This document shows positions 1-64,000 of a stretch of 64,000 nt of DNA, in pieces. The translations under genes were made by a program, and so were the position numbers. Numbering within the stretch: position 1 is the first letter of the stretch; every line of letters begins with the position of its first letter. The notes under the pieces were generated by a model that had not been told where the DNA came from, made no database searches, and saw only the letters and a list, made by a program, of their open reading frames with translations. The DNA is from Lichenicola cladoniae (lineage in GTDB: Bacteria; Pseudomonadota; Alphaproteobacteria; Acetobacterales; Acetobacteraceae). The stretch lies in NCBI RefSeq assembly GCF_013201075.1, contig NZ_CP053709.1, forward strand, positions 372,001 through 436,000, in the 5' to 3' direction.

Positions 1-127
1 CGATGCGGTCGTAGGCCGACGCTCCACGCAGTTGGTCACGCAGGACCGAATGGCCGAGATTTTCCCGGCGGGATGAGAACCGCCGCAGCCATGTCCTGTC
101 ATCGGAGGGAGCGGCGGGTATGTCCAT
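1..127 (-). CDS. Partial PLD/helicase-type protein, fourth gene of the DUF499 operon
   Basis: Only the first 42 codons are in the window; the gene continues past base 1. An ATG at 127-125 lies 6 bases after the DUF1156 stop and opens a clean frame. The peptide has an acidic and basic start (MDIPAAPSDD, then RTWLRRFSSRRENLG) and ends RGASAYDRI. In helicases with an N-terminal phospholipase-D-like domain, a phrase of this kind (YDRIAGYF) opens the PLD fold. DUF499/DUF1156 operons usually carry a large helicase with such a domain, so I infer that identity from position plus this short match. It would act as the DNA-remodelling or nuclease arm of the module. Confidence in a coding start is good, in the family moderate. 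Confidence 0.5.
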   Translation of the reverse strand, partial: MDIPAAPSDDRTWLRRFSSRRENLGHSVLRDQLRGASAYDRI

Positions 128-133
128 CGGTGG

Positions 134-3100
134 TCAGGCCATGATGCGGTCGATTGCCACGGCCCCCGCGAGGACCTCCGCCGCCGTGCATTCTGCCTCC
201 TTGCCCGGCGCCTTCCTGGCGGCCAGAAAGCGGGCGATCTCGATGATCGTCTGCCGCCGCTTCCAGTAGTCGGGTACCTCCTGCTGGAGGTAGCCGATCG
301 CCTTGCGGGCGTTGTCTTCCCCCATAACGGTGTAGATTCCAAAAAGGACGTGGCGCACCAGCGTGGAGCCGAAGTCGCCCTCGCCGAGATCCTGGCCCCT
401 GAAGTCGGCCGCCCATTTCAGGCGGGCATCGTTTGCATCGCCTCGTGCCAGCAATCGACGATGGTCGTCGAGGCCGAATGCACGGGCGAACTCCGCGTAT
501 GAGCTGAGTTCCTTGCCGCCGCCCGCCTCCACTTCGATCATCTTGAGGTAGAACCGGGCTTCGCGGGGCATGGCGTCCCAAGTGGCCTTCGATAGCCCGT
601 CGGGCACGAGGTAGTTGTTAGCAATACCGACGGCGCGCTCGATGAATGACTGAATCTCGGTCTTCTCGCCCTTCTTCCTCTCGCGCAGGACCTCGGCGCC
701 CACGTCCTTGCCCTCGATGGTCCCGTAGCCGGTGACAACGCGGAGCGCGGCTGCGTACGCCGCTAACTGCAGGTCCGCATCGGTGAAGTGCCTGGTTCCA
801 CCTTCGCCAACCGCGTCATCCAAGGCGTGCATGCCGCGGATCTGTGCCACGACTTCGTCCTCGACCTCCGCGAGGACATCCTCGGCCCACCCGTTGCGCG
901 CGTCGAGCCGCTTGCGCAGGACGAGGATCACCGTTCCCTGCACATAACTTCCCGCTGTAACGAACTTTTCCGTCTCGGTGACGACGCACCAAGCGGCTGT
1001 AACTCGTAGGCCGGCCGCCCAGAGGATCATTGCCAAGTCGGCCCATACCGAAGCATCTTGATGGGTAAACATAACGATCTGCTGACCGTCATCAGCCATC
1101 ATCTTCGTCATGGCGCGATATGCGCTGATCATCGAACGACGGAACTCAGTACTCTTGCCTTGGATTGCCAATGCGCGGCGGCTGTCCCATGGCCATCTTG
1201 CGAACGCACGCGGAGGATCGCGACGAAGCCATGCAATGAAGAACTCTGTTATCTCGTGGTAATGGATTGCATCCGCGTAGGGTGGATCAGTAATGTATAA
1301 GTCGCTGATAGTATGAACGTCATGTGCTGGCTCGACCCCTACAGATTTCCCAGTCTCGATGAATGATGGCCTTCGATAGCCCTCAGCCATGATATCTTGC
1401 AGGTAGCTGAATGTACGGCAGCCATAGTTGTAGAATGTTGTGAATGCCATGTTGTCGAACAACTGGGTGGGCTTGGCCCTGCCGGGATCCATCCTGCTCA
1501 GCCGCGTGCTGTGGTCCGCCATCTTGCAGAATACGACTGCCAACCCGGCCTGTACATCCTGCTCTGCCTCCTTGATCACCTCCTGCCGGTATAGGGCGAG
1601 CAGCAGTAGTTGCCTTGGATGGAACAAGTGATGCCAATGTGTCCAGCCCCGGCCGCGTATTACTTCAGTGGTCTTCGCGCCGGGCATGATCTCCATATCC
1701 GGAACAAATCCTTCGGCCTGCCAAGCCATCAGGTTTGTCCGGACGTAGTCCGCAACTTGTCGCTCCCGCTGCCAGTCAGAATTGTCCGGTGCGGTGTAGA
1801 GATCGGAGCCGTCCCTCGCACCGATCCAACGGATGCAGGCAAGCCGTTCTTGATAGATGTCTCCAAGCTGCGGCTCAATATCTTCAAGGGTCCATTGACG
1901 AAGCCCGTTAGTTCGCTCGCGTCCCACGCGGACGTCTCCGCGGACAGATTTTAGCGAACGCCGGTAGGTGACACCTGCGATGGTGTAAACTAGGTCATCG
2001 CCCTGACACGTGCCTGTTGCCGCCGATGCCATCTGCTCGTCGGTTGCTCCTACAATGCAGCACAAGTCGAAGCGCTTTTCGGCGTTGTCCTCAACTAGCT
2101 GGAGAACGACCTTCTTCCACTTGTGCACGATCCAGGTCGGTGACATCGGCACCATCCACCCGGTCGTGGGGCAGCGCGTCTCCAGGCAGTAAAGGAACGC
2201 CTTGGCGCGGTTGCGGTCGGCGTCGTGCTCAACCTCCATCTCGGTCAGGCGCCTGTCCACGGCCTTGCTCACGCGGTCCTGCGCCGCCGCCAGGCGTGAC
2301 CTGTATTCGTCGGTTCCGCCCACGACATTCAGCGCCGCCCAGGTCAACATCGCGGCGATCGGGTTCAGGTCGGTTGCCTCGACCTCGCAGCCCATGCGGG
2401 CGGCCTCGAACGGGATGCTCCCGCCGCCGGAGAACCGGTCGCTGACCCGGGGACGGTGCCCAAACCTCTTGATGCCTAGCTGTTCAACAAACTCGGGGGT
2501 CGAAGCCGCGGTCGTATCATAGTAAATGTTGATTTCAGCCCAAGCGGCGGGGTCGACCCACTCGTCCAGTTCCTCGGGTCGGAGGCAAAAGTCTAACTTC
2601 TGCCTGTAGGTCATTCGCCTGAACGCGAGCGCGTCGCCCTGCTTCCGCAGCGCCCGCCGGGCCGCGACCATTGGCGACCATCGGCGCGTGCCGCCGTCCG
2701 CGTCTTCATCCTCCTCGCAGACATCACCTACCACAGCTCTAAGAACCTCGATCGGCACTGAGCGCCAAGTTGGCTTCCCGTCCAGATCCTCGATCAGGGT
2801 ATCGGAGATGGGCCCTGGTAGGTGCCTTAGAGCGTAGTCGGCCGTGATAGATGACCGCCATTTCGCCTTAAGCCCATCCTCGAAGTGAACGGTCTTCTCA
2901 TCGGCGCTGAGGAAGGGGGCGGCCTCGTCGGCTTTCATCGTCGTGGTATGGCGGCGCCATAGGCTGGCGTCGTCCATGGCCATCAGGCGGAGGAACATCG
3001 CCATGTCGCGCGCGCGGCTGGCATCGTCGTCACCCGTGGCGGGCAGCAAGGAGGCCAGGACGCAGGCGTGGACCAAGATCAGCGGCTTGCGGCCTTTCCA

Positions 3101-3262
3101 GTAAGAACTGGTGGCGGTCAGCGTCTGATTGCCCTTGGAATCGCGTTCCACAAAGCTCTCGCTTGACAGCCGCGAAACGGGGAACACCGTCTCGATCAGC
3201 GACGGTGCCAGCGCGGACCATCCGGTCATGCCGGCGAGTGCCGAGGACAGGTCATGGGGCAT
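134..3262 (-). CDS. DUF1156-type adenine-specific DNA methyltransferase
   Basis: Large methyltransferase of 1042 residues. Counting from an upstream ATG at 3277, a SAM-binding segment FSGGGSIPFEA lies near residues 282-292, followed by a D-L-N acidic site (ATDLNPIAA), and the catalytic DPPY is at about 664-667 (YITDPPYADAIHYHEI). This is the order of the DUF1156 family of amino-methyltransferases. The start at 3262 is preferred because GGGAGG lies 5 bases upstream, whereas the ATG at 3277 has no such site. It overlaps the end of the DUF3780 gene by 11 bases. In anti-phage modules of this kind the methylase probably marks host DNA; that role is inferred from family and neighbours. The gene is intact. 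Confidence 0.88.
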   Translation of the reverse strand: MPHDLSSALAGMTGWSALAPSLIETVFPVSRLSSESFVERDSKGNQTLTATSSYWKGRKPLILVHACVLASLLPATGDDDASRARDMAMFLRLMAMDDASLWRRHTTTMKADEAAPFLSADEKTVHFEDGLKAKWRSSITADYALRHLPGPISDTLIEDLDGKPTWRSVPIEVLRAVVGDVCEEDEDADGGTRRWSPMVAARRALRKQGDALAFRRMTYRQKLDFCLRPEELDEWVDPAAWAEINIYYDTTAASTPEFVEQLGIKRFGHRPRVSDRFSGGGSIPFEAARMGCEVEATDLNPIAAMLTWAALNVVGGTDEYRSRLAAAQDRVSKAVDRRLTEMEVEHDADRNRAKAFLYCLETRCPTTGWMVPMSPTWIVHKWKKVVLQLVEDNAEKRFDLCCIVGATDEQMASAATGTCQGDDLVYTIAGVTYRRSLKSVRGDVRVGRERTNGLRQWTLEDIEPQLGDIYQERLACIRWIGARDGSDLYTAPDNSDWQRERQVADYVRTNLMAWQAEGFVPDMEIMPGAKTTEVIRGRGWTHWHHLFHPRQLLLLALYRQEVIKEAEQDVQAGLAVVFCKMADHSTRLSRMDPGRAKPTQLFDNMAFTTFYNYGCRTFSYLQDIMAEGYRRPSFIETGKSVGVEPAHDVHTISDLYITDPPYADAIHYHEITEFFIAWLRRDPPRAFARWPWDSRRALAIQGKSTEFRRSMISAYRAMTKMMADDGQQIVMFTHQDASVWADLAMILWAAGLRVTAAWCVVTETEKFVTAGSYVQGTVILVLRKRLDARNGWAEDVLAEVEDEVVAQIRGMHALDDAVGEGGTRHFTDADLQLAAYAAALRVVTGYGTIEGKDVGAEVLRERKKGEKTEIQSFIERAVGIANNYLVPDGLSKATWDAMPREARFYLKMIEVEAGGGKELSSYAEFARAFGLDDHRRLLARGDANDARLKWAADFRGQDLGEGDFGSTLVRHVLFGIYTVMGEDNARKAIGYLQQEVPDYWKRRQTIIEIARFLAARKAPGKEAECTAAEVLAGAVAIDRIMA

Positions 3263-3899
3263 GGCTCCCTCCCGCATTGGCGGCTAGGTCGATCCGCCCG
3301 GCTTTCGCTTGACTGCGAAACAGCCCCTGCGACTCGCGGTCACCCTCCCGGTCCTTGTCGCGGACGCGCCGTCCGGCCTTCGTCACTTGGCCCACTGGTC
3401 CCGAGACCGGGTTCTCCGTCATCGCTATCATTAGAGCCCGGCGCCACCCCATGTCCCTGTGGAGGAGTGCATCACCGGTCGCAGCCGCGGCGAGGCTATA
3501 TAGCGACCATCGTTGTTCCTGCGAGAGGCCGAGCCAGTTCGCTAGCGCTACAGGGATCTTCTCGACGGGTGCATTCTCGATCGACCACGCCAGGAGGACC
3601 AGTTCTTTGCCCAGCAGCCGGTCGATCGGGATGTCCCCCGATGTCCATCTTCCCGTCCGCATCCCCCGTGGCTTCAGGCGCCGGTTAAACTCCGCCCGGA
3701 CGGCGTCGGACACCTCGTTCCACCGGGAGCGCTCGACGATCGCGCGTACCACCCGGTCTCCCTCGGACTCGGATGTGCCCTGCGCGCCGTAATCCTCGAT
3801 GATCGTGACCGGGTCTCTGACAGCCCGCGAGATGCTCACTACGAACCGGTGCTCCTCGGCCGATCCAGAACCGCCGAAGCCGGCGCCGGACCCGCTCAC
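3252..3899 (-). CDS. DUF3780-type protein of the anti-phage module
   Basis: A 215-residue soluble protein with no signal peptide or membrane segment. It has the features I associate with DUF3780: an N-terminal FGGSGSAEEHRFVVSISR strand region, EFNRRLKPRG, DRLLGKELVLLAW near the middle, and ENPVS late in the domain, then a charged, low-complexity tail. The GTG start overlaps the DUF499 stop by 4 bases (GTGA), and the 3' end overlaps the methyltransferase start, so the three genes are translationally coupled. The biochemical role of DUF3780 is unknown to me; it is found in defence operons with DUF499 and DUF1156. Assignment is from memory of the family, not from a search. Confidence 0.78.
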   Translation of the reverse strand: MSGSGAGFGGSGSAEEHRFVVSISRAVRDPVTIIEDYGAQGTSESEGDRVVRAIVERSRWNEVSDAVRAEFNRRLKPRGMRTGRWTSGDIPIDRLLGKELVLLAWSIENAPVEKIPVALANWLGLSQEQRWSLYSLAAAATGDALLHRDMGWRRALMIAMTENPVSGPVGQVTKAGRRVRDKDREGDRESQGLFRSQAKAGRIDLAANAGGSHAP

Positions 3900-6800
3900 T
3901 GGACCACGTCCTTAACGTCGTACGCCTGGCCGATCGCGTTCGAGAACCCGTTCAGGTCAGTGCCGGTTTCGAAACTGACGACGGGCGCGGCTAGCGTCAC
4001 CTCCCCACCTGGGACCCTGGCCTGGAGGTCTGCAAGCACGCCCTCCATGTCCGACGCGGGCAGGCCCAAGCCTTCACCCATGACCAGGCTCGCGAATGCT
4101 TCCGAATCCTCCCTGCTGGTCACGTTGATCTCAAGTCCCATGATTGTCGCCTGGGCGTCCTTCGCCGCCTTGACAGCGTTGTAGGTGTCTTCAGTCGTCC
4201 GGAACTTGAGCCGCGCCTTCCATTTGGCGGGCCGGTTCGGATCGATTTCTGGCGCTTCGGCACCTCCACCTGTCCCGCTCCTTGGGGGGAAGCGGTAGGT
4301 TACCTTCTCCGACCTGACGCCCTCTCTCTCGGCAATCGCAGCGAAAGTGCATCCGCCGTCGCCGATTTCGATAGGCCCCGTGTACGGCGTGCCCGAGGAG
4401 GCCGGCTCGCTGTCATCCATCGTGAAGCGGATTGCGGCGCCTGGCGGTATTGAGGAGAGCGCCATCCGGCGGGTCGTGGCCCCGGATTGGGGGTCGATCT
4501 TCACCTCGATCTTGCCGGTCCAGTGCACGGGGTCCCCGGTCTCGTGATGGCCTTCCGTGCCGACGGTGTGCTTAGTGTCCACGCATAGGAACCACAGGGA
4601 CACCTTGTCGCTGTCCAGGACCTCCCCCGTCACGATGGGCGAGGCCGCCGAGACGCTGGAGGTCGGTGCCCAATGCACCCGGTCGCCATGGACGGCCTTG
4701 ACCTCCAAGCTCGTCTTTCCTGTCGTCTCATCCCGTGTCCGTGTCCTGCAGATGACCCCGGTCCGATCGGGCGGGAACGGGGGCTTCTCCACGTAGCCGC
4801 CGGGGTGGACGCGCCAAAGCTTTCGCACCTCGACGCACTGGTCGCGGATATGATCCAGGCCACGCGGCGGCAGCATCACGAAGCCCTGCTGCATCGCGGC
4901 GGCGCGCTTCACGTCGACCCAGGGCACGCGCTTGGCCGAGAACAGGTCGGATTCAATGCGCGTCCGCAGGCCGTCGAACTCGTCATCCACCTTAGGTCGG
5001 AACTTCCGGGCGTCGGTGAGGACCTTCTTGATCTGCTCTTCGCCATCGTAGTGGTTGGCGGCAAACGTCATCCGAACCGCGGCCGCGCGCAGGCCCCTGG
5101 CCTGGGGGTAGTAGACGGCCTTGAAGGTCTCGATGACATGCGTGCTGAAGGCGGCACTCTTGTCCTCCAGCAGGCGGCGCGCTTCCACAGCCTGCGGTGA
5201 ACCCTCCGCCAGGCGTTGGCGGTCGATGATGTCCTTCACGACGTCCTCGGCCGCCTTCAACTCGCGGGCCGCCATGTTAAGGTCCGTCATTCCTCCCGCG
5301 TCGCCAGTCAGAAACAACAGTCGGTTCTTATATTCCGCCTCTTCCCAAACCTTCTGCGCGACTGGGTTCAGGCCGTCCTGGTGCGGCTCGATGATGACGA
5401 GCAGCACCGCGTCCTGTTCGAGGACGATGCGGTCGGGGCTGGGAAGGGGGAGGACCCGCTGGTAAAGGTCGCGTTCAGTCGGCCCGAACATCGCCTCCAA
5501 CTTATCGCGCAACGTTCTCGTGACGACGTCGATGGTGTATCCGCCGGCCAGCGCGTTCAGCTTTGCCTGCACGTTCTCCGTTGGCGAGAAGTACCACCGG
5601 CCATCGCGGTCTCGGTGGAGATGGTTCGCCTTGGAGCGCAGCGCGTCCAGAGCTTCGCGGACGCCTTCCACCTTAGATCCCGGCGTGACCAGGCATTCCG
5701 TCAATTCCGGCTCAGTGAGTCCCACGACCGGGTTCGCAGCTGTAGACAAGGACGACATCAGCAGCAGGGTGGCCGCGGGTACCACGACATGGTGTCCGGA
5801 GGCGCCGTCCAGCGCCTCCGCCTTCGCGCCGCCGTTCGAGGCCACGTCGGTGGCAATCGCATTGCTGAGAGCGTCGTTAATCCGGCGCACCGCATTGACA
5901 GTCTGCGGATCGTTCAGGTCCGCGTGCTGGAAGCCGATGAGGAACGGGGCATCCTTCCGCCCGGGCTTTAGCACGGCGCGGGTGATCAGCCGCATCAGCG
6001 TGATCAGGTCGCGGGTCTGCTGGTAGCCCGGGTTCTCCCTGAATCTCGCTGCGATGTCCCGCAGCGATGGATGGAACGGATAGGAGGCGTGTATCCGTTC
6101 CTTGATGCTCTCCGGAGTGCCGACCACGACATCCATCGCCTTGGCCCGCTTCAGGGATTCGACGTACGCCTCGGCGACGTCCTCGACCTCCTGGCTCTGT
6201 GGTTGCGGGCATGATGCGAATATCCGCTTGCGGAGGATTTGGTAGATCTCGTCAGTGTTGAGGCGCACTGGGGAGACATCGACAGCCTGTCGGTTGGCCT
6301 CGCCTTCCATGTTCACCAGTGCCTCGGAGAGAAGTGCGGAGCCGCGCTGGTAGGTGTTCGTGAGGTCGGTGATAATCACCATCGCCCTGGGAAGCCCCGC
6401 CACGGCCACCATCAAGTTCGCGATCGCGCGCACCGTGACGCGAGCGAGATTGCTACTCCCGATGGAGGTCGACTCGGCGTTATCCAGATAGGTCGGCAAT
6501 TCGTCGAAGGCGATCACGACTGGGGCGTCGCCGATGAGCCTCTGCCAGTCGTTCGGCGATGGGGCGCTGGCGACCGGTCTATAGAATGGTTCGAAGATAG
6601 CGGCCTTCCTGAGACGCTCCGCGATATACCCCCAGAGGTACGTAGGGTAGTTCTCCCGGCCATCGACCGCGACGACGTCGGCATCGCCAAACCCGTCGGC
6701 AAACGGGCTATCGGGGACTATGCTGAGCCGCGTCTCCGCCGAAGCCGCTAGGAGTCCAAACGCGATGACGGTGTGGGTCTTGCCTCCGCCCATGCCCTGG

Positions 6801-7018
6801 GTGAGCTTGAAGACGCACTTGCCGGACTTCCCGGCCAGGCGTTCGAATCCTTGGTCGAACAGCCCCTGCATTCCGCCGGTGGTATGGTTGTTCGCGAAGA
6901 AGTCGGCCGGGGCGATGTTGTTGCTGATGAAGTCCTGGAGGTTCTCCACGCGGTCCAGCAGACTGTCGTCGTCGACGGTCTCGTTCGCCTTGCAGAGGTC
7001 CTTGACCGTCCCGACCAT
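3896..7018 (-). CDS. DUF499 P-loop ATPase, first gene of the anti-phage-type operon
   Basis: A 1040-residue protein. The N-terminal third is an ATPase domain with Walker A GMGGGKTH at residues 75-82 and a Walker B-like segment VVIAFDEL ending near 174. A late segment (about 840-890) with SSIPPGAAIRFTMDDS resembles a small beta-rich accessory domain. The glycine-rich GMGGGKTH loop is characteristic of DUF499. The ATG at 7018 has GGGAG 6 bases upstream. A sigma-70-like promoter lies about 55-80 bases upstream, so this is the promoter-proximal gene. In BREX-like and related systems large ATPases of this kind drive the complex; here that is inference from family. The gene shows no disruption. Confidence 0.87.
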   Translation of the reverse strand: MVGTVKDLCKANETVDDDSLLDRVENLQDFISNNIAPADFFANNHTTGGMQGLFDQGFERLAGKSGKCVFKLTQGMGGGKTHTVIAFGLLAASAETRLSIVPDSPFADGFGDADVVAVDGRENYPTYLWGYIAERLRKAAIFEPFYRPVASAPSPNDWQRLIGDAPVVIAFDELPTYLDNAESTSIGSSNLARVTVRAIANLMVAVAGLPRAMVIITDLTNTYQRGSALLSEALVNMEGEANRQAVDVSPVRLNTDEIYQILRKRIFASCPQPQSQEVEDVAEAYVESLKRAKAMDVVVGTPESIKERIHASYPFHPSLRDIAARFRENPGYQQTRDLITLMRLITRAVLKPGRKDAPFLIGFQHADLNDPQTVNAVRRINDALSNAIATDVASNGGAKAEALDGASGHHVVVPAATLLLMSSLSTAANPVVGLTEPELTECLVTPGSKVEGVREALDALRSKANHLHRDRDGRWYFSPTENVQAKLNALAGGYTIDVVTRTLRDKLEAMFGPTERDLYQRVLPLPSPDRIVLEQDAVLLVIIEPHQDGLNPVAQKVWEEAEYKNRLLFLTGDAGGMTDLNMAARELKAAEDVVKDIIDRQRLAEGSPQAVEARRLLEDKSAAFSTHVIETFKAVYYPQARGLRAAAVRMTFAANHYDGEEQIKKVLTDARKFRPKVDDEFDGLRTRIESDLFSAKRVPWVDVKRAAAMQQGFVMLPPRGLDHIRDQCVEVRKLWRVHPGGYVEKPPFPPDRTGVICRTRTRDETTGKTSLEVKAVHGDRVHWAPTSSVSAASPIVTGEVLDSDKVSLWFLCVDTKHTVGTEGHHETGDPVHWTGKIEVKIDPQSGATTRRMALSSIPPGAAIRFTMDDSEPASSGTPYTGPIEIGDGGCTFAAIAEREGVRSEKVTYRFPPRSGTGGGAEAPEIDPNRPAKWKARLKFRTTEDTYNAVKAAKDAQATIMGLEINVTSREDSEAFASLVMGEGLGLPASDMEGVLADLQARVPGGEVTLAAPVVSFETGTDLNGFSNAIGQAYDVKDVVQ

Positions 7019-7051
7019 ACCCGTCTCCCGGCGCGGCCGCCTCGATGACGG

Positions 7052-7088
7052 TGTTCCACTATCCTACATTAATGATAAATGTGGAACA
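7052..7088. promoter_or_regulatory. Inverted repeat overlapping the DUF499 promoter, candidate operator
   Basis: Perfect 8-base arms TGTTCCAC (7052-7059) and GTGGAACA (7081-7088), with a second inner pair ACATT/AATGT. The palindrome covers the -10 box and part of the spacer, so a dimeric repressor bound here would block the promoter. No regulator gene for it is in view. Confidence 0.5.
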
Positions 7089-7100
7089 GTGACTTGACAA
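7072..7100 (-). promoter_or_regulatory. Sigma-70-like promoter of the DUF499 operon
   Basis: On the minus strand TTGTCA (7100-7095) is followed after exactly 17 bases by TATCAT (7077-7072), a near-consensus -35/-10 pair, about 55 bases before the DUF499 start. It is the only strong promoter seen in the 322-base gap 7019-7340. Confidence 0.6.
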
Positions 7101-7340
7101 GTCCAGCCGCGCGGTCGGATTCACCGACGGAGGCAGTGGGCGCTCTGGGTCAGGCGGCTGCGCCGATGCGCCAGCACGTGCTGCTGCCAGTATTTACGAT
7201 CATGTTGCACGTGCGGGCTGCTCCACCCAAAGTCGGAACCATCACCACAGCAGCCAGCTACGTCAGCGTGTCAGCCCCGAACGCATACTCGAAATATGCA
7301 AAAACTTACATTTACCATTCCAAAGACCTGAGGTCTCCGG
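7101..7340. other. Intergenic region between defence operon and mobile-element operon
   Basis: No open frame here looks like a protein. It contains an AT-richer stretch around 7290-7325. I see no terminator with a clear T-run and no RNA gene. Confidence 0.4.
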
Positions 7341-7595
7341 TCAGGCAAACGGGTTGGCAACCACCTTCGGCGTTTCAGGAGGCGGTATGGCCTGTGGTAG
7401 ATCTTTCTGAGCCTCGAGGGTCTGCACCACCCGATCGAGCACAGCCTTCAGGGCCTTGGCGTGTGCCAGGCCCTGCTGATCCCTGCTGAGATCCAGACTG
7501 CCGTAGAGCGCAATCCGATCACTGCCGTTCTCAATCGTCAGCTTGCCGACGGAGATAGACACGGCATCGTCGGCATAAGGCGTGAGCTGGGTCAT
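7341..7595 (-). CDS. Small conserved-looking protein at the end of the helicase operon
   Basis: An 84-residue soluble protein beginning MTQLTPYADDAVSISVGK and ending ETPKVVANPFA, with a central strand region (LTIENGSDRIALYGS) and a helix (HAKALKAVLDRVVQTLEAQ). AGGAT lies just upstream of the ATG. I do not recognise a named domain. Similar short proteins sit next to helicase and nuclease genes in integrative elements; the final position in a five-gene operon fits that. Function unknown. It starts 8 bases after the nuclease stop. Confidence 0.6.
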   Translation of the reverse strand: MTQLTPYADDAVSISVGKLTIENGSDRIALYGSLDLSRDQQGLAHAKALKAVLDRVVQTLEAQKDLPQAIPPPETPKVVANPFA

Positions 7596-7603
7596 AACGG
7601 ATC

Positions 7604-8449
7604 CTATGGATTCAGTAATTGCTGGAGAAAGCTGCGTTCCTGGCGGCGGTAACGCGTGCGACCTTTGGGGGCATACGGGCTGTCCTCAGGCGGCGGCAGC
7701 GTCATGGTCACCTGCTTGACGCTGTCAGAGAGAGCCGGAAATGGGTCGACGTGGACCGCCTGGATCAAGACCGCAACTGAAACCGCGTCGCAGGTCGGGG
7801 TTTTGGTGTTCTTGCATACATAAACGCCTGCTTCTCCAATCCGCGGATCGTAGATCGCCTTCCACGTCGAACTGGGCACGAGGACGCCCCCAGGGCCGAT
7901 CGATTGAAGTTGCTCGCCATAGAAGGCCGGGCCTGTCACCACGTAGAGTTCACCGTCCCTGCCGGCGAGATCACGAACGGCGGTCTCCACGCCCTCCCAC
8001 ACGCCACGATTAAGCTCGGCCGTCTGCGGCACGACATTGGCGAGGGAGAAAGTTTGCTGCTGCGCCATCTCATCCGGCGCATCCCCAGATGGTGTCATAT
8101 GCCCGCGGTCGAATCCGCTTCGACGATAATCGGCAAGTTGCGCCTGGTCGCCCGGGGGCAGCCGGTCTTCCGTATGAAACTCACCCCGACGACGCATCTG
8201 GCGGGCCTGTTCGAGCGAAGCTCGGGTCAGGTGCTCCGCCGACCAGAGTGGGCCGTGAGTAACGCCCGACGCCAGCACGGCATAAGCATCGTTGCACAGC
8301 ATCGTCGTCCGCTGCTCAAGTTTTGAGTTGGTAAGCGCCGGAGCTTGCCCGCCTAGAAACGAAAGCGCGCAGCTGGCGTCCTGGGCCATAGCGGCAACCG
8401 GGTTCAGGTAAGCCAGAAGGGCGAACGGCAAGAAAATAAGGGTTTTCAT
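7604..8449 (-). CDS. Secreted DNA/RNA non-specific endonuclease (NUC1 family)
   Basis: A 281-residue protein with an N-terminal signal peptide (MKTLIFLPFALLAYLNPVAA, cleavage probably after AMA near residue 22). The active-site DRGH lies at 114-117, with His117 as general base, and the metal-site Asn is in VPQTAELNRGVWE near 147. This matches the beta-beta-alpha metal nuclease fold of the NUC1 family, which cuts DNA and RNA without sequence preference. The start at 8449 is chosen over an upstream ATG at 8524 because only this one exposes the signal peptide; neither has a strong ribosome site. It would act in the periplasm or outside the cell. It lies 93 bases after the UvrD-like gene, same strand. 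Confidence 0.85.
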   Translation of the reverse strand: MKTLIFLPFALLAYLNPVAAMAQDASCALSFLGGQAPALTNSKLEQRTTMLCNDAYAVLASGVTHGPLWSAEHLTRASLEQARQMRRRGEFHTEDRLPPGDQAQLADYRRSGFDRGHMTPSGDAPDEMAQQQTFSLANVVPQTAELNRGVWEGVETAVRDLAGRDGELYVVTGPAFYGEQLQSIGPGGVLVPSSTWKAIYDPRIGEAGVYVCKNTKTPTCDAVSVAVLIQAVHVDPFPALSDSVKQVTMTLPPPEDSPYAPKGRTRYRRQERSFLQQLLNP

Positions 8450-8542
8450 GCGCAAACGGTCCCGCGCAGATGTAACGATGGTCTGGTATGGGTTATTTCC
8501 AAGATTGATCTGCTCACAATTCATGATTGACGGTCACTCGAC

Positions 8543-10627
8543 TTAGAAACGGCGCAACAGTTCCAGAGTGTCCAGTTCAGCGAACGCCCTGGATGAAATG
8601 CCAACCGGACGGGGCGACTTCATGCTTTGGCTATGCAGCCAGCCCATGACCCGGTTTGCCGCCGGAATGTCGTCGATGAAGCATGACGGCCTGGTGAAGC
8701 CGCGGCGATATTCGACATGCGTGATGCTGACGCGCTGCATGCCCCGCGTCAGTGCCACGTACGCAAGCCGTCTTTCCTCGTCATGGTCGCCGTACGTGCT
8801 GGGAAACGTCGAGGCGTCCCATCCCGGCAGGAACACGTGCGGAAACTCCAACCCCTTGCCTTTGTGCAGCGTCATGAGTTGCACACGGCCCTCGGTCGCC
8901 TCGCCGGGTGCAGCGCTTGCCAGGGCGGCATGATCCAGCAGGTCGGCCGCATTGTGAAAGCTTCCTGCCAGGGTGACCAGTTCCTGCAGGTTTTCCATGC
9001 GATCTTCGGTCTCTTCGGCCCGGCTGGCACGGAGCATCTCGCGATATCCAGTGCGGTCGAGCAGCAGAGAGATTTGGTCTGCCAATGTGCCGGTGTCGTT
9101 GCGGCCGACCGAACGGATCGCATCGACAAAGCTCAGGATGGCCACTCTTGCTTTGGGCGGTAGTTTGGCGGTCTCGACTGACTGCAGCAGGGACACCCCG
9201 CGGAACGCGGCTTCCAGATGGATTTCCTCAAGCGCCTTCGGGCCGATCCCGCGCGGCGGTGTGTTGCAGACGCGTCGGAATGCCTCGTCCGATTGAAAAT
9301 CATCGGGGCGGGCGGCAAGGCGTAGCAAGGCCAAGGCGTCCTTGATTTCGGCACGTTGATAAAAGCCGACATCGCCGACAATGACGTAGGGCACCCGGCT
9401 ACGCATGAGGGCCTCTTCGATACCGCGCGACATATGGTTGGAGCGATACAGCACGGCGATCTGATCCCAGGAGACCCCAGCACTCCCACGGCGTCGGATC
9501 TCGGCCGCGATGCCGGCCGCCTCGCCTTCGGCGTTGTGGAAACCAACCACCTCGATCGGTTCGCCAACAGCTTTGGTCGTGCGCAAGGTCTTGCCGAGCC
9601 GTTTCTTGTCCTGCGCAATCACGGCATTGGCGGCAGCAAGGATATGGCCGGTAGAGCGGAAGTTGTCTTCCAAGCGCACCTGACGCGATGATGGAAAATC
9701 ATGTTCGAAGCGCCGGATGAACGTGATGTCCGCGCCGCGGAAGGAATAAACGCTCTGGTCATCGTCGCCGACAACGAAGATCTCTCCATGATCGGCGGCC
9801 AGCAGCCGCAACCAGGCGTACTGAACATAGCAAACGTCCTGATATTCGTCGGCCAGGATGCAATCGAACCGGTCGGCCCACCGGCGTCGATAAGCCTCGT
9901 CGCGCTGCATGGTTTTGGTCGGCCATAGCAGGAGATCGCCGAAGTCGGCGGCGTTGGCCTCGCGCAAGCGGCGCTGATACTCGATGTAGATGCGCGCTGC
10001 CAAACGCATACCGATCGGGTCGATCGTACCGTGGGTCGCCTTGGCCTGAGCGATCATCGCCTCGACGCGCGCAGGCGCCTCATCTGGCGTGATGAGATTG
10101 TCCTTGAACTTACCGATCCGATTGCAAAGCTGCTTCAACGGATCACTGCCGTCGCCTGCATCTTCGGGCGACACGTTCATCGCCTTCAAGGTGCGCTTGA
10201 CCAGGCGCTTGCTGTCGTCGGCGTCGAGGATATCGAAGCCTGGCCGCAATGCGGCCACCTCGGGCTCGATGCGCAGCTGACGGGCGCCAAGGCCATGGAA
10301 TGTTCCAACCCATGACGGGACGCTTTCTCCCACCAGCATGCCGCGGATCCGGTCAGCCATCTCCTTGGCGGCCTTGTTGGTGAACGTCACCGCCAGGATG
10401 CGCGCCGGCGGTACTCCGCGCAGGGCGATGCGCGACGCCACACCCGCGGTCAGGGTTCGTGTCTTCCCCGTGCCTGCGCCAGCCAGCACCAGCACCGCAC
10501 CCTGCAGCATCGCCGCTTCTGCCTGGGTGGGCGTGAGCCCGTCCAGGATCGCCGCCATCCGCTCGGCTCGAGCCGATGGGTCGGCAGTGTGCACGGTCAA
10601 ACCGTTCATCTCATTGAATTTCGACAT
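8543..10627 (-). CDS. UvrD/Rep-like superfamily 1 DNA helicase
   Basis: A 694-residue helicase with Walker A AGAGTGKT at 49-56, Walker B ILADEYQDV, motif III/IV VVGDDDQSVYSFRGAD, and a C-terminal YVALTRGMQRVSITH motif VI. The order and spacing match 3'-5' SF1A helicases; the length is close to that of UvrD. It lies inside an operon with a Toprim protein, an HD hydrolase and a nuclease, so it more likely serves mobile-element DNA processing or repair than being the chromosomal uvrD. It overlaps the HD gene by 17 bases and has a GGGGG stretch before its ATG. Intact. Confidence 0.9.
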   Translation of the reverse strand: MSKFNEMNGLTVHTADPSARAERMAAILDGLTPTQAEAAMLQGAVLVLAGAGTGKTRTLTAGVASRIALRGVPPARILAVTFTNKAAKEMADRIRGMLVGESVPSWVGTFHGLGARQLRIEPEVAALRPGFDILDADDSKRLVKRTLKAMNVSPEDAGDGSDPLKQLCNRIGKFKDNLITPDEAPARVEAMIAQAKATHGTIDPIGMRLAARIYIEYQRRLREANAADFGDLLLWPTKTMQRDEAYRRRWADRFDCILADEYQDVCYVQYAWLRLLAADHGEIFVVGDDDQSVYSFRGADITFIRRFEHDFPSSRQVRLEDNFRSTGHILAAANAVIAQDKKRLGKTLRTTKAVGEPIEVVGFHNAEGEAAGIAAEIRRRGSAGVSWDQIAVLYRSNHMSRGIEEALMRSRVPYVIVGDVGFYQRAEIKDALALLRLAARPDDFQSDEAFRRVCNTPPRGIGPKALEEIHLEAAFRGVSLLQSVETAKLPPKARVAILSFVDAIRSVGRNDTGTLADQISLLLDRTGYREMLRASRAEETEDRMENLQELVTLAGSFHNAADLLDHAALASAAPGEATEGRVQLMTLHKGKGLEFPHVFLPGWDASTFPSTYGDHDEERRLAYVALTRGMQRVSITHVEYRRGFTRPSCFIDDIPAANRVMGWLHSQSMKSPRPVGISSRAFAELDTLELLRRF

Positions 10628-11546
10628 GACACCCCCAGCCCGATACGCGGATCAATTCCTCATCGGTCGTGAAAACAGTGAACTGGCCGTCGAGCACCCA
10701 CTGGCCGTCGTCATCACGGTCACCGCCGACGATCACGCCTTCGATGTGCTGCTGCGAGATATCCTCGGTCTCGACAGAGACGAATGTGTCGGTCAGGCCA
10801 TTACCGGTTACCGGACACGCACAGCGGCGCTGCTTGGCTGGCGGCAGCCGGGAGAAGGCTGCTCCAAGGCGGGCCAAAGTCGCCTCGCGCTCGATCGCCG
10901 CCGTCAGGTCAGCGGGAGCTTCCAGGCTGTCGGCTCCGACAAGCTCCCGCAGTTTGGCCAGGAACACGGCGGCCGCGCGGCGCGGCGCCCATGGCTGCCA
11001 CGGCAGGCACCCCTCGAGGCACGGCATCGGATCCGTCATCACCGGGCTCATGTGAATGCCGAGCATTTCGTGCACGGCGTCGCGTGCCCAGCCGGCCACG
11101 TGCAAAGCCTCGGAGGCGGCGGCCAGATGATCGGCGCGCTTATGCAGGAGGTAGTCCTCATGCGACCAGTCGGGCAGCCGGTAGCGAACCGCGATGGCGT
11201 GCTGCAGGCGCTGGGTCAGGGCGGCAAAGTCATCGCCCAGGTGCGGCTTGAGCGGTGAGATTGGGTCGAAGCCGAGCAGCCCTTCATCCGCATCGTGCAG
11301 CAGCTCGCGCAGTGCCTCGCCCGGTGTCAGCGGCTGATGCGGCTGCATCTGCTGGCGTAGCACCAACACCAGCAAGCTGTGCTGGGCCACGGACAGCGGC
11401 AGGTCCCAGTGTGAGTGACCACCCCAGCGGTAGGTGCGGGACAGGCCGACCGCCAGGTCCATGTCCTGCCAGTCGTCCGGCTGTGGGTCGACAAGATTCA
11501 AACGGCGGCCGGAGCCCAACAGCACCCAGGCGCGATCGGGCCTCAT
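10611..11546 (-). CDS. HD-domain phosphohydrolase (YfbR-like)
   Basis: A 311-residue soluble protein. The N-terminal 200 residues carry an HD metal site: His56 (VAQHSLLV), His84-Asp85 (LLHDADEGLLGFD), and an Asp in the later helix. The VAQHS and LLHDA blocks are typical of YfbR-like 5'-nucleotidase/HD hydrolases. The C-terminal 110 residues form a separate region with a Cys pair (RRCACPV) and an acidic stretch, of unknown role. It overlaps the Toprim gene by 4 bases and the helicase by 17, so it is mid-operon. Substrate is unknown; a nucleotide is likely from family. Confidence 0.75.
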   Translation of the reverse strand: MRPDRAWVLLGSGRRLNLVDPQPDDWQDMDLAVGLSRTYRWGGHSHWDLPLSVAQHSLLVLVLRQQMQPHQPLTPGEALRELLHDADEGLLGFDPISPLKPHLGDDFAALTQRLQHAIAVRYRLPDWSHEDYLLHKRADHLAAASEALHVAGWARDAVHEMLGIHMSPVMTDPMPCLEGCLPWQPWAPRRAAAVFLAKLRELVGADSLEAPADLTAAIEREATLARLGAAFSRLPPAKQRRCACPVTGNGLTDTFVSVETEDISQQHIEGVIVGGDRDDDGQWVLDGQFTVFTTDEELIRVSGWGCHVEIQ

Positions 11547-12499
11547 GAAGACCTCCCCTGCTTGAGCACGTCGTTCCAGTCCTTCAGTCCGTGCAGTGGC
11601 AGCAAGCGTTCAGAGCCAACCCCCGCCGCTTGCGCCATCTCGATCAGCCGGGCGGCGTAGCCGTCCCCGGCCCGGTCATTGTCGGTCGCGGCGACCAGGA
11701 CACCTCCCGGTCGTTCTGAAAGCTCTCGAAGCTGCAGCTCGAGGGCTGTCAGCGTTGCCGGACCCATGCCACCTGCCGTCGCAAGATAGAGCGTGTCAGC
11801 ACGCAAGCGCTCGACGGTCGCGATGCTCATGGCGTCGATCGGCGCCTCGGCCACCACCAGACGGCGCATCGGAACGCTGCTGTTGGGGAGTTTCCCTGGC
11901 AACCGGAACAAGGTCTTCTCGCCGCCCGGGCTGAAGCCACGGTACTCAGGGCCGCGCATTTCGATCCCGGTCAGTCCGCCGTCGTGGTCATGGTGAGCAA
12001 ACCAGGCGCTGGCGTAGGGGCCCTCGCGGAGAACCCCGGCATAAACAGCGGCAAGAATCGTGGGCGTCGGCAAGCGACGCTGCTCCGTCAAGTAGCGCCA
12101 GGTCGGCGATCCCCGCGCGGGCCGGCGTCGGCTGTTCCACTTCACATCAAACGGCACGACCGGTCGTGGTGGTGCCGAACGAGCTTCGTGCACTGGGTAG
12201 GATGGACTCAAACCAACAAACGGGCGCAGCAGCTTGCGCACCTCGCCGAAGTTCAGGCCGGGATTGAGATACTGCACCAGGCCGAAGACATCGCCCTTCG
12301 CGGTGCTGCCTGGGTCCCACCAGCCCCGTCCCTCATGGGTGACCAGCAGGATCTCGCCGGCCGCCCTGCGGTATTTCAGGCAGTGGCGGGTGCTCTCCTT
12401 CTTGTCCAATTGCCAGGGTGGCGGATGCCGTTCCAGCAACACGGCACAACTGACCCCTGCCCTCATCTGCTCCAGCTCGCCATCATGACCGTTCATCAT
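11543..12499 (-). CDS. Toprim-domain protein with N-terminal zinc-finger-like/DUF3991-type region
   Basis: A 318-residue protein. The N-terminal half (LLERHPPPWQLDKKEST, GDVFGLVQYLNPGLNFGEV) resembles the primase-like N-terminal domain of plasmid Toprim proteins. The C-terminal half carries the Toprim signature: the acidic site VVAEAPIDAMS, then a glycine-rich turn (TAGGMG), and the DND metal site AATDNDRAGDGYA. It probably acts as a primase-like or topoisomerase-like enzyme in element replication. The start at 12499 is favoured over 12607 because AGGACAGGAG lies 5 bases upstream; a second ATG follows directly. It is the first gene of the operon that ends at 7341. Confidence 0.8.
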   Translation of the reverse strand: MMNGHDGELEQMRAGVSCAVLLERHPPPWQLDKKESTRHCLKYRRAAGEILLVTHEGRGWWDPGSTAKGDVFGLVQYLNPGLNFGEVRKLLRPFVGLSPSYPVHEARSAPPRPVVPFDVKWNSRRRPARGSPTWRYLTEQRRLPTPTILAAVYAGVLREGPYASAWFAHHDHDGGLTGIEMRGPEYRGFSPGGEKTLFRLPGKLPNSSVPMRRLVVAEAPIDAMSIATVERLRADTLYLATAGGMGPATLTALELQLRELSERPGGVLVAATDNDRAGDGYAARLIEMAQAAGVGSERLLPLHGLKDWNDVLKQGRSS

Positions 12500-12557
12500 C
12501 CGCACTCCTGTCCTTTGAATACGATCCGACGATCGCGTGCCGCGGACGGGACAAGGG

Positions 12558-12574
12558 CGCCTGCGCAGCAGGCG
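12558..12574. repeat. Short GC palindrome in a divergent intergenic region
   Basis: Perfect 7-base arms CGCCTGC and GCAGGCG around a 3-base loop, located between the Toprim operon (leftward) and the gene starting at 12767 (rightward). It could be an operator or a hairpin; there is no T-run. Confidence 0.35.
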
Positions 12575-12766
12575 GGAGCACTGGCGACGCACCCTTGTGG
12601 CGGCCAAGGCGCAAGCGATAGCGGCATTCTCATCCCCATATTTGCCGATCCTGGCTCTAGCCTCAGGTGGCTTGGGGCGAACGGCACCTCTAAATCCGTG
12701 CCTTCGGCTGCTATTTTCGTTCGCGCCGAACCAAGCAAGGCTTCAGCAAAGCAATGGGAGACGACT

Positions 12767-14124
12767 GTGCTGAAGATGAGCCGACGCGGTACTGTGGAGG
12801 TTGTGCGGGAGCTATCGGTGCCGGAGGACCAGGCGCTACGTCGCGCATTTGGGCGCCACGCAGAGCCCGAGGATCGGGCGGCCGGAGCTGCCGTGATCCG
12901 GCGCCATCAGCGTGCTGGCACAGGATGCTGGTTCCTGTGCGATTGTCTGGGCCCCGACGTACTCCCCCCGCCTTGGTTCCGGTCTCGGAGGCCCATATCC
13001 GCCGCCACTATGAACATCCCTGGCCGGCGCACGACGCCGATTGCGTGTTTCACCGGGATGCGGCTCAGCAACGTGCCATCACGCGCAGTTACATTCGATT
13101 GCCCGAGGGCAAGGCCGTTTCACTCCTAGCCAGCTTGGGTGGAGATGATGGTGAGCGCGCGCCATGCCTACAGCCGCGCAGCTACGGGCGCCGGCGAGGA
13201 GCACTGGCAACCTTGCTGATGCAGTTGATCGAGACCGCAGGCTTAAATCGAGTAGCAGCCTCCGGCGTGGTCGCTCCGATCAGTGACCAGTACAAAGCTC
13301 TACGGGCTGCGACGGGGGGGATCGAGCTTGATGAAGGCGTGCCGCTATCGAAATGCGTCTGCACGTATCTTCCCGCGCTGCCTGAGTTCATGCTTCGTAT
13401 CGGCCAGATCCCACCCGGTCGTTTCCCTAAAACAGGGCGTCCGCATGGGATTTTGATTGCAGTGGTGGGAGATGCCTCAGCCGGATTACTGCAGCCGTCG
13501 CGGGGAGATCCCGTCGCAGTGCGTGGTGAGATTGCCATCTTCGGCGAACGTGAGGGACACAGCCGCCAAAGCGTCGAAGATCGCCGCGCCCGGTCGCCCT
13601 ATCTGGCGATTTGCGTGATTGGTTGTCCGGCTCGGGGAAGCTCGGTCGAGGTGCTGAAGGCCTATCTCCACCCTTGTATCTCGGCAGGGCATTTGATGCC
13701 GGTGGATAGCAACCTGGAACGTCAAACGTTCCAGGTGTTGGTTCAGCTGCGAACTTGGCTGTTCCATAAGAAGAGAATTGGGCTTTCTATCGTAAAGCCC
13801 TTGTTTGATATGTCAGCCAGAACCGGCGTCATGGAACCAGATAGCAACAGCGATACTCCGCACGAGCCCTGCATTCCTGACTTTCTGCTGGAAGCCGACC
13901 GCGTTCCAAAGGATGGCAAATCGCTATTGGTTATCGAGACTATGGGTTATGCCGATACACAGTACCGGAACAGAAAAGAAATCACTCATACCAAAATGAG
14001 TCTTGTGACGGGGCAATCGCCGGTAATCAGGCACGACTTCCATTATCCACTTAATCAAAACCAAACCGAGCGCGACAGGCACTTTTGGCTAGATTGTCGG
14101 TGGCAAATTACCGGGCGAGGATAA
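12767..14124 (+). pseudogene. Frameshifted conserved hypothetical gene, DUF1173-like layout
   Basis: A GTG at 12767 with GGGAG 6 bases upstream opens a frame (LKMSRRGTVEVVREL) that reads to CDCLGPD near 12960. The homologous reading then continues in the next frame (PPALVPVSEAHIRRHYEH) to the stop at 14124. The switch falls at a run of six C (12964-12969); adding one C restores a single frame of about 450 residues. The protein has a Cys/His-rich N-terminus (CDC, then HDADCVFHRD), a central RRGALATLLMQLIETAGL helix, and a C-terminal nuclease-like pattern PDFLLE with VIETMGY. The N-terminal layout recalls DUF1173 proteins of plasmids; this is tentative. It may be a real mutation, a phase-variable tract, or a base-call error. 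Confidence 0.6.
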
Positions 14125-14233
14125 GTGGATGCTGCAATGCAGGACGGTCTTGTCAAACTCAGCACGCTCGGGCCAGGTTCCCAGATATGACGAGCGCTCG
14201 AGGCTGCGCTGGTCCGTCCAACCGATGTTGAAC

Positions 14234-14626
14234 TCAAATTTCCCAGTCCTCAATTTTTAACCCATCTACGCGAGCGAACTCAGACGTGTTGTGCGTGATC
14301 AAAATCAGGCCGCGTGCTCTGGTCTGCCCTGCAATCAGTACGTCACACGGGCCGATCGACTTCCCCGCCGATGTCAGGACCGCCCGGATTGCTCCCGCCT
14401 GCCTGGCATCTTCCTTGTCGAATTCTAAAACTTCAAACTGAAGTGCCTCGACCACAGCGAGGTTCGCTGCCCGTTTCTGGCTCTTGTACGCCCCGTAGAA
14501 CAATTCATGAGCCACGACTGCCGGAAGGCCGAAATCGGCCGGGGCATGTTTTCGTATGCGCCCCGATAACATCGGCTGAGCCTTCAGCAGGCTGATCACA
14601 GCATTGGTGTCAAGCAGATACTTCAT
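14234..14626 (-). CDS. vapC: VapC-type PIN-domain toxin
   Basis: A 130-residue PIN-domain RNase. Acidic residues that bind the metal are visible: Asp6 (YLLDTNAVISLL), Glu in VVAHELFYGAY, Asp in IGPCDVLIAGQ, and the ITHNTSEFARV C-terminal motif. VapC toxins cleave RNA, often initiator tRNA, and stop growth when not bound by VapB. The ATG overlaps the antitoxin stop by 4 bases, so the two are co-translated. Length is normal and no defect is seen. Confidence 0.92.
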   Translation of the reverse strand: MKYLLDTNAVISLLKAQPMLSGRIRKHAPADFGLPAVVAHELFYGAYKSQKRAANLAVVEALQFEVLEFDKEDARQAGAIRAVLTSAGKSIGPCDVLIAGQTRARGLILITHNTSEFARVDGLKIEDWEI

Positions 14627-14865
14627 TCAAAAAATCCGAGCTCCGGCCGCTCCTGTTCAGGTATCTTTTCACCAGCCGCGTGCTCGAAGTCTGGATCAAC
14701 AGAGCCTGCGATTGCATCGAGCCAAGCCCAATTCGTTGGGATTGGCTCCAGGATGACGGCGGAGCCATGACGGCGGATACGTACTTCGTCCTGCTCCAGC
14801 CGGAAGGCTTTTGGCAGGCGCACTGCCTGGGATCGACCGGACCAGAAGACCTTTGCTGTTTCCAC
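14623..14865 (-). CDS. vapB: VapB-type AbrB-fold antitoxin
   Basis: An 80-residue antitoxin with the swapped-hairpin AbrB/SpoVT N-terminus (AKVFWSGRSQAVRLPKAFRL) and an acidic C-terminal tail (EKIPEQERPELGFFE) that would wrap the toxin. The GTG at 14865 is chosen because GGAGG lies 5 bases before it; a longer ATG start at 14889 would begin inside the operator. It precedes vapC and presumably represses its own promoter through the repeat at 14884-14918. Confidence 0.88.
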   Translation of the reverse strand: METAKVFWSGRSQAVRLPKAFRLEQDEVRIRRHGSAVILEPIPTNWAWLDAIAGSVDPDFEHAAGEKIPEQERPELGFFE

Positions 14866-14883
14866 GGCCACCTCCAAAAGACA

Positions 14884-14918
14884 TTCCAAAGGTATATATC
14901 ATTCGGGCGTATTTGGAA
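14884..14918. promoter_or_regulatory. Inverted repeat upstream of vapBC, candidate autoregulatory operator
   Basis: Perfect 7-base arms TTCCAAA (14884-14890) and TTTGGAA (14912-14918) separated by 21 bases that include TATATATC, a likely minus-strand -10 region. The location 20-55 bases before vapB fits binding of the VapBC complex. Confidence 0.5.
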
Positions 14919-15326
14919 AGCATTTCCTCGGGAAGCGCCATCTCAATGAGCTATAGCTCCCAAATTGGAGTCCAGCTCTGGCAGCCCTTTAGCTTGCTAG
15001 GAAGCTCCAAGATCCGCTGCATCGGGTTCTTTAGCGGCCTGCGCCACGGTCCAGCCACGCATTACGTGCCAGCTTCGAGTGAGGTGGTCCCACGTCGTCA
15101 GGCCGCCATCTTCTCAGCAGGACCGTGAGTTCGCTCACTTGCTTCCAAAGATCACAACGGATCGTCAATGTAAGCCACGGTCGGTAGATGCGATCCCCGG
15201 GAGTAACCGATGGTGCGGTGTGATCTTTAGAAGCGCGAACAATATTTCGAAGTCTAGGGTACCGCTTCTCACCTCAGCGCGTAGGCTGCCTAATGGTGTG
15301 CACTTTAGGAGCGTTCAAACAGGGAC
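14919..15326. other. Gap between vapBC and the first IS3 copy
   Basis: About 400 bases without a frame that reads as a protein, and no RNA gene recognised. It is bounded on the right by the IS3 terminus at 15327. Confidence 0.4.
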
Positions 15327-15357
15327 TGAGCTGCTGCCGGTTCTGTGGACACCTATT

Positions 15358-16247
15358 TTAAGCTGACGCTTTGATACGCTCAAACTCCATAGGGCTCAGA
15401 TATCCGATGGTCGAGTGGCGTCGGCGCGGGTTGTAGAACCGCTCGATGTAATCGAACACGTCAGCCCGGGCCTGGTCCCGGGTGCGATACACTTTGCGAG
15501 CTGTCCGCTCGGTTTTCAGCGAGGAGAAGAAGCTTTCCATCGCTGCATTGTCCCAGACGTTACCCGACCGGCTCATGCTGCATGTGACGCCGTGATCCGC
15601 TAGCAGCTTCTGAAACTGCTCACTGCTATATTGGCTTCCCTGATCCGAGTGGTGGAGCAGCGCGTTTGGTTTGCCGCGGCGCCAGATCGCCATCATCAGC
15701 GCATCCGCGACGAGCTGGGCGGTCATGGTCGCGCTCATCGACCAGCCCACCACGCGGCGTGAAAACAGGTCGATGACGGCCGCTACGTAGAGCCAGCCCT
15801 CGGCTGTCCAGAGATAGGTGAAGTCGGCGATCCACTTCTGGTTCGACGCCCTGGCCTCGAACTGACGATCCAGCACGTTGTCTGCCGCTTCGTGCCGGGC
15901 GCCCTTGTCCAAAGGTAGACCCCGGCGGCGTGGCCTTGCCCGCAAGGCGTGCTCACGCATCAACCGCTCGACACGGTGCAGCCCGCATGCAGCTCCCTCG
16001 GCCAGCACGTCGTGCCAGACCCGCCGGGCGCCATAGGTCCGGTCACTGCCGACGAAGCTGGCCTTGATCTGGACGCCGAGCACCTCGTCACCGCGCGCCC
16101 GGGCACTGGGCGATCGGGAGAGCCAGGCATGAAACCCACTGCGCGAGACATCGAGCGCCTCGCAAAGCCACCGCACCGGCCAGATCCCTCGATGTTTCGC
16201 GATGAAGCCGAACTTCACAACAACTCCCTCGCAAAGTAGGCCGCGGC
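15358..16247 (-). pseudogene. IS3-family transposase OrfB, copy 1, cut off from its OrfA
   Basis: The integrase domain is complete, with the DDE triad in WIADFTYLWT, HHSDQGSQYSS and AAMESFFSSLK, and a C-terminal FYNPRRRHSTIGYL. It is nearly identical to copy 2 at 31059-31919. The left terminus (TGAGCTGCTGCCGG) is at 15327. Homology to copy 2 stops at about 16250, just before the A-rich frameshift site, where unrelated sequence and an IS110 element begin. OrfA is therefore missing, and normal OrfAB cannot be made. Confidence 0.85.
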
Positions 16248-16261
16248 TTCCTAAGAAACAC

Positions 16262-17617
16262 TCAACTGGGCACCGGTGCCTCCTGCAGGACATAGCCGAG
16301 CGACTTGGCTCGTCGCTCGAGATTAGTCAGGACCCGCCGCTTATAACGATCCTCATAATAGGAGGCGCCCGGATCGGCATACGCCATGCCATGACGCAGA
16401 GTATTGTAGAACAGAACGGCAATTTTCCGGGCAGTCGCAGTGACAGCCTTAGCCTTGCCCACTCGGGCCGACAAACGGCGGTAGAACGCACCCAATGCTG
16501 TCTCTGTTCGGCCGACGGTCGTGGCCGCGAGCCGGAGAAGTGCAGCGGCCCGGCTACCGGAGCGCCTGGTTCGGCTGGACAGGATCCGACCACCGGAGAT
16601 CTTGTTGCTGGGCGCCAGACAAAGCCAAGAGGTGAAGTGCTTGGCATCCGGCCACGCCGAAAGATCCGTCCCACATTCGCCGACCAGCTTGAGAGACAGG
16701 GAAGGACCAAGCCCATGGATCTGTGTCAGATCGCAGCCAAGCAATCCGTGCAGCAACGGCCGGACATCGAAAGCCAACGAATTGGGTTGCTTGGTCTTGT
16801 GTCGTGCTGGAGGCAGCGGTGCCGCCGGAGCAGGGGCAGCTTCGCGAAGTCGCTCCAGCACAGCCTGGATGCGCACATCACAGTCGCCAACTTTTGTCTG
16901 GTAGAAGTCATACAACTCGACAGCCTGTGTCAGGGCAAAGATGTGCTCCTCCCGGTCGTTGCCGATCAACGCCTGACGGATGGTCTCGACGGTGGAGTGG
17001 CAGCGTGGATCACGCAGGGCTGCCAGCGTCGCAGGATCACGCTCGCCATCGATAATCGCCCGAATGATGGCCATGCCCGTCACACCGGTGATGTCCGTCA
17101 CCACGTGATGAAGCTGCAGGTTCATCTGGGTCAGTGCTTTTTGCATGTGCTGAATGTGAGAAGCGGTATTGTCGAGCAGTCGCTCGCGCAGTCGCAGGTA
17201 GGCGCGTAGGGTCGCGATTTCGCCTCGGGGTCGAAAGCTTGCTCTGAGCAGACCATAGGCATGCAACCGCTGCAGCCATTGAGCGTCGCTGATGTCAGTC
17301 TTGCGGCCTGGCACATGCTTGGCATCTCGAGCATTGACCAGAACGACGTCAAAGCCGCGCTGGTCCAGTAGTTCGAAAGCCGGGATCCAGTAGACGCCGG
17401 TGGACTCCATGGCCACCGTGCGAACGCCGCACTGCTTGAACCAATCGGCCAATCGCTGCAGATCGCCGGTAAAGGTCCCAAAGCTCCGCACAGGTTCGGA
17501 GTCATCGTTTGGGTCTACAGCCGCCACGTGCATCGTCGCGCCGATGTCGATTGCCGCCGCCCCCGGATGAGTAAGGTTGATATCCCGTTTGGATCGGGAA
17601 GGTTTTGCTCGGGCCAA
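16262..17617 (-). CDS. IS110-family transposase, full length
   Basis: A 451-residue DEDD transposase. The N-terminal RuvC-like domain has AAIDIGATMHVAAV with the first Asp, AMESTGVYWIPAFE with the Glu, and DARDAKHVPGRKTDISDAQ with the last two Asp residues. The C-terminal Tnp_IS116-type domain carries IHGLGPSLSLKLVGECG and the conserved Ser region (APSNKISGG). The frame is intact and of family length, so the element may be active. It lies between two different IS3 pieces; its exact ends cannot be read because IS110 elements have weak or no inverted repeats. Confidence 0.9.
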   Translation of the reverse strand: MARAKPSRSKRDINLTHPGAAAIDIGATMHVAAVDPNDDSEPVRSFGTFTGDLQRLADWFKQCGVRTVAMESTGVYWIPAFELLDQRGFDVVLVNARDAKHVPGRKTDISDAQWLQRLHAYGLLRASFRPRGEIATLRAYLRLRERLLDNTASHIQHMQKALTQMNLQLHHVVTDITGVTGMAIIRAIIDGERDPATLAALRDPRCHSTVETIRQALIGNDREEHIFALTQAVELYDFYQTKVGDCDVRIQAVLERLREAAPAPAAPLPPARHKTKQPNSLAFDVRPLLHGLLGCDLTQIHGLGPSLSLKLVGECGTDLSAWPDAKHFTSWLCLAPSNKISGGRILSSRTRRSGSRAAALLRLAATTVGRTETALGAFYRRLSARVGKAKAVTATARKIAVLFYNTLRHGMAYADPGASYYEDRYKRRVLTNLERRAKSLGYVLQEAPVPS

Positions 17618-17841
17618 GGCGCATCCTCCTATGGTGATGGAGAGGCTGGATTGTGCCTGAAGATCAATTTCCTAATCGGGATCACCATGACGGTGTCACC
17701 ACTCTCAAGTGCGCAGCAGTCCATGGACCACGTTTTTTTACGGGGTAAAGTGCCACCAAAAAGCCTACGGCCGCTCCCCTCCGCCGCGGATCATAGCACC
17801 ATCAGTTTCTACCCCCGCAGGCGGATCGCCGGTCCGCGATA
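17618..17841. other. Non-coding right part of the IS110 insertion
   Basis: No coding frame. This stretch joins the IS110 gene to the truncated IS3 OrfA that begins at about 17842, and probably includes the element's terminal region. Confidence 0.35.
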
Positions 17842-18126
17842 GTTTTTTAAAATGTCGCGTTCCATCTGAGCGTGCTCGAGCTCACGGCGAAGGCGACGGA
17901 TCTCCAGCTGATCGGCAGATGGCACCATCTTCGAAGCTGGCAGACTGGATTCGCTCGATGGCCTCGCCACACCGTCCGCTGGACCCCGCCAGCTCCGCAG
18001 CATCGATGGCTGGATGCCCAAGCCGGCCGCAACCTGGATGAGCGGCCGTCCGCTCGATACCAGTAACGACACCGCCTCCCGTTTGAAGTCGTCCGTGAAC
18101 GAACGGCGCGTCTTGTTTGTCATCAT
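17809..18126 (-). pseudogene. IS3-family OrfA of a second IS3 type, 3' truncated
   Basis: A helix-turn-helix OrfA beginning MTNKTRRSFTDDFKREAVSL, with PSMLRSWRGP and ending in MERDILKN, after which the expected ending (ILKKAAAYFARE in the sister type) is replaced by unrelated residues. The break falls at the T-rich frameshift site. Its outer terminus TGACCCTCCCCCGG (minus strand) ends at 18183. No OrfB of this type follows, so it is a fragment. Confidence 0.8.
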
Positions 18127-18180
18127 CACACCTCGCCCCCTTAGGAGCTTATACGAGGTGTCCGCCAAACCGGGGGAGGG

Positions 18181-18480
18181 TCACAATGCATCCAACCGAC
18201 GAGAGGCACCCTGGCTTGACGGAGCGGCGGCGATCGCCAGTCGGCGTTCCCGCGGCACTGGCACGAAGCTCTCAAGCACCCGTGCGTAGTCAGCTTCGGT
18301 GAACAAGAGCTTGCGGCCATTGCGACGGTGCGTTGGGCCGCCACCGCAGGTCGGGTGCTGGACGATGTGGGCAAGCAGTCTGGTCCGTCCAACCTTGCCG
18401 CGAAAGCGTTTCAGCACCTCGGAGAGGAGCAGGAGGTCTTGTGGAGCGCCTGACGTCACCTTCAGCGCCTTGTCACTCAC
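18181..18480 (-). pseudogene. Excisionase/AlpA-like DNA-binding protein, C-terminus replaced by IS3 end
   Basis: A 99-residue frame starting at a GTG, with GRTRLLAHIVQHPTCG and NGRKLLFTEADYARVLESF. This resembles short excisionase-type proteins whose Arg/Lys-rich wing and FTEAD helix contact DNA and which usually precede a tyrosine recombinase gene. The stop codon (18183-18181) is the terminal TGA of the neighbouring IS3 end, so the natural C-terminus and any following integrase have been lost. It overlaps the preceding antitoxin-like relic by 8 bases. Identification is moderate. Confidence 0.5.
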
Positions 18481-18595
18481 TCGCCATATCTTCGTGCTGC
18501 GCCCTCACAGCGATCAGGCTGCCTCCCTCGGTTCGGGCCTTAGACATGTCGCAGTTCAATTGCAGGTTGAGCCAGAACCCCGGAACTTTGACCAC
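18473..18595 (-). pseudogene. C-terminal relic of a HigA-like antitoxin
   Basis: The minus-strand frame reads VKVPGFWLNLQLNCDMSKAR and runs to a stop at 18473. In XRE-family HigA antitoxins a phrase like FWLNLQLNYDL closes the helix-turn-helix domain. The N-terminal DNA-binding helices are missing. A GTG at 18595 could still start a 40-residue peptide. It overlaps the next gene's start by 8 bases, suggesting they were once an operon. Confidence 0.5.
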
Positions 18596-18616
18596 TGTCG
18601 CGATGAGTGGCCTGCT

Positions 18617-18784
18617 TTAGTCAGATGGATCACGTTGCAGCTCCTCGCAAAGCGCAGAAATTACCGCCAGTGCCTGGTCCATTCCTACTTGATCACCATG
18701 CATTGCCGCATCTGCGAATTGATCATGAGCGGCTTGATAGCGGCCTTCGAGTGTCGTCTCTAATGCGGTATTATAATCGATCAT
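18617..18784 (-). CDS. Small hypothetical protein
   Basis: A 55-residue helical peptide (MIDYNTALETTLEGRYQAA, then HDQFADAAMHGDQVGMDQ). Its composition is protein-like and acidic, without membrane segment or known motif. The ribosome site is weak (AAGAAAG). It lies just behind the HigA-like relic on the same strand. Function unknown. Confidence 0.4.
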   Translation of the reverse strand: MIDYNTALETTLEGRYQAAHDQFADAAMHGDQVGMDQALAVISALCEELQRDPSD

Positions 18785-18847
18785 CACGTTATGCTTTCTT
18801 GAGCTAAAGCAACACAAACGAAAGTCTCTTATCGATCACAGCATCCA

Positions 18848-18867
18848 CGTTATTACGTAAAATAACG
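18848..18867. promoter_or_regulatory. AT-rich palindrome, possible operator
   Basis: Perfect 7-base arms CGTTATT and AATAACG around ACGTAA, in an AT-rich intergenic patch between the leftward gene at 18784 and the rightward frame at 19000. It resembles a dimer-binding site. Confidence 0.4.
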
Positions 18868-18999
18868 CGGTCATGATCAAATGGAAACGCACGCGATCAC
18901 GCAACTGTGCTAATTTAAGAACTGAAACATTCCGGTGCCCAACCCACGCCAGACGCCGGCGAATTTGCAGCTCCTGATCGGAGTTGAAGGGATTCCGGC

Positions 19000-19215
19000 T
19001 TGAGCCGCGACAATCAATCGATTGCTGATTATCTTTATAAGTCTGAGACGGCTGTCGAGAAGTCTATGGAACGATTGAGGGACCAGTATTCCAAGTTACC
19101 GAGAGAGTTGATACTTCTTGCAGAAATCCAGCGAGGAATTCGCGCCGCTCAGATGCGTTTGACCCGGTGTGGACCGAAAAGCTCCAGTTCTAAGACAGGC
19201 CCGAACGATCTTTAG
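19000..19215 (+). CDS. Hypothetical small protein
   Basis: A 71-residue frame starting at TTG with AAGGG 9 bases upstream. The sequence (RDNQSIADYLYKSETAVEKS) is amphipathic and helical, with a basic C-terminus. GC content is lower than that of neighbours. No family recognised. Confidence 0.35.
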   Translation: MSRDNQSIADYLYKSETAVEKSMERLRDQYSKLPRELILLAEIQRGIRAAQMRLTRCGPKSSSSKTGPNDL

Positions 19216-19222
19216 CAAGTTG

Positions 19223-19447
19223 TTAATTTGCGCCCCGGCGTGGGGGATGCTGACCTCCGCTGACCCTATTTACCGGAGGTCTACCAAGGACTTTGAGATC
19301 ATCCTCCGAAGCTAGCTTTGCCTGGATATTGCCGCCTCTGCCCCAGGTGAGATAAGCCATGTCCGTGCCCGCGATCAGCCCGCCGAACGTCATCGCACGC
19401 TTCCCGCGTTTGAAGCAGACCTGTTCGCCCAGTCGAAATTGCGCCAA
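19223..19447 (-). CDS. Hypothetical small protein
   Basis: A 74-residue frame with a TTG start. The first 55 residues (FRLGEQVCFKRGKRAMTFGG, then LTWGRGGNIQAKLASEDDL) look like a small beta-barrel; the last 15 are Pro/Arg-rich. It converges with the frame ending at 19215. No family recognised and no good ribosome site. Confidence 0.35.
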   Translation of the reverse strand: MAQFRLGEQVCFKRGKRAMTFGGLIAGTDMAYLTWGRGGNIQAKLASEDDLKVLGRPPVNRVSGGQHPPRRGAN

Positions 19448-19508
19448 AGATAGATCCGAATCGTTACACCGTTCTATAATTGTAAAATTTTCTGCGTCAG
19501 GGGAAGCC

Positions 19509-20501
19509 CTAGCTGTCTGGTTGTGAGACCTCCTTGGCGGCTTCTACGATCAGTCGAGCCTTGGTGAGGTCGCATGGACCTGCTCTGGTGTTTGCCTCGC
19601 GATGATCGGTTGAACAGATAGAAGCCAGTCGTTCCTGCACGACCTGGTTTGGTGTTCTGGCAGCGAGGACCCGCTGGCGGCGCGCGTTGTAGGCGACGTT
19701 GAAGCCGCGGAGAACCTGCTCGAGAGCACGATGCGAGTAGATGTTGATGCCCAATACCTCGCTGCTAATGCGGCCGTTGAAGCGCTCCACCATGCCATTG
19801 GTTTGTGGGGTTCGCGGCTTGGTATGGCGATAGTGCGCGCCCAGGCTTGCGCATACCTTTGCGAAGGCCGGCGTGAAGCAGCTGCCGTTATCGGTCAGCA
19901 CGTGGGTGAGCGGGAATGGAAAGGCAGCGGCCGCCTCGCGGAGGAAGGCAATGGCGCTCTTTTCGGTTTCGTCGTCCTTGACGGCAAGGTGGACCGAGCG
20001 TGAGCATCGATCGATAGCCACGTAGAGATACCGCTTGCGTCTTTCGGCATTAGCTGTCTGCAGCTTTGGCAGATGCTTGATGTCGATATGCACGAAGCCA
20101 AGGTCGTATTCACGGAACGTTCCCTGGCCTTTGGTGGGCTGTTCGGAGGAGGGCTTAGGTCTGCGATTGAGACCGGCTGCCTTGAGGATACGCCAGATAC
20201 TGTCGCGATTGAGGTGTGGCAGGAAGTGGCAGACGGCGAAAGTCAGGTCATCCAGAGGAAAGTTGGTTTCACGTCGCAGGGTGCAGACGATTGCACGCTC
20301 TTCATCAGTCGCCTTCCAGGGAAGTCGGTGCGGGCGCGCTGAGTGATCAAGGCAGTCAGCGGCACCTCGCTTGCGCCACTTGCGTACCGTTTCGGCGCTG
20401 ATGCCGTAGCGCCTGGCTACAGTGCTACTCGGCTCCGTGGATCGGGCGATCTCGATACGGGTGGCGGGTGTGGTACGGGCTTGCGGATGGATCTGCGGCA
20501 T
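19509..20501 (-). CDS. IS481-family transposase
   Basis: A 330-residue transposase: N-terminal helix-turn-helix (STVARRYGISAETVRKW), then an rve integrase domain with the DDE residues in FVHIDIKHLPKL, HVLTDNGSCFTPAF and QTNGMVERFNGRI. Full family length and uninterrupted, so potentially active. I could not define matching terminal repeats by eye; the sequence 20502-20654 is probably the element's end or flank. Confidence 0.88.
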   Translation of the reverse strand: MPQIHPQARTTPATRIEIARSTEPSSTVARRYGISAETVRKWRKRGAADCLDHSARPHRLPWKATDEERAIVCTLRRETNFPLDDLTFAVCHFLPHLNRDSIWRILKAAGLNRRPKPSSEQPTKGQGTFREYDLGFVHIDIKHLPKLQTANAERRKRYLYVAIDRCSRSVHLAVKDDETEKSAIAFLREAAAAFPFPLTHVLTDNGSCFTPAFAKVCASLGAHYRHTKPRTPQTNGMVERFNGRISSEVLGINIYSHRALEQVLRGFNVAYNARRQRVLAARTPNQVVQERLASICSTDHREANTRAGPCDLTKARLIVEAAKEVSQPDS

Positions 20502-20654
20502 GCGTCACCTGTGTCCGGCTACAGCGGCAAGGCGGTTAAACCTGTAGGCATAGTCCTGGATCGCCAACCCTACCGGATCCCAACAATGTTCCGCAACCAA
20601 ACACGTAAGCGTCGCGACGTTGACAGGTAGGTTTTGGGTTGACGCTTGAGGCGT

Positions 20655-20792
20655 CTACGCTGCGAGCGGCCTAGTTTCTAGGCTGGCGTTCGCTTCGGCC
20701 CAGGTCCACGGCAGCAACGTGTGCATCTCATGCGCCTTGGTGCGGCCGGAGACGATGCGCTCGAGCACGTCGGTGAGCCACGCCATTGGATC
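20655..20792 (-). pseudogene. C-terminal remnant of an IS66 TnpC
   Basis: The minus-strand frame PMAWLTDVLERIVSGRTKAH followed by LLPWTWAEAN matches the extreme C-terminus of IS66 TnpC (compare YLADVLDRMVSGQTKNN of the full copy at 21732-23279). The homology stops at about 20792, where GTAACC, the probable terminus of another IS66 element, begins: one IS66 has inserted into another. Confidence 0.75.
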
Positions 20793-20871
20793 GTAACCGA
20801 TGCGAGGACCCCACCTCGCGGTATGACATTGAGATGAGTGACACTGTCCTGGCATGAGGGCGGGCAGTTCG

Positions 20872-21321
20872 TTGGATAGTGACAGGCATCAAGGCAGTGA
20901 TCAGAGCAGGCATCAGGGAGATGTCTATCGTCGGATCGAGGTCATTACCGGCACTGTTCGCCGTCGGCGTTGAACGGCGGCGGAGAAAGCTCAGATCCTG
21001 ATGGAGAGCCTGACGCCTGGTGCGCAGGTCTCGGAGGTTGCACGACGTCACGATCTGAACCGAGGACTGCTGCAGACGTGGCGGCGGCAAGCCATGCGCC
21101 AATCGCCTGGGCAGGTTGGGACGACGTTCGTTCCTGTTCGCTGCGACGACCCCACGGCACCTGTATCGCCTGTATCAGCGATCAGGTCGGTGGCCTCGGC
21201 GCCGTCCGATCCGCCAGGATGGATCGAGGTCGAGATCGGTCGAGCACGTGTGCGGGTCCGCGGCGCCGTCGATCTCGAGGCGTTACGCCAGGTCCTGACC
21301 ATCATCGGCCACATCCGTTGA
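20872..21321 (+). pseudogene. IS66 TnpA with an internal TGA
   Basis: The frame from about 20872 reads RHQGDVYRRIEVITGTVRRR, then TGA at 20971-20973, then TAAEKAQILMESLTPGAQVS and continues to 21321. A single TGG-to-TGA change in the WTAAEK motif explains the break. The rest has the usual helix-turn-helix (SEVARRHDLNRGLLQTWRR) and C-terminal domain. A restart at ATG 21001 would give a 106-residue protein lacking the first 40 or so residues. The stop overlaps the tnpB start. Confidence 0.75.
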
Positions 21322-21689
21322 TCCTGGGCATTCCAACCCGTCCGGGGTTGCGGATCGTGGTTGCTGCCAAACCGGTAGATTTCCGCAAGGGCATGGACGG
21401 CCTGGCGGTGCTGGTGACCCAGGCGCTGGCAATGGATCCGTTTGCGGGCGATATTTTCGTGTTCCGGGCCAAGCGTGCGGACCGGATCAAGCTGCTGATC
21501 CGGGATGGCTCGGGCCTGTGTCTGGTGACCAAGCCCCTCGAGGCCAAAAACTTCACCTGGCCTCCGGTTCGTGACGGATCCATCACCTTGAGCACGGGTC
21601 AGCTCAGCATGCTGTTCGCCGGGTTGGACTGGACAGCAACTGCCATGCGCCCAGCGGCGACGATGGAAAATCTGCAAGCTGGTGCATGA
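21318..21689 (+). CDS. IS66 TnpB accessory protein
   Basis: A 123-residue IS66 Orf2 protein with the family hallmark KPVDFRKGMDGLAVLV and DPFAGDIFVFRAKRADRIK. The TTG at 21318 overlaps the tnpA stop (TTGA), as is common in IS66, although longer frames extend upstream. The role of TnpB in IS66 transposition is essential but biochemically unclear. Intact. Confidence 0.85.
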   Translation: MILGIPTRPGLRIVVAAKPVDFRKGMDGLAVLVTQALAMDPFAGDIFVFRAKRADRIKLLIRDGSGLCLVTKPLEAKNFTWPPVRDGSITLSTGQLSMLFAGLDWTATAMRPAATMENLQAGA

Positions 21690-21731
21690 TCGTTCTCGCG
21701 AAATGGCGTATAAGTTTGGTACGCTGCAGGC

Positions 21732-23279
21732 GTGCCCGCTGCTGAAACCTCGACACGAGAACCTGATGCGCTGATCGCGCTGGTGATGGGACTGCGTGAG
21801 GAGAATACCAGCCTGCGCGCGCTGGTCGAGACGCTCAAGCGTGCGCTGTATGGTGCGCGGTCAGAGAAGCTGGAACCGGTATCTGATCAGCTATTGCTGG
21901 GCCTGGGTGATCTCTCCACGGCCCTGGTCGAGCTGCCAAAGCTGATCCAGCCGCGGCGTCTGGATCAGTCGACACGACCCAGGTCCACACGCAATATCGG
22001 CCACCTGCCTGCTCATCTGCCCCGCGACGAGATCGTCATCGAGCCGACGGTCACGGCGTGTCCATGTTGTCAGGGCAAGCTGCACCTGATCGGCGAGGAT
22101 ATCAGCGAGATGCTCGATATCGTCCCGGCGCTGATCCGCGTCCGCAGGATCCGCAGGCCACGTTACGGCTGCCGGGCTTGCGCCGGAGCCATCGTGCAAG
22201 CCAGCGCACCGCCACGGCCACTTGATGGCGGACTGCCGACCACGGCCCTGCTGGCGCACATCGTGGTCTCCAAGTTTGCCTGGCATTTGCCACTGTATCG
22301 GCAGACCCAGATGCTGGCCGGGCATGGCATCAAATTGGATCGCTCGACGCTGGTGCATTGGGTGAGCCGCGCGGCCTGGTGGCTCAAGCCGCTGCACGAG
22401 CTGCTGGTAGCCACCGTGCTCGCTGCGCCGAAGGTGTTCTGCGACGATACGCCGCTGCCGGTGCTGGATCGCAACCGGACCCGGACACGGATCGCCCGGC
22501 TCTGGTCATATGCCACGGACGATCGACCCTGGCAGGGCCCGGCGCCGCCTGCCGTGGTCTATCTGTTTGCCGAGGATCGCAAAGGCCGCCATGTCGCCGA
22601 GCATCTGCTCGGGTTCAACGGGGTGCTGCAGGTTGACGCCTATGGCGGCTATGCCGCGCTGGCACGGCCTGAGCGTAGCGGTGGCGCCATCACGCTGGCG
22701 TTCTGCCTGGCGCACGCGCGCCGACGGTTTTTCGAGGTGCACAAGGCAACGGGGTCGCCGGTGGCGGCGGCAGCACTCGCGCGGTTTGCAGCCATCTATG
22801 CGATCGAGGCACGCATCCGCGGCACCAGCGCCCGCGAACGAGTGGCGATCCGACAGGCGGAGACCAGGCTATTGTTCGACATCCTCAAGCCTTGGCTGAT
22901 GGACCGTCTGGCGGAGATCTCCGTGAAGGCGCCGCTGGCGCGGGCCATCCGCTACACGCTTGGCCATTGGGACGGGCTGACGATGTTCCTGAGAGATGGC
23001 CGGGTTGAAGTGGATAACAACACCGTCGAGAGGACGATCAGGCCGATCGCCCTGGGGCGGAAAAACGCCTTGTTTGCTGGAGCGGCCAGCGGCGGCCAAA
23101 GCTGGGCGGTGCTGGCGTCGTTGATCAACACCGCCAAGCTGCACGATCTGGATCCACACGCCTACCTGGCCGACGTGCTGGACCGGATGGTCTCCGGCCA
23201 GACGAAGAACAACGCCGTGCGTGAATTGTTGCCGTGGGTCTGGAAGGCGACGCAGGCCACCCGAACGGCCGCCGCGTGA
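21732..23279 (+). CDS. IS66 TnpC transposase
   Basis: A 515-residue transposase: N-terminal leucine-zipper region (LIALVMGLREENTSLRALVE), the IS66 zinc finger (CPCCQGKLHLIGED through YGCRACAG), a DDE core with FCDDTPLPVLD, LQVDAYGGYAAL and NNTVERTIRPIALGRKN, and the C-terminal YLADVLDRMVSGQ segment. Full length. It is followed with a 3-base overlap by a YecA-like gene. The element's left end is GTAACC at 20793; no matching right end was found. Confidence 0.92.
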   Translation: MPAAETSTREPDALIALVMGLREENTSLRALVETLKRALYGARSEKLEPVSDQLLLGLGDLSTALVELPKLIQPRRLDQSTRPRSTRNIGHLPAHLPRDEIVIEPTVTACPCCQGKLHLIGEDISEMLDIVPALIRVRRIRRPRYGCRACAGAIVQASAPPRPLDGGLPTTALLAHIVVSKFAWHLPLYRQTQMLAGHGIKLDRSTLVHWVSRAAWWLKPLHELLVATVLAAPKVFCDDTPLPVLDRNRTRTRIARLWSYATDDRPWQGPAPPAVVYLFAEDRKGRHVAEHLLGFNGVLQVDAYGGYAALARPERSGGAITLAFCLAHARRRFFEVHKATGSPVAAAALARFAAIYAIEARIRGTSARERVAIRQAETRLLFDILKPWLMDRLAEISVKAPLARAIRYTLGHWDGLTMFLRDGRVEVDNNTVERTIRPIALGRKNALFAGAASGGQSWAVLASLINTAKLHDLDPHAYLADVLDRMVSGQTKNNAVRELLPWVWKATQATRTAAA

Positions 23280-23878
23280 AGCAGAAGCGCGAACCAGCCG
23301 CGCCGAAGGCCATGCGCCTGGAGGCACTCGATATCTGGCTGCGGCAGCTCGAGCCGTCACCGAAAGTCGACGGCGTTTCCATGCTCGATGGATACCTCAC
23401 GGCAATCGCTATCGGCCCGTGCTCGATCCAGCCTGACGTGTGGTTCGTCGACCTGCTCGGGATCAACGGAATTGTTGGCTCTGCGTCGGGCCAGAGTCTC
23501 GCCGCCATGATGGCCATAGCCGACAGGTTCAACACGATCGGTGAAACACTGTCCCAGGCTCCGGACAGGAATGCGCCGATCTTTAAGAAAAAGGATGACG
23601 GCACTGTCCTCGCCGCCCCGTGGTGCATGGGGTTTCTCTCGGCGATGCGTCTGCGACCCAACGCGTGGCAAACCCTATGCGATTTGGAACGCACAGAGCA
23701 CGGCCTCCTGCTCCCGATCCTGCTCCACTGCATCGATGAACATGGCAGTCCCATGCTGGGTCCGGCTCGCGCAGGATCAGAGACCAAGGACTTCCTACGA
23801 GATGCCTACCACGACATTCCGCTGGTGATCCCACAAATCCGGAACTACTGGATGCCAAAGCGACTCAAGGACCGCTGA
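23276..23878 (+). CDS. UPF0149/YecA-like protein carried with IS66
   Basis: A 200-residue protein starting at a GTG that overlaps the tnpC stop. It has LEALDIWLRQLEPSPKVDGVS and MLDGYLTAIAIGPCSIQP, the opening pattern of UPF0149/YecA proteins (a helical domain beginning with a LxGFL/MLDGYLTA motif), then LAAPWCMGFLSAMRL in the middle. There is no C-terminal SEC-C zinc motif. Some IS66 elements carry such a gene as a passenger. Its effect on transposition is unknown; the coupling to tnpC points to a role within the element. Confidence 0.7.
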   Translation: MKQKREPAAPKAMRLEALDIWLRQLEPSPKVDGVSMLDGYLTAIAIGPCSIQPDVWFVDLLGINGIVGSASGQSLAAMMAIADRFNTIGETLSQAPDRNAPIFKKKDDGTVLAAPWCMGFLSAMRLRPNAWQTLCDLERTEHGLLLPILLHCIDEHGSPMLGPARAGSETKDFLRDAYHDIPLVIPQIRNYWMPKRLKDR

Positions 23879-23892
23879 TCCGGTATCCTGCT

Positions 23893-24216
23893 TTGTGGTG
23901 TTCTCGCAGCGGTTACGATGGGAATGGTCAGCCACCGACGCCGAAGCGAATGGCGAGGGCTTGGCATGAGATCCAGCGGACGACCAAGGCGGCGGTCGCG
24001 CGGCAGCCGAAGCAGCAGCCTGTTGTGAGGCACCGGGCTGCGCCTGTCGGGTGGACGCCTCTCTTGGCCGCTTCCAAACCCCTGCCGCTGCCGGCGCGTG
24101 ATGCTGCAGAAGAGGCAGACTGCGGAATCCCAGGTCAGCCGAGAACAGAGGCCCAATCCCGGGCCGAGATCGATAGGGTGCTGCGCCGATTCCAAAACCA
24201 GGAGCGTCGTTGGTAG
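23893..24216 (+). CDS. Hypothetical protein behind the IS66 passenger
   Basis: A 107-residue frame 14 bases after the YecA-like gene, rich in Arg, Pro and Ala (RMARAWHEIQRTTKAAVARQ; a C-terminal SRAEIDRVLRRFQNQERRW helix). It could be a second passenger or simply open non-coding DNA. No family recognised. Confidence 0.3.
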   Translation: MWCSRSGYDGNGQPPTPKRMARAWHEIQRTTKAAVARQPKQQPVVRHRAAPVGWTPLLAASKPLPLPARDAAEEADCGIPGQPRTEAQSRAEIDRVLRRFQNQERRW

Positions 24217-24290
24217 CGGTTAAGCAGACCGTCCCGCTATGGTTGCAGAACGATGGCACTGCACGCACCGTCGGATGCTAAGCTCTATGC

Positions 24291-24590
24291 ATGACCGACT
24301 TGAACGATACAGCTTTGGCCCAGATCGACGCGGCCGTCCCTGGAACGGTTTGGGAGATCCTACCAGGCCTAGGCGCACCGAGACATCCGGTCTGCGGCCG
24401 GTATCCAAGCGTCACCAAGAGCGTGGCAGCACTAAGAGGTGCCGGCTTCCGTTTCAGCGCGCACCCGGTCGTGCCGGCTCAGCATCTAAGTTCAAGATAC
24501 GATAGCCGTACGGTCCTGCCATGGACCTTCAGGAGCGCGCTCGGTGTCGAGATTGGGCTGATCTTGGTCGCGCGGGTTAAGGGTCGGTAA
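24291..24590 (+). CDS. Hypothetical protein
   Basis: A 99-residue frame beginning MTDLNDTALAQIDAAVPGTV, protein-like in the first 50 residues, with no known motif and no clear ribosome site. It may be a remnant. The 177 bases after it (24591-24767) hold no gene. Confidence 0.28.
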   Translation: MTDLNDTALAQIDAAVPGTVWEILPGLGAPRHPVCGRYPSVTKSVAALRGAGFRFSAHPVVPAQHLSSRYDSRTVLPWTFRSALGVEIGLILVARVKGR

Positions 24591-24767
24591 AAGGCCTAGG
24601 CTGCCGTCAAACGCGCTACTGCACGTGCTGCCATCGCCGCGAATTCACTCACGTTCCTGTGATAGTGTGCTAATGTTCCGTTATCGCAACATATTGTTCC
24701 AAAATCCGAACGGAGGCTAGCAGAAAAGCGGGTCTGATTCTGCTGCGGGATCAAAAAGAAGACAGGA

Positions 24768-24914
24768 ATGGGACATTACTCTATCTACCTTTTAGATCAG
24801 GCGAGGCGCCTGCACGGTATCGTTGCTATCAAGTGTGCCGCTGATCCTGAAGCTCTGGATTATGCTCAGCAGTTAGTTGGCCATGATGGTCAAGTCGTGC
24901 TTTGGATCCGAGGT
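24768..24914 (+). pseudogene. Small protein truncated by an IS21 element
   Basis: About 49 original residues remain (MGHYSIYLLDQARRLHGIVA, then DPEALDYAQQLVGHDGQV ending VLWIRG). The alternating strand and helix pattern recalls short proteins of alphaproteobacteria that start MxHYxxYxLD and end in an EVWxGxR phrase. After WIRG the frame runs into IS21 terminal repeats. Function unknown. Confidence 0.45.
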
Positions 24915-25474
24915 AAGTGCCCCGACATCTCTGCCTCAGATTTGCGGATTCCGGGGTCATGTCGCCCAGCATTCCGGGAAATGCTCGCCCACCATTCCGG
25001 GCTGATGTCGCCCGCAATTCCGATTTGATGTCGCCCACCGTTCCGATTTAAAGTCGCTCGGCTTGGCGGTCTTCGTCGGCGAGGTCCTGGGGCTCTGCTG
25101 GCCTGTTTAGGGTTGCTCTTTTGGGGAGCGGCCAATGCCGGCGGAGAGAACGACGATGCGCCAGGTGCGCGAGATTGTGAGGCTGAACGAGGCTGGGGTT
25201 TCGACCCGCCAGATCGGGATTCGGGTGGGAGTGGCGGCCTCGACTGTGCCGCTGACGCTACGACGTGTGGCGGCGGCACGCCGATCCGGACTGGGCGGCG
25301 GTGCATCGCGAGCTCAAGTGCAGGCATGTGACGCTGACGCTCCTGTGGGACGAGTATATCGCGCATCATCCGGATGGATATAGATACTCGCGTTTCTGCG
25401 AACTCTACCGGGGCCGGGAGGGATGGTTGTCGGTGACGATGCGCCAGACGCTTCGGGCCGGGGATAATATATAA
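24915..25474 (+). mobile_element. IS21-family remnant: terminal repeats and broken istA
   Basis: The left end has at least four imperfect direct repeats of about 23 bases built on ATGTCGCCC-N4-TTCCG (24958-25055), as in IS21 ends that bind transposase. It is followed by the IstA start (MRQVREIVRLNEAGVSTRQI, helix-turn-helix). The frame then shifts and an internal part is lost; DWAAVHRELKCRHVTLTLLW to SVTMRQTLRAGDN is readable until 25474. No istB or right end follows. Confidence 0.75.
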
Positions 25475-25478
25475 CACC

Positions 25479-25653
25479 AGCGGTTGGACTTAGCTTGCGC
25501 CGCTATGACACGCTTAGCCATTATATCAACAGTGCTAATCTACTGGGTCGCAGTGGAAATAATGTGTTCGGCGACCGCCATTCCGTGTTGATTAGCCGCT
25601 GGATGGTATGGTGCGACACGCTGAGTATTGCGGTGGCTAACGCCGAGGGATAG
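25479..25653 (+). pseudogene. Unidentified coding-like fragment
   Basis: One frame reads LRRYDTLSHYINSANLLGRS and continues to a TAG near 25653 with protein-like composition. Its 5' side is bounded by the IS21 remnant. I cannot assign a family. The rest of the gap to 25891 has no gene. Confidence 0.25.
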
Positions 25654-25770
25654 CCTATCCTATGGCTGGCCTGTTATCCGCGCGATCCGTCTTACCTCCA
25701 TCCACTTGGCGGGACCTATTTTCTGAGCCGCTTGGGACAAGGGCTTGCGCGACGAAAGCCCGATCCAATC

Positions 25771-25794
25771 GGTGGTTTCAAGGTTGGAACCACC
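25771..25794. repeat. Hairpin upstream of the MscS gene
   Basis: Arms GGTGGTTTCAA and TTGGAACCACC pair over 11 bases with one mismatch around a 2-base centre. It is followed by TTCTTC. It lies about 100 bases before the mechanosensitive channel gene and could be an operator or a terminator of upstream transcription. Confidence 0.35.
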
Positions 25795-25891
25795 TTCTTC
25801 CACCAACCATAGCCATGCGATTAGCCGATTGCGGTCCGGGCGCCCCCTGCGGCCGCGCCCATAACTTAAGGGCGGCGCGCGCGAAGGCAGC

Positions 25892-27232
25892 ATGAATAGC
25901 GCCTTTATCCTGCACCATCTCGATCTTCTGACCGCAGAGACTTTGCCCTGGCTGCGGAGCTACGTGCTGGCATGGGATGTGCTGCTGCAGACCGTGGTGG
26001 CGCTCCTGGGCGCCGCGATGGTACGTCTCGCGGCGCCGCGCGTGGCCGGGACTACGACACAGCTGACCGCCCGAATGCGGGTGCTGTCGCTGCGCCCCAT
26101 GGTCGACGCGTTGGGACGGGCGCTACCATGGATGCTATTCCTGCTGCTGCTCTGGTTCGCGCAGCTTGTGCTGGCGAACCTGGGGATGCCGACGCACCTG
26201 CTGCGGCTGGTATCCAGCCTGGTGATGGCCTGGATCGTGATCCGCCTGAGCACCACGCTGGTGCGCAACGCGTCGATGGCGCGGCTGTTCGCCGCCGCGG
26301 CTTGGGTAGTCGCGGCGCTGAACATTGCGGGCCTGATTGCGCCGACCGGGCGTCTCCTGGGCGAGATGGCGTTCCCGATCGGCACACTGCATCTCAGCGT
26401 GCTTCTGCTGCTCAAGGGTGCGGCGCTGTTGGTGGCGCTGATCTGGCTGGCAAACCTGATCTCGACCCTGGTCGAGCACCGGCTGAACAATGCGCGGGAC
26501 ATTACCCCGGCAATGCAGGTGCTGGCCTCGAAGCTGCTGCGGGCTGGGCTGTTGACCCTCGCGGTGGTGGCGGCCCTCGGCGCCGTCGGCATCGATCTGA
26601 CCGCGTTCGCCGTGTTCTCCGGCGCAATCGGCGTTGGGCTCGGCTTCGGCCTGCAGAAGGTAGTGTCGAACTTGGTTAGCGGCGTGATCCTGCTGCTGGA
26701 CCGGTCAATCAAGCCGGGCGACGTGATCCAGCTTGATGACACCTATGGCTGGATCACCCGGCTGAACGCGCGCTTCGTCTCGGTCGTAACCCGGGACGGC
26801 ACCGAGCATTTGATTCCTAACGAGGACCTGATCACCCAGCGGGTGGTAAATTGGACCTATTCCAACGACTTGGTGCGGCTGAAAGTGGCATTCGGTATCT
26901 CCTACAGCGCCGACGTACATCTCGCGCGCCGCTTGGCGACTGAGGCGCTAAGCAAGGTCGAGCGCGTGCTCGAAGCGCCTGCGCCGATCTGTTTGCTGGT
27001 CGGCCTGGGGGACAGTTCGGTGGATCTGGAGCTGCGCTTCTGGATCGCCGACCCACGCGCTGGAACGGCGAACGTACGCAGCGACGTGCTGCTTGGGGTG
27101 TGGGATGCGTTCCACGCCGCTAACATCGAGTTCCCGTTCCCGCAGCGCGACCTGAACGTACGAGACCCGGAAGCGCTGGCTAAGGCATTCGCCCAGGCAT
27201 CTGCGGCGGCATTGGCAAAAGCATCTCTCTAG
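25892..27232 (+). CDS. MscS-family mechanosensitive ion channel
   Basis: A 446-residue membrane protein. Several hydrophobic helices fill the first 250 residues; the pore-lining TM3-like segment and beta-domain start follow as GAIGVGLGFGLQKVVSNLVS, then GVILLLDRSIKPGDVI and the MscS beta-domain DGTEHLIPNEDLITQRVVNW. The C-terminal alpha/beta domain ends in FPFPQRDLNV. Such channels open under membrane tension and release osmolytes. AAGG lies 5 bases upstream of the ATG. Length is larger than minimal MscS because of extra N-terminal helices. It stands alone, between IS remnants. Confidence 0.92.
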   Translation: MNSAFILHHLDLLTAETLPWLRSYVLAWDVLLQTVVALLGAAMVRLAAPRVAGTTTQLTARMRVLSLRPMVDALGRALPWMLFLLLLWFAQLVLANLGMPTHLLRLVSSLVMAWIVIRLSTTLVRNASMARLFAAAAWVVAALNIAGLIAPTGRLLGEMAFPIGTLHLSVLLLLKGAALLVALIWLANLISTLVEHRLNNARDITPAMQVLASKLLRAGLLTLAVVAALGAVGIDLTAFAVFSGAIGVGLGFGLQKVVSNLVSGVILLLDRSIKPGDVIQLDDTYGWITRLNARFVSVVTRDGTEHLIPNEDLITQRVVNWTYSNDLVRLKVAFGISYSADVHLARRLATEALSKVERVLEAPAPICLLVGLGDSSVDLELRFWIADPRAGTANVRSDVLLGVWDAFHAANIEFPFPQRDLNVRDPEALAKAFAQASAAALAKASL

Positions 27233-27287
27233 GAATTGTCAAGTAAACTGTTGAAGTTTGGAAGTAGGCTTGGATCAATTGGGTTGG

Positions 27288-27326
27288 CACGATCACCCGG
27301 TGCTTTGGGCACATGTTTCCTGTGTC
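27288..27326. repeat. Small fragment of the IS6 end region
   Basis: The sequence CGGTGCTTTGGGCACATG and the next bases resemble the interior end of the IS6 copies at 53480-53510 and 54760-54790 (about 25 of 28 positions). It abuts the GTAACC terminus of the next IS66 element at 27327. Confidence 0.4.
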
Positions 27327-27362
27327 GTAACCATCCGCTGAGCACCGCGGCATCATGTCTGA

Positions 27363-29030
27363 TCAGGCAGCGTGGCCGATCGCGGCGGTATTTGATTTAA
27401 GCCAGTGCCATGGCAGCAGATCATCGAGGCGTTGCACCGGATGTTCCGCGATGCGGGCCAGCACGTCAGCCAGCCAAGCCTGCGGGTCAACGTCGTTCAT
27501 CTTGGCCGTGACGATCAAGCTGTACATGATTGCGGCACGCTGCCCGCCGCGATCCGAACCACAGAACAGCCAGGATTTTCGCCCAAGTGCGATGCCTCTC
27601 AGGGCGCGTTCGGCCGCGTTGTTGCTGAGGCAGATCCGTCCATCATCCGCAAACCGGGTAAACGCCGTCCAGCGTTTCAGCATGTAGTCGATGGCTTTGG
27701 CGATGTCGTTGCCACGCGCGAGCTTAGCCCGCTGCTGACCCAACCAGTCCTGCAGGTCCATCACCAGGGGAAGTGACGAGGCCTGCCGGATCGCCCGGCG
27801 CTCCTCGGCACTGTGGCCGTTGATGTCGCGTTCGATGTCGAACAGGGCGTCGATGCGTTGCACGGCTTCCAGGCAGATTGGCGACAGAACCGCTGGGGCC
27901 TTGCCGTGCGCCGCACGGCGCGCGCTGCCCGCAAGGTCGGCCAGCACGAAAAACTTCCGGCGCGCATGCGCCCAGCAGGCAGCTTCCACGATCGGCCCGG
28001 GTTTGCGTCCCGGTTCATAGAGCTTGCCATAGCCGCCATAAGCATCTGCCTGCAGGATGCCGGTGTAGGCTGCCAGATGGCCTTGCGGGTGTTCGCCGCC
28101 GCGATCGCGCGAGTAGTGGAACACAGCACCCGGCGGAGCGAGACCACCGAACGGCCGATCGTCGCGCACGTAGACCCACAGACGGGCGATGTCGGTCTTG
28201 CCGCGGGCCAGCACCGGCACCGTGGTGTCATCGCCATGCAGCCGTTCTGCCGCCATGACATGAGCAGCCAAGCGCCCAAACAGCGGCATCAGCACGGTTG
28301 TGCAGGCACCGACCTGGTCGGCCAGCGTCGACAGGCTGACCTCCACACCCTCGCGGGCATAGCGTTCTGCCTGACGGTTGAGCGGCTGATGCTGGCCGAA
28401 CTTCTCGAACAGAATCATGGCCAGCAGGTTCGGTCCGGCCCAGCCGCGGGGCGTCACGTGGAATGGCGCCGGGGGCTGACTGATGCGCTCGCAATCGCGG
28501 CAGGAGAATTTCTCACGCACATGCTGGATGACTTTCCAGCTGCGCGGGACGACCTCCAGGGTCTCCGTGACGTCCTCCCCCAGCCTGGACAGGCGTGTGC
28601 CGCCGCAGCAGGCGCAGGCCGACGGACCTGCGATGACGACGCGCTCGCGAGGGAGGTGTTCGGGAAACGGGCGCCGGGCCGGGCGCTTGCGGGTAAAGCC
28701 GGTGACGGCTGTAGTCTTGGCCGCGGCGGCCTCGGCAGCCAGCTCGTCCTCGGTGGCCGATGCTTCCAGCTCTTCCAGCTGCAGTTCCATCTGCTCCAGC
28801 AGGCGGGCGGTGCGCTCCGAGCGTGGTCCGAAGCGGTCACGGTTCAGTTTCTCAATCTGCAGCTTGAGGTGGGCGATCAACGCCTGGTCGCTGGATTGCT
28901 GGGCTTGGGCCTCGGCTATGACCCGGGCGACGTCGGCACGTGCTGCCAGGAGCGCTGCCTTGAGCAGCTCGACCTCATCCGGCGGTGCGGCAAACTCGGC
29001 GTCCATGCCGAAGATTGAATCATGAACCAA
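27363..29030 (-). CDS. IS66 TnpC transposase, second element
   Basis: A 555-residue TnpC: N-terminal coiled-coil region (LKLQIEKLNRDRFGPRSERT), zinc finger (CACCGGTRLSRLGED to FSCRDCE), DDE core with HGDDTTVPVLARGK, LQADAYGGYGKLYEPG and NNAAERALRGIALGRKSW, and C-terminal WLADVLARIAEHPVQRLDDL. Only distantly similar to the TnpC at 21732. Full length and uninterrupted. A long antisense frame over it is a shadow. Confidence 0.92.
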   Translation of the reverse strand: MVHDSIFGMDAEFAAPPDEVELLKAALLAARADVARVIAEAQAQQSSDQALIAHLKLQIEKLNRDRFGPRSERTARLLEQMELQLEELEASATEDELAAEAAAAKTTAVTGFTRKRPARRPFPEHLPRERVVIAGPSACACCGGTRLSRLGEDVTETLEVVPRSWKVIQHVREKFSCRDCERISQPPAPFHVTPRGWAGPNLLAMILFEKFGQHQPLNRQAERYAREGVEVSLSTLADQVGACTTVLMPLFGRLAAHVMAAERLHGDDTTVPVLARGKTDIARLWVYVRDDRPFGGLAPPGAVFHYSRDRGGEHPQGHLAAYTGILQADAYGGYGKLYEPGRKPGPIVEAACWAHARRKFFVLADLAGSARRAAHGKAPAVLSPICLEAVQRIDALFDIERDINGHSAEERRAIRQASSLPLVMDLQDWLGQQRAKLARGNDIAKAIDYMLKRWTAFTRFADDGRICLSNNAAERALRGIALGRKSWLFCGSDRGGQRAAIMYSLIVTAKMNDVDPQAWLADVLARIAEHPVQRLDDLLPWHWLKSNTAAIGHAA

Positions 29031-29066
29031 GCCGCCGTGGTACTATTTTCGGCAGCTACCGATCCA

Positions 29067-29414
29067 TTATCCTGCAGATTGTGGACGCCATGTCTGCCGC
29101 GGATTGCGCCAGTCGATCGCCTCCAGCAAATAACCCATCTGCGCCGCTGTCAGCGGCACTGCGCCATCCACCGTCTGCGGCCAAATGAAGCGCCCGCGAT
29201 CCAGGCGCTTGGCATAGAGCGACAAACCGATGCCATCATGCCAGATCGCCTTGATCAGCGAACCACTGCGGCCCCTAAAAACAAAAACATCCCCAGCAAA
29301 TGGATCTCGGCCAAGCCCTTCCTGCACCTGCAGAGCAAGACCGCGCATGCCCCGGCGCATGTCGGTATGGCCCGTCGCGATCCAGATCCGTACGCTCGCC
29401 GAAACCGGGATCAC
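29067..29414 (-). CDS. IS66 TnpB, second element
   Basis: A 115-residue Orf2 protein with the family motif TGHTDMRRGMRGLALQV and DPFAGDVFVFRGRSGSLIK. It overlaps the tnpA stop by 4 bases and precedes tnpC. Intact. Confidence 0.9.
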   Translation of the reverse strand: MIPVSASVRIWIATGHTDMRRGMRGLALQVQEGLGRDPFAGDVFVFRGRSGSLIKAIWHDGIGLSLYAKRLDRGRFIWPQTVDGAVPLTAAQMGYLLEAIDWRNPRQTWRPQSAG

Positions 29415-29821
29415 TCGCGCAGCGCCGCCAGCACGCGCCGCAACGCGCCGAGATTGACGTCGCTGCCAACGCGGACGTGTCGGCCATTGCCCAGCTCGAT
29501 TTCGATGAGCCCGGACGTCGGCACGGATCGCATCGGCGCTACCGAGTGCGGTGCCGAATTGGATGGCATGGATTCCGTGGGAGCCACCCCGATCATCTGC
29601 ACCGGCATGAACATCGCCATATCCGACGCCGCCCTCAGCACACCCTCACGCACCTGTCGTCGCCAGGTGAACAGAAGGCTTTCGCAAATATCATGGCGAG
29701 CCGCGACAGCGCGGATCGCAACACCAGGCTCCTGCGTCTCAGCAACAATGCGCAGCTTATCTGCCGTGCTCCAACGCCGCCGACCCTCACGCCCGGTGAT
29801 GATCTCCATCACGCCATCCAT
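29411..29821 (-). CDS. IS66 TnpA, second element
   Basis: A 136-residue Orf1 protein with a helix-turn-helix (RRRWSTADKLRIVAETQEPG, then AVAARHDICESLLFTWRRQ) and a C-terminal domain IEIELGNGRHVRVGSDVNLG. Intact. Only about 26 bases separate its start from the IS6 element at 29848, so the IS66 right terminus seems to have been removed by that insertion; the left terminus is probably GTAACC at 27327. Confidence 0.88.
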   Translation of the reverse strand: MDGVMEIITGREGRRRWSTADKLRIVAETQEPGVAIRAVAARHDICESLLFTWRRQVREGVLRAASDMAMFMPVQMIGVAPTESMPSNSAPHSVAPMRSVPTSGLIEIELGNGRHVRVGSDVNLGALRRVLAALRE

Positions 29822-29847
29822 CGAAACACCTCAAGCGCCACCTAAAG

Positions 29848-30636
29848 TAGCAACTTAAGGTGGCGACAGATTCACGCCCAGGCGGCCTTCAGCGGAGGGA
29901 TACCCTGTGTCCATATTTTGAAAGCTTTGGCACGCACTGCACGATAGCGGCCTGCCGTCATCAGGTGGCGTCGCGGTCGGAAGTGCCCGGAGATGAAGGC
30001 GTGAGCGGAGAGGAAACGCTGTGCCTGCCGCATCGACTTGAAGCGCTGCATGTGCCGCTCTCGCCGCCGGGTTGGACGGTGAGAGTTTTCGGCCCGGTTG
30101 TTCAGGTAACGGCGTTCGCGGTGCTCGGCATCGGGCAGCAGCTCGCGTCTCGCCACCCCGTAGCTCCTCAGCTTGTCCGTCACCACGATGCGGGGCGTAT
30201 AAGATAGACCTTTCAGCAGGCGCTTGAAGAAGCGCTTTGCTGCTGTGCAATCCCGGCGACTTTGCACCAGGATGTCCAGCACGACGCCGTTCTGGTCGAC
30301 AGCGCGCCAAACATAGCGCAGCTCGCCCTGGATGCGGATGAAGACTTCGTCGAGGTGCCATTTGTCACCCGGGCGAGGCCGCCGTCGACGGATGCGGCCC
30401 GCGAAATGCGAGCCGAACTTCAGGCGCCATCGCCGGATGCTCTCATAGGAGACGATGACGCCACGCTCGGCCAGCAGGAGCTCCACGTGTCTAAAGCTCA
30501 GGCTGAACACGTGATAGAGCCACACGGCGTGGCTGATCAGCTCGGCCGGAAAACGGTGACGATGGTGCGGATCAGGCGGCGTCTTCATCCAGCTATCCTC
30601 GCTCGGACCGCAGCTGAGGGCCACTTAACGTGACAA
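29848..30636 (-). mobile_element. IS6-family element, copy C
   Basis: The right terminus on the minus strand reads TTGTCACGTTAAGTGGC and the left reads TAGCAACTTAAGGTGGC, an imperfect inverted repeat. The element is about 789 bases and carries the transposase at 29872-30588. It cuts an IS66 element on the left and an EAL-domain gene on the right. Confidence 0.6.
29872..30588 (-). CDS. IS6-family transposase (copy C, intact)
   Basis: A 238-residue DDE transposase starting MKTPPDPHHRHRFPAELISH. DDE residues lie in KWHLDEVFIRIQGE, VVTDKLRSYGVA and NNRAENSHRPTRRRER. Length and motif order are those of IS6/IS26-like enzymes, which move by replicative or conservative co-integrate formation. The start at 30588 fits the family; a longer frame to 30624 is unlikely. 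Compared with it, copies A and B (52825, 55012) are broken. Confidence 0.9.
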   Translation of the reverse strand: MKTPPDPHHRHRFPAELISHAVWLYHVFSLSFRHVELLLAERGVIVSYESIRRWRLKFGSHFAGRIRRRRPRPGDKWHLDEVFIRIQGELRYVWRAVDQNGVVLDILVQSRRDCTAAKRFFKRLLKGLSYTPRIVVTDKLRSYGVARRELLPDAEHRERRYLNNRAENSHRPTRRRERHMQRFKSMRQAQRFLSAHAFISGHFRPRRHLMTAGRYRAVRAKAFKIWTQGIPPLKAAWA

Positions 30637-31030
30637 TGCCCTACCGGGCGACCGGCTTGAGCTGAAAATCACCGAAGGCCTGTTATTGAACGAGACGGAT
30701 GATGTGCTTGCAACACTGCATCAGATCCGGCAACTCGGCGTGACGATCGCGATGGATGACTTTGGCGTCGGTTATTCGTCCCTCAGCTACAACTGAAAGT
30801 TTCCGTTCAACAAGGTCAAGATAGACCGTTCTTTCGTGACGGCCGGGATCAACGGCCTGAGCGGGGCCGCGATCATCCGGGCCGTCACAGAGCTCTGCCG
30901 CAGCCTTGGCATAACAACGACAATAGAAGGCGTCGAAACTGTCGAGCAACTTGAAGCGCTCAGCATGTTGGGTTACACCGAAGCGCAAGGCTTTCTCTTC
31001 AGCTGCCCAGTGCCTCTAGCCAAAGTTTGA
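30637..31030 (+). pseudogene. EAL-domain (c-di-GMP phosphodiesterase) gene fragment
   Basis: The plus frame from 30641 reads RLELKITEGLLLNETDDVLA, then TIAMDDFGVGYSSLSYN, TGA at 30794-30796, then KFPFNKVKIDRSFV and TTIEGVETVEQLEALSMLGY with GFLFSCPVPLAK. These are the E-T/S-E, DDFGTGYSS, KIDRSFV and EGVET motifs of EAL domains. The N-terminal part is lost to IS6, one codon has become TGA, and the final stop is the TGA of the IS3 end at 31028. Confidence 0.85.
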
Positions 31031-31058
31031 GCTGCTGCCGGTTCTGTGGACACACAAC

Positions 31059-31919
31059 TTAAGCTGACGCTTTGATACGCTCGAACTCCATAGGGCTCAG
31101 ATATCCGATGGTCGAGTGGCGTCGGCGCGGGTTGTAGAACCGCTCGATGTAATCGAACACGTCAGCCCGGGCCTGGTCCCGGGTGCGATACACCTTGCGA
31201 GCTGTCCGCTCGGTTTTCAGCGAGGAGAAGAAGCTCTCCATCGCTGCATTGTCCCAGACGTTACCCGACCGGCTCATGCTGCATGTGACGCCGTGATCCA
31301 CTAGGAGCTTCTGAAACTGCTCACTGCTATATTGGCTTCCCTGATCCGAGTGGTGGAGCAGCGCGTTTGGTTTACCGCGGCGCCAGATCGCCATCATCAG
31401 CGCATCCGCGACGAGCTGGGCGGTCATGGTCGCGCTCATCGACCAGCCCACCACGCGGCGTGAAAACAGGTCGATGACGGCCGCTACGTAGAGCCAGCCC
31501 TCGGCTGTCCAGAGATAGGTGAAGTCGGCGATCCACTTCTGGTTTGGCGTCGTGGCGTCGAACTGGCGATCCAGCACGTTGTCTGCCGCTTCGTGCCGGG
31601 TGCCCTTGTCCGAAGGCAGACCCCGGCGGCGTGGCCTTGCCCGCAAGGCGTGCTCACGCATCAACCGCTCGACACGGTGCAGCCCGCATGCGGCCCCCTC
31701 GGCCAGCACGTCGTGCCAGACCCGCCGGGCGCCATAGGTCCGGTCACTGCCGACGAAGCTGGCCTTGATCTGGGCGCCGAGAACCTCGTCACCGCGCGCC
31801 CGGGCACTGGGCGACCGGGAGAGCCAGGCATGAAACCCACTGCGCGAGACATCGAGCGCCTCGCAAAGCCACCGCACCGGCCAGATCCCTCGATGTTTCG
31901 CGATGAAGCCGAACTTCAC
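31059..31919 (-). CDS. IS3-family transposase OrfB, copy 2
   Basis: A 286-residue integrase-domain protein with HTH_21-type start (FGFIAKHRGIWPVRWLCEAL), DDE triad in KWIADFTYLWT, HHSDQGSQYSS and AAMESFFSSLK. In IS3 elements it is made as an OrfAB fusion by -1 frameshifting; a minus-strand A7G slippery run lies just upstream at about 31949-31956. Intact. Confidence 0.92.
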   Translation of the reverse strand: MKFGFIAKHRGIWPVRWLCEALDVSRSGFHAWLSRSPSARARGDEVLGAQIKASFVGSDRTYGARRVWHDVLAEGAACGLHRVERLMREHALRARPRRRGLPSDKGTRHEAADNVLDRQFDATTPNQKWIADFTYLWTAEGWLYVAAVIDLFSRRVVGWSMSATMTAQLVADALMMAIWRRGKPNALLHHSDQGSQYSSEQFQKLLVDHGVTCSMSRSGNVWDNAAMESFFSSLKTERTARKVYRTRDQARADVFDYIERFYNPRRRHSTIGYLSPMEFERIKASA

Positions 31920-32212
31920 AACAACTCCCTCGCGAAGTAGGCCGCGGCTTTTTTTAGAATGTCGCGCTCAGCCTTGAGCTTGGCGACCTCACGCCGCAGC
32001 CGATCGATCTCCTGCTGCTCGGGCTTGACCTGGCCGTGACCCGGAAAGGCCTGCCCAGGATCCGCAGTGAGCTCCTTGATCCAACGCCGCAGGATGTTTT
32101 CACCGACATCCAAGTCTCGGCTGGCTTGCACCACCGAAACACCACGCTCCTTGACCAGCCGGACCGCCTCCAGCTTGAACTCTCGGCTGAACTGTCGCCG
32201 TACCATCCCCAC
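31916..32212 (-). CDS. IS3-family OrfA, copy 2
   Basis: A 98-residue helix-turn-helix protein (RRQFSREFKLEAVRLVKERG, then VVQASRDLDVGENILRRWIK) with a C-terminal leucine zipper that ends ILKKAAAYFARE. It overlaps orfB by 4 bases. Intact, so copy 2 may be mobile. Confidence 0.9.
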   Translation of the reverse strand: MGMVRRQFSREFKLEAVRLVKERGVSVVQASRDLDVGENILRRWIKELTADPGQAFPGHGQVKPEQQEIDRLRREVAKLKAERDILKKAAAYFARELL

Positions 32213-32268
32213 CCTCCAATCTCATGAAACACCCTAATCTCGGTGTCCACGAAACCGGCAGCAGCTCA

Positions 32269-32505
32269 GCTCTACCGCCGGCGTACAAGGAAGCGCTTCT
32301 TCTGACGACGTTGGGCGGTATGAGCCACCTGGAAGCTGCCCAGCAGCTCGCCGTCTCCGTTAAGGCGGTGGAAATGCGGATCTACCGCGCCAAACAACGT
32401 CTAGCCGAACTCATGAACGACGAGCCGTCCCATAACCAAGATGCCATCACCATAGGCGGATCAGACGAGATAGCGGAGCCATGGCGCCAGCGTGGTGATG
32501 GCTGA
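32269..32505 (+). pseudogene. C-terminal fragment of an ECF-type sigma factor
   Basis: Directly after the IS3 end the plus frame reads ALPPAYKEALLLTTLGGMSH, LEAAQQLAVSVKAVEMRIYR and AKQRLAELM. This is sigma region 4: a helix-turn-helix that reads the -35 box. Region 2 and any start are missing, removed with the IS3 insertion. The tail to the stop at 32505 is not conserved-looking. Confidence 0.8.
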
Positions 32506-32589
32506 ACTGGTGTCAGGTTGCACGAAATTCTGGGATTTGCCCGCGCGCCCACTCAATTGCGTGAAATTAAGGACGCTAGCCTATCTCGC

Positions 32590-32618
32590 AGTCCCGAATA
32601 TGCAGCAATTTCGGGACT
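32590..32618. repeat. Perfect inverted repeat upstream of the scpA-like gene
   Basis: AGTCCCGAA (32590-32598) and TTCGGGACT (32610-32618) form perfect 9-base arms with an 11-base loop. The AGTCCCG core occurs again downstream (see next entry). Confidence 0.6.
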
Positions 32619-32712
32619 ACGCCAGTTCCAATGTGCCTCGAACAATGATGGTAAGGCGTTCGGTGGCGGGGCGTAGATCGGGCGTTCGATACAATCTGGA
32701 CCGGAAACACGT

Positions 32713-32830
32713 AGTCTCGCCTCACTCGGCGGGAGGAGTCTGGAGCCAACCTTGCATGAGCCGTAGTCCCGCGTTTCGTGCAGCCAAGCAACTGCCTGTT
32801 CGGAAGATCATAAAGTCAGTCCCGCATTTC
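32713..32830 (+). repeat. Spaced direct repeats of AGTCYCGC upstream of scpA
   Basis: AGTCTCGC at 32713, AGTCCCGCGTTTC at 32765 and AGTCCCGCATTTC at 32818 are spaced 52 and 53 bases, about five helical turns each. Together with the palindrome at 32590-32618 they give five copies of the core in 240 bases, before genes that look like partition or segregation functions. They could be protein-binding sites. Confidence 0.45.
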
Positions 32831-32855
32831 TTTCGAGCTAACACATTATAATGAC

Positions 32856-33062
32856 TTGAAAGTCCTGTACGGGATTTTCGTGCAGCGCGACAGCCGGCTG
32901 GACCCGGTCGCCGATCGCTGGCGCAAGCGCACGGTCCGGGTGGAGTGGGAGTTCTGGTCGGCCGACTGGACGCCATGGCGGGCGATCGTGCAGCTCCGGC
33001 AGGACTGGCCGAGCCTGAGGTTTGAAGTCCAGCCGGACTATGGCGACGCCGCCGATGGCTGA
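32856..33062 (+). CDS. Short hypothetical protein preceding scpA
   Basis: A 68-residue frame from a TTG, very rich in Trp and Arg (RWRKRTVRVEWEFWSADWTP, then LRQDWPSLRFEVQPDYG). It overlaps the scpA start by 8 bases, suggesting coupling. The density of aromatic residues looks like a genuine protein, perhaps the C-terminal part of a longer one whose 5' end was lost. No family recognised. Confidence 0.45.
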   Translation: MKVLYGIFVQRDSRLDPVADRWRKRTVRVEWEFWSADWTPWRAIVQLRQDWPSLRFEVQPDYGDAADG

Positions 33063-33918
33063 GGGGAAGACCCCCATCCCGTCGGCACCCGCCGACGTCA
33101 CGGACGTCGACCCGATTTGGGACGACTGGGAGACGCCGCCGCGTGTGCCGAGCATCCCGGAGCTGCATGTCGACGGCTTCGACGGACCGCTCGACCTGCT
33201 GCTGGACCTGGCCGAACGACAACAGATCGATCTCGGCCGTCTGTCCGCACTGGACCTGATCACCCAGTTCGTCGCCGCGATGCAGAGGTTGGCCGGGCGG
33301 GTGACGCTGGAACGGCGTGCGGACTGGCTGGTGCTGGCCGCCCGGCTGCTGCTGCTGCGATCGCGACTGATGTTCCCGGCCAGCCCGGCCGAGGCCGCCA
33401 CCGCCGAGCAGGATGCCGCCGCGGAAGAGCTGCGTCTCGGCGAGATGCTTCGCATCCGGGCTGCGGCGACTTGGCTCGAGGCTCGACCGCAGCTGGGACA
33501 GGAGGTATTTGCTCGGCCGCGGCAGAAACAGGACGGCCGCACCGAAACCACCATGGCGCTGCTGGAGGCCTGCCTCGTGGTGCTGCGTGGTCCGCGCAGC
33601 CGTCCGGAGACGGCGCCGCTCTACAGGCCGGTGCTGATGCAGTTCTGGCGGGTGGATCAGGCGCTGGCGCGGATCCGCGAGCTGCTGGCGGCAGATCCGT
33701 TGGGCGGTGAGTTGGGGATCTTCCTGCCGGCACTGGAGCCAGAAACGGGGCAGGGGGGCAACCGGACGAAGCAGGCGCGCGGGGCGCTGGCGGGGACCTT
33801 CGTGGCGTGCCTGGAGATGGCCAAGCAGGGCGAAATCGGTGCCGACCAGGACAGCCTGTTTGAGCCGATCCGGATCAGCCTGCCGCAACCAGCGCTTCAG
33901 AGTGCCCAAGCGAGCTGA
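33055..33918 (+). CDS. scpA: ScpA-like segregation and condensation protein
   Basis: A 287-residue kleisin-like protein. The N-terminal signature VDGFDGPLDLLLDLAERQQI with LDLITQFVAAM and ADWLVLAARLLLLRSRLMFP is that of ScpA, which bridges Smc ATPase heads with ScpB. The acidic middle is followed by a DGRTETTMALLEACLVVL region where ScpA has its C-terminal winged helix. The ATG at 33055 overlaps the preceding frame; alternatives are 33043 and 33022. No scpB follows; instead a gene for a DNA-binding-like protein does. On this accessory DNA it may serve the replicon rather than the chromosome. Confidence 0.75.
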   Translation: MAEGKTPIPSAPADVTDVDPIWDDWETPPRVPSIPELHVDGFDGPLDLLLDLAERQQIDLGRLSALDLITQFVAAMQRLAGRVTLERRADWLVLAARLLLLRSRLMFPASPAEAATAEQDAAAEELRLGEMLRIRAAATWLEARPQLGQEVFARPRQKQDGRTETTMALLEACLVVLRGPRSRPETAPLYRPVLMQFWRVDQALARIRELLAADPLGGELGIFLPALEPETGQGGNRTKQARGALAGTFVACLEMAKQGEIGADQDSLFEPIRISLPQPALQSAQAS

Positions 33919-34025
33919 CGCGCCGCAGATCATTGAAGACAACCACCGACCCGCTGCGTTCAGAGTTGGTGTCGAAGCGTGGCTTGGTTCTAGACTCTTC
34001 CCGGTGTCTTGCTGGATGAGTCGAC

Positions 34026-34496
34026 ATGCAGGTTTTCGACAGCGCGGAGCTTTCGCCCAGCCGGACACCTTTACCGGACGCGCCGCCGGCTTACCGCAAA
34101 CCTGGCACGATCCCTGTCACCGTGCGGCTGGATCCGTTCCGTTATGATCGGCTGAAGCGGCTGGTGCGACGCTTCTCGACGACGGGGCAGAACATCATCC
34201 AGACGGCGCTGGACCGCAGCATGGTCAGCCTGGAGCGGGAACGCGAGCGGGCCTCCCAGGCAGAGCTTCCCGGGCAGAGCCTGTTGTTTGCGCCGGCGGT
34301 CGACATCGGGGCCAGCATCGCCCGCAAGCCGAAGCAGGACAGCTTTGCGTTCGTCCGGCCGGAACCAACAGTGGCCCTGACCTACAGGGCGACGGTGCCA
34401 ATGCACCGATGGCTGCATCGCCGCTCGGCCGAGACCGGGATGACGATCCAGGAGATCATCAACGACGCGTTGAAGCTCGCACGCGACAAAGGTTAG
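34026..34496 (+). CDS. Protein with two ribbon-helix-helix-like units
   Basis: A 156-residue protein. Residues about 28-65 (IPVTVRLDPFRYDRLKRLV, then STTGQNIIQTALDRSM) and about 118-155 (VALTYRATVPMHRWLHRRSA, then MTIQEIINDALKLAR) each read as a strand followed by two helices with a turn, the ribbon-helix-helix pattern of small DNA-binding proteins. Two units in one chain would make a pseudo-dimer. Position 107 bases after scpA suggests a partner, perhaps binding the repeats at 32590-32830. Family not recognised; the reading of the fold is mine. Confidence 0.6.
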   Translation: MQVFDSAELSPSRTPLPDAPPAYRKPGTIPVTVRLDPFRYDRLKRLVRRFSTTGQNIIQTALDRSMVSLERERERASQAELPGQSLLFAPAVDIGASIARKPKQDSFAFVRPEPTVALTYRATVPMHRWLHRRSAETGMTIQEIINDALKLARDKG

Positions 34497-34730
34497 GCTG
34501 ACCGCTCAGGCCGACGCGTAGCGCCAGATGGTAGCCGGCGTCTTCGTCCTGATTATTGCGCCTATAGTGGCGGCGACCGTCCATGGCTCGGCAGGCATGG
34601 AAGCTCGCTGCTCGATAACTTTGGTTACCGACCATAACCAGAGTGCCCGGCAACAGTCCAAAGGCGTTGCCGAGCGCCGTGAACCGCTTGCGGCGTGGGT
34701 GGTCAAGCTGGCACGGACTTGGGAATTGCC
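34497..34730. other. Gap without a recognisable gene
   Basis: Short open frames on both strands have no protein-like pattern. Nothing else seen. Confidence 0.3.
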
Positions 34731-34907
34731 TCAGGTGACGGCGCGGTAGACTGTGAGGCCGAGGACGAAAAGCACGATGGCAATGGCCGCCGCGACCCAG
34801 AACATGATCTTAAGGATACTCAGGGCGGCGCCGACGACTAGGCCACCAAAGCTGAGCACTCCCATTACGACCGCCACGATGACGAACAGGATGGCGAGTT
34901 TGACCAT
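34731..34907 (-). CDS. DUF1328/YtjA-like small membrane protein
   Basis: A 58-residue protein starting MVKLAILFVIVAVVMGVLSF and ending GLTVYRAVT. It has two membrane helices separated by GGLVVGAALSILKIM, the size and layout of the DUF1328 (YtjA) family. Such proteins accumulate in stress-response gene sets of proteobacteria; the molecular role is unknown. A second family member is at 59412-59585. Confidence 0.8.
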   Translation of the reverse strand: MVKLAILFVIVAVVMGVLSFGGLVVGAALSILKIMFWVAAAIAIVLFVLGLTVYRAVT

Positions 34908-35475
34908 GGCTTTGATCTTTCAGTTGAGGACGACGGCGCGTGGGACGTCGCACATCATAGCGTTCGACCCCCCGTGCAAAGCTTCAGTAGCTGGCAATGG
35001 TTAGCACCTTCTGGAGATTTTGTAGCGTCATGTAACACAATGCTTACGGGACTACAGGCCCCGGCTCACTGATTGACCAGCAGGCGATCACTGGGCGGCA
35101 GACCGCCTCCGACATTGCGGAGATCACCGGTACCGACCCACCGGCGCTCGTCGGGCAGAACCTCGAAGCTTGTCGGGACGCAGCGCGCGGCGCCTGCCCG
35201 CGGCAACCGACCGTTCATGCGCTTCCGAGCGACGGCAATGTGTGTACCGATTGGTGTTCAAGCCAAGTCCTGGCGGCGCTACCGGCCGAGCCGTCCACCG
35301 TAGCCGCCTTGATTGATGACCAGGCGCTGACCAAGAAGCCGGCGATAGTCCGAACGCGTGCAGAGCGCAGCATCGTCATGCTGGCCTGCAAGCGCATGGG
35401 AAAGATCCATGGCAGCGAACAGCGCCAAGCCGAGGGCCTGACCCGGCGATTGGTCGACAAGATGCTGCATTCCAG
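34908..35475. other. Gap with an unassigned coding-like stretch
   Basis: In one plus frame from about 35063 to 35490 there is no stop and the composition is protein-like (RQTASDIAEITGTDPPALVG; VAALIDDQALTKKPAIVRTR; LVDKMLHSS), but there is no clear start and I recognise no family. It may be the relic of a gene displaced by rearrangement. Confidence 0.3.
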
Positions 35476-35720
35476 TTGGGTATCCGGGTCAGCGTCGCCA
35501 GCACCAGCGCACGCAGCACTGTGCGACCAGGGCGGTCAGCAACGAAACGATCTCGGGACTCTCTGCGCCAAGGGCCGTATTTTATCCCACTAGGCCTTTC
35601 GACAGGCCGCGCGCGGTGCCAGCCTGGGCCAGCCGGTGCAACAGCATTGCGCTCGCCCATGGTGCCGATCACAAGGCTGACCGCGAACTGAATGATCGCT
35701 CTGGTCGGGGACAAGAGGGG
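35476..35720 (-). pseudogene. Degenerate relic of a CaCA-type cation exchanger
   Basis: The minus strand reads SPTRAIIQFAVSLVIGTMGE, closely matching SLTEAIILFAISLVIGTMAS at the 5' end of the exchanger at 51705. About 180 bases further it reads VLRALVLATLTRIPN, matching VLGALVLATLTGIPN of its second alpha-repeat. The middle 200 or so residues are missing and the frame is broken. This is the remains of a paralogue with a large internal deletion. Confidence 0.7.
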
Positions 35721-35823
35721 GGGCTCCCCTGGCTTCGGTTGCCATATGGTGACCCACCGGCACGGTAGCACCGCGGGCAGGCGGACCGCAGACCCGTTTG
35801 CGCATCCTCCGCTTCCGGACTGC

Positions 35824-37035
35824 TCATTCCGGTCGCGGCCGTGTCTCGGGCAGCAGCAGCCACACATAGCCCACGCCCAGCGCAGCAACGCCGGCTAGCA
35901 CCATTAGCCCGGCGTCGAAGCCGAGCCATTGCGCGATGTAACCGACCGCCGTGGTGCTGATCGCCGCCCCAACCCCTGTCGCCATGCCGATCGCGCCCTG
36001 CGCTAGGTTGTAGCGGCCCGAACCCTGGGTGACGTCCGCGATCACCAGCGGCGTCAGGATGCCGATTACCGCGGCATCGATCCCGCTCAGCGCTTGCATA
36101 GGCAGCAGATAGAGCGGGCCGGGCGCCACCGTAAAAAGCAGCAGCCGTGCCGCGAGAGCCACGAACGCCAGCAGCAGGAGAGGCTTGCGTCCCCAGTCGT
36201 CCGCACGTCGGCCAAACCATCCGGCAAGCAGCGCGGTGATCACCTGGGGAACGATGATCAGTCCGGCCAGCACCAGCTCAGACTCCGCCTCGTGCTGCTG
36301 GCCGAGACGCTCCGCGACCAGAGGTATCGCCGAGGCGTTCGCGACCTGAAAGAGAAGCAGCATGCCGCCAAACACGATCAGGCCACGGTTCTTAAGCAGA
36401 TCCCGGTAGCGTCCAGGCCTGTCCGGTGCGTCAGCTCGGGCGCCACGAGCGCGAGCATAGTCGATCTCACCGCTACGGATCCGTGTCAACGCCCAGATGG
36501 CGGGAACGCACAGCAGGGAAGCGAATAGGAACGAGGTCTGCTTGGACAGAAAATGCCCGAGCAGGCCCATCAGCGCGGCGGTGCCGGCGTTACCGAACGA
36601 ATCGTAGCGATGGTTGCGCGCCAAGCGTCGGCTGAGACCGCGATGGCCGACCAGCCCCAGCCCGATCGCCGCCATCGCCGGGGCAATCACGCCAGCCGTG
36701 GCGCCGTGCGCAATCTGCGCCACCATCACCAGCACGAATTCGTGCGAGTAATACAGCGCCAGCGCGCCGACCGCGATCAGCCCGAGCGATCCTCCGACCA
36801 AAAGGCGCTTGGACCGTACCCGGTCGACCAGCGCGCCGCCCGGCATCTGGCTGCCAATGCCGACGATGGCGCCGACGGTCAGGATCAGGCCGATCCGGCC
36901 CTGCTGCCAGCCGTTCGCCGCCAGGTACACCGCAATGAACGGCCCGAACCCAGTCTGCACGTCGGCGATGAAGAAGTTGAGCCAGTCCAGTCCACGTTGG
37001 CTCTGCGTGGAGGGATGCGGCGCCGGATCGCTCAT
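35824..37035 (-). CDS. MFS transporter
   Basis: A 403-residue protein with about 12 hydrophobic helices. The loop 2-3 motif is GGALVDRVRSKRLLVG, a form of the MFS signature DxxGRR/K; a second related loop (GWFGRRADDWGRKPLLL) starts the C-terminal half. An early DWLNFFIADVQTGFGPFIAVY segment is typical of a group of proteobacterial MFS proteins of unknown substrate. The start overlaps the end of the PRC-barrel reading frame by 4 bases (ATGA). Confidence 0.85.
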   Translation of the reverse strand: MSDPAPHPSTQSQRGLDWLNFFIADVQTGFGPFIAVYLAANGWQQGRIGLILTVGAIVGIGSQMPGGALVDRVRSKRLLVGGSLGLIAVGALALYYSHEFVLVMVAQIAHGATAGVIAPAMAAIGLGLVGHRGLSRRLARNHRYDSFGNAGTAALMGLLGHFLSKQTSFLFASLLCVPAIWALTRIRSGEIDYARARGARADAPDRPGRYRDLLKNRGLIVFGGMLLLFQVANASAIPLVAERLGQQHEAESELVLAGLIIVPQVITALLAGWFGRRADDWGRKPLLLLAFVALAARLLLFTVAPGPLYLLPMQALSGIDAAVIGILTPLVIADVTQGSGRYNLAQGAIGMATGVGAAISTTAVGYIAQWLGFDAGLMVLAGVAALGVGYVWLLLPETRPRPE

Positions 37036-37601
37036 GCCCGACGTTTAGCTGCATTCGTGATGATGCGGCACCCTAAAATCATAACATCATCTGAAGTGCT
37101 GCCTGTATCCCGCCCGAAGCCGGAGCCTGGGCGGCATGCAGGTGAGTAGGTGAGGGGAGTCATACGGATCAGCTTGTCCTTGCTGACGTTCAGTAGCACG
37201 GCACTGTGATCTTGCCCGTTCGCATACCTAGCGAACACCAACTTCGTCGCATTGTCGTTATCATTGCCGCAATTCGAGTTCGAGTTGCTGGGCTCGAACT
37301 TCAGCTCGCTGAATGGCAACTCGGCCATCTTGGAGCTGCCGCCGAGGAAGCCGCCAACCGAGATACTGACATTCGAAATCTTGCCGCGCAAATTAAGCAG
37401 CATGTCGTCAATGGTGCCAATGCTGTCACCCTGGCTGTCGAAGACCTTGGCGCCGACGAGCTTGCTACTGCGCCAGTCGGAGTGGCTCTTCTGTAAACTG
37501 CTGTTGGCGATCATGGAGCCGTTTGTCGCGGCCTGTGCGGTGATGCCGCCACCAACCAGCAGGGATAATGCCATTACCGCAGCAACACCGGATTTCTTCA
37601 T
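37032..37601 (-). CDS. Exported PRC-barrel protein with a run-on C-terminus
   Basis: A 189-residue protein with a Sec signal peptide (MKKSGVAAVMALSLLVGGGI, cleavage after AQA). A PRC-barrel follows: SKLVGAKVFDSQGDSIGTID and DMLLNLRGKISNVSISVGGF with ELPFSELKFEPS. The sister protein at 60480 ends a few residues after the equivalent of MTPLTY; here the frame continues for about 37 further residues of low conservation and ends exactly in an ATGA overlap with the MFS gene. PRC-barrels bind other proteins or RNA; exported ones occur in stress islands. Confidence 0.8.
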   Translation of the reverse strand: MKKSGVAAVMALSLLVGGGITAQAATNGSMIANSSLQKSHSDWRSSKLVGAKVFDSQGDSIGTIDDMLLNLRGKISNVSISVGGFLGGSSKMAELPFSELKFEPSNSNSNCGNDNDNATKLVFARYANGQDHSAVLLNVSKDKLIRMTPLTYSPACRPGSGFGRDTGSTSDDVMILGCRIITNAAKRRA

Positions 37602-37615
37602 CGCATAGAAGATCT

Positions 37616-37635
37616 ACCGTTTCCCTATAAACGGT
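37616..37635. promoter_or_regulatory. Inverted repeat in the 5' region of the PRC-barrel gene
   Basis: Perfect 7-base arms ACCGTTT and AAACGGT around CCCTAT, 15 bases upstream of the start codon. It could act as an operator or as an RNA hairpin at the ribosome site. The rest of 37636-37969 has no gene. Confidence 0.4.
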
Positions 37636-37969
37636 ACGCAACAGGACGATGTCGCATTGAGGAATAATCCCCTGACTACTGAAATCGTCCGCACGACAGT
37701 CTCGTCACGCCGCAGAAGATGGTTCCATCGGTGGTAGTCTTTCCCTGATGAGTCCCGCCGATCCACACCCGTTTTTCTCCGGCGCCCTTTCATATCCGCA
37801 AGCCAACAATGTTGATACCGATGCGTTAAGCACGCAAGTCTGACAGACTCCACGACTTTAACGGAAAACATTCACGACAAAATCGTCTATCGTTCGAACG
37901 CGGCGCAGGTGCCCGTGAGGGCGGGCCGCAGGCTGCTAGACGGTCGATACGCGAACGGGACCACGACGT

Positions 37970-38691
37970 ATGAGCTTCTTCCGCGACATCGAAGCGAACA
38001 AGGACAAGTCCACGCTCAACACCATATCGCGTGCAGTCTGGCAGGAGATCTTTAACGACCACGCGCCGGTCATCGCCGCCCGCCTGGCCTACTACGGCAT
38101 CTTCTGTCTGCTGCCGGGGCTTGCCGTCGTGGCCGCACTCTGGAGCCTGTTCGGTGATACGGCGGTACTGCAATCCAGCCTGCAGCTTAATGGCGGCGTG
38201 CTGCCGGCGGCCGCGGGTAGGCTGCTCGAACCGTTTCGTGCCCGCGTTCCAAACGAATTCGGCGGCTGCATCGCCATGCGGCTCAACGTCCTGCTGGTTG
38301 CCTGGACTGCCTTCCGGGCATCGGGCGGCCTGCTCACCGCACTGAAAATCGTCTAAGACGTCAAGGACAGGAGAGGGCGACTGCAACGGGCCGCGGTGGC
38401 GCCGCTGGCGGCGGCCTGACTGCAGGACGACACTGCTCGGCTTGTGATGTGGCTACGCTGGCCGCTGCTGGTGGCGATGTTCGCCGCGATGCTGGCTCTG
38501 CGGTCCGGCTACGTTCTGGACCAGCCGGCGGTGCTGCGCGGTCCGCTCTGCTGCAGCGTGCTGACCGCAGGGGTCCTGTGCCTGCTCGCCTCGGCCGGCA
38601 TCTTCTTCTACGCTGGCATGTCGCCAACTACGGCAGGCTCTACGCCCGCGCTCTCGCCTTGCTGATCGGCGCCGAAGTCTATGCGTTTTGA
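37970..38691 (+). pseudogene. YihY/BrkB-family membrane protein, degenerate
   Basis: The ATG frame reads VWQEIFNDHAPVIAARLAYY, GIFCLLPGLAVVAALWSLFG and FRASGGLLTALKIV, then a TAA where the family has a Tyr (compare KALFEALNVINAETESRGF of the intact copy at 53604). Homology continues after the stop (DVKDRRGRLQRAAVAPLAAA), meets a second stop, picks up at WLRWPLLVAMFAAMLALRSG, and ends in a shifted frame with VANYGRLYARALALLIGAEV. Multiple stops and a frameshift make it a pseudogene. Confidence 0.85.
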
Positions 38692-38737
38692 GCAGCCGGC
38701 GGTAGGACGAACCCAAACGAAACAATGGAGAACCACG

Positions 38738-38914
38738 ATGAAGATCCTCGTAGCGCTTCTACTACCCTGGCTGTCGTTCTTCCTGATCGGCCGGCCGATC
38801 GCCGGAGTGGTCTGCCTATTCCTGCACGCAACCCTTATCGGCTGGATCCCGGCGGCAATCTGGGCAGTCTATGCACTCAACCAGCATGAAACCGAGCAGA
38901 AGATTGCGGGCTGA
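38738..38914 (+). CDS. Pmp3/YqaE-family small membrane protein
   Basis: A 58-residue protein (MKILVALLLPWLSFFLIGRP, then LFLHATLIGWIPAAIWAVYA). Two membrane helices and the LLPW...GWIPxxIWAxY pattern identify the UPF0057/Pmp3 family, whose members affect membrane potential and salt tolerance in yeast and plants. GGAG lies 7 bases before the ATG. It overlaps the start of the lipoprotein gene by about 29 bases. Confidence 0.85.
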   Translation: MKILVALLLPWLSFFLIGRPIAGVVCLFLHATLIGWIPAAIWAVYALNQHETEQKIAG

Positions 38915-39638
38915 ACCAGCCGGCTCCCGATCGGGAGGAGGACTCGCGGCCGGCTTGTGCCTCATGCTGGTGGGGTGCACCCACGCTCAGCTGACGGCCA
39001 GCACCTCCCGGGCCGCCGGCACGGTAATGGAGATCCAGTATCAGGTGGTGATGGATAATCTTGCCCGGATGGAGCGCTACCCGGCGACATTGCCGTCGCA
39101 GATCAGGATCAAGCAGGGTACGGTCCAGGTCAGCGACGAGGTGGGATTTTACCAGCTGCAGGTATCCGGCGGCGCCGGCGGCATGTTCGGTGGTCCGCGC
39201 GCCGAACGCACCGTGAGCGAGCAGTGGGGCGCGGACGCGATATGCGATCCGCTCGCGGTCAAGCAGCTGCAGGATATCTATCGTGCCGCAATGCGGCTTC
39301 CGCCGTTCCACGATCCTGGCTTCCTCGACTTCGCGCAGGCCCGGGTTAGCCGGCAGAAGCGGTCCGGGCACGGTTCCGGCGCCCCACCGGGCGACGCCGT
39401 GACCAAAGTCGATCTCGCGCGCGACGTTCCGAGCGACTGGTTTCACGTCGGAACCCGGAGCCAGATGCCCAGTGATGCCGCTTATTTCGGGCATTTCGAC
39501 GGGACGTGGGTCTGGGTTGTGCCGGACGAGGTAGGCGACCTAAGCCGATTCACCCTTCTCGTCCTGTTCGTTACCAAGCTCGGTCCCGGCCAGGACACCA
39601 GCACGGGCGGCGGGTTAATGTACACCGGCGGCAGATGA
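38886..39638 (+). CDS. Predicted outer-envelope lipoprotein of unknown function
   Basis: A 250-residue protein. A basic start and hydrophobic segment end in the lipobox LVGC (LCLMLVGCTHAQ), so Cys is probably lipidated. Conserved stretches are MEIQYQVVMDNLARME, LPSQIRIKQGTVQVSDEVGF, WGADAICDPLAVKQLQDIYR and VDLARDVPSDWFHVGTR, ending in LVLFVTKLGPGQDTSTGGG. A dead paralogue lies at 55725-56420. I recognise no named family. The exact start is uncertain (38871 is possible). Confidence 0.72.
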   Translation: MKPSRRLRAEPAGSRSGGGLAAGLCLMLVGCTHAQLTASTSRAAGTVMEIQYQVVMDNLARMERYPATLPSQIRIKQGTVQVSDEVGFYQLQVSGGAGGMFGGPRAERTVSEQWGADAICDPLAVKQLQDIYRAAMRLPPFHDPGFLDFAQARVSRQKRSGHGSGAPPGDAVTKVDLARDVPSDWFHVGTRSQMPSDAAYFGHFDGTWVWVVPDEVGDLSRFTLLVLFVTKLGPGQDTSTGGGLMYTGGR

Positions 39639-39652
39639 TCCGCCGGCGCCGG

Positions 39653-40387
39653 CTACATAGCCTCCTTCACGCCCGACCGGATCAGCCACCAATTTACCGG
39701 ATATGCGGTCATAAACCCGCACAGCATCGCCAGCTGCATCATGAACCAGAAAGAGGGGGTGTCGGTGCGCAGACTCACGCCCAGGACCGAGCCGAACAGG
39801 TAGAAGTCGGCGAACGCCATGAAGCCGTACATGCCGATCTGCCAGGAGGCCAATGACAGGCAGTCGACCTTTATCGCCTGCCAGATCCCCTGTCCCACCG
39901 ACAGGTCACGCATCGGCTTGATGGTGAAATACTGGAACACTACCCCCAAGCCGAAGGCGGCCAGGAAGTCGACGATCCAGCCGGCGAAGATCTTGGCTGC
40001 GAACAGGCTGTGCCAGCCGAACCAGACCGCGACAGTGGGCACCAGGAACACCAGCCATTCTGCAACGATGTCGCCCAAGGTACAGCCGCTCCCGCAATGC
40101 AGCGCGCCGTTGGCGACGATCATCGGAAAGGGCGTGTCCGTGCGGCTCGGCATCTCGTCACCGCGGTCCATGGCGGCGCGTGCGACGCGTTCCTCGGCAA
40201 GGCGCCCGTAGCAGACATATTGCCAGACCACGAGTACGCTGCCGAACAGGGCACTGACCGGCCAGACGACGTTCATGATCCACATGTGCTGTGGATGCCG
40301 GACCAGGTCGAGCGCGAGGGCGATCGCGCAGATTGCGCCGACACCGAGACTGACCAGTGACAGCACATGCAGCCAGGGTGGTATCAT
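39653..40387 (-). CDS. DUF4396-type integral membrane protein
   Basis: A 244-residue protein with about six membrane helices. The central motif GALHCGSGCTLGDIVAEWLV, with a Cys pair that may bind metal, is typical of DUF4396. C-terminal FQYFTIKPMRDLSVGQGI and MGYPVNWWL-like (MTAYPVNWWLIRSG) segments also fit. Function unknown. It converges with the lipoprotein gene, 14 bases apart. Confidence 0.8.
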   Translation of the reverse strand: MIPPWLHVLSLVSLGVGAICAIALALDLVRHPQHMWIMNVVWPVSALFGSVLVVWQYVCYGRLAEERVARAAMDRGDEMPSRTDTPFPMIVANGALHCGSGCTLGDIVAEWLVFLVPTVAVWFGWHSLFAAKIFAGWIVDFLAAFGLGVVFQYFTIKPMRDLSVGQGIWQAIKVDCLSLASWQIGMYGFMAFADFYLFGSVLGVSLRTDTPSFWFMMQLAMLCGFMTAYPVNWWLIRSGVKEAM

Positions 40388-40430
40388 GGAAGGACCTTCG
40401 AATAGCTATGGCGCCTGCATGACATCGTTG

Positions 40431-40800
40431 TCAGGCTAGCGCTGTCGCGGCTAGAGGCGGGGATGGATTGAGGAGGGCCGCGCGACTGCGGACCGCATTG
40501 TCCAGACAGTCAAGCACGGCACGGACACGCGGCACCTGCCGGTTTTGGCGATACACACCAAGCAATATCTCTGCCGCCGGGATCGACACCGGCGCTTACA
40601 GGCGTCGTCGTCCCGGCTCTGCGTCCGCGCGCAGCGCCACACGCGCCCGATCGGCGTCCTCAGTAAGCCAACTCGCCTTCTCCGATAGGTCCCTCTTGTC
40701 GAGCAGTGTGATCAGTGTGTGTCCGACGCAACCAGGCCGACATCGGCATTGCGTCGGCCACCTACGACTGTGTCGGCTTTCCACCGATCGAGAGGCGCCA
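40431..40800 (-). pseudogene. Relic of a LysR-type regulator
   Basis: The minus strand reads LDKRDLSEKASWLTEDADRA and RVALRADAEPG, then a TAA at 40598-40596, then in the same frame IPAAEILLGVYRQNRQVPRV and RAVLDCLDNAVRSR to a stop at 40431. These match the end of the LysR substrate domain, where a segment LYPxxRxxPRVRAFLDFL closes the protein. The part between ALRAD and IPAAE is deleted and the N-terminal half is gone. Confidence 0.6.
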
Positions 40801-40817
40801 ACCCTGAGCTCTGGCGC

Positions 40818-41876
40818 TCAGGCGAAAAAGAACGCCAGCCCGAACACGACGTAGACCCCAATCAGCAACACACCCTCGAACCAGGTGGTCTCACCGTCGC
40901 CGGCGATCGCGTTGACGATAAAGGCGGTACCGGCGATCGCGAACAGGTCAAGCGGATCCTCGAACACCAACGTCATCGGATGGCCGAAGAGCCAGGACAG
41001 GATCACTAGCAGCGGTGCTACCACCAGCGCCACCTGGATGGCCGATCCGATGCAGATGCTCATCACCAGCCCCATCCGGTCCTGGCGCGCGAACCACACC
41101 GCGGCGAAGAGGTCGGAGATGGTGCCAACCAGAGCGATGACGATCACGCCGAGAAAGATCGGAGACAGATGCAGTGTCGACGATGCCTGGGTCAGTGCGC
41201 CCGACAACAATTCACTCTCCAGCGCGGCACCGACCGTCGCGCCGACCAGCACCGCCAGGCCGCGGCCAATTGACCAGTCGGGTTTGCCCGTCGGCTCGGC
41301 GGAGGCGAACACGTCGCGATGCGTGACCAGCGTGTAGCAGAGGTTGCATACATAGAGCAGAAGAAGCACTATCGAGACTGCCAAGCTGAGCGCTTCGTCG
41401 CGGCCGCCGACCTCCGACGCCTGGGTGAAGCGCCGGCCGGTATAGTCGAACGCGGCAGGCAGCAGCAGCGCGATCACCACCAGGATCAGCAGGCTGGATA
41501 GCAGGCCGGCTCGCTCGCGCTTGAAGAGTTGCCGCTCCCGTCCCCAGCCGCCGACCACGATCGCCAGCCCGAGCCCGAGTAGGGCGGTGCCTAGGATCGA
41601 ACCGGTGATTTGGGCGTGCACGACGTCGGCCTCGCCGCGCATCAGTACGAACAGGGCAATCATCAATTCGGCCACGCTGCCCAGGCTGACGGTCAGCAGG
41701 CCGCCAATCGCCGGCCCGGTGTGGCCAGCGAGCTGCTCGGTGGCCGCGCGGATCCAGTCCGCCAGCACCGCCACACCCAGGATGCCGGCAAGGAACACCC
41801 AGATCGGCGAAGCGTGGAACATATACTGCAGCAGTGGTGCGATCGGGACTACCAGCAACAGGCCGAGACGAATCAT
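40818..41876 (-). CDS. CaxA-like calcium/proton antiporter
   Basis: A 352-residue membrane protein of the CaCA superfamily. The two alpha-repeats are visible: GGLLTVSLGSVAELMIALFV with AQITGSILGTALLGLG, and IVIALVGTISDLFAAVWFAR with SICIGSAIQVALVVAPLLV. The VAELM/GSI and QVALVV signatures are those of the Cax branch that exchanges Ca2+ for H+. The start at 41876 is favoured because GAGGA lies 6 bases upstream; an ATG at 41891 is also possible. About 200 bases follow upstream with no gene. Confidence 0.9.
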   Translation of the reverse strand: MIRLGLLLVVPIAPLLQYMFHASPIWVFLAGILGVAVLADWIRAATEQLAGHTGPAIGGLLTVSLGSVAELMIALFVLMRGEADVVHAQITGSILGTALLGLGLAIVVGGWGRERQLFKRERAGLLSSLLILVVIALLLPAAFDYTGRRFTQASEVGGRDEALSLAVSIVLLLLYVCNLCYTLVTHRDVFASAEPTGKPDWSIGRGLAVLVGATVGAALESELLSGALTQASSTLHLSPIFLGVIVIALVGTISDLFAAVWFARQDRMGLVMSICIGSAIQVALVVAPLLVILSWLFGHPMTLVFEDPLDLFAIAGTAFIVNAIAGDGETTWFEGVLLIGVYVVFGLAFFFA

Positions 41877-42078
41877 GCCGAGTCCTCGCATTGCCGGGCT
41901 AGGTTCTGAAGCACCGGTAGATACGTAGCGGGTACGCTATGCGAAACCACAGAAGCGGCCGCCGCTGGGGTTACCACCGGCTAGAAGAACGGCCTGTATG
42001 GAGCTGGCAGCCGCCTAAGCCTTAGGATGCTGGCCTGCACATCGATCGGTGCGCGGCATTCATGCTTCCCACTTGGCG

Positions 42079-42774
42079 CTATTCCGACGCCGGTGCCTGA
42101 CTTGGCTCATCAAGCAGTGTTTCGATGAGGCGTCGGGCGGACGACGTCCTGCCGGCATCCAGCATATCGATGGCGTTCTGGATCTGGTGCGACCGTGCAC
42201 GCTCCTTGGCTGTCGGCGGGTCGCCCAGCTGTCCGGCATTCAAGGACCGCACCTCGGCACGACCGAGCGCCGCCCGCGCCCTGGTAGTATTTCCGGCTGC
42301 GATCGCCTGCCGGGCGGCTGTCAAGTAGGCATGTGCGCTGGCCGCAGCCGGAAGGTCGAAGGTTGGCGTCGCGGCAAGCGTGTTTGCCGCCTTGCCTTGT
42401 TCCGGTTTCGGCGGCACCTGCCGCAGTGCCCGAAGCTGGGTATCGGCAGCATCGGCACGCGTATTCGCTGCTGCCAAGAGCGTCCGCAGCGTCGCCATGT
42501 CGTCGACGGAACCCTTGGCGGTGGCCAGGGCTGCTTGCGCCTGGCCTGCGGATTGACGCGCGGTCGCTACCTGCGCCTGCAGGCCATTGACCTGCTGCTG
42601 CAGGATATCCTTGTCGTGACCCAGGGCGGCCGTCCGCGCTTCGTCAGCCTGTAACGTGTCGCGCGCCGTCGCCAATTCCGAGGCGCGGACGATGGCGAGA
42701 TACCAGCCCGCCGCACCCACCAGCATGATGAGCACGGTCAGGATGATGACCGCAGCGCGCCAGTTCGATTTCAT
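42079..42774 (-). CDS. Membrane-anchored coiled-coil protein
   Basis: A 231-residue protein with one N-terminal membrane helix (AAVIILTVLIMLVGAAGWYL) followed by a long alanine-rich coiled coil (KDILQQQVNGLQAQVATARQ) and a helical C-terminal region (AYLTAARQAIAAGNTTRARA; IQNAIDMLDAGRTSSARRLI). The last part resembles helical repeat segments. GGAAG lies 7 bases before the ATG. No family recognised. Confidence 0.65.
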   Translation of the reverse strand: MKSNWRAAVIILTVLIMLVGAAGWYLAIVRASELATARDTLQADEARTAALGHDKDILQQQVNGLQAQVATARQSAGQAQAALATAKGSVDDMATLRTLLAAANTRADAADTQLRALRQVPPKPEQGKAANTLAATPTFDLPAAASAHAYLTAARQAIAAGNTTRARAALGRAEVRSLNAGQLGDPPTAKERARSHQIQNAIDMLDAGRTSSARRLIETLLDEPSQAPASE

Positions 42775-43208
42775 ACAAAGTCTTCCAATGTGAGCGGGTG
42801 AGTTATGCAGTGAAGATCGTTAAGCGGGTGGGCGCGGTTCGCTTGCAACATTGCCGCGGCGTCATGCTGACGTGCATCGATCCCGCTGATGGACCGCTTA
42901 CATACCCTGTGTCCAACAGATTGGGTGATAGACCACGAACCACTCCGGTATTGTGATCCGAGAGCCGTATGTTTTTTCGCGGATGAAGATACATGCAGTC
43001 ATGAAATTCAGTGACGCTTCGTGCAACTGCTGCAATGACTGAAACGGCAGAAGCAGGCTTGTGGCCAAGAAAGTGGCAGGTGTTGCTCCATGTAACGCTC
43101 GTCTCAGCATGCTCTGGAGTGCCGCGCCCGGGCAGGTCCTGGGCTATGGCACGCCAGGCGTGTCCGGCTATATGCCTGGTGGTGCGTCAGACAGCCTGCA
43201 GGTAGAGC
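42775..43208. other. Gap upstream of the IS5 fragment
   Basis: No convincing gene. The right part (43060-43208) may contain the non-coding 5' remains of the IS5 fragment. Confidence 0.3.
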
Positions 43209-43585
43209 TTGCCTCCGCCCGCCTTCGTCCTGACCGGCGCCAATACCAACGACAGTATGCCGTTCGAGGAGTTGTTTGACGATCCCGCGATCAGCGGCAA
43301 GACAGGCCGCGCCCGACATCGTCCCGACAAGCTCCACGCCGACAAGGCCTACGACCATCGGCGCTGCCGACAGGCCTGCCGCCGTCGCGGCATCGCACTA
43401 CGCATCGCAAAGCGGGGTATCGAGACCAGCCAGAAGCTCGGGCGGCACCGATGGGTCATCGAGCGAACCTTCGCCTGGATCAACCGCAACCGCCGCCTCG
43501 TAACGTGCTATGAGCGCAGAAGCGACATCCATCACGCCTTCACCGCTCTCGCCTGCGCGCTCACCTGCTTCAACAAACGGCAGCC
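43209..43585 (+). pseudogene. IS5-family transposase, 3' half only
   Basis: The frame PPAFVLTGANTNDSMPFEEL leads to DKAYDHRRCRQACRRRGIAL and then RWVIERTFAWINRNRRLVTC, with HHAFTALACALTCF at the end. This is the second half of an IS5-type transposase (last catalytic Glu in VIERTFAWI). The N-terminal half is absent. It is joined directly to a GMC-oxidoreductase fragment. Confidence 0.85.
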
Positions 43586-43845
43586 TGGAGGCGGTTGGTG
43601 CCAGCGACATCTTCCGCCAGGAGAACGACACGAACCATCTTGGTGGCACTGCCCGCATGGTCGACGACCGTCGAACCAGCGTCGTAAACGCAGATTGCCG
43701 CAGCTGGGACATTCCGAACTTGTGGATCTGCGACGGTTCAGTGTTCCCGACCGTCGGCGGCGTCAACCCGTCGTTGACCATCACCGCGATCGCTCTACGG
43801 ACTGCAGACCGTATCATACAAATGGCAAAGCGTAGGGAGCTCTAA
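43570..43845 (+). pseudogene. C-terminal fragment of a GMC-family oxidoreductase
   Basis: The frame reads NDTNHLGGTARMVDDRRTSV, VNADCRSWDIPNLWICDGSV and FPTVGGVNPSLTITAIALRT. The HLGGTARM His, the VDxxxRVxxxxNLxVxDGS phrase and the NPSLT Asn-Pro form the GMC active-site and C-terminal signature. The FAD-binding N-terminal part has been lost to the IS5 insertion. Confidence 0.85.
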
Positions 43846-44037
43846 TGCTTCGAGGCAATGCCTTGCCTTATACCCCACTAGGGAGAAGAAGGGGCTACAG
43901 CCGGCGTTAAGGGCAAGTATGTCATTCTGGAAAACGGTCGTCGTATAAAAGAATTATACACCTCGGAGAGTGCGGCGCGCAGTCGGGTTCCGCTGCATCA
44001 GCGACGGACCAAAGGTAATTAGGCTAGAGCGGCGCTA
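43846..44037. other. Short gap with a coding-like peptide
   Basis: One plus frame to a TAG near 44022 reads GKYVILENGRRIKELYTSES and looks coded, but it lacks a start codon. Otherwise nothing. Confidence 0.25.
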
Positions 44038-44259
44038 TTAGGTCGTCGGCTTAGGTGGCTCGTCCAATGTTGGCTCCCTGGCTGTAGAAACAGGCACAGC
44101 CGTAGCGGAGCTAGCATTTTGCTCGCGACTTGAGGTTATATCCGCCAAGGCTTCATGCCAAAACTCATCGCCTCGCCCGTTTGGACACCCGGCTTGCTCC
44201 CAAAGCTTATAGGCACGGCGGCGGACTTGTTCCTCAACATCTGGCTCACCATCCGACAT
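44038..44259 (-). CDS. DUF2934-type small protein
   Basis: A 73-residue protein (VEEQVRRRAYKLWEQAGCPN, then GRGDEFWHEALADI). The R-x-R-A-Y-x-L-W-E-x-x-G-x-P-x-G pattern with a following W is that of DUF2934, a short helical domain of unknown role. GGAGG lies 6 bases before the ATG at 44259, which is preferred over the longer frame to 44340. Confidence 0.75.
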   Translation of the reverse strand: MSDGEPDVEEQVRRRAYKLWEQAGCPNGRGDEFWHEALADITSSREQNASSATAVPVSTAREPTLDEPPKPTT

Positions 44260-44429
44260 TTCAGCCCTCCGCCTTTGCTGCAATCGTTTGTAGCTGAATT
44301 TGGCGGTTCGGGTAAGGCTTTCAGTCCTCCAGAGCGCCAATTATAATAATGTTGCGAGTGCGCCTAGGCTGTAGCATTCTTTGACACCTGTCTTCAGGCA
44401 AAGTGTCAAGATGTCGTGAACTGCAAAGC

Positions 44430-44561
44430 ATGAACACGTCGCTCGCATCGGAGCTGGAACGTTTCGTCGCAACGACCGTGGCCGCTGGCCGTTACCTCAG
44501 CGCGCGCGAAGTCGTCAGTAAGGCAGTGTGGCTGTTGAAAACTATAAAAGGGTGTCCCTAA
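44430..44561 (+). CDS. Truncated ParD-like antitoxin, orphan
   Basis: A 43-residue peptide, MNTSLASELERFVATTVAAG then RYLSAREVVSKAVWLLKTIK. This is the ribbon-helix-helix half of ParD antitoxins (SLxxELxxFVxxxVxxGRYxSASEVVxxALRLL). The usual C-terminal toxin-binding tail and any parE gene are absent. Confidence 0.6.
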   Translation: MNTSLASELERFVATTVAAGRYLSAREVVSKAVWLLKTIKGCP

Positions 44562-44899
44562 GCATGACCTCAGCCTGCAAAGGATAAAGGGATCCGGATT
44601 CGGTTTCTGTGGTGAGAAGCGGGCGGCCGCATGTTACAGCATTGGGCCACAATGGTTTGGATCGTGATTAATTGAGCCACATGAACAAACAATGTTGGCG
44701 TCCAACTTGCCAAAGTTGCTATCACAAAGGTGCTGCCGTCTTGAATAAAATCATTCTGGCGTGTCATTGATAACAGCAAGTCGCATTCCGTACCTTGCTG
44801 TTATCAAACCAACTTATGCTTAAGTTTCGTTCTACAATTGCAAATTTATAATGGTTTAGAGGCTATCATGCAATCGTGTATTAATCCGGTTACTCTAGA
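44562..44899. other. Gap without a recognisable gene
   Basis: AT-richer than the surroundings. Frames on both strands have no protein-like pattern. Confidence 0.3.
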
Positions 44900-45178
44900 A
44901 TGACCTTTTCACGCTTAGAGCAGTATCAGAAAGAAATTCGGGGAAAGGTTTTTAGAAGACTGTCTGACCGTGAAGTTACGGCACTCAGGCAATTCTACTA
45001 TTCTACTGAATTCTTCGAGATGCTTGGAGAGCGCCCCTCTCCAGAGACTTTTGCTTTACTTGAAATGTTTCTTTTCGAGAAAGTTCCCCCGGATATTTCG
45101 GAACCGTTCATTGTCCGGTATGTCTGTGAGGAAGTTGTCCTCCGACATATGGTGGCTCCAGGACGAACCATTCAATAA
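44900..45178 (+). CDS. Hypothetical protein of low GC content
   Basis: A 92-residue protein (MTFSRLEQYQKEIRGKVFRR, then LSDREVTALRQFYYSTEFFE). Mostly helical and acidic to neutral; codon use is less GC-rich than in neighbours, which suggests separate origin. No family recognised and no strong ribosome site. Confidence 0.4.
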   Translation: MTFSRLEQYQKEIRGKVFRRLSDREVTALRQFYYSTEFFEMLGERPSPETFALLEMFLFEKVPPDISEPFIVRYVCEEVVLRHMVAPGRTIQ

Positions 45179-45677
45179 TTCCTTGCTACTTAACCGATTT
45201 GGGAACACGAGTATCACGTAGATGCAATCAGCATTTCAGCACTTATGCTGGAGGAGGCACATGCCAAAGCTGTGTAGTTCGAGGACAAGGAGTACAACAT
45301 CGCTATTGTCGATGCCGGAACTGGCTTCCGATAGAATACATGCAGACCGAGGAACGTTCGCGTTGCTGAAATTGCAAGATAACGGGTATGATGACAAGCT
45401 GCACATTGTCATCAGCCCTATTCGCTAGCGTGATCTTTCATTATCACTTGGGTCAATACTGTGTCGCCTTTCTGGAAGGCCGAGCTGCGTATAACAACGA
45501 CCCGACCTCAGTGACTGACCGTACTTCCGCCACTAGGGTTATCCTTTCTGTTGACAAAGCACAGTTGGTCCCAGCATCAGACTTCTAGCGGCTGCCGACG
45601 TTTCGACACAAGCCAGATGACGTATCTCCAGGAATGCATTAATTGCGCACAAACTCAATGGCAAAAGGTAGAACACC
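45179..45677. other. Gap with weak coding traces
   Basis: Near 45240-45330 one frame reads LMLEEAHAKAV and EDKEYNIAIVDAGTGFR, broken by stops. I cannot name it. No other feature. Confidence 0.25.
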
Positions 45678-46055
45678 ATGGCTAGCGTAGATAATCCAAG
45701 CGAGACTGGTGGCCGTGTCATCGCCGCCAGCAAAGTAAGTGGTACAAGCGTCTACAGCGAGGCCGGCGAGAAGCTAGGCAACGTGTACGATGTCATGCTC
45801 AACAAGGTGTCTGGAAAAGCAGAGTATGCCATCCTGAGCTTTGGCGGCTTTCTCGGAATCGGTGATAAGTATCATCCGCTGCCTTGGAATCAGCTGAAAT
45901 ATGAACCTCGCCAAGGCGGCTATGTGATCAACCTCAGCCGGGACCGACTTGAAGGCGCACCGGCTTACGCAGCCAGTGAGATGAGTGTGTGGGATGATCT
46001 CCGCGGCCATGACATCGATGATTATTATGGGCACGGAGCTGGTCTCGCTTCCTAA
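45678..46055 (+). CDS. Cytoplasmic PRC-barrel protein
   Basis: A 125-residue protein without signal peptide. The PRC-barrel spans most of it: VIAASKVSGTSVYSEAGEKL, GNVYDVMLNKVSGKAEYAIL and FGGFLGIGDKYHPLPWNQLK. The C-terminal tail is acidic and His/Tyr-rich (DIDDYYGHGAG). Related stand-alone PRC proteins are common in alphaproteobacterial stress gene sets; partner unknown. AAGG lies 9 bases upstream. Confidence 0.82.
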   Translation: MASVDNPSETGGRVIAASKVSGTSVYSEAGEKLGNVYDVMLNKVSGKAEYAILSFGGFLGIGDKYHPLPWNQLKYEPRQGGYVINLSRDRLEGAPAYAASEMSVWDDLRGHDIDDYYGHGAGLAS

Positions 46056-46071
46056 AGAGCGACCCTAATCT

Positions 46072-46258
46072 TCACAGAGCAGCATAGGCCTCGACATCAG
46101 CGGAGCTGTCCCACTCGAGGAAGGTCCTGAGCGTGTCGTCGGCTAGCACCACACGCCTGGCCTAGACGACGTACGCGATCTCGTCACCTTCACGCAGCTG
46201 CAGGGCCACCCGCACTGGCCGCGGGATGTTGTATGAGCTTTGCCAGTCAGCGAACTAG
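46072..46258 (-). pseudogene. Relic of a PrlF-type AbrB antitoxin, split by IS1380
   Basis: The minus strand reads YNIPRPVRVALQLREGDEIA and YVV, a TAG at 46164-46162, then RRVVLADDTLRTFLEWDSSA and DVEAYAAL to a stop at 46072. The IPxxVRxALxLxxGDEI and FxEWxSxADxEAY phrases are those of PrlF antitoxins. The 5' side is interrupted at the CTAG where IS1380 inserted, and the frame there was already shifted. Confidence 0.5.
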
Positions 46259-47881
46259 CCTGGATAATTCATGAGCCTGGTGTTGAAGTCATCCATGGAT
46301 GATGACGGTACAACCGGAGGCTGTGGGCGCATAGCTTGCTTTCGCCCCCGGTCGGGTTCGTTGGGAAGGCTCTGCGGTTGATCTGCGTTAGGGGTTGGTC
46401 GGGTCGGGGGTGGTCGGGGGCGCTTCGCCCGTGTGTCAGATGCTGAGGCGGGGCATGCGCGTCAGCAGCAACGCAAAGATCGCCTGATCCGGCGTCGCGT
46501 GCGGCAGGTGCAGGCGAACCTGCTTCTTCAGAACGTCGATGCGTACGGCCAGCTTGATAAGGCGTAGCCGCATGGTGTCGAACTGCATGACCCGCCAACG
46601 CGAGCGGCGCGGCATCAGCGCGCGCAGGCTCCACATCAGCCGGTAAGCGCCGAGATGCAGGAACAGGCGCATCTGGTTGGCGGTCGCCCGGCTGCAGGAG
46701 GTGCGGTCTGCGGATAAATGCGTCTTCCAGGCCTTGATGTGGTTCTCGGCCTGACCGCGGGCGCAGTAGATGTCCTGGTAGATGCTGCGGCTGGACAGGC
46801 CACGCAGACTGGTGACGATGAAGCGCGTGTCGGTTCCCAACGCTCCGGCCTCGACGCGCGCGATGATGCGCTCCACACGGTCCCAGCTTCGCGCCGCGTC
46901 ATGGAAGTCCCTGAACCGGCGCAGCTTGGTTTTATCTCCAAGAGCTGCGGCGCGGGCGGCGGTGCTCTCCTCGAGACCGAGGATGTGCTTGCGCAACGTC
47001 GACGTGGGGGCGACGCCCAGCGTGTAGTCGAGCCGTCTCGCCCGGCAGAACCGCAGCACCTCTGGGGTGCAGTAGTGGCTGTCGGCACGCAGCATGATCT
47101 CGACACGCGGCCAGTTGCTGCGGATCACGGTGATCAGGCGGTGCAGCCAGCGCACGATCTGCCTGCCCGTCGGCCGACTGGCTGGACGCAACACGGCGGC
47201 GATCATGCGGCCGTCGCCATCGAACACCACGATCGGCTGGAAGCCGTAGTCATCGTGATGCGCATTGAACAACCGCAACTGCTGGCCGCCATGCACGGCG
47301 TCGAACGTATCATCGATGTCGAGCACAATGCGCCGTGGCACCTGGCGGAAATTCTGGCAGTAGTGATCGATCATGGCACGCCCCATGCGCAGCAGGGCGC
47401 GCGCATCCGGCAGGTTCTCGCAGCGCGATATGGTCGGCTGCGAACAGAGCTCGGCCTCATCGGGCAGGCGCCCCATGGCAAGCTTGAACATCGGATCGCG
47501 GCGCAGCCTGTCGGCGTCGTTGCCGTCCTCGTAACCGGCTGCGATCATCAGCATCCGCGTGCGGATGATCTCGTCCAGACCATGGATTACCCGGCCTGGA
47601 TCACGCGGATCATGAATGCAGGTCGCCAGATGTTTCGCGATGGCAAGCCGCTGCTCGACCTCTCGCAGGACCAGCAAACCACCGTCCGACGACATGCATG
47701 CGCCGTCGAAGCGCGCCACGATCGCGTGGCCACCTACTGGTGACAAACCCGGCAGCGCCGGGGTAAGTTCAACCTTGACGGGCATGCGCTCCAGGATCCG
47801 ATGGGATTGGTCTCAGCATCCAAATCCTACATCGTGTCAGTGGTTTGTCCCATGCCCGTCACCCCTGACGAATTATCCGGG
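46259..47881 (-). mobile_element. Complete IS1380-family element with 4-base target duplication
   Basis: Terminal repeats CCTGGATAATTC (46259) and its inverse GAATTATCCGGG (ending 47881). The 4 bases CTAG precede (46255-46258) and follow (47882-47885) the element, a target-site duplication that dates the insertion as simple and comparatively recent. Length 1623 bases. Confidence 0.9.
46436..47785 (-). CDS. IS1380-family transposase
   Basis: A 449-residue DDE transposase. Features: FDGACMSSDGGLLVLREVEQ near the start, VLDIDDTFDAVHGGQQLRLF with the first Asp, IMLRADSHYCTPEVLRFC with the second Asp, and CARGQAENHIKAWKTHL with the Glu. Full length and unbroken, consistent with the intact target duplication. 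Confidence 0.93.
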   Translation of the reverse strand: MPVKVELTPALPGLSPVGGHAIVARFDGACMSSDGGLLVLREVEQRLAIAKHLATCIHDPRDPGRVIHGLDEIIRTRMLMIAAGYEDGNDADRLRRDPMFKLAMGRLPDEAELCSQPTISRCENLPDARALLRMGRAMIDHYCQNFRQVPRRIVLDIDDTFDAVHGGQQLRLFNAHHDDYGFQPIVVFDGDGRMIAAVLRPASRPTGRQIVRWLHRLITVIRSNWPRVEIMLRADSHYCTPEVLRFCRARRLDYTLGVAPTSTLRKHILGLEESTAARAAALGDKTKLRRFRDFHDAARSWDRVERIIARVEAGALGTDTRFIVTSLRGLSSRSIYQDIYCARGQAENHIKAWKTHLSADRTSCSRATANQMRLFLHLGAYRLMWSLRALMPRRSRWRVMQFDTMRLRLIKLAVRIDVLKKQVRLHLPHATPDQAIFALLLTRMPRLSI

Positions 47882-47885
47882 CTAG

Positions 47886-48155
47886 AGTATACGTTGTGAT
47901 CATGTCTTGCTATGCAAGAAGAACCTCTAAAGAGGGTAAAGCCTTCTGCTGTTAGACGCGTGCACTCCCTGCACTGCCCTTTAGCGGGAGTGCTCCGTCA
48001 GTATCCTTGGATCACCCGATAGTCACCGTGCCCGTCAGCCTCGACTTGGCCAGCGCTCTCGTTCATCCGGACGCATGGCCTGCCTCGTGACCCGCAGTGC
48101 GTGATCTTCGCCAGCAGGCCGGCCTTCTCCCACCCTTCTTGTTTGCCCGGAGCTA
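47886..48155. other. Gap between IS1380 and IS630 with a coding trace
   Basis: The minus strand at about 48006-48150 reads QEGWEKAGLLAKITHCGSRG and VEADGHGDYRVIQGY to a stop, apparently the C-terminus of a gene cut by IS630. Not identified. Confidence 0.3.
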
Positions 48156-49215
48156 GAGCGGTTTTTCACCGGGCTGAATCATAAGGGGATTCCGCCGCCG
48201 CGGTTTTCTGATTCAGCAACCTATGCCGGTGCTGGAGGCCGGCATGGATGGCACGGGCATTGTCGGTGCATCTCCGGGACAGGGTAGTGGCGGCGGTCGC
48301 GGGTGGTCTGTCACGTCGGCAGGAAGCGATACGTTCGGCGTCAGCGCCGCGAGCGCAGTCCGGTGGCAGCAGCTTGCCAGTCAGCACGGGACACCGGCAC
48401 CACGACAGCAGGGCGGTGATAGACGTTCGGTTAAGATCGAGGCGCATGCCAAGCTGATCCTGGAGGCTTACGAGGCGACCCCCGACATCACCCTGGCCGA
48501 ATTGCAGGCGCTGCTGGTTGATCACGGCACCGAGGTCGCGCTCGGCACGATTGGCGGTTTTTCGCGCGGCGTGGGATAACGCTTAAAAACAGAGAGCGCA
48601 CGGGACCGAGCAGGATCGCCCCGACATTCTGAAACGGCGCGAGGAATGGTTCAACGGCCAGCTCGATCTCGATCCCGAGCAGCTCGTCTTCATCGATGGT
48701 TGAGCTCCGAAGGAGATCAACGGGGCCGCGACGAACATGGCGCGTCGCTATGGCAGAGCGCCACGCGGCGAACGACTGCGTGCCGCACGGGCACTGGAAA
48801 ACCACTACTTTCGTTGCGGGTCTGAGCCGCACCGGCATGATCGCACCCTGGGTGCTTGACGGACCGATGAACGGTGATGCCTTCACCAACTACGTGACCC
48901 GTGTCCTCGTGCCCGAACTTTTTCCCGGCAACGTCGTCATCATGGACAACCTGTCGAGCCATAAGGCGCCAGCCGTACGTGCCGCCATCGAAGCCGCGGG
49001 TGCCAAGCTCCTGTTGCTTCCGCCCTACAGCCCCGACTTCAACTCCATCGAGATGGCCTTCTCGAAGCTGAAAGCACATCTGCGAAAAGCGGCCTAGCGG
49101 ACCATCCACGGCCTCTGGGATGCCATCGGTCGGATCGTCGACCTCTACTCGCCCCAAAAATGCTCGAACTACTTCGCTGCCGCTGGCTACGATGCAGACT
49201 GATCAGAAACCGCTC
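48156..49215 (+). mobile_element. IS630-family element, degenerate, with TA target duplication
   Basis: Ends GAGCGGTTT (48156) and AAACCGCTC (ending 49215) are inverted, each flanked by TA (48154-48155 and 49216-49217), as expected for IS630 insertion into TA. The element is 1060 bases and its transposase is broken. Confidence 0.85.
48248..49202 (+). pseudogene. IS630 transposase with several frameshifts and stops
   Basis: The N-terminus reads ARALSVHLRDRVVAAVAGGL, shifts to SAASAVRWQQLASQHGTPAP and ITLAELQALLVDHGTEVALG, shifts again to LDPEQLVFIDG followed by TGA, then VPHGHWKTTTFVAGLSRTGM, VVIMDNLSSHKAPAVRAAIE and LPPYSPDFNSIEMAFSKLK, a TAG at 49095, and YFAAAGYDAD to 49202. The DDE signature (FIDG, MDNLSSHK, SPDFNSIE) is present but the gene cannot be read through. 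Confidence 0.85.
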
Positions 49216-49216
49216 T

Positions 49217-49310
49217 AGCGATCGAGCCTGGACGGACGCGTTCGACTATATCGAGCGGTTCTACAACCGGCCGAGACGCTACTCGACCATCGGCTATCTC
49301 AGCCCTGCAG
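49217..49310 (+). pseudogene. Fragment of an IS3 OrfB C-terminus
   Basis: The frame RAWTDAFDYIERFYNRPRRY with STIGYLSP matches the last part of IS3 OrfB (DVFDYIERFYNPRRRHSTIG in the copies at 15358 and 31059). IS630 lies directly on its left. Confidence 0.75.
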
Positions 49311-49405
49311 CAGCTCACTTATCGGCTGGCGAACCCGGGGTCATTTGCCCGGTGTGCCGCTCTCGCGCAACATCGGGCGATCATCGCGTGGCAGGATCCT
49401 CCGAC

Positions 49406-50497
49406 ATGACACCAATGGCCTCAGGTGAGCCTGATGGCGGCCCGCTTGGCGAGATGGCAGCGTCTGGGGTCTCGCTCTCCCGGACGGCACGGGCCTGCGC
49501 GGTGCTGTCCGGCATCGCTATGCTGTTTTGGGTGCTCGGCTCTTTCGTGCTCGAGCTGTTCCTGGTCGTGCTGATCGCGCTGCTGTTACGCGGAATGGCC
49601 GCGCTGCTGGCGCGTGTGACGCGGTTGCCGGTCGGGGGCAGCTTGGCGGTGGTGGTGGGGGGGCTGACGCTGCTGGCCGGGGTTGGGCTGTATTATCGCG
49701 GACCGCGCTTCGCGCACGAGATGCAGCTGCTGTTCGATCGTCTGGCCCCCGAGATTCTGCGGTTGCGGCAGCATTATGCCGCCACAGAATGGGGGCAGTT
49801 CCTGCAGCAGCACCTGATGCCGGAGGGCGGAAGCGGCGCGGCGATGCGCATCCCGGCGATGGCGGTGCTCGGAAGCACCTTTGGGGTGTTCGGCGAAGCG
49901 GTGGTGGTGGTGCTTGCCGCGATCTACATGGCGGTGTCGCCCGATCTGTATGTGCGGGGTCTGGTGCTGCTGTTTCCTCTGCCGGCGCGCTCGCGGGTCA
50001 ACACGATCCTGCGGGACTGCGGGGCGTCGCTGCAATGGTGGATGGTGGGGCAGGGGGTGAGCATGCTGGCGGTCGGTATCATCTCGACCGTGGGGCTGCT
50101 GATTCTGGGCGTGCCGCTGCCATTCTCGCTTGGCCTGCTCGCGGGGATGCTCACCTTCATTCCGTATGTTGGGGCGTGGCTCGGGTCGGTGCCGGCGATC
50201 CTGATGGCGATGACAGTCGGGCCATTCACTGCACTCTGGGCGGCCGGTGTGTTCCTGCTCTGCCATATCGTTGAAGGGTATCTACTGGCGCCGCTGGTAC
50301 AGAGACGCACCACAGAGATGGCACCAGCGCTGACGCTGCTGGCGATGGCGGTGGTCGGGTCGTTTTATGGAATACTTGGGCTGATCCTGGCAACACCGAT
50401 TACGGCGGCTGCGCTAGTGGCAGTCAAGGAGGGGTATATCGCATCGATCCTGGGAGACGGGTCGATGCGGAAGCGGGAGGGGGCGGCGGAGGCGTAA
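49406..50497 (+). CDS. AI-2E-family (PerM-like) transporter
   Basis: A 363-residue membrane protein with about 7-8 helices. The N-terminal half holds paired hydrophobic helices and a soluble loop (RFAHEMQLLFDRLAPEILRL); the C-terminal half has the family signature PLPFSLGLLAGMLTFIPYVG and GYLLAPLVQRRTTEMAPALT. Members export small molecules or ions; the AI-2 assignment of the family name does not prove substrate. The ATG at 49406 is one of two near starts; longer frames upstream read into the IS3 fragment. Confidence 0.88.
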   Translation: MTPMASGEPDGGPLGEMAASGVSLSRTARACAVLSGIAMLFWVLGSFVLELFLVVLIALLLRGMAALLARVTRLPVGGSLAVVVGGLTLLAGVGLYYRGPRFAHEMQLLFDRLAPEILRLRQHYAATEWGQFLQQHLMPEGGSGAAMRIPAMAVLGSTFGVFGEAVVVVLAAIYMAVSPDLYVRGLVLLFPLPARSRVNTILRDCGASLQWWMVGQGVSMLAVGIISTVGLLILGVPLPFSLGLLAGMLTFIPYVGAWLGSVPAILMAMTVGPFTALWAAGVFLLCHIVEGYLLAPLVQRRTTEMAPALTLLAMAVVGSFYGILGLILATPITAAALVAVKEGYIASILGDGSMRKREGAAEA

Positions 50498-50537
50498 GGG
50501 GTGTTATGGCGGCGCTGGCCGAGTTGCTAGCGGAAGT

Positions 50538-50570
50538 GGCGCTGGTGCACAGACCGGTCGGCTGGTGCAC
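50538..50570. repeat. 33-base sequence repeated at 61678-61710
   Basis: The 33 bases GGCGCTGGTGCACAGACCGG and following match 61678-61710 with two differences, in the same orientation. Each contains GCTGGTGC twice. Here it lies 41 bases after the AI-2E-type gene and directly beside the IS5 left end. Confidence 0.6.
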
Positions 50571-51675
50571 CACTCTGTTGCAGGGATAGCTGCTGTCTCG
50601 GCTGAGGTAGGATGATGCGGGGACAGACCCCGGTCACGTTCTGGGGTGGGTTGTCGTGCCGTTCAAAGCCAACGCGGAGCGTCGCCACGACATCCCAAAG
50701 CAACGGCACCGGGTCACGAACTCTGCCGCTTACGATGCCGCTCTGCGTCAGCGCGGCAGCCTGACGGTGTGGTTCACCGACGCGGCGATCGCGGCTTGGA
50801 AAGCGGAGCCGCGGACCACTTGAGGCGGTCAGTCGCGCTATTCGGCCCTGGCCATCGCAACGGCGCTGACGCTGAGGTCGGTGTTCCGTTTGGCGCTGCG
50901 GCAGACCGAAGGGCTGATTGGCTCCATCATCGGCCTGCTCGGCCTCGAACTCCTCGTGCCGGACCACACAACGTTCAGTCGCCGGGCCGAGAGCTTGGAC
51001 GTGGTTTGCCCCCGGCCAAGCTCCGGTACCGTTCACCTGCTGGTCGACAACACGGGGCTCAAACTCTGCGGCTCCGGCGAATGGCTGCTCGAGAAGCATG
51101 GCACGAAAACACGGCGGTCGTGGCGCAAGCTGCACATCGCCGTGGACGCCGACACTGGACGGATCGCGGCGGCGGCGCTGACTACCAGCGATGTCGATTA
51201 CGCGTCCCTAGTCAGCCCCTTGCTCGATCAAGTGAATGGCCCGGTCGCCTCGTTCGCTGCCGACGGTGCTTACGACCAAGACGGCGTCTACGGTGAGGTC
51301 ATGTCGCGACATCCCGAGGCGTCCGTCATCGTCCCACCACGCTCGAGCGCGGTGCCGAGGGACACCGCGCAGACGGCACCCACGATGCGAAACCGCCACC
51401 TGCAGATCATCACCGAGCGCAGTCGAATAACCTGGCAGAAGGCGGCAGGCTACAGCTGGCGAGCGCTGATGGAGGCCGACATCAGCCGTTTCAAACGGGT
51501 CATCTGTGATGGGCTGCTATCGCGCACCGATCAGCGTCGAGCGACCGAGATCGCGATTGCTGTAAACGCAGTGAACCAAATGCTCGAACTCGGACGTCCG
51601 GAATACGTCCGCCCCCCGTAAGCAAGAGACGAGATGACCGAGCTGCAGCCCCCGATGACCTGTGCAACACAGTCG
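50571..51675 (+). mobile_element. IS5-family element with a disabled transposase
   Basis: Imperfect ends ACTCTGTTGCAGGG (50572) and, inverted, GACTGTGTTGCACAGG (ending at about 51674). It contains the transposase frame 50656-51621. No target duplication is visible. Confidence 0.6.
50656..51621 (+). pseudogene. IS5-family (IS903-like) transposase with an internal TGA
   Basis: The frame from GTG 50656 reads RHRVTNSAAYDAALRQRGSL, TVWFTDAAIAAWKAEPRTT, then TGA at 50821-50823, then GGQSRYSALAIATALTLRSV and on to 51621. A single CGA-to-TGA change accounts for it. The DDE residues remain (LLVDNTGLKLCGSGEWL; FAADGAYDQDGVY; RALMEADISRFKRV). A restart could give a 246-residue protein lacking the N-terminal helices. 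Confidence 0.8.
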
Positions 51676-51704
51676 GGATGGAGGTGATGCGGATGGCGCG
51701 GCCG

Positions 51705-52776
51705 TCATCGAAGCAGCAGGACGACGAAGCCCGCATAGGCGGCGATCAGCACGCCGCCGCCTATGCGGTTCATCCTGCCGCGGCGGAGGAACAGCAGAGT
51801 GGCGATCAGGGTGGTGCCGAGCAGGCACCACAGGGTCAGCCGCGCGGTCGGCGACATTGTGCCGACGGGCAGGAACAGGGTCGGCAGGTAGGCGCCGGCG
51901 AGCAGGTTGAGGCTGTTGCTGTTGAAGGTCTCGCTGACCACCGCGGACCCGCGTCCCTGGACCGCGAGCCGGATCGCCGCCACCACGTTTGGAATGCCGG
52001 TCAGTGTCGCCAGCACCAGCGCGCCAAGCACGACCTCCGACAGGCCCCACCGCGCACCGAGGAAGCTCGCCGCTTTCACCATGCCGATGCTGGTCAGTAC
52101 CACGACGGTGAGCAGCGGCACGATCGCCAGCTTATCTGCCCAGGAAGGCGTATGCGGCCGTTGCTCGTCGCCCGCATCCACCTCGGTGTCGCTTACGGCC
52201 TCGCGTAGCCAGCGTCTCAGGGGACCGGGCATCGCCACCCGGCCTATCTGTGCGGGCTTCATCGCCGAAACGATCACGTAGGGGATCATCACGGCGGCGA
52301 TCAGCAACCCGGCCCAGAGCGGCGGGAGCCCCAGCACCATCTGGCAGGCGACGACCACCGTGACCCACAGCGACACCCCGGCATTCAGCAGCAGCGTCTT
52401 GACGCCGCACACGACGCTGCCGGCGAGCAGCGCGCTGAGCCCGAGCAGTGAGGCCAAGTTGAAGATGTTGGAGCCCAGGATCACGCTCTTGCCGAGATCA
52501 TGCTGGCCGCTGACCAGGGCGGTCAGGGCAGAGGCGATCTCGGGGCTGTCCGCACCGAGCGCTGTGATCAGGCCGAGCAGCCCCTCGGACAGGCCGAGCG
52601 CGGTGCCGACCTGGTCCAGGCGATGCGACAGCACCGCGCTGGCCATGGTGCCGATCACCAGGCTGATCGCGAACAGGATGATCGCCTCGGTCAGGGACAG
52701 GATGCGGCTCCGTCGACGAACAGCGTCCTGTCCTTGCCGTCGCCCTGCGAGGATGCCGGTACGATGCTGCGGGGGA
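51705..52776 (-). pseudogene. CaCA-type Na+/Ca2+ exchanger-like protein, N-terminus cut by IS6
   Basis: From a GTG at 52658 a 317-residue frame reads two alpha-repeats: LITALGADSPEIASALTALV with KSVILGSNIFNLASLLGLSA, and VVLGALVLATLTGIPNVVAA with SETFNSNSLNLLAGAYLP. These bind Na+/Ca2+ in the exchanger family. The homologous frame continues upstream (ILSLTEAIILFAISLVIG) to IS6 at 52776 without an ATG, so the first part of TM1 and the natural start are lost. A shortened protein from the GTG is possible. A worse-damaged paralogue lies at 35476. Confidence 0.78.
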
Positions 52777-53558
52777 TTGTCACGTTAACTGGTAGGTTAC
52801 GGCGTTCTGGCTCAGGGTAGTAGGATGAAGAAGCCGGACCCAAATCACCGTCACCGTTTCCCGGCGGACCTCATCCGCCACGCGGTGTGGCTTTATCACG
52901 TCTTCAGCCTCAGCTTCCGAGATTTCGAGCTGTTGTTGGCAGAGCGCGGCATCATTGTCTCGTGTGAGAGCATCCGTCGATGGTGTTTGAAATTTGGCTC
53001 CAGCTTCGCTGACGGCCTGCGTCGCCGTCGGCCCCGGCCTGGTCACAAGTGGCACCTCGATGAGGTCTTCATCCGCATCCAGGGCGAACTGCGCTATCTT
53101 TGGCGTGCTGTCGACCAGAACGGTGTCGTGTTGGACATCCTGGTGCAGAGCCGCCGGGGTGGCACGGCCGCAAAACGCTTCTTTAAGCGCCTGCTGAAAG
53201 GCTTGCAGTATGAGCCACGCGTCCTCGTCACCGACAAGCTGTAGAGCTATGGCGTGGCAGAGAGAGCGGCTACCTGAATAACCGGGCGGAGAACTCACAT
53301 CGGCCAACCCGCCGCCGAGAGCGACACATGCAGCGGTTAAAGTCGATGCGGCAGGCCCAGCACTTCTTATTCGCTCACGCCTTCATCTCCGGGCATTTTC
53401 ATCCACGACGCCATTTGATGACAGCCCACCGCTATCGTGCCGTGCGTGCCAAGGCCTTCCAAGCTTGGAAGCAGGAAACGTGTGTCCAAAGCACCGGATA
53501 ATTGCTCCGTCGCTGCCGTGCTCCGCTTCGGTCTGCAACTCGACCGTTAACGTGACAA
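52777..53558 (+). mobile_element. IS6-family element, copy A (inactive)
   Basis: Inverted ends TTGTCACGTTAAC at 52777 and GTTAACGTGACAA ending 53558; 782 bases. It is the mirror image of copy B at 54698-55479, with the YihY gene between them. Confidence 0.85.
52825..53500 (+). pseudogene. IS6-family transposase, copy A, truncated
   Basis: The frame MKKPDPNHRHRFPADLIRHA runs to VTDKL and stops at TAG (53242-53244), where the intact copy C has VTDKLRSYGVARREL. After the stop the reading resumes (SYGVA), a few codons are missing, and in another frame YLNNRAENSHRPTRRRERHM and MTAHRYRAVRAKAF remain. The first two catalytic Asp are present but the Glu is beyond the stop. Confidence 0.85.
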
Positions 53559-53603
53559 GCTTCCCAGCGCCTACACATCATCATCCCTGGTCCGAAACGC
53601 TCC

Positions 53604-54608
53604 ATGCGCAGCAAGCTTGAACATCCCGCCCTCATCACGGCCCTCGGCATCACCGGCCTGCTGGTCGGCGCTCTTACGCGATGGACCGACACGACACCGG
53701 CCAGTGCTCCAGTCACGCCGCGTCGCGTGGCCGGCCGCTGCGCGAGACCGGCACGCCCTGCGGCCCGGAGCGGGTGGGCCATTGCCAAGGCCGTCGTGTC
53801 GCAGGTCTTCTCCGACCGGCTAATGACGGAGGCCGCGGGTGTCACCTTCTACACTCTCCTCGCTATCTTCCCGGCGCTGGCGGCGCTGATCTCGATCTAC
53901 GGCCTGGTGGCGGACCCGCGCACCATTGCTGGGCAGCTGTCGGCGCTGCAGGGCATCATGCCCGGCGGCGGCATGGATATTTTGAAGGAGCAGGTCGAGA
54001 GCCTGATTTCGAACGGTGGCAAGGGACTAGGCGTTGGCCTAATGTTCGGCGTCGTCACCTCGCTTTGGAGCGCCAACCAGGGCACCAAGGCCTTGTTCGA
54101 GGCGCTCAACGTGATCAACGCCGAGACCGAGTCCCGTGGCTTCGTCCATCGCACCTTGGTGACCCTGGCCTTTACGCTCGGGGCGTTGGCCTTCATCGTG
54201 CTGGCAATGGGCGCCGTCGTCGTGGTGCCGATCGTGCTTAAGTTCCTCGGCTTGACCGGGATAGGCGCCGCCGTACTGCAATACGCCCGCTGGCCCCTGC
54301 TTCTCGCGGTGGTGGGTGTGCTGCTCGCGCTGGTGTATCGCTTCGGGCCCAGCCGGGAACCGGCCACCTGGCGCCTGATCAGCTGCGGCAGCGGCTTCGC
54401 CGCGGTCAGCTGGCTTGCGGGGTCCGCCGTGTTCTCCTGGTATGTCGCCAACTTCGGCAGCTACAACAAGACCTATGGCTCGCTCGGCGCCGTAGTGGGC
54501 TTCATGACTTGGATCTGGATCTCAGTCATTATCATCCTGGTCGGCGGCGAGCTGAATGCCGAACTGGAGGACCGGCTCGATCCAGATGCGGACGGGGCGG
54601 GGCCCTAA
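53604..54608 (+). CDS. YihY/BrkB-family membrane protein
   Basis: A 334-residue protein with six hydrophobic helices. Family blocks: LMTEAAGVTFYTLLAIFPAL, SLWSANQGTKALFEALNVIN and WYVANFGSYNKTYGSLGAVV with FMTWIWISVIIILVGGELNA. The N-terminal 55 residues are Pro/Arg-rich and probably cytosolic. YihY proteins have been linked to virulence and envelope physiology; no transport substrate is established. It is the intact member of a pair (dead copy 37970-38691). Copy A of IS6 ends 45 bases before its start, so its original promoter may be gone. Confidence 0.88.
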   Translation: MRSKLEHPALITALGITGLLVGALTRWTDTTPASAPVTPRRVAGRCARPARPAARSGWAIAKAVVSQVFSDRLMTEAAGVTFYTLLAIFPALAALISIYGLVADPRTIAGQLSALQGIMPGGGMDILKEQVESLISNGGKGLGVGLMFGVVTSLWSANQGTKALFEALNVINAETESRGFVHRTLVTLAFTLGALAFIVLAMGAVVVVPIVLKFLGLTGIGAAVLQYARWPLLLAVVGVLLALVYRFGPSREPATWRLISCGSGFAAVSWLAGSAVFSWYVANFGSYNKTYGSLGAVVGFMTWIWISVIIILVGGELNAELEDRLDPDADGAGP

Positions 54609-54629
54609 TGATTTAGAGACGCACGACCG

Positions 54630-54697
54630 ATGATTTTTGAAAGCTGGTTCGGCATCTTGCGGGTGCTGGTCGTCGGCCCCCTGGCCTATGCCTGGGA
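54630..54697 (+). pseudogene. N-terminal stub of a DUF421 gene cut by IS6
   Basis: The frame MIFESWFGILRVLVVGPLAY ends at the IS6 boundary. It matches the start of the DUF421 protein at 60167 (MFFDSWTGLARVPMVGTLAY). The stub lies 21 bases after yihY, same strand, so the two were probably an operon. Confidence 0.8.
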
Positions 54698-55479
54698 TGG
54701 TCACGTTAACGGTCGAGTTGCAGACCGAAGCGGAGCACGGCAGCGACGGAGCAATTATCCGATGCTTTGGACACACGTTTCCTGCTTCCAAGCTTGGAAG
54801 GCCTTGGCACGCACGGCACGATAGCGGTGGGCTGTCATCAAATGGCGTCGTGGATGAAAATGCCCGGAGATGAAGGCGTGAGCGAACAAGAAGTGCTGGG
54901 CCTGCCGCATCGACTTTAACCGCTGCATGTGTCGCTCTCGGCGGCGGGTTGGCCGATGTGAGTTCTCCGCCCGGTTATTCAGGTAGCCGCTCTCTCTGCC
55001 ACGCCATAGCTCTACAGCTTGTCGGTGACGAGGACGCGTGGCTCATACTGCAAGCCTTTCAGCAGGCGCTTAAAGAAGCGTTTTGCGGCCGTGCCACCCC
55101 GGCGGCTCTGCACCAGGATGTCCAACACGACACCGTTCTGGTCGACAGCACGCCAAAGATAGCGCAGTTCGCCCTGGATGCGGATGAAGACCTCATCGAG
55201 GTGCCACTTGTGACCAGGCCGGGGCCGACGGCGACGCAGGCCGTCAGCGAAGCTGGAGCCAAATTTCAAACACCATCGACGGATGCTCTCACACGAGACA
55301 ATGATGCCGCGCTCTGCCAACAACAGCTCGAAATCTCGGAAGCTGAGGCTGAAGACGTGATAAAGCCACACCGCGTGGCGGATGAGGTCCGCCGGGAAAC
55401 GGTGACGGTGATTTGGGTCCGGCTTCTTCATCCTACTACCCTGAGCCAGAACGCCGTAACCTACCAGTTAACGTGACAA
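54698..55479 (-). mobile_element. IS6-family element, copy B (inactive), inverted relative to copy A
   Basis: Ends TGGTCACGTTAAC (54698) and GTTAACGTGACAA (ending 55479); 782 bases, the same length as copy A. Together the two copies form a composite structure of 2703 bases around the YihY gene. Confidence 0.85.
54753..55431 (-). pseudogene. IS6-family transposase, copy B, with the same defects as copy A
   Basis: The 139-residue N-terminal frame (55431-55012) is identical residue for residue to that of copy A and ends at the same TAG after VTDKL; the following deletion and frame change are also the same. It is a copy of an already broken gene. Confidence 0.85.
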
Positions 55480-55665
55480 TCACCTTCGGTCGGTGCGCCA
55501 ACGCCGGGCGGCGAGTGAAAGCAGGTGCAGCAAAGAGGGTCTCAAGGCCAGGAGATCCTTAGCTTCAAGGGGACGGGGACCTGCCGGCACGAGATACAGC
55601 GATGCCGGCGCCCGGTCAGGAGCCGGAGCGGCCGAAGGCTGGGTGGCATCGCCTCGCCGCGTCAA
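55480..55665 (-). pseudogene. 5' part of an unidentified gene cut by IS6
   Basis: A frame from ATG 55665 reads APASLYLVPAGPRPLEAKDL then LALRPSLLHLLSLAARRW and runs into the IS6 end. Its Ala/Pro/Leu-rich composition is protein-like but no family is recognised. It follows the lipoprotein relic on the same strand. Confidence 0.3.
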
Positions 55666-55724
55666 TACTCGGGCTCATCACGGTTCCCGGCGGCGGTGAC
55701 CGCCAGATGCGGCGGGAGGCCCCT

Positions 55725-56420
55725 CTATCTGCCGCCGCCGGTATACATGAGCCCGGCCCCGGAACCGTTATTCTCTCCGGGGCTGAGCTTGCTGATGAAC
55801 AGCACCAGCAGGATGAACCGGCTGAGCCCGGCCAGCCCGTCGGCCCCGACCCAGACCCAGTGCCGCCCCGCATGTGCCACCCAGACGGCGTGTTCGGCAG
55901 CCGCACCCCGGCCGCCGGCATGGAACCAGTCGTGTGGCACGTCGCGCGCGAGGTCGATCCTGGTCGCGCCGGACCGGCTGTCACCGCCGGAGCCGCCCTT
56001 GCCTGCCTTTCCCGACGACGCCCTGGCCTGCTTGGTCTGCAGGAAGCCCGGATCGTCGAGGGGGGAAGCCGCATTGCCGCACGAAAGATGTCCTGAAGCT
56101 GCTTGAGGGCCAGGGGATCGAAGATCGCGTCGGCGCCCCACTGTGCGCTCGGCCCGCGGGCCCGCGAACTGCCCGCCCGTCGCCCCGGACACGTCCAGCC
56201 GGTATAGGCCCAGCTCGTCGCTGACTTGGACGGTGCCCTGCTTGATCCGGATCTGCGAGGGCAGGGCCGCCGGGTCCGCCTGCAGGCGCGCCAGGTCGTC
56301 CATCACCATCTGGTACTGGATGTCCATGACCGTGGAGGCGGCTCCCGCCGTGATGCGCGTCAGCTGCTAGAGGGTGCAGCCAGCGAGTAGCAAGCCCAGG
56401 GCCAGTAAAATGGGACGCAT
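55725..56420 (-). pseudogene. Dead paralogue of the 38886 lipoprotein
   Basis: From ATG 56420 the signal peptide MRPILLALGLLLAGCTL ends in lipobox LAGC, then TAG at codon 18. Reading continues QLTRITAGAASTVMDIQYQM and LPSQIRIKQGTVQVSDELGL, shifts frame to QWGADAIFDPLALKQLQDIF, shifts back to DDPGFLQTKQARASSG, and ends LVLFISKLSPGENNGSG at 55725. One stop and two frameshifts; similarity to the intact gene is clear throughout. Confidence 0.88.
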
Positions 56421-56476
56421 AGCGGTGGGTCGCCCTGGCGCGCGGAGATGGCGACGGTGGCGCGGCCCCTGCCTGC

Positions 56477-57148
56477 TCACCGCTTCGGCTCCATAAGGCC
56501 GTCATCCAGGTTCTGCAGCCAGCCTTGTGCCGCGCCGAACCGCACGATGTCGGACCGGCTGCGCAGCCCGAGCTTTTCCAAGGCACGGGCCTTGTAGGTC
56601 TCGACCGTTTTGGCGCTGAGCTCGAGCCGCCCCGCGATCTCCTTGTTGCTCAGGCCCCACGCCGTGTGGCGCAGCACGTCCTCCTCCCGTGGGCTCAGCC
56701 CGGGATCCGCAGCCGTCCTGCCCGGCGTTGCCAGGCCGGCGAGCGCCAGCTCCGCGATGGCCGGATCGAGATAGACGCCACCGGCCGCGACCGCCCGCAC
56801 CGCGCGCGCCAGCTCGTCCGCAGCCGATCGCTTGAGCAGGTAGCCGTGCGAGCCAGCCGCCAGCATCTGCTGGAGGTAGGCGCGGTCCTCGTGCGCGGTG
56901 AGCGCCAGCAGCCGCACCGCGGGACAGTCGGCCGCCAGACGCCGGGCCAGCTCCACCCCAGTCATGTCCGGCAGGGAGATGTCGAGCACCGCCACGTCGG
57001 GCTGCAGCACCCGCACCCGCTCCAGGGCCTCGGCGCCGCTGGTGGCCTCGCCCACCACGTCCACGTCGGGCGTGGCCTGGAGCAGCGCCTTGATTCCCGC
57101 AAGCACCACCGGGTGGTCGTCGGCCAGGACGACCCGCGCCCGCGTCAT
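56477..57148 (-). CDS. NarL/FixJ-type response regulator
   Basis: A 223-residue regulator. Receiver domain: acidic pair in VVLADDHPVVLAGIKALLQ, phospho-acceptor Asp in VAVLDISLPDMTGVEL (near residue 55), Thr in LALTAHEDRAY and Lys in HGYLLKRSA. LuxR-type helix-turn-helix: LSPREEDVLRHTAWGLSNKE, IAGRLELSAKTVETYKARAL. It overlaps the kinase start region by 4 bases, so regulator and kinase are co-translated. It presumably responds to the kinase at 57145 and may control the surrounding envelope genes; targets are not visible. Confidence 0.93.
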   Translation of the reverse strand: MTRARVVLADDHPVVLAGIKALLQATPDVDVVGEATSGAEALERVRVLQPDVAVLDISLPDMTGVELARRLAADCPAVRLLALTAHEDRAYLQQMLAAGSHGYLLKRSAADELARAVRAVAAGGVYLDPAIAELALAGLATPGRTAADPGLSPREEDVLRHTAWGLSNKEIAGRLELSAKTVETYKARALEKLGLRSRSDIVRFGAAQGWLQNLDDGLMEPKR

Positions 57149-59202
57149 GCCGCCGCGTCCAGCCGCGTCGTGCCGTGCGGCACGCTGACATAGAGCGTGG
57201 TGCCGGCGCTGGGCGTGCTCTCCACGTCCAGCCGGCCACCCACCAGCTCCAGCCGCTCCCGCATCCCCGACAGCCCCAGATGCGGGCGTTGATCCGTGGA
57301 CCCGGCATCGGGTACGAACCCCACCCCGTCATCCTCCACGATTAGCCGTACGTCGGCGTCGCGCCGTTCCAGCAGCACGCTGACGGTGCTGGCGCGCGCA
57401 TGCTTCAGCACGTTGCTCAACGCTTCCTGCACTACCCGGTATACCACGGTCTCGATCTCCTGCGGCAGACGGTCCACCACGCCGACGGTCTGCACGTCCA
57501 CCACGATTGCGTGGCGGTCGCGCCAGCGGTCGGTCAAGGCGCCAATCGCGGGCAGCAGGCCGAAATCGTCCAGCGTTGCCGGCCGCAGGTCGGCGGCGGC
57601 CCGGTGGATGTCCTGATCGATGCTGGCCACCAAACCACGTAGCCATGCGAGCCGGTCCTGCACTACGGCGTGGTCCGCGCCCGGACCGGACAGCATGGTT
57701 TCGAGCGTCTTGAGCCCCAGCGACAAGCCGGTGACGGTTTGTCCGACCTGGTCGTGCAGCTCGCGCGCGATCCGACGCCGCTCGTCCTCCTGGACGCCCG
57801 CCATGCCGCGCAGCAGCGCGCGCCGCTCGGCCTCCTGCCGCTTGATCTGGCTGATGTCGGCGATCACACCCTGCAGCACGCCGTCCTCGTCGTCCGACCG
57901 GCTCAGCAGCCGGCCGGTGATGCGTATCCAGCGAGACGGCGGATCGCCGTGCCCGATGCGGACGGCCTCGTCCAGCGTGCCGCCGCCGGCTAGGCTGCGT
58001 CGGATCGCAGCCGCCAGCGCTGGCCGGTCCGCGGGGTGGACCGCGTTCCAGGCATGCCTCGGGCTGGTCCGGCCATCCTCCGACGGCGTGCGCCCCAGTA
58101 GCGACCAGCAGCGGGACGATGCGTCGAACAGGCCTGCGCCACGCTGCCAGCGCCATACGCCGAGCTCGGCCGCCTCCACCGCCAGGGCCCGGCTTTCCTC
58201 CACCGCCCGGAGCAAGCGTGCCGTCCGCTCTGCATCCTCCCGACGGCGCTCCGCCAGATCGAACGTCACAAGCGAGGTCAGGAACCCCGCGAGTAGCAGC
58301 CCTAAGCAGCCCTGGACGGCAAGCAGCAGCAACGCCCGGCGCACCGGTGCCTCCAACAGCTCCAGCGGAATGCCGAACGCGACCACCCAGCCATCCGACC
58401 CAGCCAGGGTACGATATACGGTCTGCACCGGAATGCCTTCCAGCGTCTTGCCGCGGATCAACCCATTCGGCGCGGCGGCGATGGCAGTCTGCAGCGTCGT
58501 GCTGGTGAGCTGCCCCTGATCCTCGCCCGATGGACGGGTGCGCGCCACGATCCGTCCCGACGCATCTACCACCATGCCGATCCACGCGCCCGGGGCCCCG
58601 GCCCGGTGCAGCAGCGTTCCGATCGCGTCGGGTGCCATCTCTACGGACAGCACGGATTGCAATCTGCCGTTGCGGATCACCGGCGTCTGCAGCGACACCA
58701 GTCGGCGGCCCGACACCGCTCCCACCGGCCCCATGCCGCCCACGACCAGCTGCCCCGTCCGCATCATACGCCGAAGGCTGGTCATGTCCGCCTTTGGTCC
58801 CAGATTGGCGCTGGACGGGCGCAGCAGGTTCAAGAGCTGCGCGCCGGACGGCGCGGTCAGCTCAACCGTCTCCCACAGGGGCTGCTGTGACCGCACCCGC
58901 TCGGCGGTCGCGCGGAAGGCGGCAAGGTCGGGCCTGTCCAGCGCCACGGACCCGGCGAGGGCACGGAGCAGCGCCTTGTGATGATCCAGCTCGGCCGCGA
59001 TGCGGTCGGACGCCGCGTCCACCGTGGCGATCGCGCGGTGCTGTATGCTGTCCCTGGTCTGCAGGGCCGACCGGTAGCCGACCCAGCCGCCGAACAGCAG
59101 CAACGGCAGCACAGTGGCGCAGGCCAGTAGCAGCCAGGTGCGCGCGGCGCCCGACAGCCTGCCCGGCATGGTCCCGATACGGAACGGAAGAAAGGTCGGC
59201 AT
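57145..59202 (-). CDS. Membrane sensor histidine kinase (HisKA_3)
   Basis: A 685-residue kinase. An N-terminal membrane helix (LLLACATVLPLLLFGGWVGY) and a second near 290 (LLLLAVQGCLGLLLAGFLTS) bracket a periplasmic dCache-like sensor domain. A PAS-like domain follows (GVWRWQRGAGLFDASSRCWS). The dimerisation/phosphoacceptor segment RRRIARELHDQVGQTVTGLS carries the His, and the ATPase domain has VVQEALSNVLKHARAS and DDGVGFVPD. The start is uncertain: 59202 and 59169 both keep the first helix and neither has a strong ribosome site; the frame itself is open to 59397. It pairs with the NarL-type regulator behind it. Confidence 0.9.
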   Translation of the reverse strand: MPTFLPFRIGTMPGRLSGAARTWLLLACATVLPLLLFGGWVGYRSALQTRDSIQHRAIATVDAASDRIAAELDHHKALLRALAGSVALDRPDLAAFRATAERVRSQQPLWETVELTAPSGAQLLNLLRPSSANLGPKADMTSLRRMMRTGQLVVGGMGPVGAVSGRRLVSLQTPVIRNGRLQSVLSVEMAPDAIGTLLHRAGAPGAWIGMVVDASGRIVARTRPSGEDQGQLTSTTLQTAIAAAPNGLIRGKTLEGIPVQTVYRTLAGSDGWVVAFGIPLELLEAPVRRALLLLAVQGCLGLLLAGFLTSLVTFDLAERRREDAERTARLLRAVEESRALAVEAAELGVWRWQRGAGLFDASSRCWSLLGRTPSEDGRTSPRHAWNAVHPADRPALAAAIRRSLAGGGTLDEAVRIGHGDPPSRWIRITGRLLSRSDDEDGVLQGVIADISQIKRQEAERRALLRGMAGVQEDERRRIARELHDQVGQTVTGLSLGLKTLETMLSGPGADHAVVQDRLAWLRGLVASIDQDIHRAAADLRPATLDDFGLLPAIGALTDRWRDRHAIVVDVQTVGVVDRLPQEIETVVYRVVQEALSNVLKHARASTVSVLLERRDADVRLIVEDDGVGFVPDAGSTDQRPHLGLSGMRERLELVGGRLDVESTPSAGTTLYVSVPHGTTRLDAAA

Positions 59203-59411
59203 GGCGGGCAGTATCGCACATCGGGCGTTTGGGATGTCCGGCAATCCGTGTCGGGCAAATCCTGACAGGATGACCGCCCGTCCCGACTGACGCGAAACGC
59301 CTGGTTGCCCGATACTGGCACATTGCCCGGTGGCCTCCGCCGGGAGCGGGCCGCCTCGAACAGGCCTATGCCCGGGCCGGTGGCCTGACCGCGACATAAA
59401 GGAGATTCCTC

Positions 59412-59585
59412 ATGCTCAAGTTCGCCTTGATCTTTTTCGTGGTCTCGCTGGTTATGGGGTTCTTCGGATTTTCCGGCGTATCAGCCGCGACCGCAGGGAT
59501 CGCCAAAATCCTCTTTTTCGTCGCGCTGGCAATTTTCGTGATCTTCATCCTGGTGGCCCTCTTCGCCGGCAGCCTGATGTTCTGA
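59412..59585 (+). CDS. DUF1328/YtjA-like small membrane protein
   Basis: A 57-residue protein ([20 protein letters not shown], then [20 protein letters not shown]). Two helices with the [19 protein letters not shown] connection are typical of DUF1328. AAGGAG lies 7-8 bases before the ATG, a strong site. Paralogue at 34731-34907. Confidence 0.88.
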
Positions 59586-59624
59586 TCGCGATGGCGCCGC
59601 CCCGGAGCGGCGTGTGGCGGGCGA

Positions 59625-60167
59625 TCAGTCTGTCCGGTGCGATGCCGCCGCGACATCGGCCACAGCTCCGACATCCACGGTCGCGATGCGGGGCGCCTCG
59701 GCAAGCTCGGCGAGGACGCTCATGGAGCCGTCCGTCTCCAGCACGACCGCCGCAACCGTCGCCGCGTCGCCGTGGCCGTTGGAGCGCAGCACGGACAGGA
59801 TCTCGGAGCGGGTGACGCGCTCGCGGCGCAGAGCATCGTCGAGGAAGCGGCCACCGTGCAGCAGGTGCGTCGGCTCGCTCTTGACGAGGCCCTGGACTTT
59901 CGGAAACCGCACGGATGTCCAGGTGATCGCGAACTGCAGCACGATCAGCAGCGCCATCGCCAGCAAGCCCTCCGCGAGTGCGACCGAATTGTTGAGGAGC
60001 ACGGTGGAGAGCGTCGAACCCAGCGCCACCGTGACCACCAGGTCGAACGCGTTCAGCTTGGTGAGGGTGCGCTTGCCCGACACGCGGATGAACAGCACCA
60101 GTGCGACGTAGGCCAGCGTGCCCACCATCGGCACCCGGGCGAGCCCCGTCCAGCTATCGAAGAACAT
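59625..60167 (-). CDS. DUF421 (YetF-like) membrane protein
   Basis: A 180-residue protein: three N-terminal membrane helices (VGTLAYVALVLFIRVSGKRT; NAFDLVVTVALGSTLSTVLL), then a small soluble domain with the family phrase LLHGGRFLDDALRRERVTRS and EILSVLRSNG. The SGKRTLTKLNAFDLVVTVALG block is the DUF421 hallmark. Function unknown; members occur in stress and spore gene sets. It converges with the DUF1328 gene. A cut-off relative is at 54630. Confidence 0.88.
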   Translation of the reverse strand: MFFDSWTGLARVPMVGTLAYVALVLFIRVSGKRTLTKLNAFDLVVTVALGSTLSTVLLNNSVALAEGLLAMALLIVLQFAITWTSVRFPKVQGLVKSEPTHLLHGGRFLDDALRRERVTRSEILSVLRSNGHGDAATVAAVVLETDGSMSVLAELAEAPRIATVDVGAVADVAAASHRTD

Positions 60168-60479
60168 GGATGGGCGCTCCAGGCAGGCGATGGACGCGGT
60201 GATCGACAGGCCGGCGTGGGGTGGCCGCGTCCGGCATCAGGGCTACGGCCGGCGGCGGAGGATGGCACAGGCACGTGTCGATGACGCCCTGTCGTCTGGC
60301 GGCGACGGTTGCGGCATGCCGTGATGCGAGTGTGGTCGGGCCGGATCGCTATCGGGCCGCGAGGGAGCGGGCGTACCCGTCTGTCGTCGGGGACGAGGCC
60401 AGGCCCGGAGCGCCAAGCGGGACTGCCGCATCGCACGGCAGCCCCTGCGACCCGGCGGTCCTTCCGCGATCCGGACGGA
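60168..60479. other. Gap between DUF421 and PRC-barrel genes
   Basis: No gene or clear regulatory signal seen in these 312 bases. Confidence 0.3.
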
Positions 60480-60971
60480 TCAGTACTTGAACGACGTCAT
60501 GTCCTTCAGGGAGTTCTTGGTGGCGCCCGGCAGGACGATGCTGTAATCCTCGGCACTGGCGGCCATCCCTGACGAAGTCGTCGAGTTGTTGCTGCTGCCC
60601 TTGCTGGGCTCGAACTTCAGCTTGCTGAACGGCACCTCGACATACTTGTTGCCAACGCCCAGGAAGCCGCCCACCGACAGCACCACGTTGGACACCTTGC
60701 CCTGAGAGTTCAGCAGCATGTCGTCCACCGTGCCGATGACGTCGCCCTTGTTGTTGTAGACGCTGGCGCCGTCGAGCTTGGTCGAACGCCACGACTTGTT
60801 GCTCATCTGCAGGCTGCCGTTCGGCCGGGTCGCGTTGTCGGGAACCTGCGACGTCGCCACGGGGGTGGAGTTGGAACTCTGGGCCAGGGCTGGCAGCGCG
60901 CCGCCGGCGACCAGCACGGCACCGAGCGCGGTCGACAGGAACATGGAGCGGACATTGGACGGGCGGGACAT
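60480..60971 (-). CDS. Exported PRC-barrel protein
   Basis: A 163-residue protein with a signal peptide (MFLSTALGAVLVAGGALPAL, cleavage after ALA). The PRC-barrel reads STKLDGASVYNNKGDVIGTV, DDMLLNSQGKVSNVVLSVGG and EVPFSKLKFEPSKGSS; it ends DMTSFKY. AAGGA lies 6 bases before the ATG at 60971, which is preferred over 61019. Closest relative in the window is the gene at 37032. Confidence 0.88.
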   Translation of the reverse strand: MSRPSNVRSMFLSTALGAVLVAGGALPALAQSSNSTPVATSQVPDNATRPNGSLQMSNKSWRSTKLDGASVYNNKGDVIGTVDDMLLNSQGKVSNVVLSVGGFLGVGNKYVEVPFSKLKFEPSKGSSNNSTTSSGMAASAEDYSIVLPGATKNSLKDMTSFKY

Positions 60972-61882
60972 GGCAATTCCTTGGAACTTCGCCGTCACGA
61001 TGCGTGTCAGCGGGCCCATTTCAGGTGGTACAGGGCAGCATGCTTCCCCAGTCAGGAAAGTGGCGCGGGGCTGTCAGGGTAAACCTGACATCGTCCGGGA
61101 CGGGGCCGGGCGGCGTCCATCCCCTCCGGCCTGCCGGTTGCCCTCGAAGGACGGCCGCGGGCATCCGTCGCCAAGCCGCCCCCAAGGACGTTGCTTCGAC
61201 CGAACCAGATGGATGACGCGTCAGCGGCGAGGCCTCTGGGGCCGTTACGACACCATCACCACAGGTCAACTCGTAGCGCTGCTTCCTGCTGCGTTTCCGG
61301 GTTGTGACCGCGTCGCGATTTGCCAGGTTGCCGGTAGGCAGCAAGCATCGCCAGCTATTGCCCAGGGCAACCGGTTCTGCCGCTGCTACCTCGGACCGAA
61401 CGGCCTACCCCCTCTCCGGGGGCTGGGGCGGCTCCTCCGGAATGATACCGACTGGCCGGCGCGGCAGACTTTCCAAGTTGAACCGCTTTGGCTGAGGTGA
61501 CCGGCCAAGCTGCTGCATCACGACCATTGGCGCCGTGCCTGGGCCTGTCAGTTCAAGCCTAGAATCAGCGCGAGCCCGGTGACGATCGGGCCCGGCTGTG
61601 ACGGCGATCCTGACCATGCCGGTATCCATACTTGCGCTGACACCAGTCATGAAAGACCAGGTCGCGGGGGGGAGGCGGGCGCTGGTGCACAGACCGGCCG
61701 GCTGGTGCGCCTCGTGGTTGAGCTACACCTTGTTAGCGCCTGATCCAATCGCATGTCCTCGCAAAGCAAAGAATACCCATGAAAAAGGCATGTGTTTGTC
61801 TAGTAACGTGGCGATCACCCGGCATTCTTTCAGTTAGGCCCAGCGCCACTCGATTTCAGAAAGATAACAGCGCTGGGTAGGT
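60972..61882. other. 911-base region without a supported gene
   Basis: Several open frames on both strands overlap and none has protein-like composition or a ribosome site. The only defined element is the repeat at 61678-61710. It may be decayed IS or gene DNA. Confidence 0.35.
61678..61710. repeat. Second copy of the 33-base repeat
   Basis: Matches 50538-50570 at 31 of 33 positions, same orientation, preceded by a run of seven G a few bases earlier. No IS gene adjoins it here. Confidence 0.6.
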
Positions 61883-62890
61883 TCAAGTGCTACCAGGCCC
61901 TACGTCGAGCCGCTTTGCTGCCTGGCGCAGCACGGCGATCGCCGCCACGCTTGCCGCGGCCCAGAACACCGCACGATGGCGATCGGTGAACATCTCCCAA
62001 CTTCCGCTCTTGGCTCGATTGTCGAACCGGCCACGCGCTCCGTAGGCGCCGGACACCGGTTCATACAAATTAGCCGGCGCGTCGGGCGCGAGCGGTATGT
62101 CGGTCAGTTGACCGCTATAGCCCGTCTTGGCGAGGTATTTGTCGATTAGGCCGGGTGCGATCCGATTAGCGAGGATCGCCTGCACGGTTGGGTAACCAAC
62201 CCAGACCTGCCGCCGCTTGTGCGTGGCGGCAAAGAAGATTGCTCGGGCCGGCACCTCCGGCTGGTAGATCGGCGCGACGGGCTTGGCCTTCTTGCCCATT
62301 TTGTTCATTGCCCAGTCAAACTGCGGCGTGTTCACCGCCGGAAGATCGACCATGGTCAGATGCACGTCGAGCTTGTCGTGGATGATCTCGGACCTGAGGC
62401 TGTCGGTGAAGCCGCGGATCGCGAACTTGGCGCCGCAGTAGATCGATTGCAGCGGCACCGAGCGGTAGCCAAGGGCTGAGCCGACATTGACGATGGTGCC
62501 GCGATTACGCTGGCGCATCCGTGATAGCGCCGACATCGTGCCATGCACCTGTCCCAGATACGTCACTCGCGTGCCGCGCTCGAACTCCTCAGGTGTCAGC
62601 TTGGCGACAGGGGCGAACACGGTTGCCATCGCCACGTTGACCCAGACGTCGATCGGACCAAGCTCGGCTTCGGTCTGATCTGCCGCCGCCTCGACCGCCT
62701 TGGCATCGGCTACATCGGTAGGGATCGGCAGCGCCCGGACACCGAAGCGGCGCAATTCAGCAGCGGCATGCTCCAGCCGGTCCTTGTCACGCGACAGCAG
62801 TGCCACGTCGTAGCCCTGGCGGGCGAATTCTGTCGCCGTTGCGCGGCCAACGCCGGCTCCGGCTCCGGTGATGACGACAATCTTGCTCAT
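61883..62890 (-). CDS. Short-chain dehydrogenase/reductase (SDR)
   Basis: A 335-residue oxidoreductase. NAD(P)-binding TGAGAGVGRATA at the N-terminus, VNVAMATVFAPV in the NxAG position (the usual Asn-Ala-Gly is altered), catalytic Ser in VNVGSALGYRS, and YCGAKFA as YxxxK. The Rossmann part is about 250 residues; a C-terminal extension ends in a membrane-like helix (AVFWAAASVAAIAVL). Substrate unknown. It lies 81 bases downstream of the GH15 gene on the same strand, so they may be one transcription unit. Confidence 0.88.
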   Translation of the reverse strand: MSKIVVITGAGAGVGRATATEFARQGYDVALLSRDKDRLEHAAAELRRFGVRALPIPTDVADAKAVEAAADQTEAELGPIDVWVNVAMATVFAPVAKLTPEEFERGTRVTYLGQVHGTMSALSRMRQRNRGTIVNVGSALGYRSVPLQSIYCGAKFAIRGFTDSLRSEIIHDKLDVHLTMVDLPAVNTPQFDWAMNKMGKKAKPVAPIYQPEVPARAIFFAATHKRRQVWVGYPTVQAILANRIAPGLIDKYLAKTGYSGQLTDIPLAPDAPANLYEPVSGAYGARGRFDNRAKSGSWEMFTDRHRAVFWAAASVAAIAVLRQAAKRLDVGPGST

Positions 62891-62971
62891 AGTTGAGATC
62901 CTGTCTGTTGATGTTCTTCGCGATCATTTCGCCGTTTGGGTGATTTGCCGAAGTCTGAAGCGCGCGGACGC

Positions 62972-64000
62972 TCAACCTCTTTGGCGCATCGCCACGTCGT
63001 AGTCCGCCACCGCCGACAGCAGGCTGCCGTGCGCCAGTCCAAGCGGGAGGTTGCCCAGCAATAGTCCTGATCCTGTGTCGACTTCTTCGGAAAATAATCC
63101 AAGATCAGTCGCGTAGCCGATGCCTTGCTCGATCAGCACCTGGGCGCGCTCCAGCTCGCCCCGGGCGATCCGGTAGTGCGCCAGCCAAAAGGTGCCGACC
63201 AGGAAGGCGCCCTCGAGACGCTGCGCCCGGCTGTTCTGCAGATGCCGGTTGAACAATCCGCCACCGCTTCCTGCCTGTCGCTCGAGCAGCGCGATGCTGT
63301 TCGCCATCATCGTGTCGCAGGCGGGCACGTAACCCCAAACCGGAAACAGCGCAGCCGAGATATCTACGCTGCGGGAGCCGGGATGAACGACATAGATTCC
63401 ATCACGGCTCAGGCATCTTCGCGACACGAATTGGCGCAGGCCGAGGGCGGCGCGACGATAGCGCGTGGCCTGTTCCGCCGTATCAGTATATGGCGCGATG
63501 CCGTCCAGCGCACAGCTGGCCGAGACGAGGCTCGAGGTATAGTGCCGCAGCGTCGCCTCTTCCCAGATGCCGCTGCCCTTCTGCTGCCAGTTGTCGACCA
63601 GGAAGTCGGCGGTCCTGGACACGACAGTCCAGTGTGGGCGCTCGTCGCGAGCGGCATAAATCTCGCGCGCCGCTAGCACGAACTGCGCGAGTGACCCGAG
63701 CTGCAGCTGGTGTGCCGCCAAATTGCCGGTGATTGCCGGCCGGCTGTCGCGGTAGCCGGCGACGGGCAGCTTCACCTGTTTTGGCACCCGCTCGCCGCCG
63801 GCCGCCGATACCGGATCCAGCGGCGACTGGTAGCCGGTATCCAGCAGGCTGGCGACGAAGCCGAGATACTGTAGTGCCTGCTCATGATCCGGCTCGAGGC
63901 GGACCAGAGCGCGGATCATCATTCCACTGTCGCGCAGCCACGAGAAACGATAATCGTAGTTTCGCTTGCCGCCCATGACCTCTGGCAGCGACGTGGTGAT
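62972..64000 (-). CDS. Glycoside hydrolase family 15 protein, 3' part
   Basis: The frame is open to the window edge; 343 residues are visible. It begins inside the catalytic domain with ITTSLPEVMGGKRNYDYRFS and WLRDSGMMIRALV, a typical GH15 start of the (alpha/alpha)6 barrel. The later acidic region GIWEEATLRHYTSSLV holds a probable catalytic Glu, and VDTGSGLLLGNLPLGLAHGS is near the C-terminus, followed by the stop at 62972. GH15 enzymes split alpha-glucosides, including trehalose and starch-like chains; the exact substrate cannot be told. The N-terminal domain lies outside the window. Confidence 0.85.
   Translation of the reverse strand: MTTSLPEVMGGKRNYDYRFSWLRDSGMMIRALVRLEPDHEQALQYLGFVASLLDTGYQSPLDPVSAAGGERVPKQVKLPVAGYRDSRPAITGNLAAHQLQLGSLAQFVLAAREIYAARDERPHWTVVSRTADFLVDNWQQKGSGIWEEATLRHYTSSLVSASCALDGIAPYTDTAEQATRYRRAALGLRQFVSRRCLSRDGIYVVHPGSRSVDISAALFPVWGYVPACDTMMANSIALLERQAGSGGGLFNRHLQNSRAQRLEGAFLVGTFWLAHYRIARGELERAQVLIEQGIGYATDLGLFSEEVDTGSGLLLGNLPLGLAHGSLLSAVADYDVAMRQRG

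What the first reader, a model, noticed from the sequence alone, without database searches (positions are those of the whole stretch)
1..7100. Four-gene DUF499-DUF3780-DUF1156-helicase operon, a restriction-like anti-phage module
The ATPase (Walker A GMGGGKTH), the DUF3780 protein, the DPPY methyltransferase and the start of a PLD/helicase-type protein are coupled by overlaps of 4 and 11 bases and a 6-base gap, under one promoter. Seen: the motifs, order and coupling. Established: these families co-occur in defence islands and the combination resembles BREX/DISARM in its ingredients. Inference: the set is a complete defence system that marks self DNA and blocks phage. The function of DUF3780 and the mechanism are, to my knowledge, poorly described.
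Basis: partly seen in the sequence, partly recalled or inferred. Interest (0 to 1): 0.72.

Follow-up and report, generated by a model that had tools for sequence, protein, structure and literature searches.

The report
Four-gene BREX-related phage defence operon
The genes look like a complete copy of a recently described bacterial anti-virus system of the mark-self, attack-foreign kind; its least understood protein usually ends in a short tag that resembles the tags proteins use to grip the DNA-copying machinery, and stray copies of that protein on viral sequences lack the tag.

Summary
Window 1-7018 (- strand) holds a DUF499 AAA+ ATPase, a DUF3780 protein, a DUF1156 methyltransferase and the start of a PLD-SNF2 helicase, whose rest, read from the contig left of base 1, is intact (921 aa). 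Order, overlaps (4 and 11 bases) and 6-base gap are confirmed. The nearest relative shares exactly these four genes and nothing found in its flanks. The kind is known: it fits the published 'Type-2 BREX-related (BR) system' (Nucleic Acids Res., January 2026); PADLOC and NCBIfam hold models for all four proteins (two NCBIfam cut-offs are missed). Best reading: restriction-like defence; the methyltransferase sets specificity (variable block before DPPY), the ATPase assembles the complex, the nuclease-helicase attacks foreign DNA. Function is untested.

New here: DUF3780 has a conserved core and a disordered tail with LF or QLxLx[LIF] in 32 of 38 in-operon copies, resembling sliding-clamp-binding peptides; only 10 of 38 match the strict consensus, and the window's own does not. 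Eight stray copies on phage or predicted viral contigs lack it. This suggests, without proof, that DUF3780 tethers the system to replicating DNA and that tailless copies are decoys.

The parts
3896..7018 (-). DUF499 AAA+ ATPase, 1040 aa, with one FnIII-like region near the C terminus (residues 848-907)
   Evidence: Pfam PF04465 1e-25, Fn3_assoc 2.5e-09; PADLOC DUF499 1.2e-207 over 4-1040; NCBIfam NF042962 871 bits, below its 1200 cut-off
3252..3899 (-). DUF3780 protein, 215 aa: globular core to about residue 165, low-confidence (disordered) tail after it
   Evidence: Pfam PF12635 1.4e-49; AlphaFold2 115 residues at pLDDT 90 or more, block means 45-52 from residue 171 on
3318..3332 (-). SQGLF (residues 190-194), the window protein's version of the tail LF motif; does not fit the clamp-binding consensus
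   Evidence: alignment A1, L193 nearly invariant; SQGLF also in L006
134..3262 (-). DUF1156 DNA methyltransferase (FSGGGS ... DPPY), 1042 aa; variable block before DPPY taken as target recognition domain
   Evidence: NCBIfam NF042963 1262.8 bits, cut-off 1000; PADLOC DUF1156_MTase over 24-1040; variability profile; DNA alignment gaps
1..127 (-). start of the PLD (HxK...GSxN) - SNF2 helicase, 921 aa; whole gene at G000:C2:369362-372127 (L002:16363-19128)
   Evidence: Pfam; PADLOC PLD_Helicase 1.3e-276; NCBIfam NF042964 1147.2 bits, cut-off 1100
7072..7100 (-). sigma-70-like promoter TTGTCA-17-TATCAT upstream of the ATPase
   Evidence: 10 of 12 matches; chance 1.6 per region
7052..7088 (.). perfect 8-base inverted repeat flanking the -10, candidate operator; not seen upstream of the 18 relatives printed

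Best explanation
The locus is a complete Type-2 BREX-related (BR) system, probably carried as mobile cargo. The DUF1156 methyltransferase reads a DNA sequence and methylates adenine there to mark self. The DUF499 ATPase, with DUF3780 as its partner, assembles the scanning complex. The PLD-SNF2 helicase moves on and cuts DNA that lacks the mark. Shown: the four genes, their motifs, their behaviour as one unit, and a strongly variable block in the methyltransferase just before DPPY. Inferred: methylation, restriction and the division of labour. Added here as an inference: the disordered tail of DUF3780 docks the complex onto a partner through a short LF or QLxLxL-like peptide; the bacterial sliding clamp is my leading single candidate, so that the system would act on replicating DNA.
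For: Full-length or near full-length profile matches for all four proteins. Gene order ATPase > DUF3780 > methyltransferase > helicase on one strand in 17 of 22 loci examined (L009's helicase is cut by the edge of the stretch; three of the 17 have one gene split into two frames); the other 5 lack a gene in the stretch held. DNA shared with the nearest relative L006 starts within the first six ATPase codons and ends at the helicase stop; L006's flanks (about 3.6 and 2.1 kb) show no DNA or protein similarity to C2:353000-402000. In three groups of relatives (7, 7, 4 loci) the 100-120 residues before DPPY fall to 0.29-0.46 identity; in two groups they are the least conserved part of the methyltransferase, in the third they tie with other blocks. 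DUF3780 and DUF1156 searches hit the same 19 of 72,556 plasmids. The published description matches gene for gene.
Against: No activity was measured. NCBIfam's cut-offs are missed by the ATPase (871 of 1200) and DUF3780 (164 of 200), as by the relative L006 (875; 171), so this is a divergent lineage. Target and methylated base are unknown. Variable blocks also occur elsewhere: helicase down to 0.45, ATPase C-terminal part 0.55-0.60. For the tail: 10 of 38 copies match QxxLF or Q[LM]xLx[LF]; in 4 of the 7 exact QxxLF copies (L008, L011, L012, L017) the match lies at the start of the tail, not its end; the window's SQGLF does not match; 6 of 38 have neither LF nor QLxLx[LIF] (three rhizobial copies L014, L016, L019, and L020, L034, L035). 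LF also occurs in 18 of 38 cores.
Confidence: 0.75

Rival explanations
1. DUF3780 is a reader of modified bases that replaces the TUDOR domain missing from Type-2 BR helicases, as proposed by Rakesh and Krishnan; the tail is an ordinary flexible end.
For: Fusions of DUF3780 to RAMA and ASCH/PUA domains and the missing TUDOR are reported in PMC12839542 (section 30). The core is strongly conserved (15 invariant columns over 28 sequences).
Against: The tail motif is above chance and is not explained by this. No fold match to a reader domain came up, which is inconclusive.
Confidence: 0.3
2. The tail docks onto another protein of the same complex (for example the ATPase), not onto the sliding clamp.
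For: Most copies lack the glutamine at motif position 1; what is conserved is often only [ST]LDLF or LF. A docking peptide inside the complex would be conserved in the same way. Proteus phage Pm34 carries the ATPase C-terminal piece next to a DUF3780 core, which hints at contact between these two.
Against: The end switches between pentapeptide and hexapeptide forms as known clamp motifs do; 7 exact QxxLF and 3 exact Q[LM]xLx[LF] copies exist among 38.
Confidence: 0.4
3. The stray DUF3780 genes on phage or predicted viral contigs are chance captures without function.
For: Pm34 gp5-gp4 look like one captured stretch spanning the ATPase 3' end and the DUF3780 5' part.
Against: Five (Pm34, L033, L043-L045) end cleanly, with no tail remnant that I could see in the three frames downstream. 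The six strays included in alignment A7 keep its invariant core residues. L043 and L044 sit near Sak4- or Bet-like annealing genes, L033 near a terminase.
Confidence: 0.35
4. The locus is decayed or silent in this host.
For: Low scores for two components; the neighbouring resolvase-like gene matches only part of its family.
Against: All four reading frames are intact, with the expected motifs.
Confidence: 0.1

Closest known systems
Type-2 BREX-related (BR) systems (Rakesh and Krishnan 2026, PMC12839542)
   Same: Same four genes: DUF499 ATPase with FnIII-like region, standalone DUF3780, DUF1156 methyltransferase, HKD/PLD-SNF2 helicase
   Different: Nothing in the gene set. Clamps are not mentioned there (no occurrence of clamp, PCNA, DnaN, PIP-box, replication fork, sliding)
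PADLOC models DUF1156_MTase, DUF3780, DUF499, PLD_Helicase (PDLC02189-PDLC02193)
   Same: Matches to all four proteins
   Different: No mechanism is attached in the tool's output
Hma (Type-1 BR): HmaA helicase, HmaB methyltransferase, HmaC ATPase
   Same: Homologous ATPase, methyltransferase and helicase (partial PADLOC hits)
   Different: Per PMC12839542 Type-1 has no DUF3780 and its helicase usually carries a PD-(D/E)XK nuclease instead of an N-terminal PLD domain
Type 3 BREX
   Same: Related BrxC-like ATPase, adenine methyltransferase and SNF2-type helicase (PMC12839542)
   Different: No PglZ found among the proteins scanned here
DISARM
   Same: SNF2-type helicase resembling DrmD, PLD nuclease and methyltransferase as ingredients
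   Different: Helicase far below the DISARM cut-off (NF038317 143 of 610 bits); no operon protein is best matched by a DISARM model

Membership tests
Type-2 BR system | DUF499-type AAA+ ATPase with Walker A and B | tested here: met
   Pfam and PADLOC; motifs
Type-2 BR system | tandem FnIII-like domains before a C-terminal RRM (tandem FnIII reported for 53% of taxa) | tested here: inconclusive
   one FnIII-like region matched at 848-907; a second copy and the RRM were not tested
Type-2 BR system | standalone DUF3780 gene in the locus | tested here: met
   PF12635 1.4e-49
Type-2 BR system | DUF1156 N6-type methyltransferase | tested here: met
   PF06634; NF042963 above cut-off; DPPY. That it methylates N6 of adenine is not testable here
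Type-2 BR system | SNF2 helicase with N-terminal HKD/PLD nuclease in place of TUDOR | tested here: met
   PLDc_2 at 65-186, SNF2 at 259-440, Helicase_C at 712-816; NF042964 above cut-off
NCBIfam 'anti-phage' equivalogs NF042961-NF042964 | all four proteins above the curated cut-offs | tested here: not met
   met by NF042963 and NF042964; missed by NF042961 (164 of 200) and NF042962 (871 of 1200)
BREX (types 1-6) | PglZ and BrxC genes in the locus | tested here: not met
   none among the four operon proteins, 11 neighbours or 10 further window ORFs; not every flanking ORF was scanned
DISARM | DrmA, DrmB, DrmC | tested here: not met
   helicase far below DISARM cut-offs; no operon protein best matched by a DISARM model
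sliding-clamp-binding proteins | consensus QxxLF or Q-phi-x-[LM]-x-[FL] peptide in an accessible segment | tested here: inconclusive
   QxxLF or Q[LM]xLx[LF] in 10 of 38 tails, LF in 25 of 38; the window's own SQGLF misses the consensus
sliding-clamp-binding proteins | physical binding to DnaN | not testable with these tools
   no binding assay, and the structure tool takes single proteins or alignments only

The most novel reading that the evidence does not exclude
DUF3780 is a tether that couples a restriction-like immune complex to the replication sliding clamp, so that the system meets DNA as it is being copied. Phages carry tailless DUF3780 cores as decoys that occupy the complex without delivering it to the fork.
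Probability: 0.3. Interest if true: 0.75.

Novelty: new member of a known kind. Interest (0 to 1): 0.45.

Why it matters
BREX systems are reported to restrict phage by inhibiting phage DNA replication (PMC13326643 abstract), and DUF499 has been found homologous to origin-recognition ATPases (PMC7641849 passage), but how such systems meet replicating phage DNA is, to my knowledge, open. A clamp-type peptide on the one protein unique to Type-2 BR systems would make that question directly testable: one peptide, one partner, one mutant. If the stray viral copies are decoys, they would be a class of anti-defence protein recognisable by the missing tail.

Tried and rejected
Fold of DUF3780: two AlphaFold2 models (full; residues 6-165). 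Foldseek gave nothing at E 0.001 or below in PDB or in viral models (full model only). VIA-align's best row was Borrelia Pur-alpha: Z 4.7, rmsd 3.5, 65 aligned residues for the full model, but Z 3.2 and tied with unrelated rows for the core model; I do not claim a PUR fold. No PDB sequence relative up to E 1.

Archaeal test: archaeal DUF3780s would show whether the tail becomes a PCNA peptide. I could not reach archaeal genomes: the one genome-contig scan found one bacterial relative. L035's QMTLDQFL looks like a PCNA peptide (Qxx[I/L]xxFF in PMC9690074), but the host of that contig is not known; its neighbours looked bacterial to me.

Independent check of the tail: six genomes of another, unnamed class of the phylum, found afterwards, gave LF in 3 of 6 tails (shuffle mean 0.70, P 0.02; 0.04 by the earlier rate) and an exact consensus in 1 of 6, at the start of the tail. 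The signal held but weaker than in the first set. A looser four-position score reached 3 or more in 15 of 21 representatives, but also in 5.25 of 21 shuffled tails on average and in 7 of 21, 5 of 19 and 3 of 18 ends of the other proteins: a poor discriminator. The revised published consensus (Q-phi-x-[LM]-[FL], with or without one extra residue) matches 4 of 38 DUF3780 ends and 1 of 32 helicase ends.

Regulation: the inverted repeat at 7052-7088 is not seen upstream of the relatives printed.

Other classes: 0 of 13 genomes (class of G500) and 0 of 48 (class of G389) have DUF3780. Centring on G600 drew the window's own class again (1 of 385, the G116 already known).
Full report
OBSERVATION. The window is G000:C2:372001-436000. 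On the - strand it holds an ATPase (3896-7018), a DUF3780 protein (3252-3899), a DUF1156 methyltransferase (134-3262) and the first 127 bases of a fourth gene. The flank fetched as L002 overlaps the window exactly and completes that gene: 921 aa, PLD-like domain at 65-186, SNF2 at 259-440, helicase C-terminal domain at 712-816. The junctions read as described: GTGA overlap, 11-base overlap from the ATG at 3262, 6-base gap.

WHAT IT IS. PADLOC matches the four proteins with the models DUF499 (4-1040), DUF3780 (6-194), DUF1156_MTase (24-1040) and PLD_Helicase (14-921). NCBIfam's models call them anti-phage or anti-phage-associated; the methyltransferase and helicase pass their cut-offs, the ATPase and DUF3780 do not, and the same two fall short in the nearest relative. 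A 2026 paper (PMC12839542; outline, passages, sections 29 and 30 and one part of the reference list seen) defines 'Type-2 BR systems' by this gene set and reports them in 1120 taxa. Five other held papers mention DUF499; of these I saw passages of PMC7641849 and PMC8713573 and the outline and abstract of PMC13326643. I found no held paper that tests a Type-2 BR system; only one holds the word DUF3780.

A UNIT. The closest relative found, L006 from a Rhodospirillales metagenome-assembled genome, has all four genes at 69-82% protein identity. DNA similarity starts within the first six ATPase codons and stops at the helicase stop; L006's flanks (about 3.6 and 2.1 kb) show no DNA or protein similarity to C2:353000-402000. 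Of 22 loci examined for gene order, 17 show ATPase, DUF3780, methyltransferase and helicase in this order on one strand (L009's helicase is cut by the edge; L014, L015 and L019 have one gene split into two frames). Five do not: L208, L211, L212 and L010 have no helicase in the stretch held (L010's methyltransferase is also truncated, with transposases behind it), and L209 has a helicase before the ATPase and no methyltransferase before its contig ends. DUF3780 and methyltransferase searches hit the same 19 plasmid records of 72,556. The family is sparse: 2 of 385 genomes of the window's class and 2 of 398 of its phylum (both counts include the window's own genome), 6 of 368 of another class, 0 of 13 and 0 of 48 of two more, and 32 of 5426 E. 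coli genomes with an Acinetobacter DNA query.

SPECIFICITY. In three groups of relatives (7, 7 and 4 loci) the 100-120 residues before DPPY have 0.29-0.46 mean identity in 40-residue blocks. In two groups they are the least conserved part of the methyltransferase; in the third, blocks at 281 (0.38) and 81 (0.42) are as low. A second variable stretch lies near residues 81-160 (0.42-0.64). Elsewhere dips are milder: helicase 0.45-0.62, ATPase C-terminal part 0.55-0.60, and the DUF3780 tail 0.46-0.50 in two groups. The DNA alignment with L006 breaks inside the methyltransferase gene, at about codons 109-272 and 492-665. This is what a target recognition domain would look like, and it points to the methyltransferase as the specificity subunit.

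DUF3780. AlphaFold2 gives a confident core and a low-confidence tail from about residue 166-170; no fold match was convincing. The tail varies in length (17-54 residues counted from 8 past GWR) but carries a recurrent motif. Of 38 copies with ATPase and methyltransferase alongside (window included; near-identical ones not removed), 25 have LF in that tail and 32 have LF or QLxLx[LIF] (counted from GWR; the same total in the last 25 residues, 45 for the window). The six without are L014, L016, L019 (rhizobial), L020, L034 and L035. Of 21 representatives under 75% identity, 18 have LF or QLxLx[LIF], against 4.17 in shuffled tails (maximum 11 in 2000). The last 25 residues of the other three proteins show it in 0 of 38, 0 of 35 and 0 of 32. 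LF also occurs inside 18 of 38 DUF3780 cores, so LF alone is not rare in this protein. The pattern LF was noticed on the first 17 sequences, and the hexapeptide form was added after the viral loci were seen, so the broader pattern is partly post hoc.

CLAMP READING. Published motifs for the bacterial sliding clamp are QL(S/D)LF at the C terminus (PMC9690074, passages), QxxLF and, in DnaE3 polymerases, xxxLF (PMC12309361, passages), and Q-phi-x-[L/M]-[F/L] or with one residue inserted (PMC13254535, passages). Exact QxxLF occurs in 6 of 21 representatives (shuffle mean 0.165, maximum 2 in 5000) and QxxLF or Q[LM]xLx[LF] in 8 of 21 (mean 0.20, maximum 3), against 0 of 58 C-terminal 60-residue ends of the other proteins. 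Against the reading: over all 38 only 10 match; in four of the seven exact QxxLF copies (L008, L011, L012, L017) the match lies at the start of the tail, where it could be part of the last core helix, while their ends read TLPLF, TLGLF or SFDLF; most copies lack the glutamine; the window's SQGLF does not fit; and of six copies found later three have LF and one an exact match, also at the tail's start. PMC12309361 cites that losing Q weakened one clamp peptide about five-fold while QLDLF bound about a hundred-fold more tightly, so [ST]LDLF could still bind. The 2026 BR paper does not mention clamps. Searches for sliding clamp with anti-phage defense (15 of 55 papers listed) and with BREX (10 of 204 listed) listed no paper that links BR systems to the clamp; I saw only those listings, and passages of PMC13244154.

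STRAY COPIES. Eight DUF3780 homologues were found without a methyltransferase or helicase in the stretch held: L033 with a terminase 1.5 kb away, L043 and L044 with Sak4- or Bet-like annealing genes nearby, L045 (close relative of L044), L187, L191, L199, and gp4 of Proteus phage Pm34 beside gp5, a piece of the ATPase C terminus. All but Pm34 are IMG/VR contigs, i.e. predicted viral; the same collection also holds operons with ATPase and methyltransferase (L023-L042 apart from L033), so viral origin is not shown for each. L044, L187 and L199 lie near a contig end, so missing genes could be off the contig. Pfam confirms DUF3780 in the four tested. None of the eight has the tail motif; five end 8-15 residues after GWR, three carry unrelated ends. 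Fisher's test gives P 1e-5 over all copies and 0.003 over lineages, but the copies are not independent.

VERDICT. The locus is a sound, apparently complete member of a published kind. The tail motif and its absence from stray copies are, as far as these searches show, new observations about the one protein that defines the subtype, and they lead to simple tests.

Noticed in passing
L002:12937-15060 (+), left of the window: GmrSD-type (GmrSD_N and GmrSD_C) modification-dependent restriction enzyme in one 707-aa frame, 1.3 kb beyond the end of the operon, so the stretch may be a small defence island.
   Followed up: partly
L002:15746-16429 (-): Serine-resolvase-like gene directly after the helicase; the profile match starts at position 48 of 145, so the catalytic N-terminal part appears to be missing.
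   Followed up: no
L002:77-8707: Two tyrosine recombinases, a large protein with weak methyltransferase hits and an ArdC-type antirestriction protein: signs of a mobile element to the left.
   Followed up: no
window 7604-12607 (-): Right neighbours include a DNA/RNA non-specific endonuclease, a UvrD-like helicase and a DUF3991/Toprim protein.
   Followed up: no
window 7052-7088: Perfect 8-base inverted repeat flanking the -10 of the operon, at one place in the genome: candidate operator without a known repressor.
   Followed up: partly
window 16262-47785: Among ten ORFs scanned, four are transposases: one IS110, two IS66, one DDE group 1.
   Followed up: no
L047 (Proteus phage Pm34) 9440-10528: Phage carries a piece of the ATPase C terminus (residues 847-1038) and a tailless DUF3780 core as adjacent genes.
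   Followed up: partly
L008, L009, L010: Toxin-antitoxin genes sit between the operon genes: VapC before the helicase in L008, a PHD antitoxin and VapC before the methyltransferase in the two Deinococcus plasmids.
   Followed up: no
L014, L015, L019: Helicase (L014) and ATPase (L015, L019) are split into two frames in these plasmids; in L015 the FnIII-like part is a separate annotated gene.
   Followed up: no
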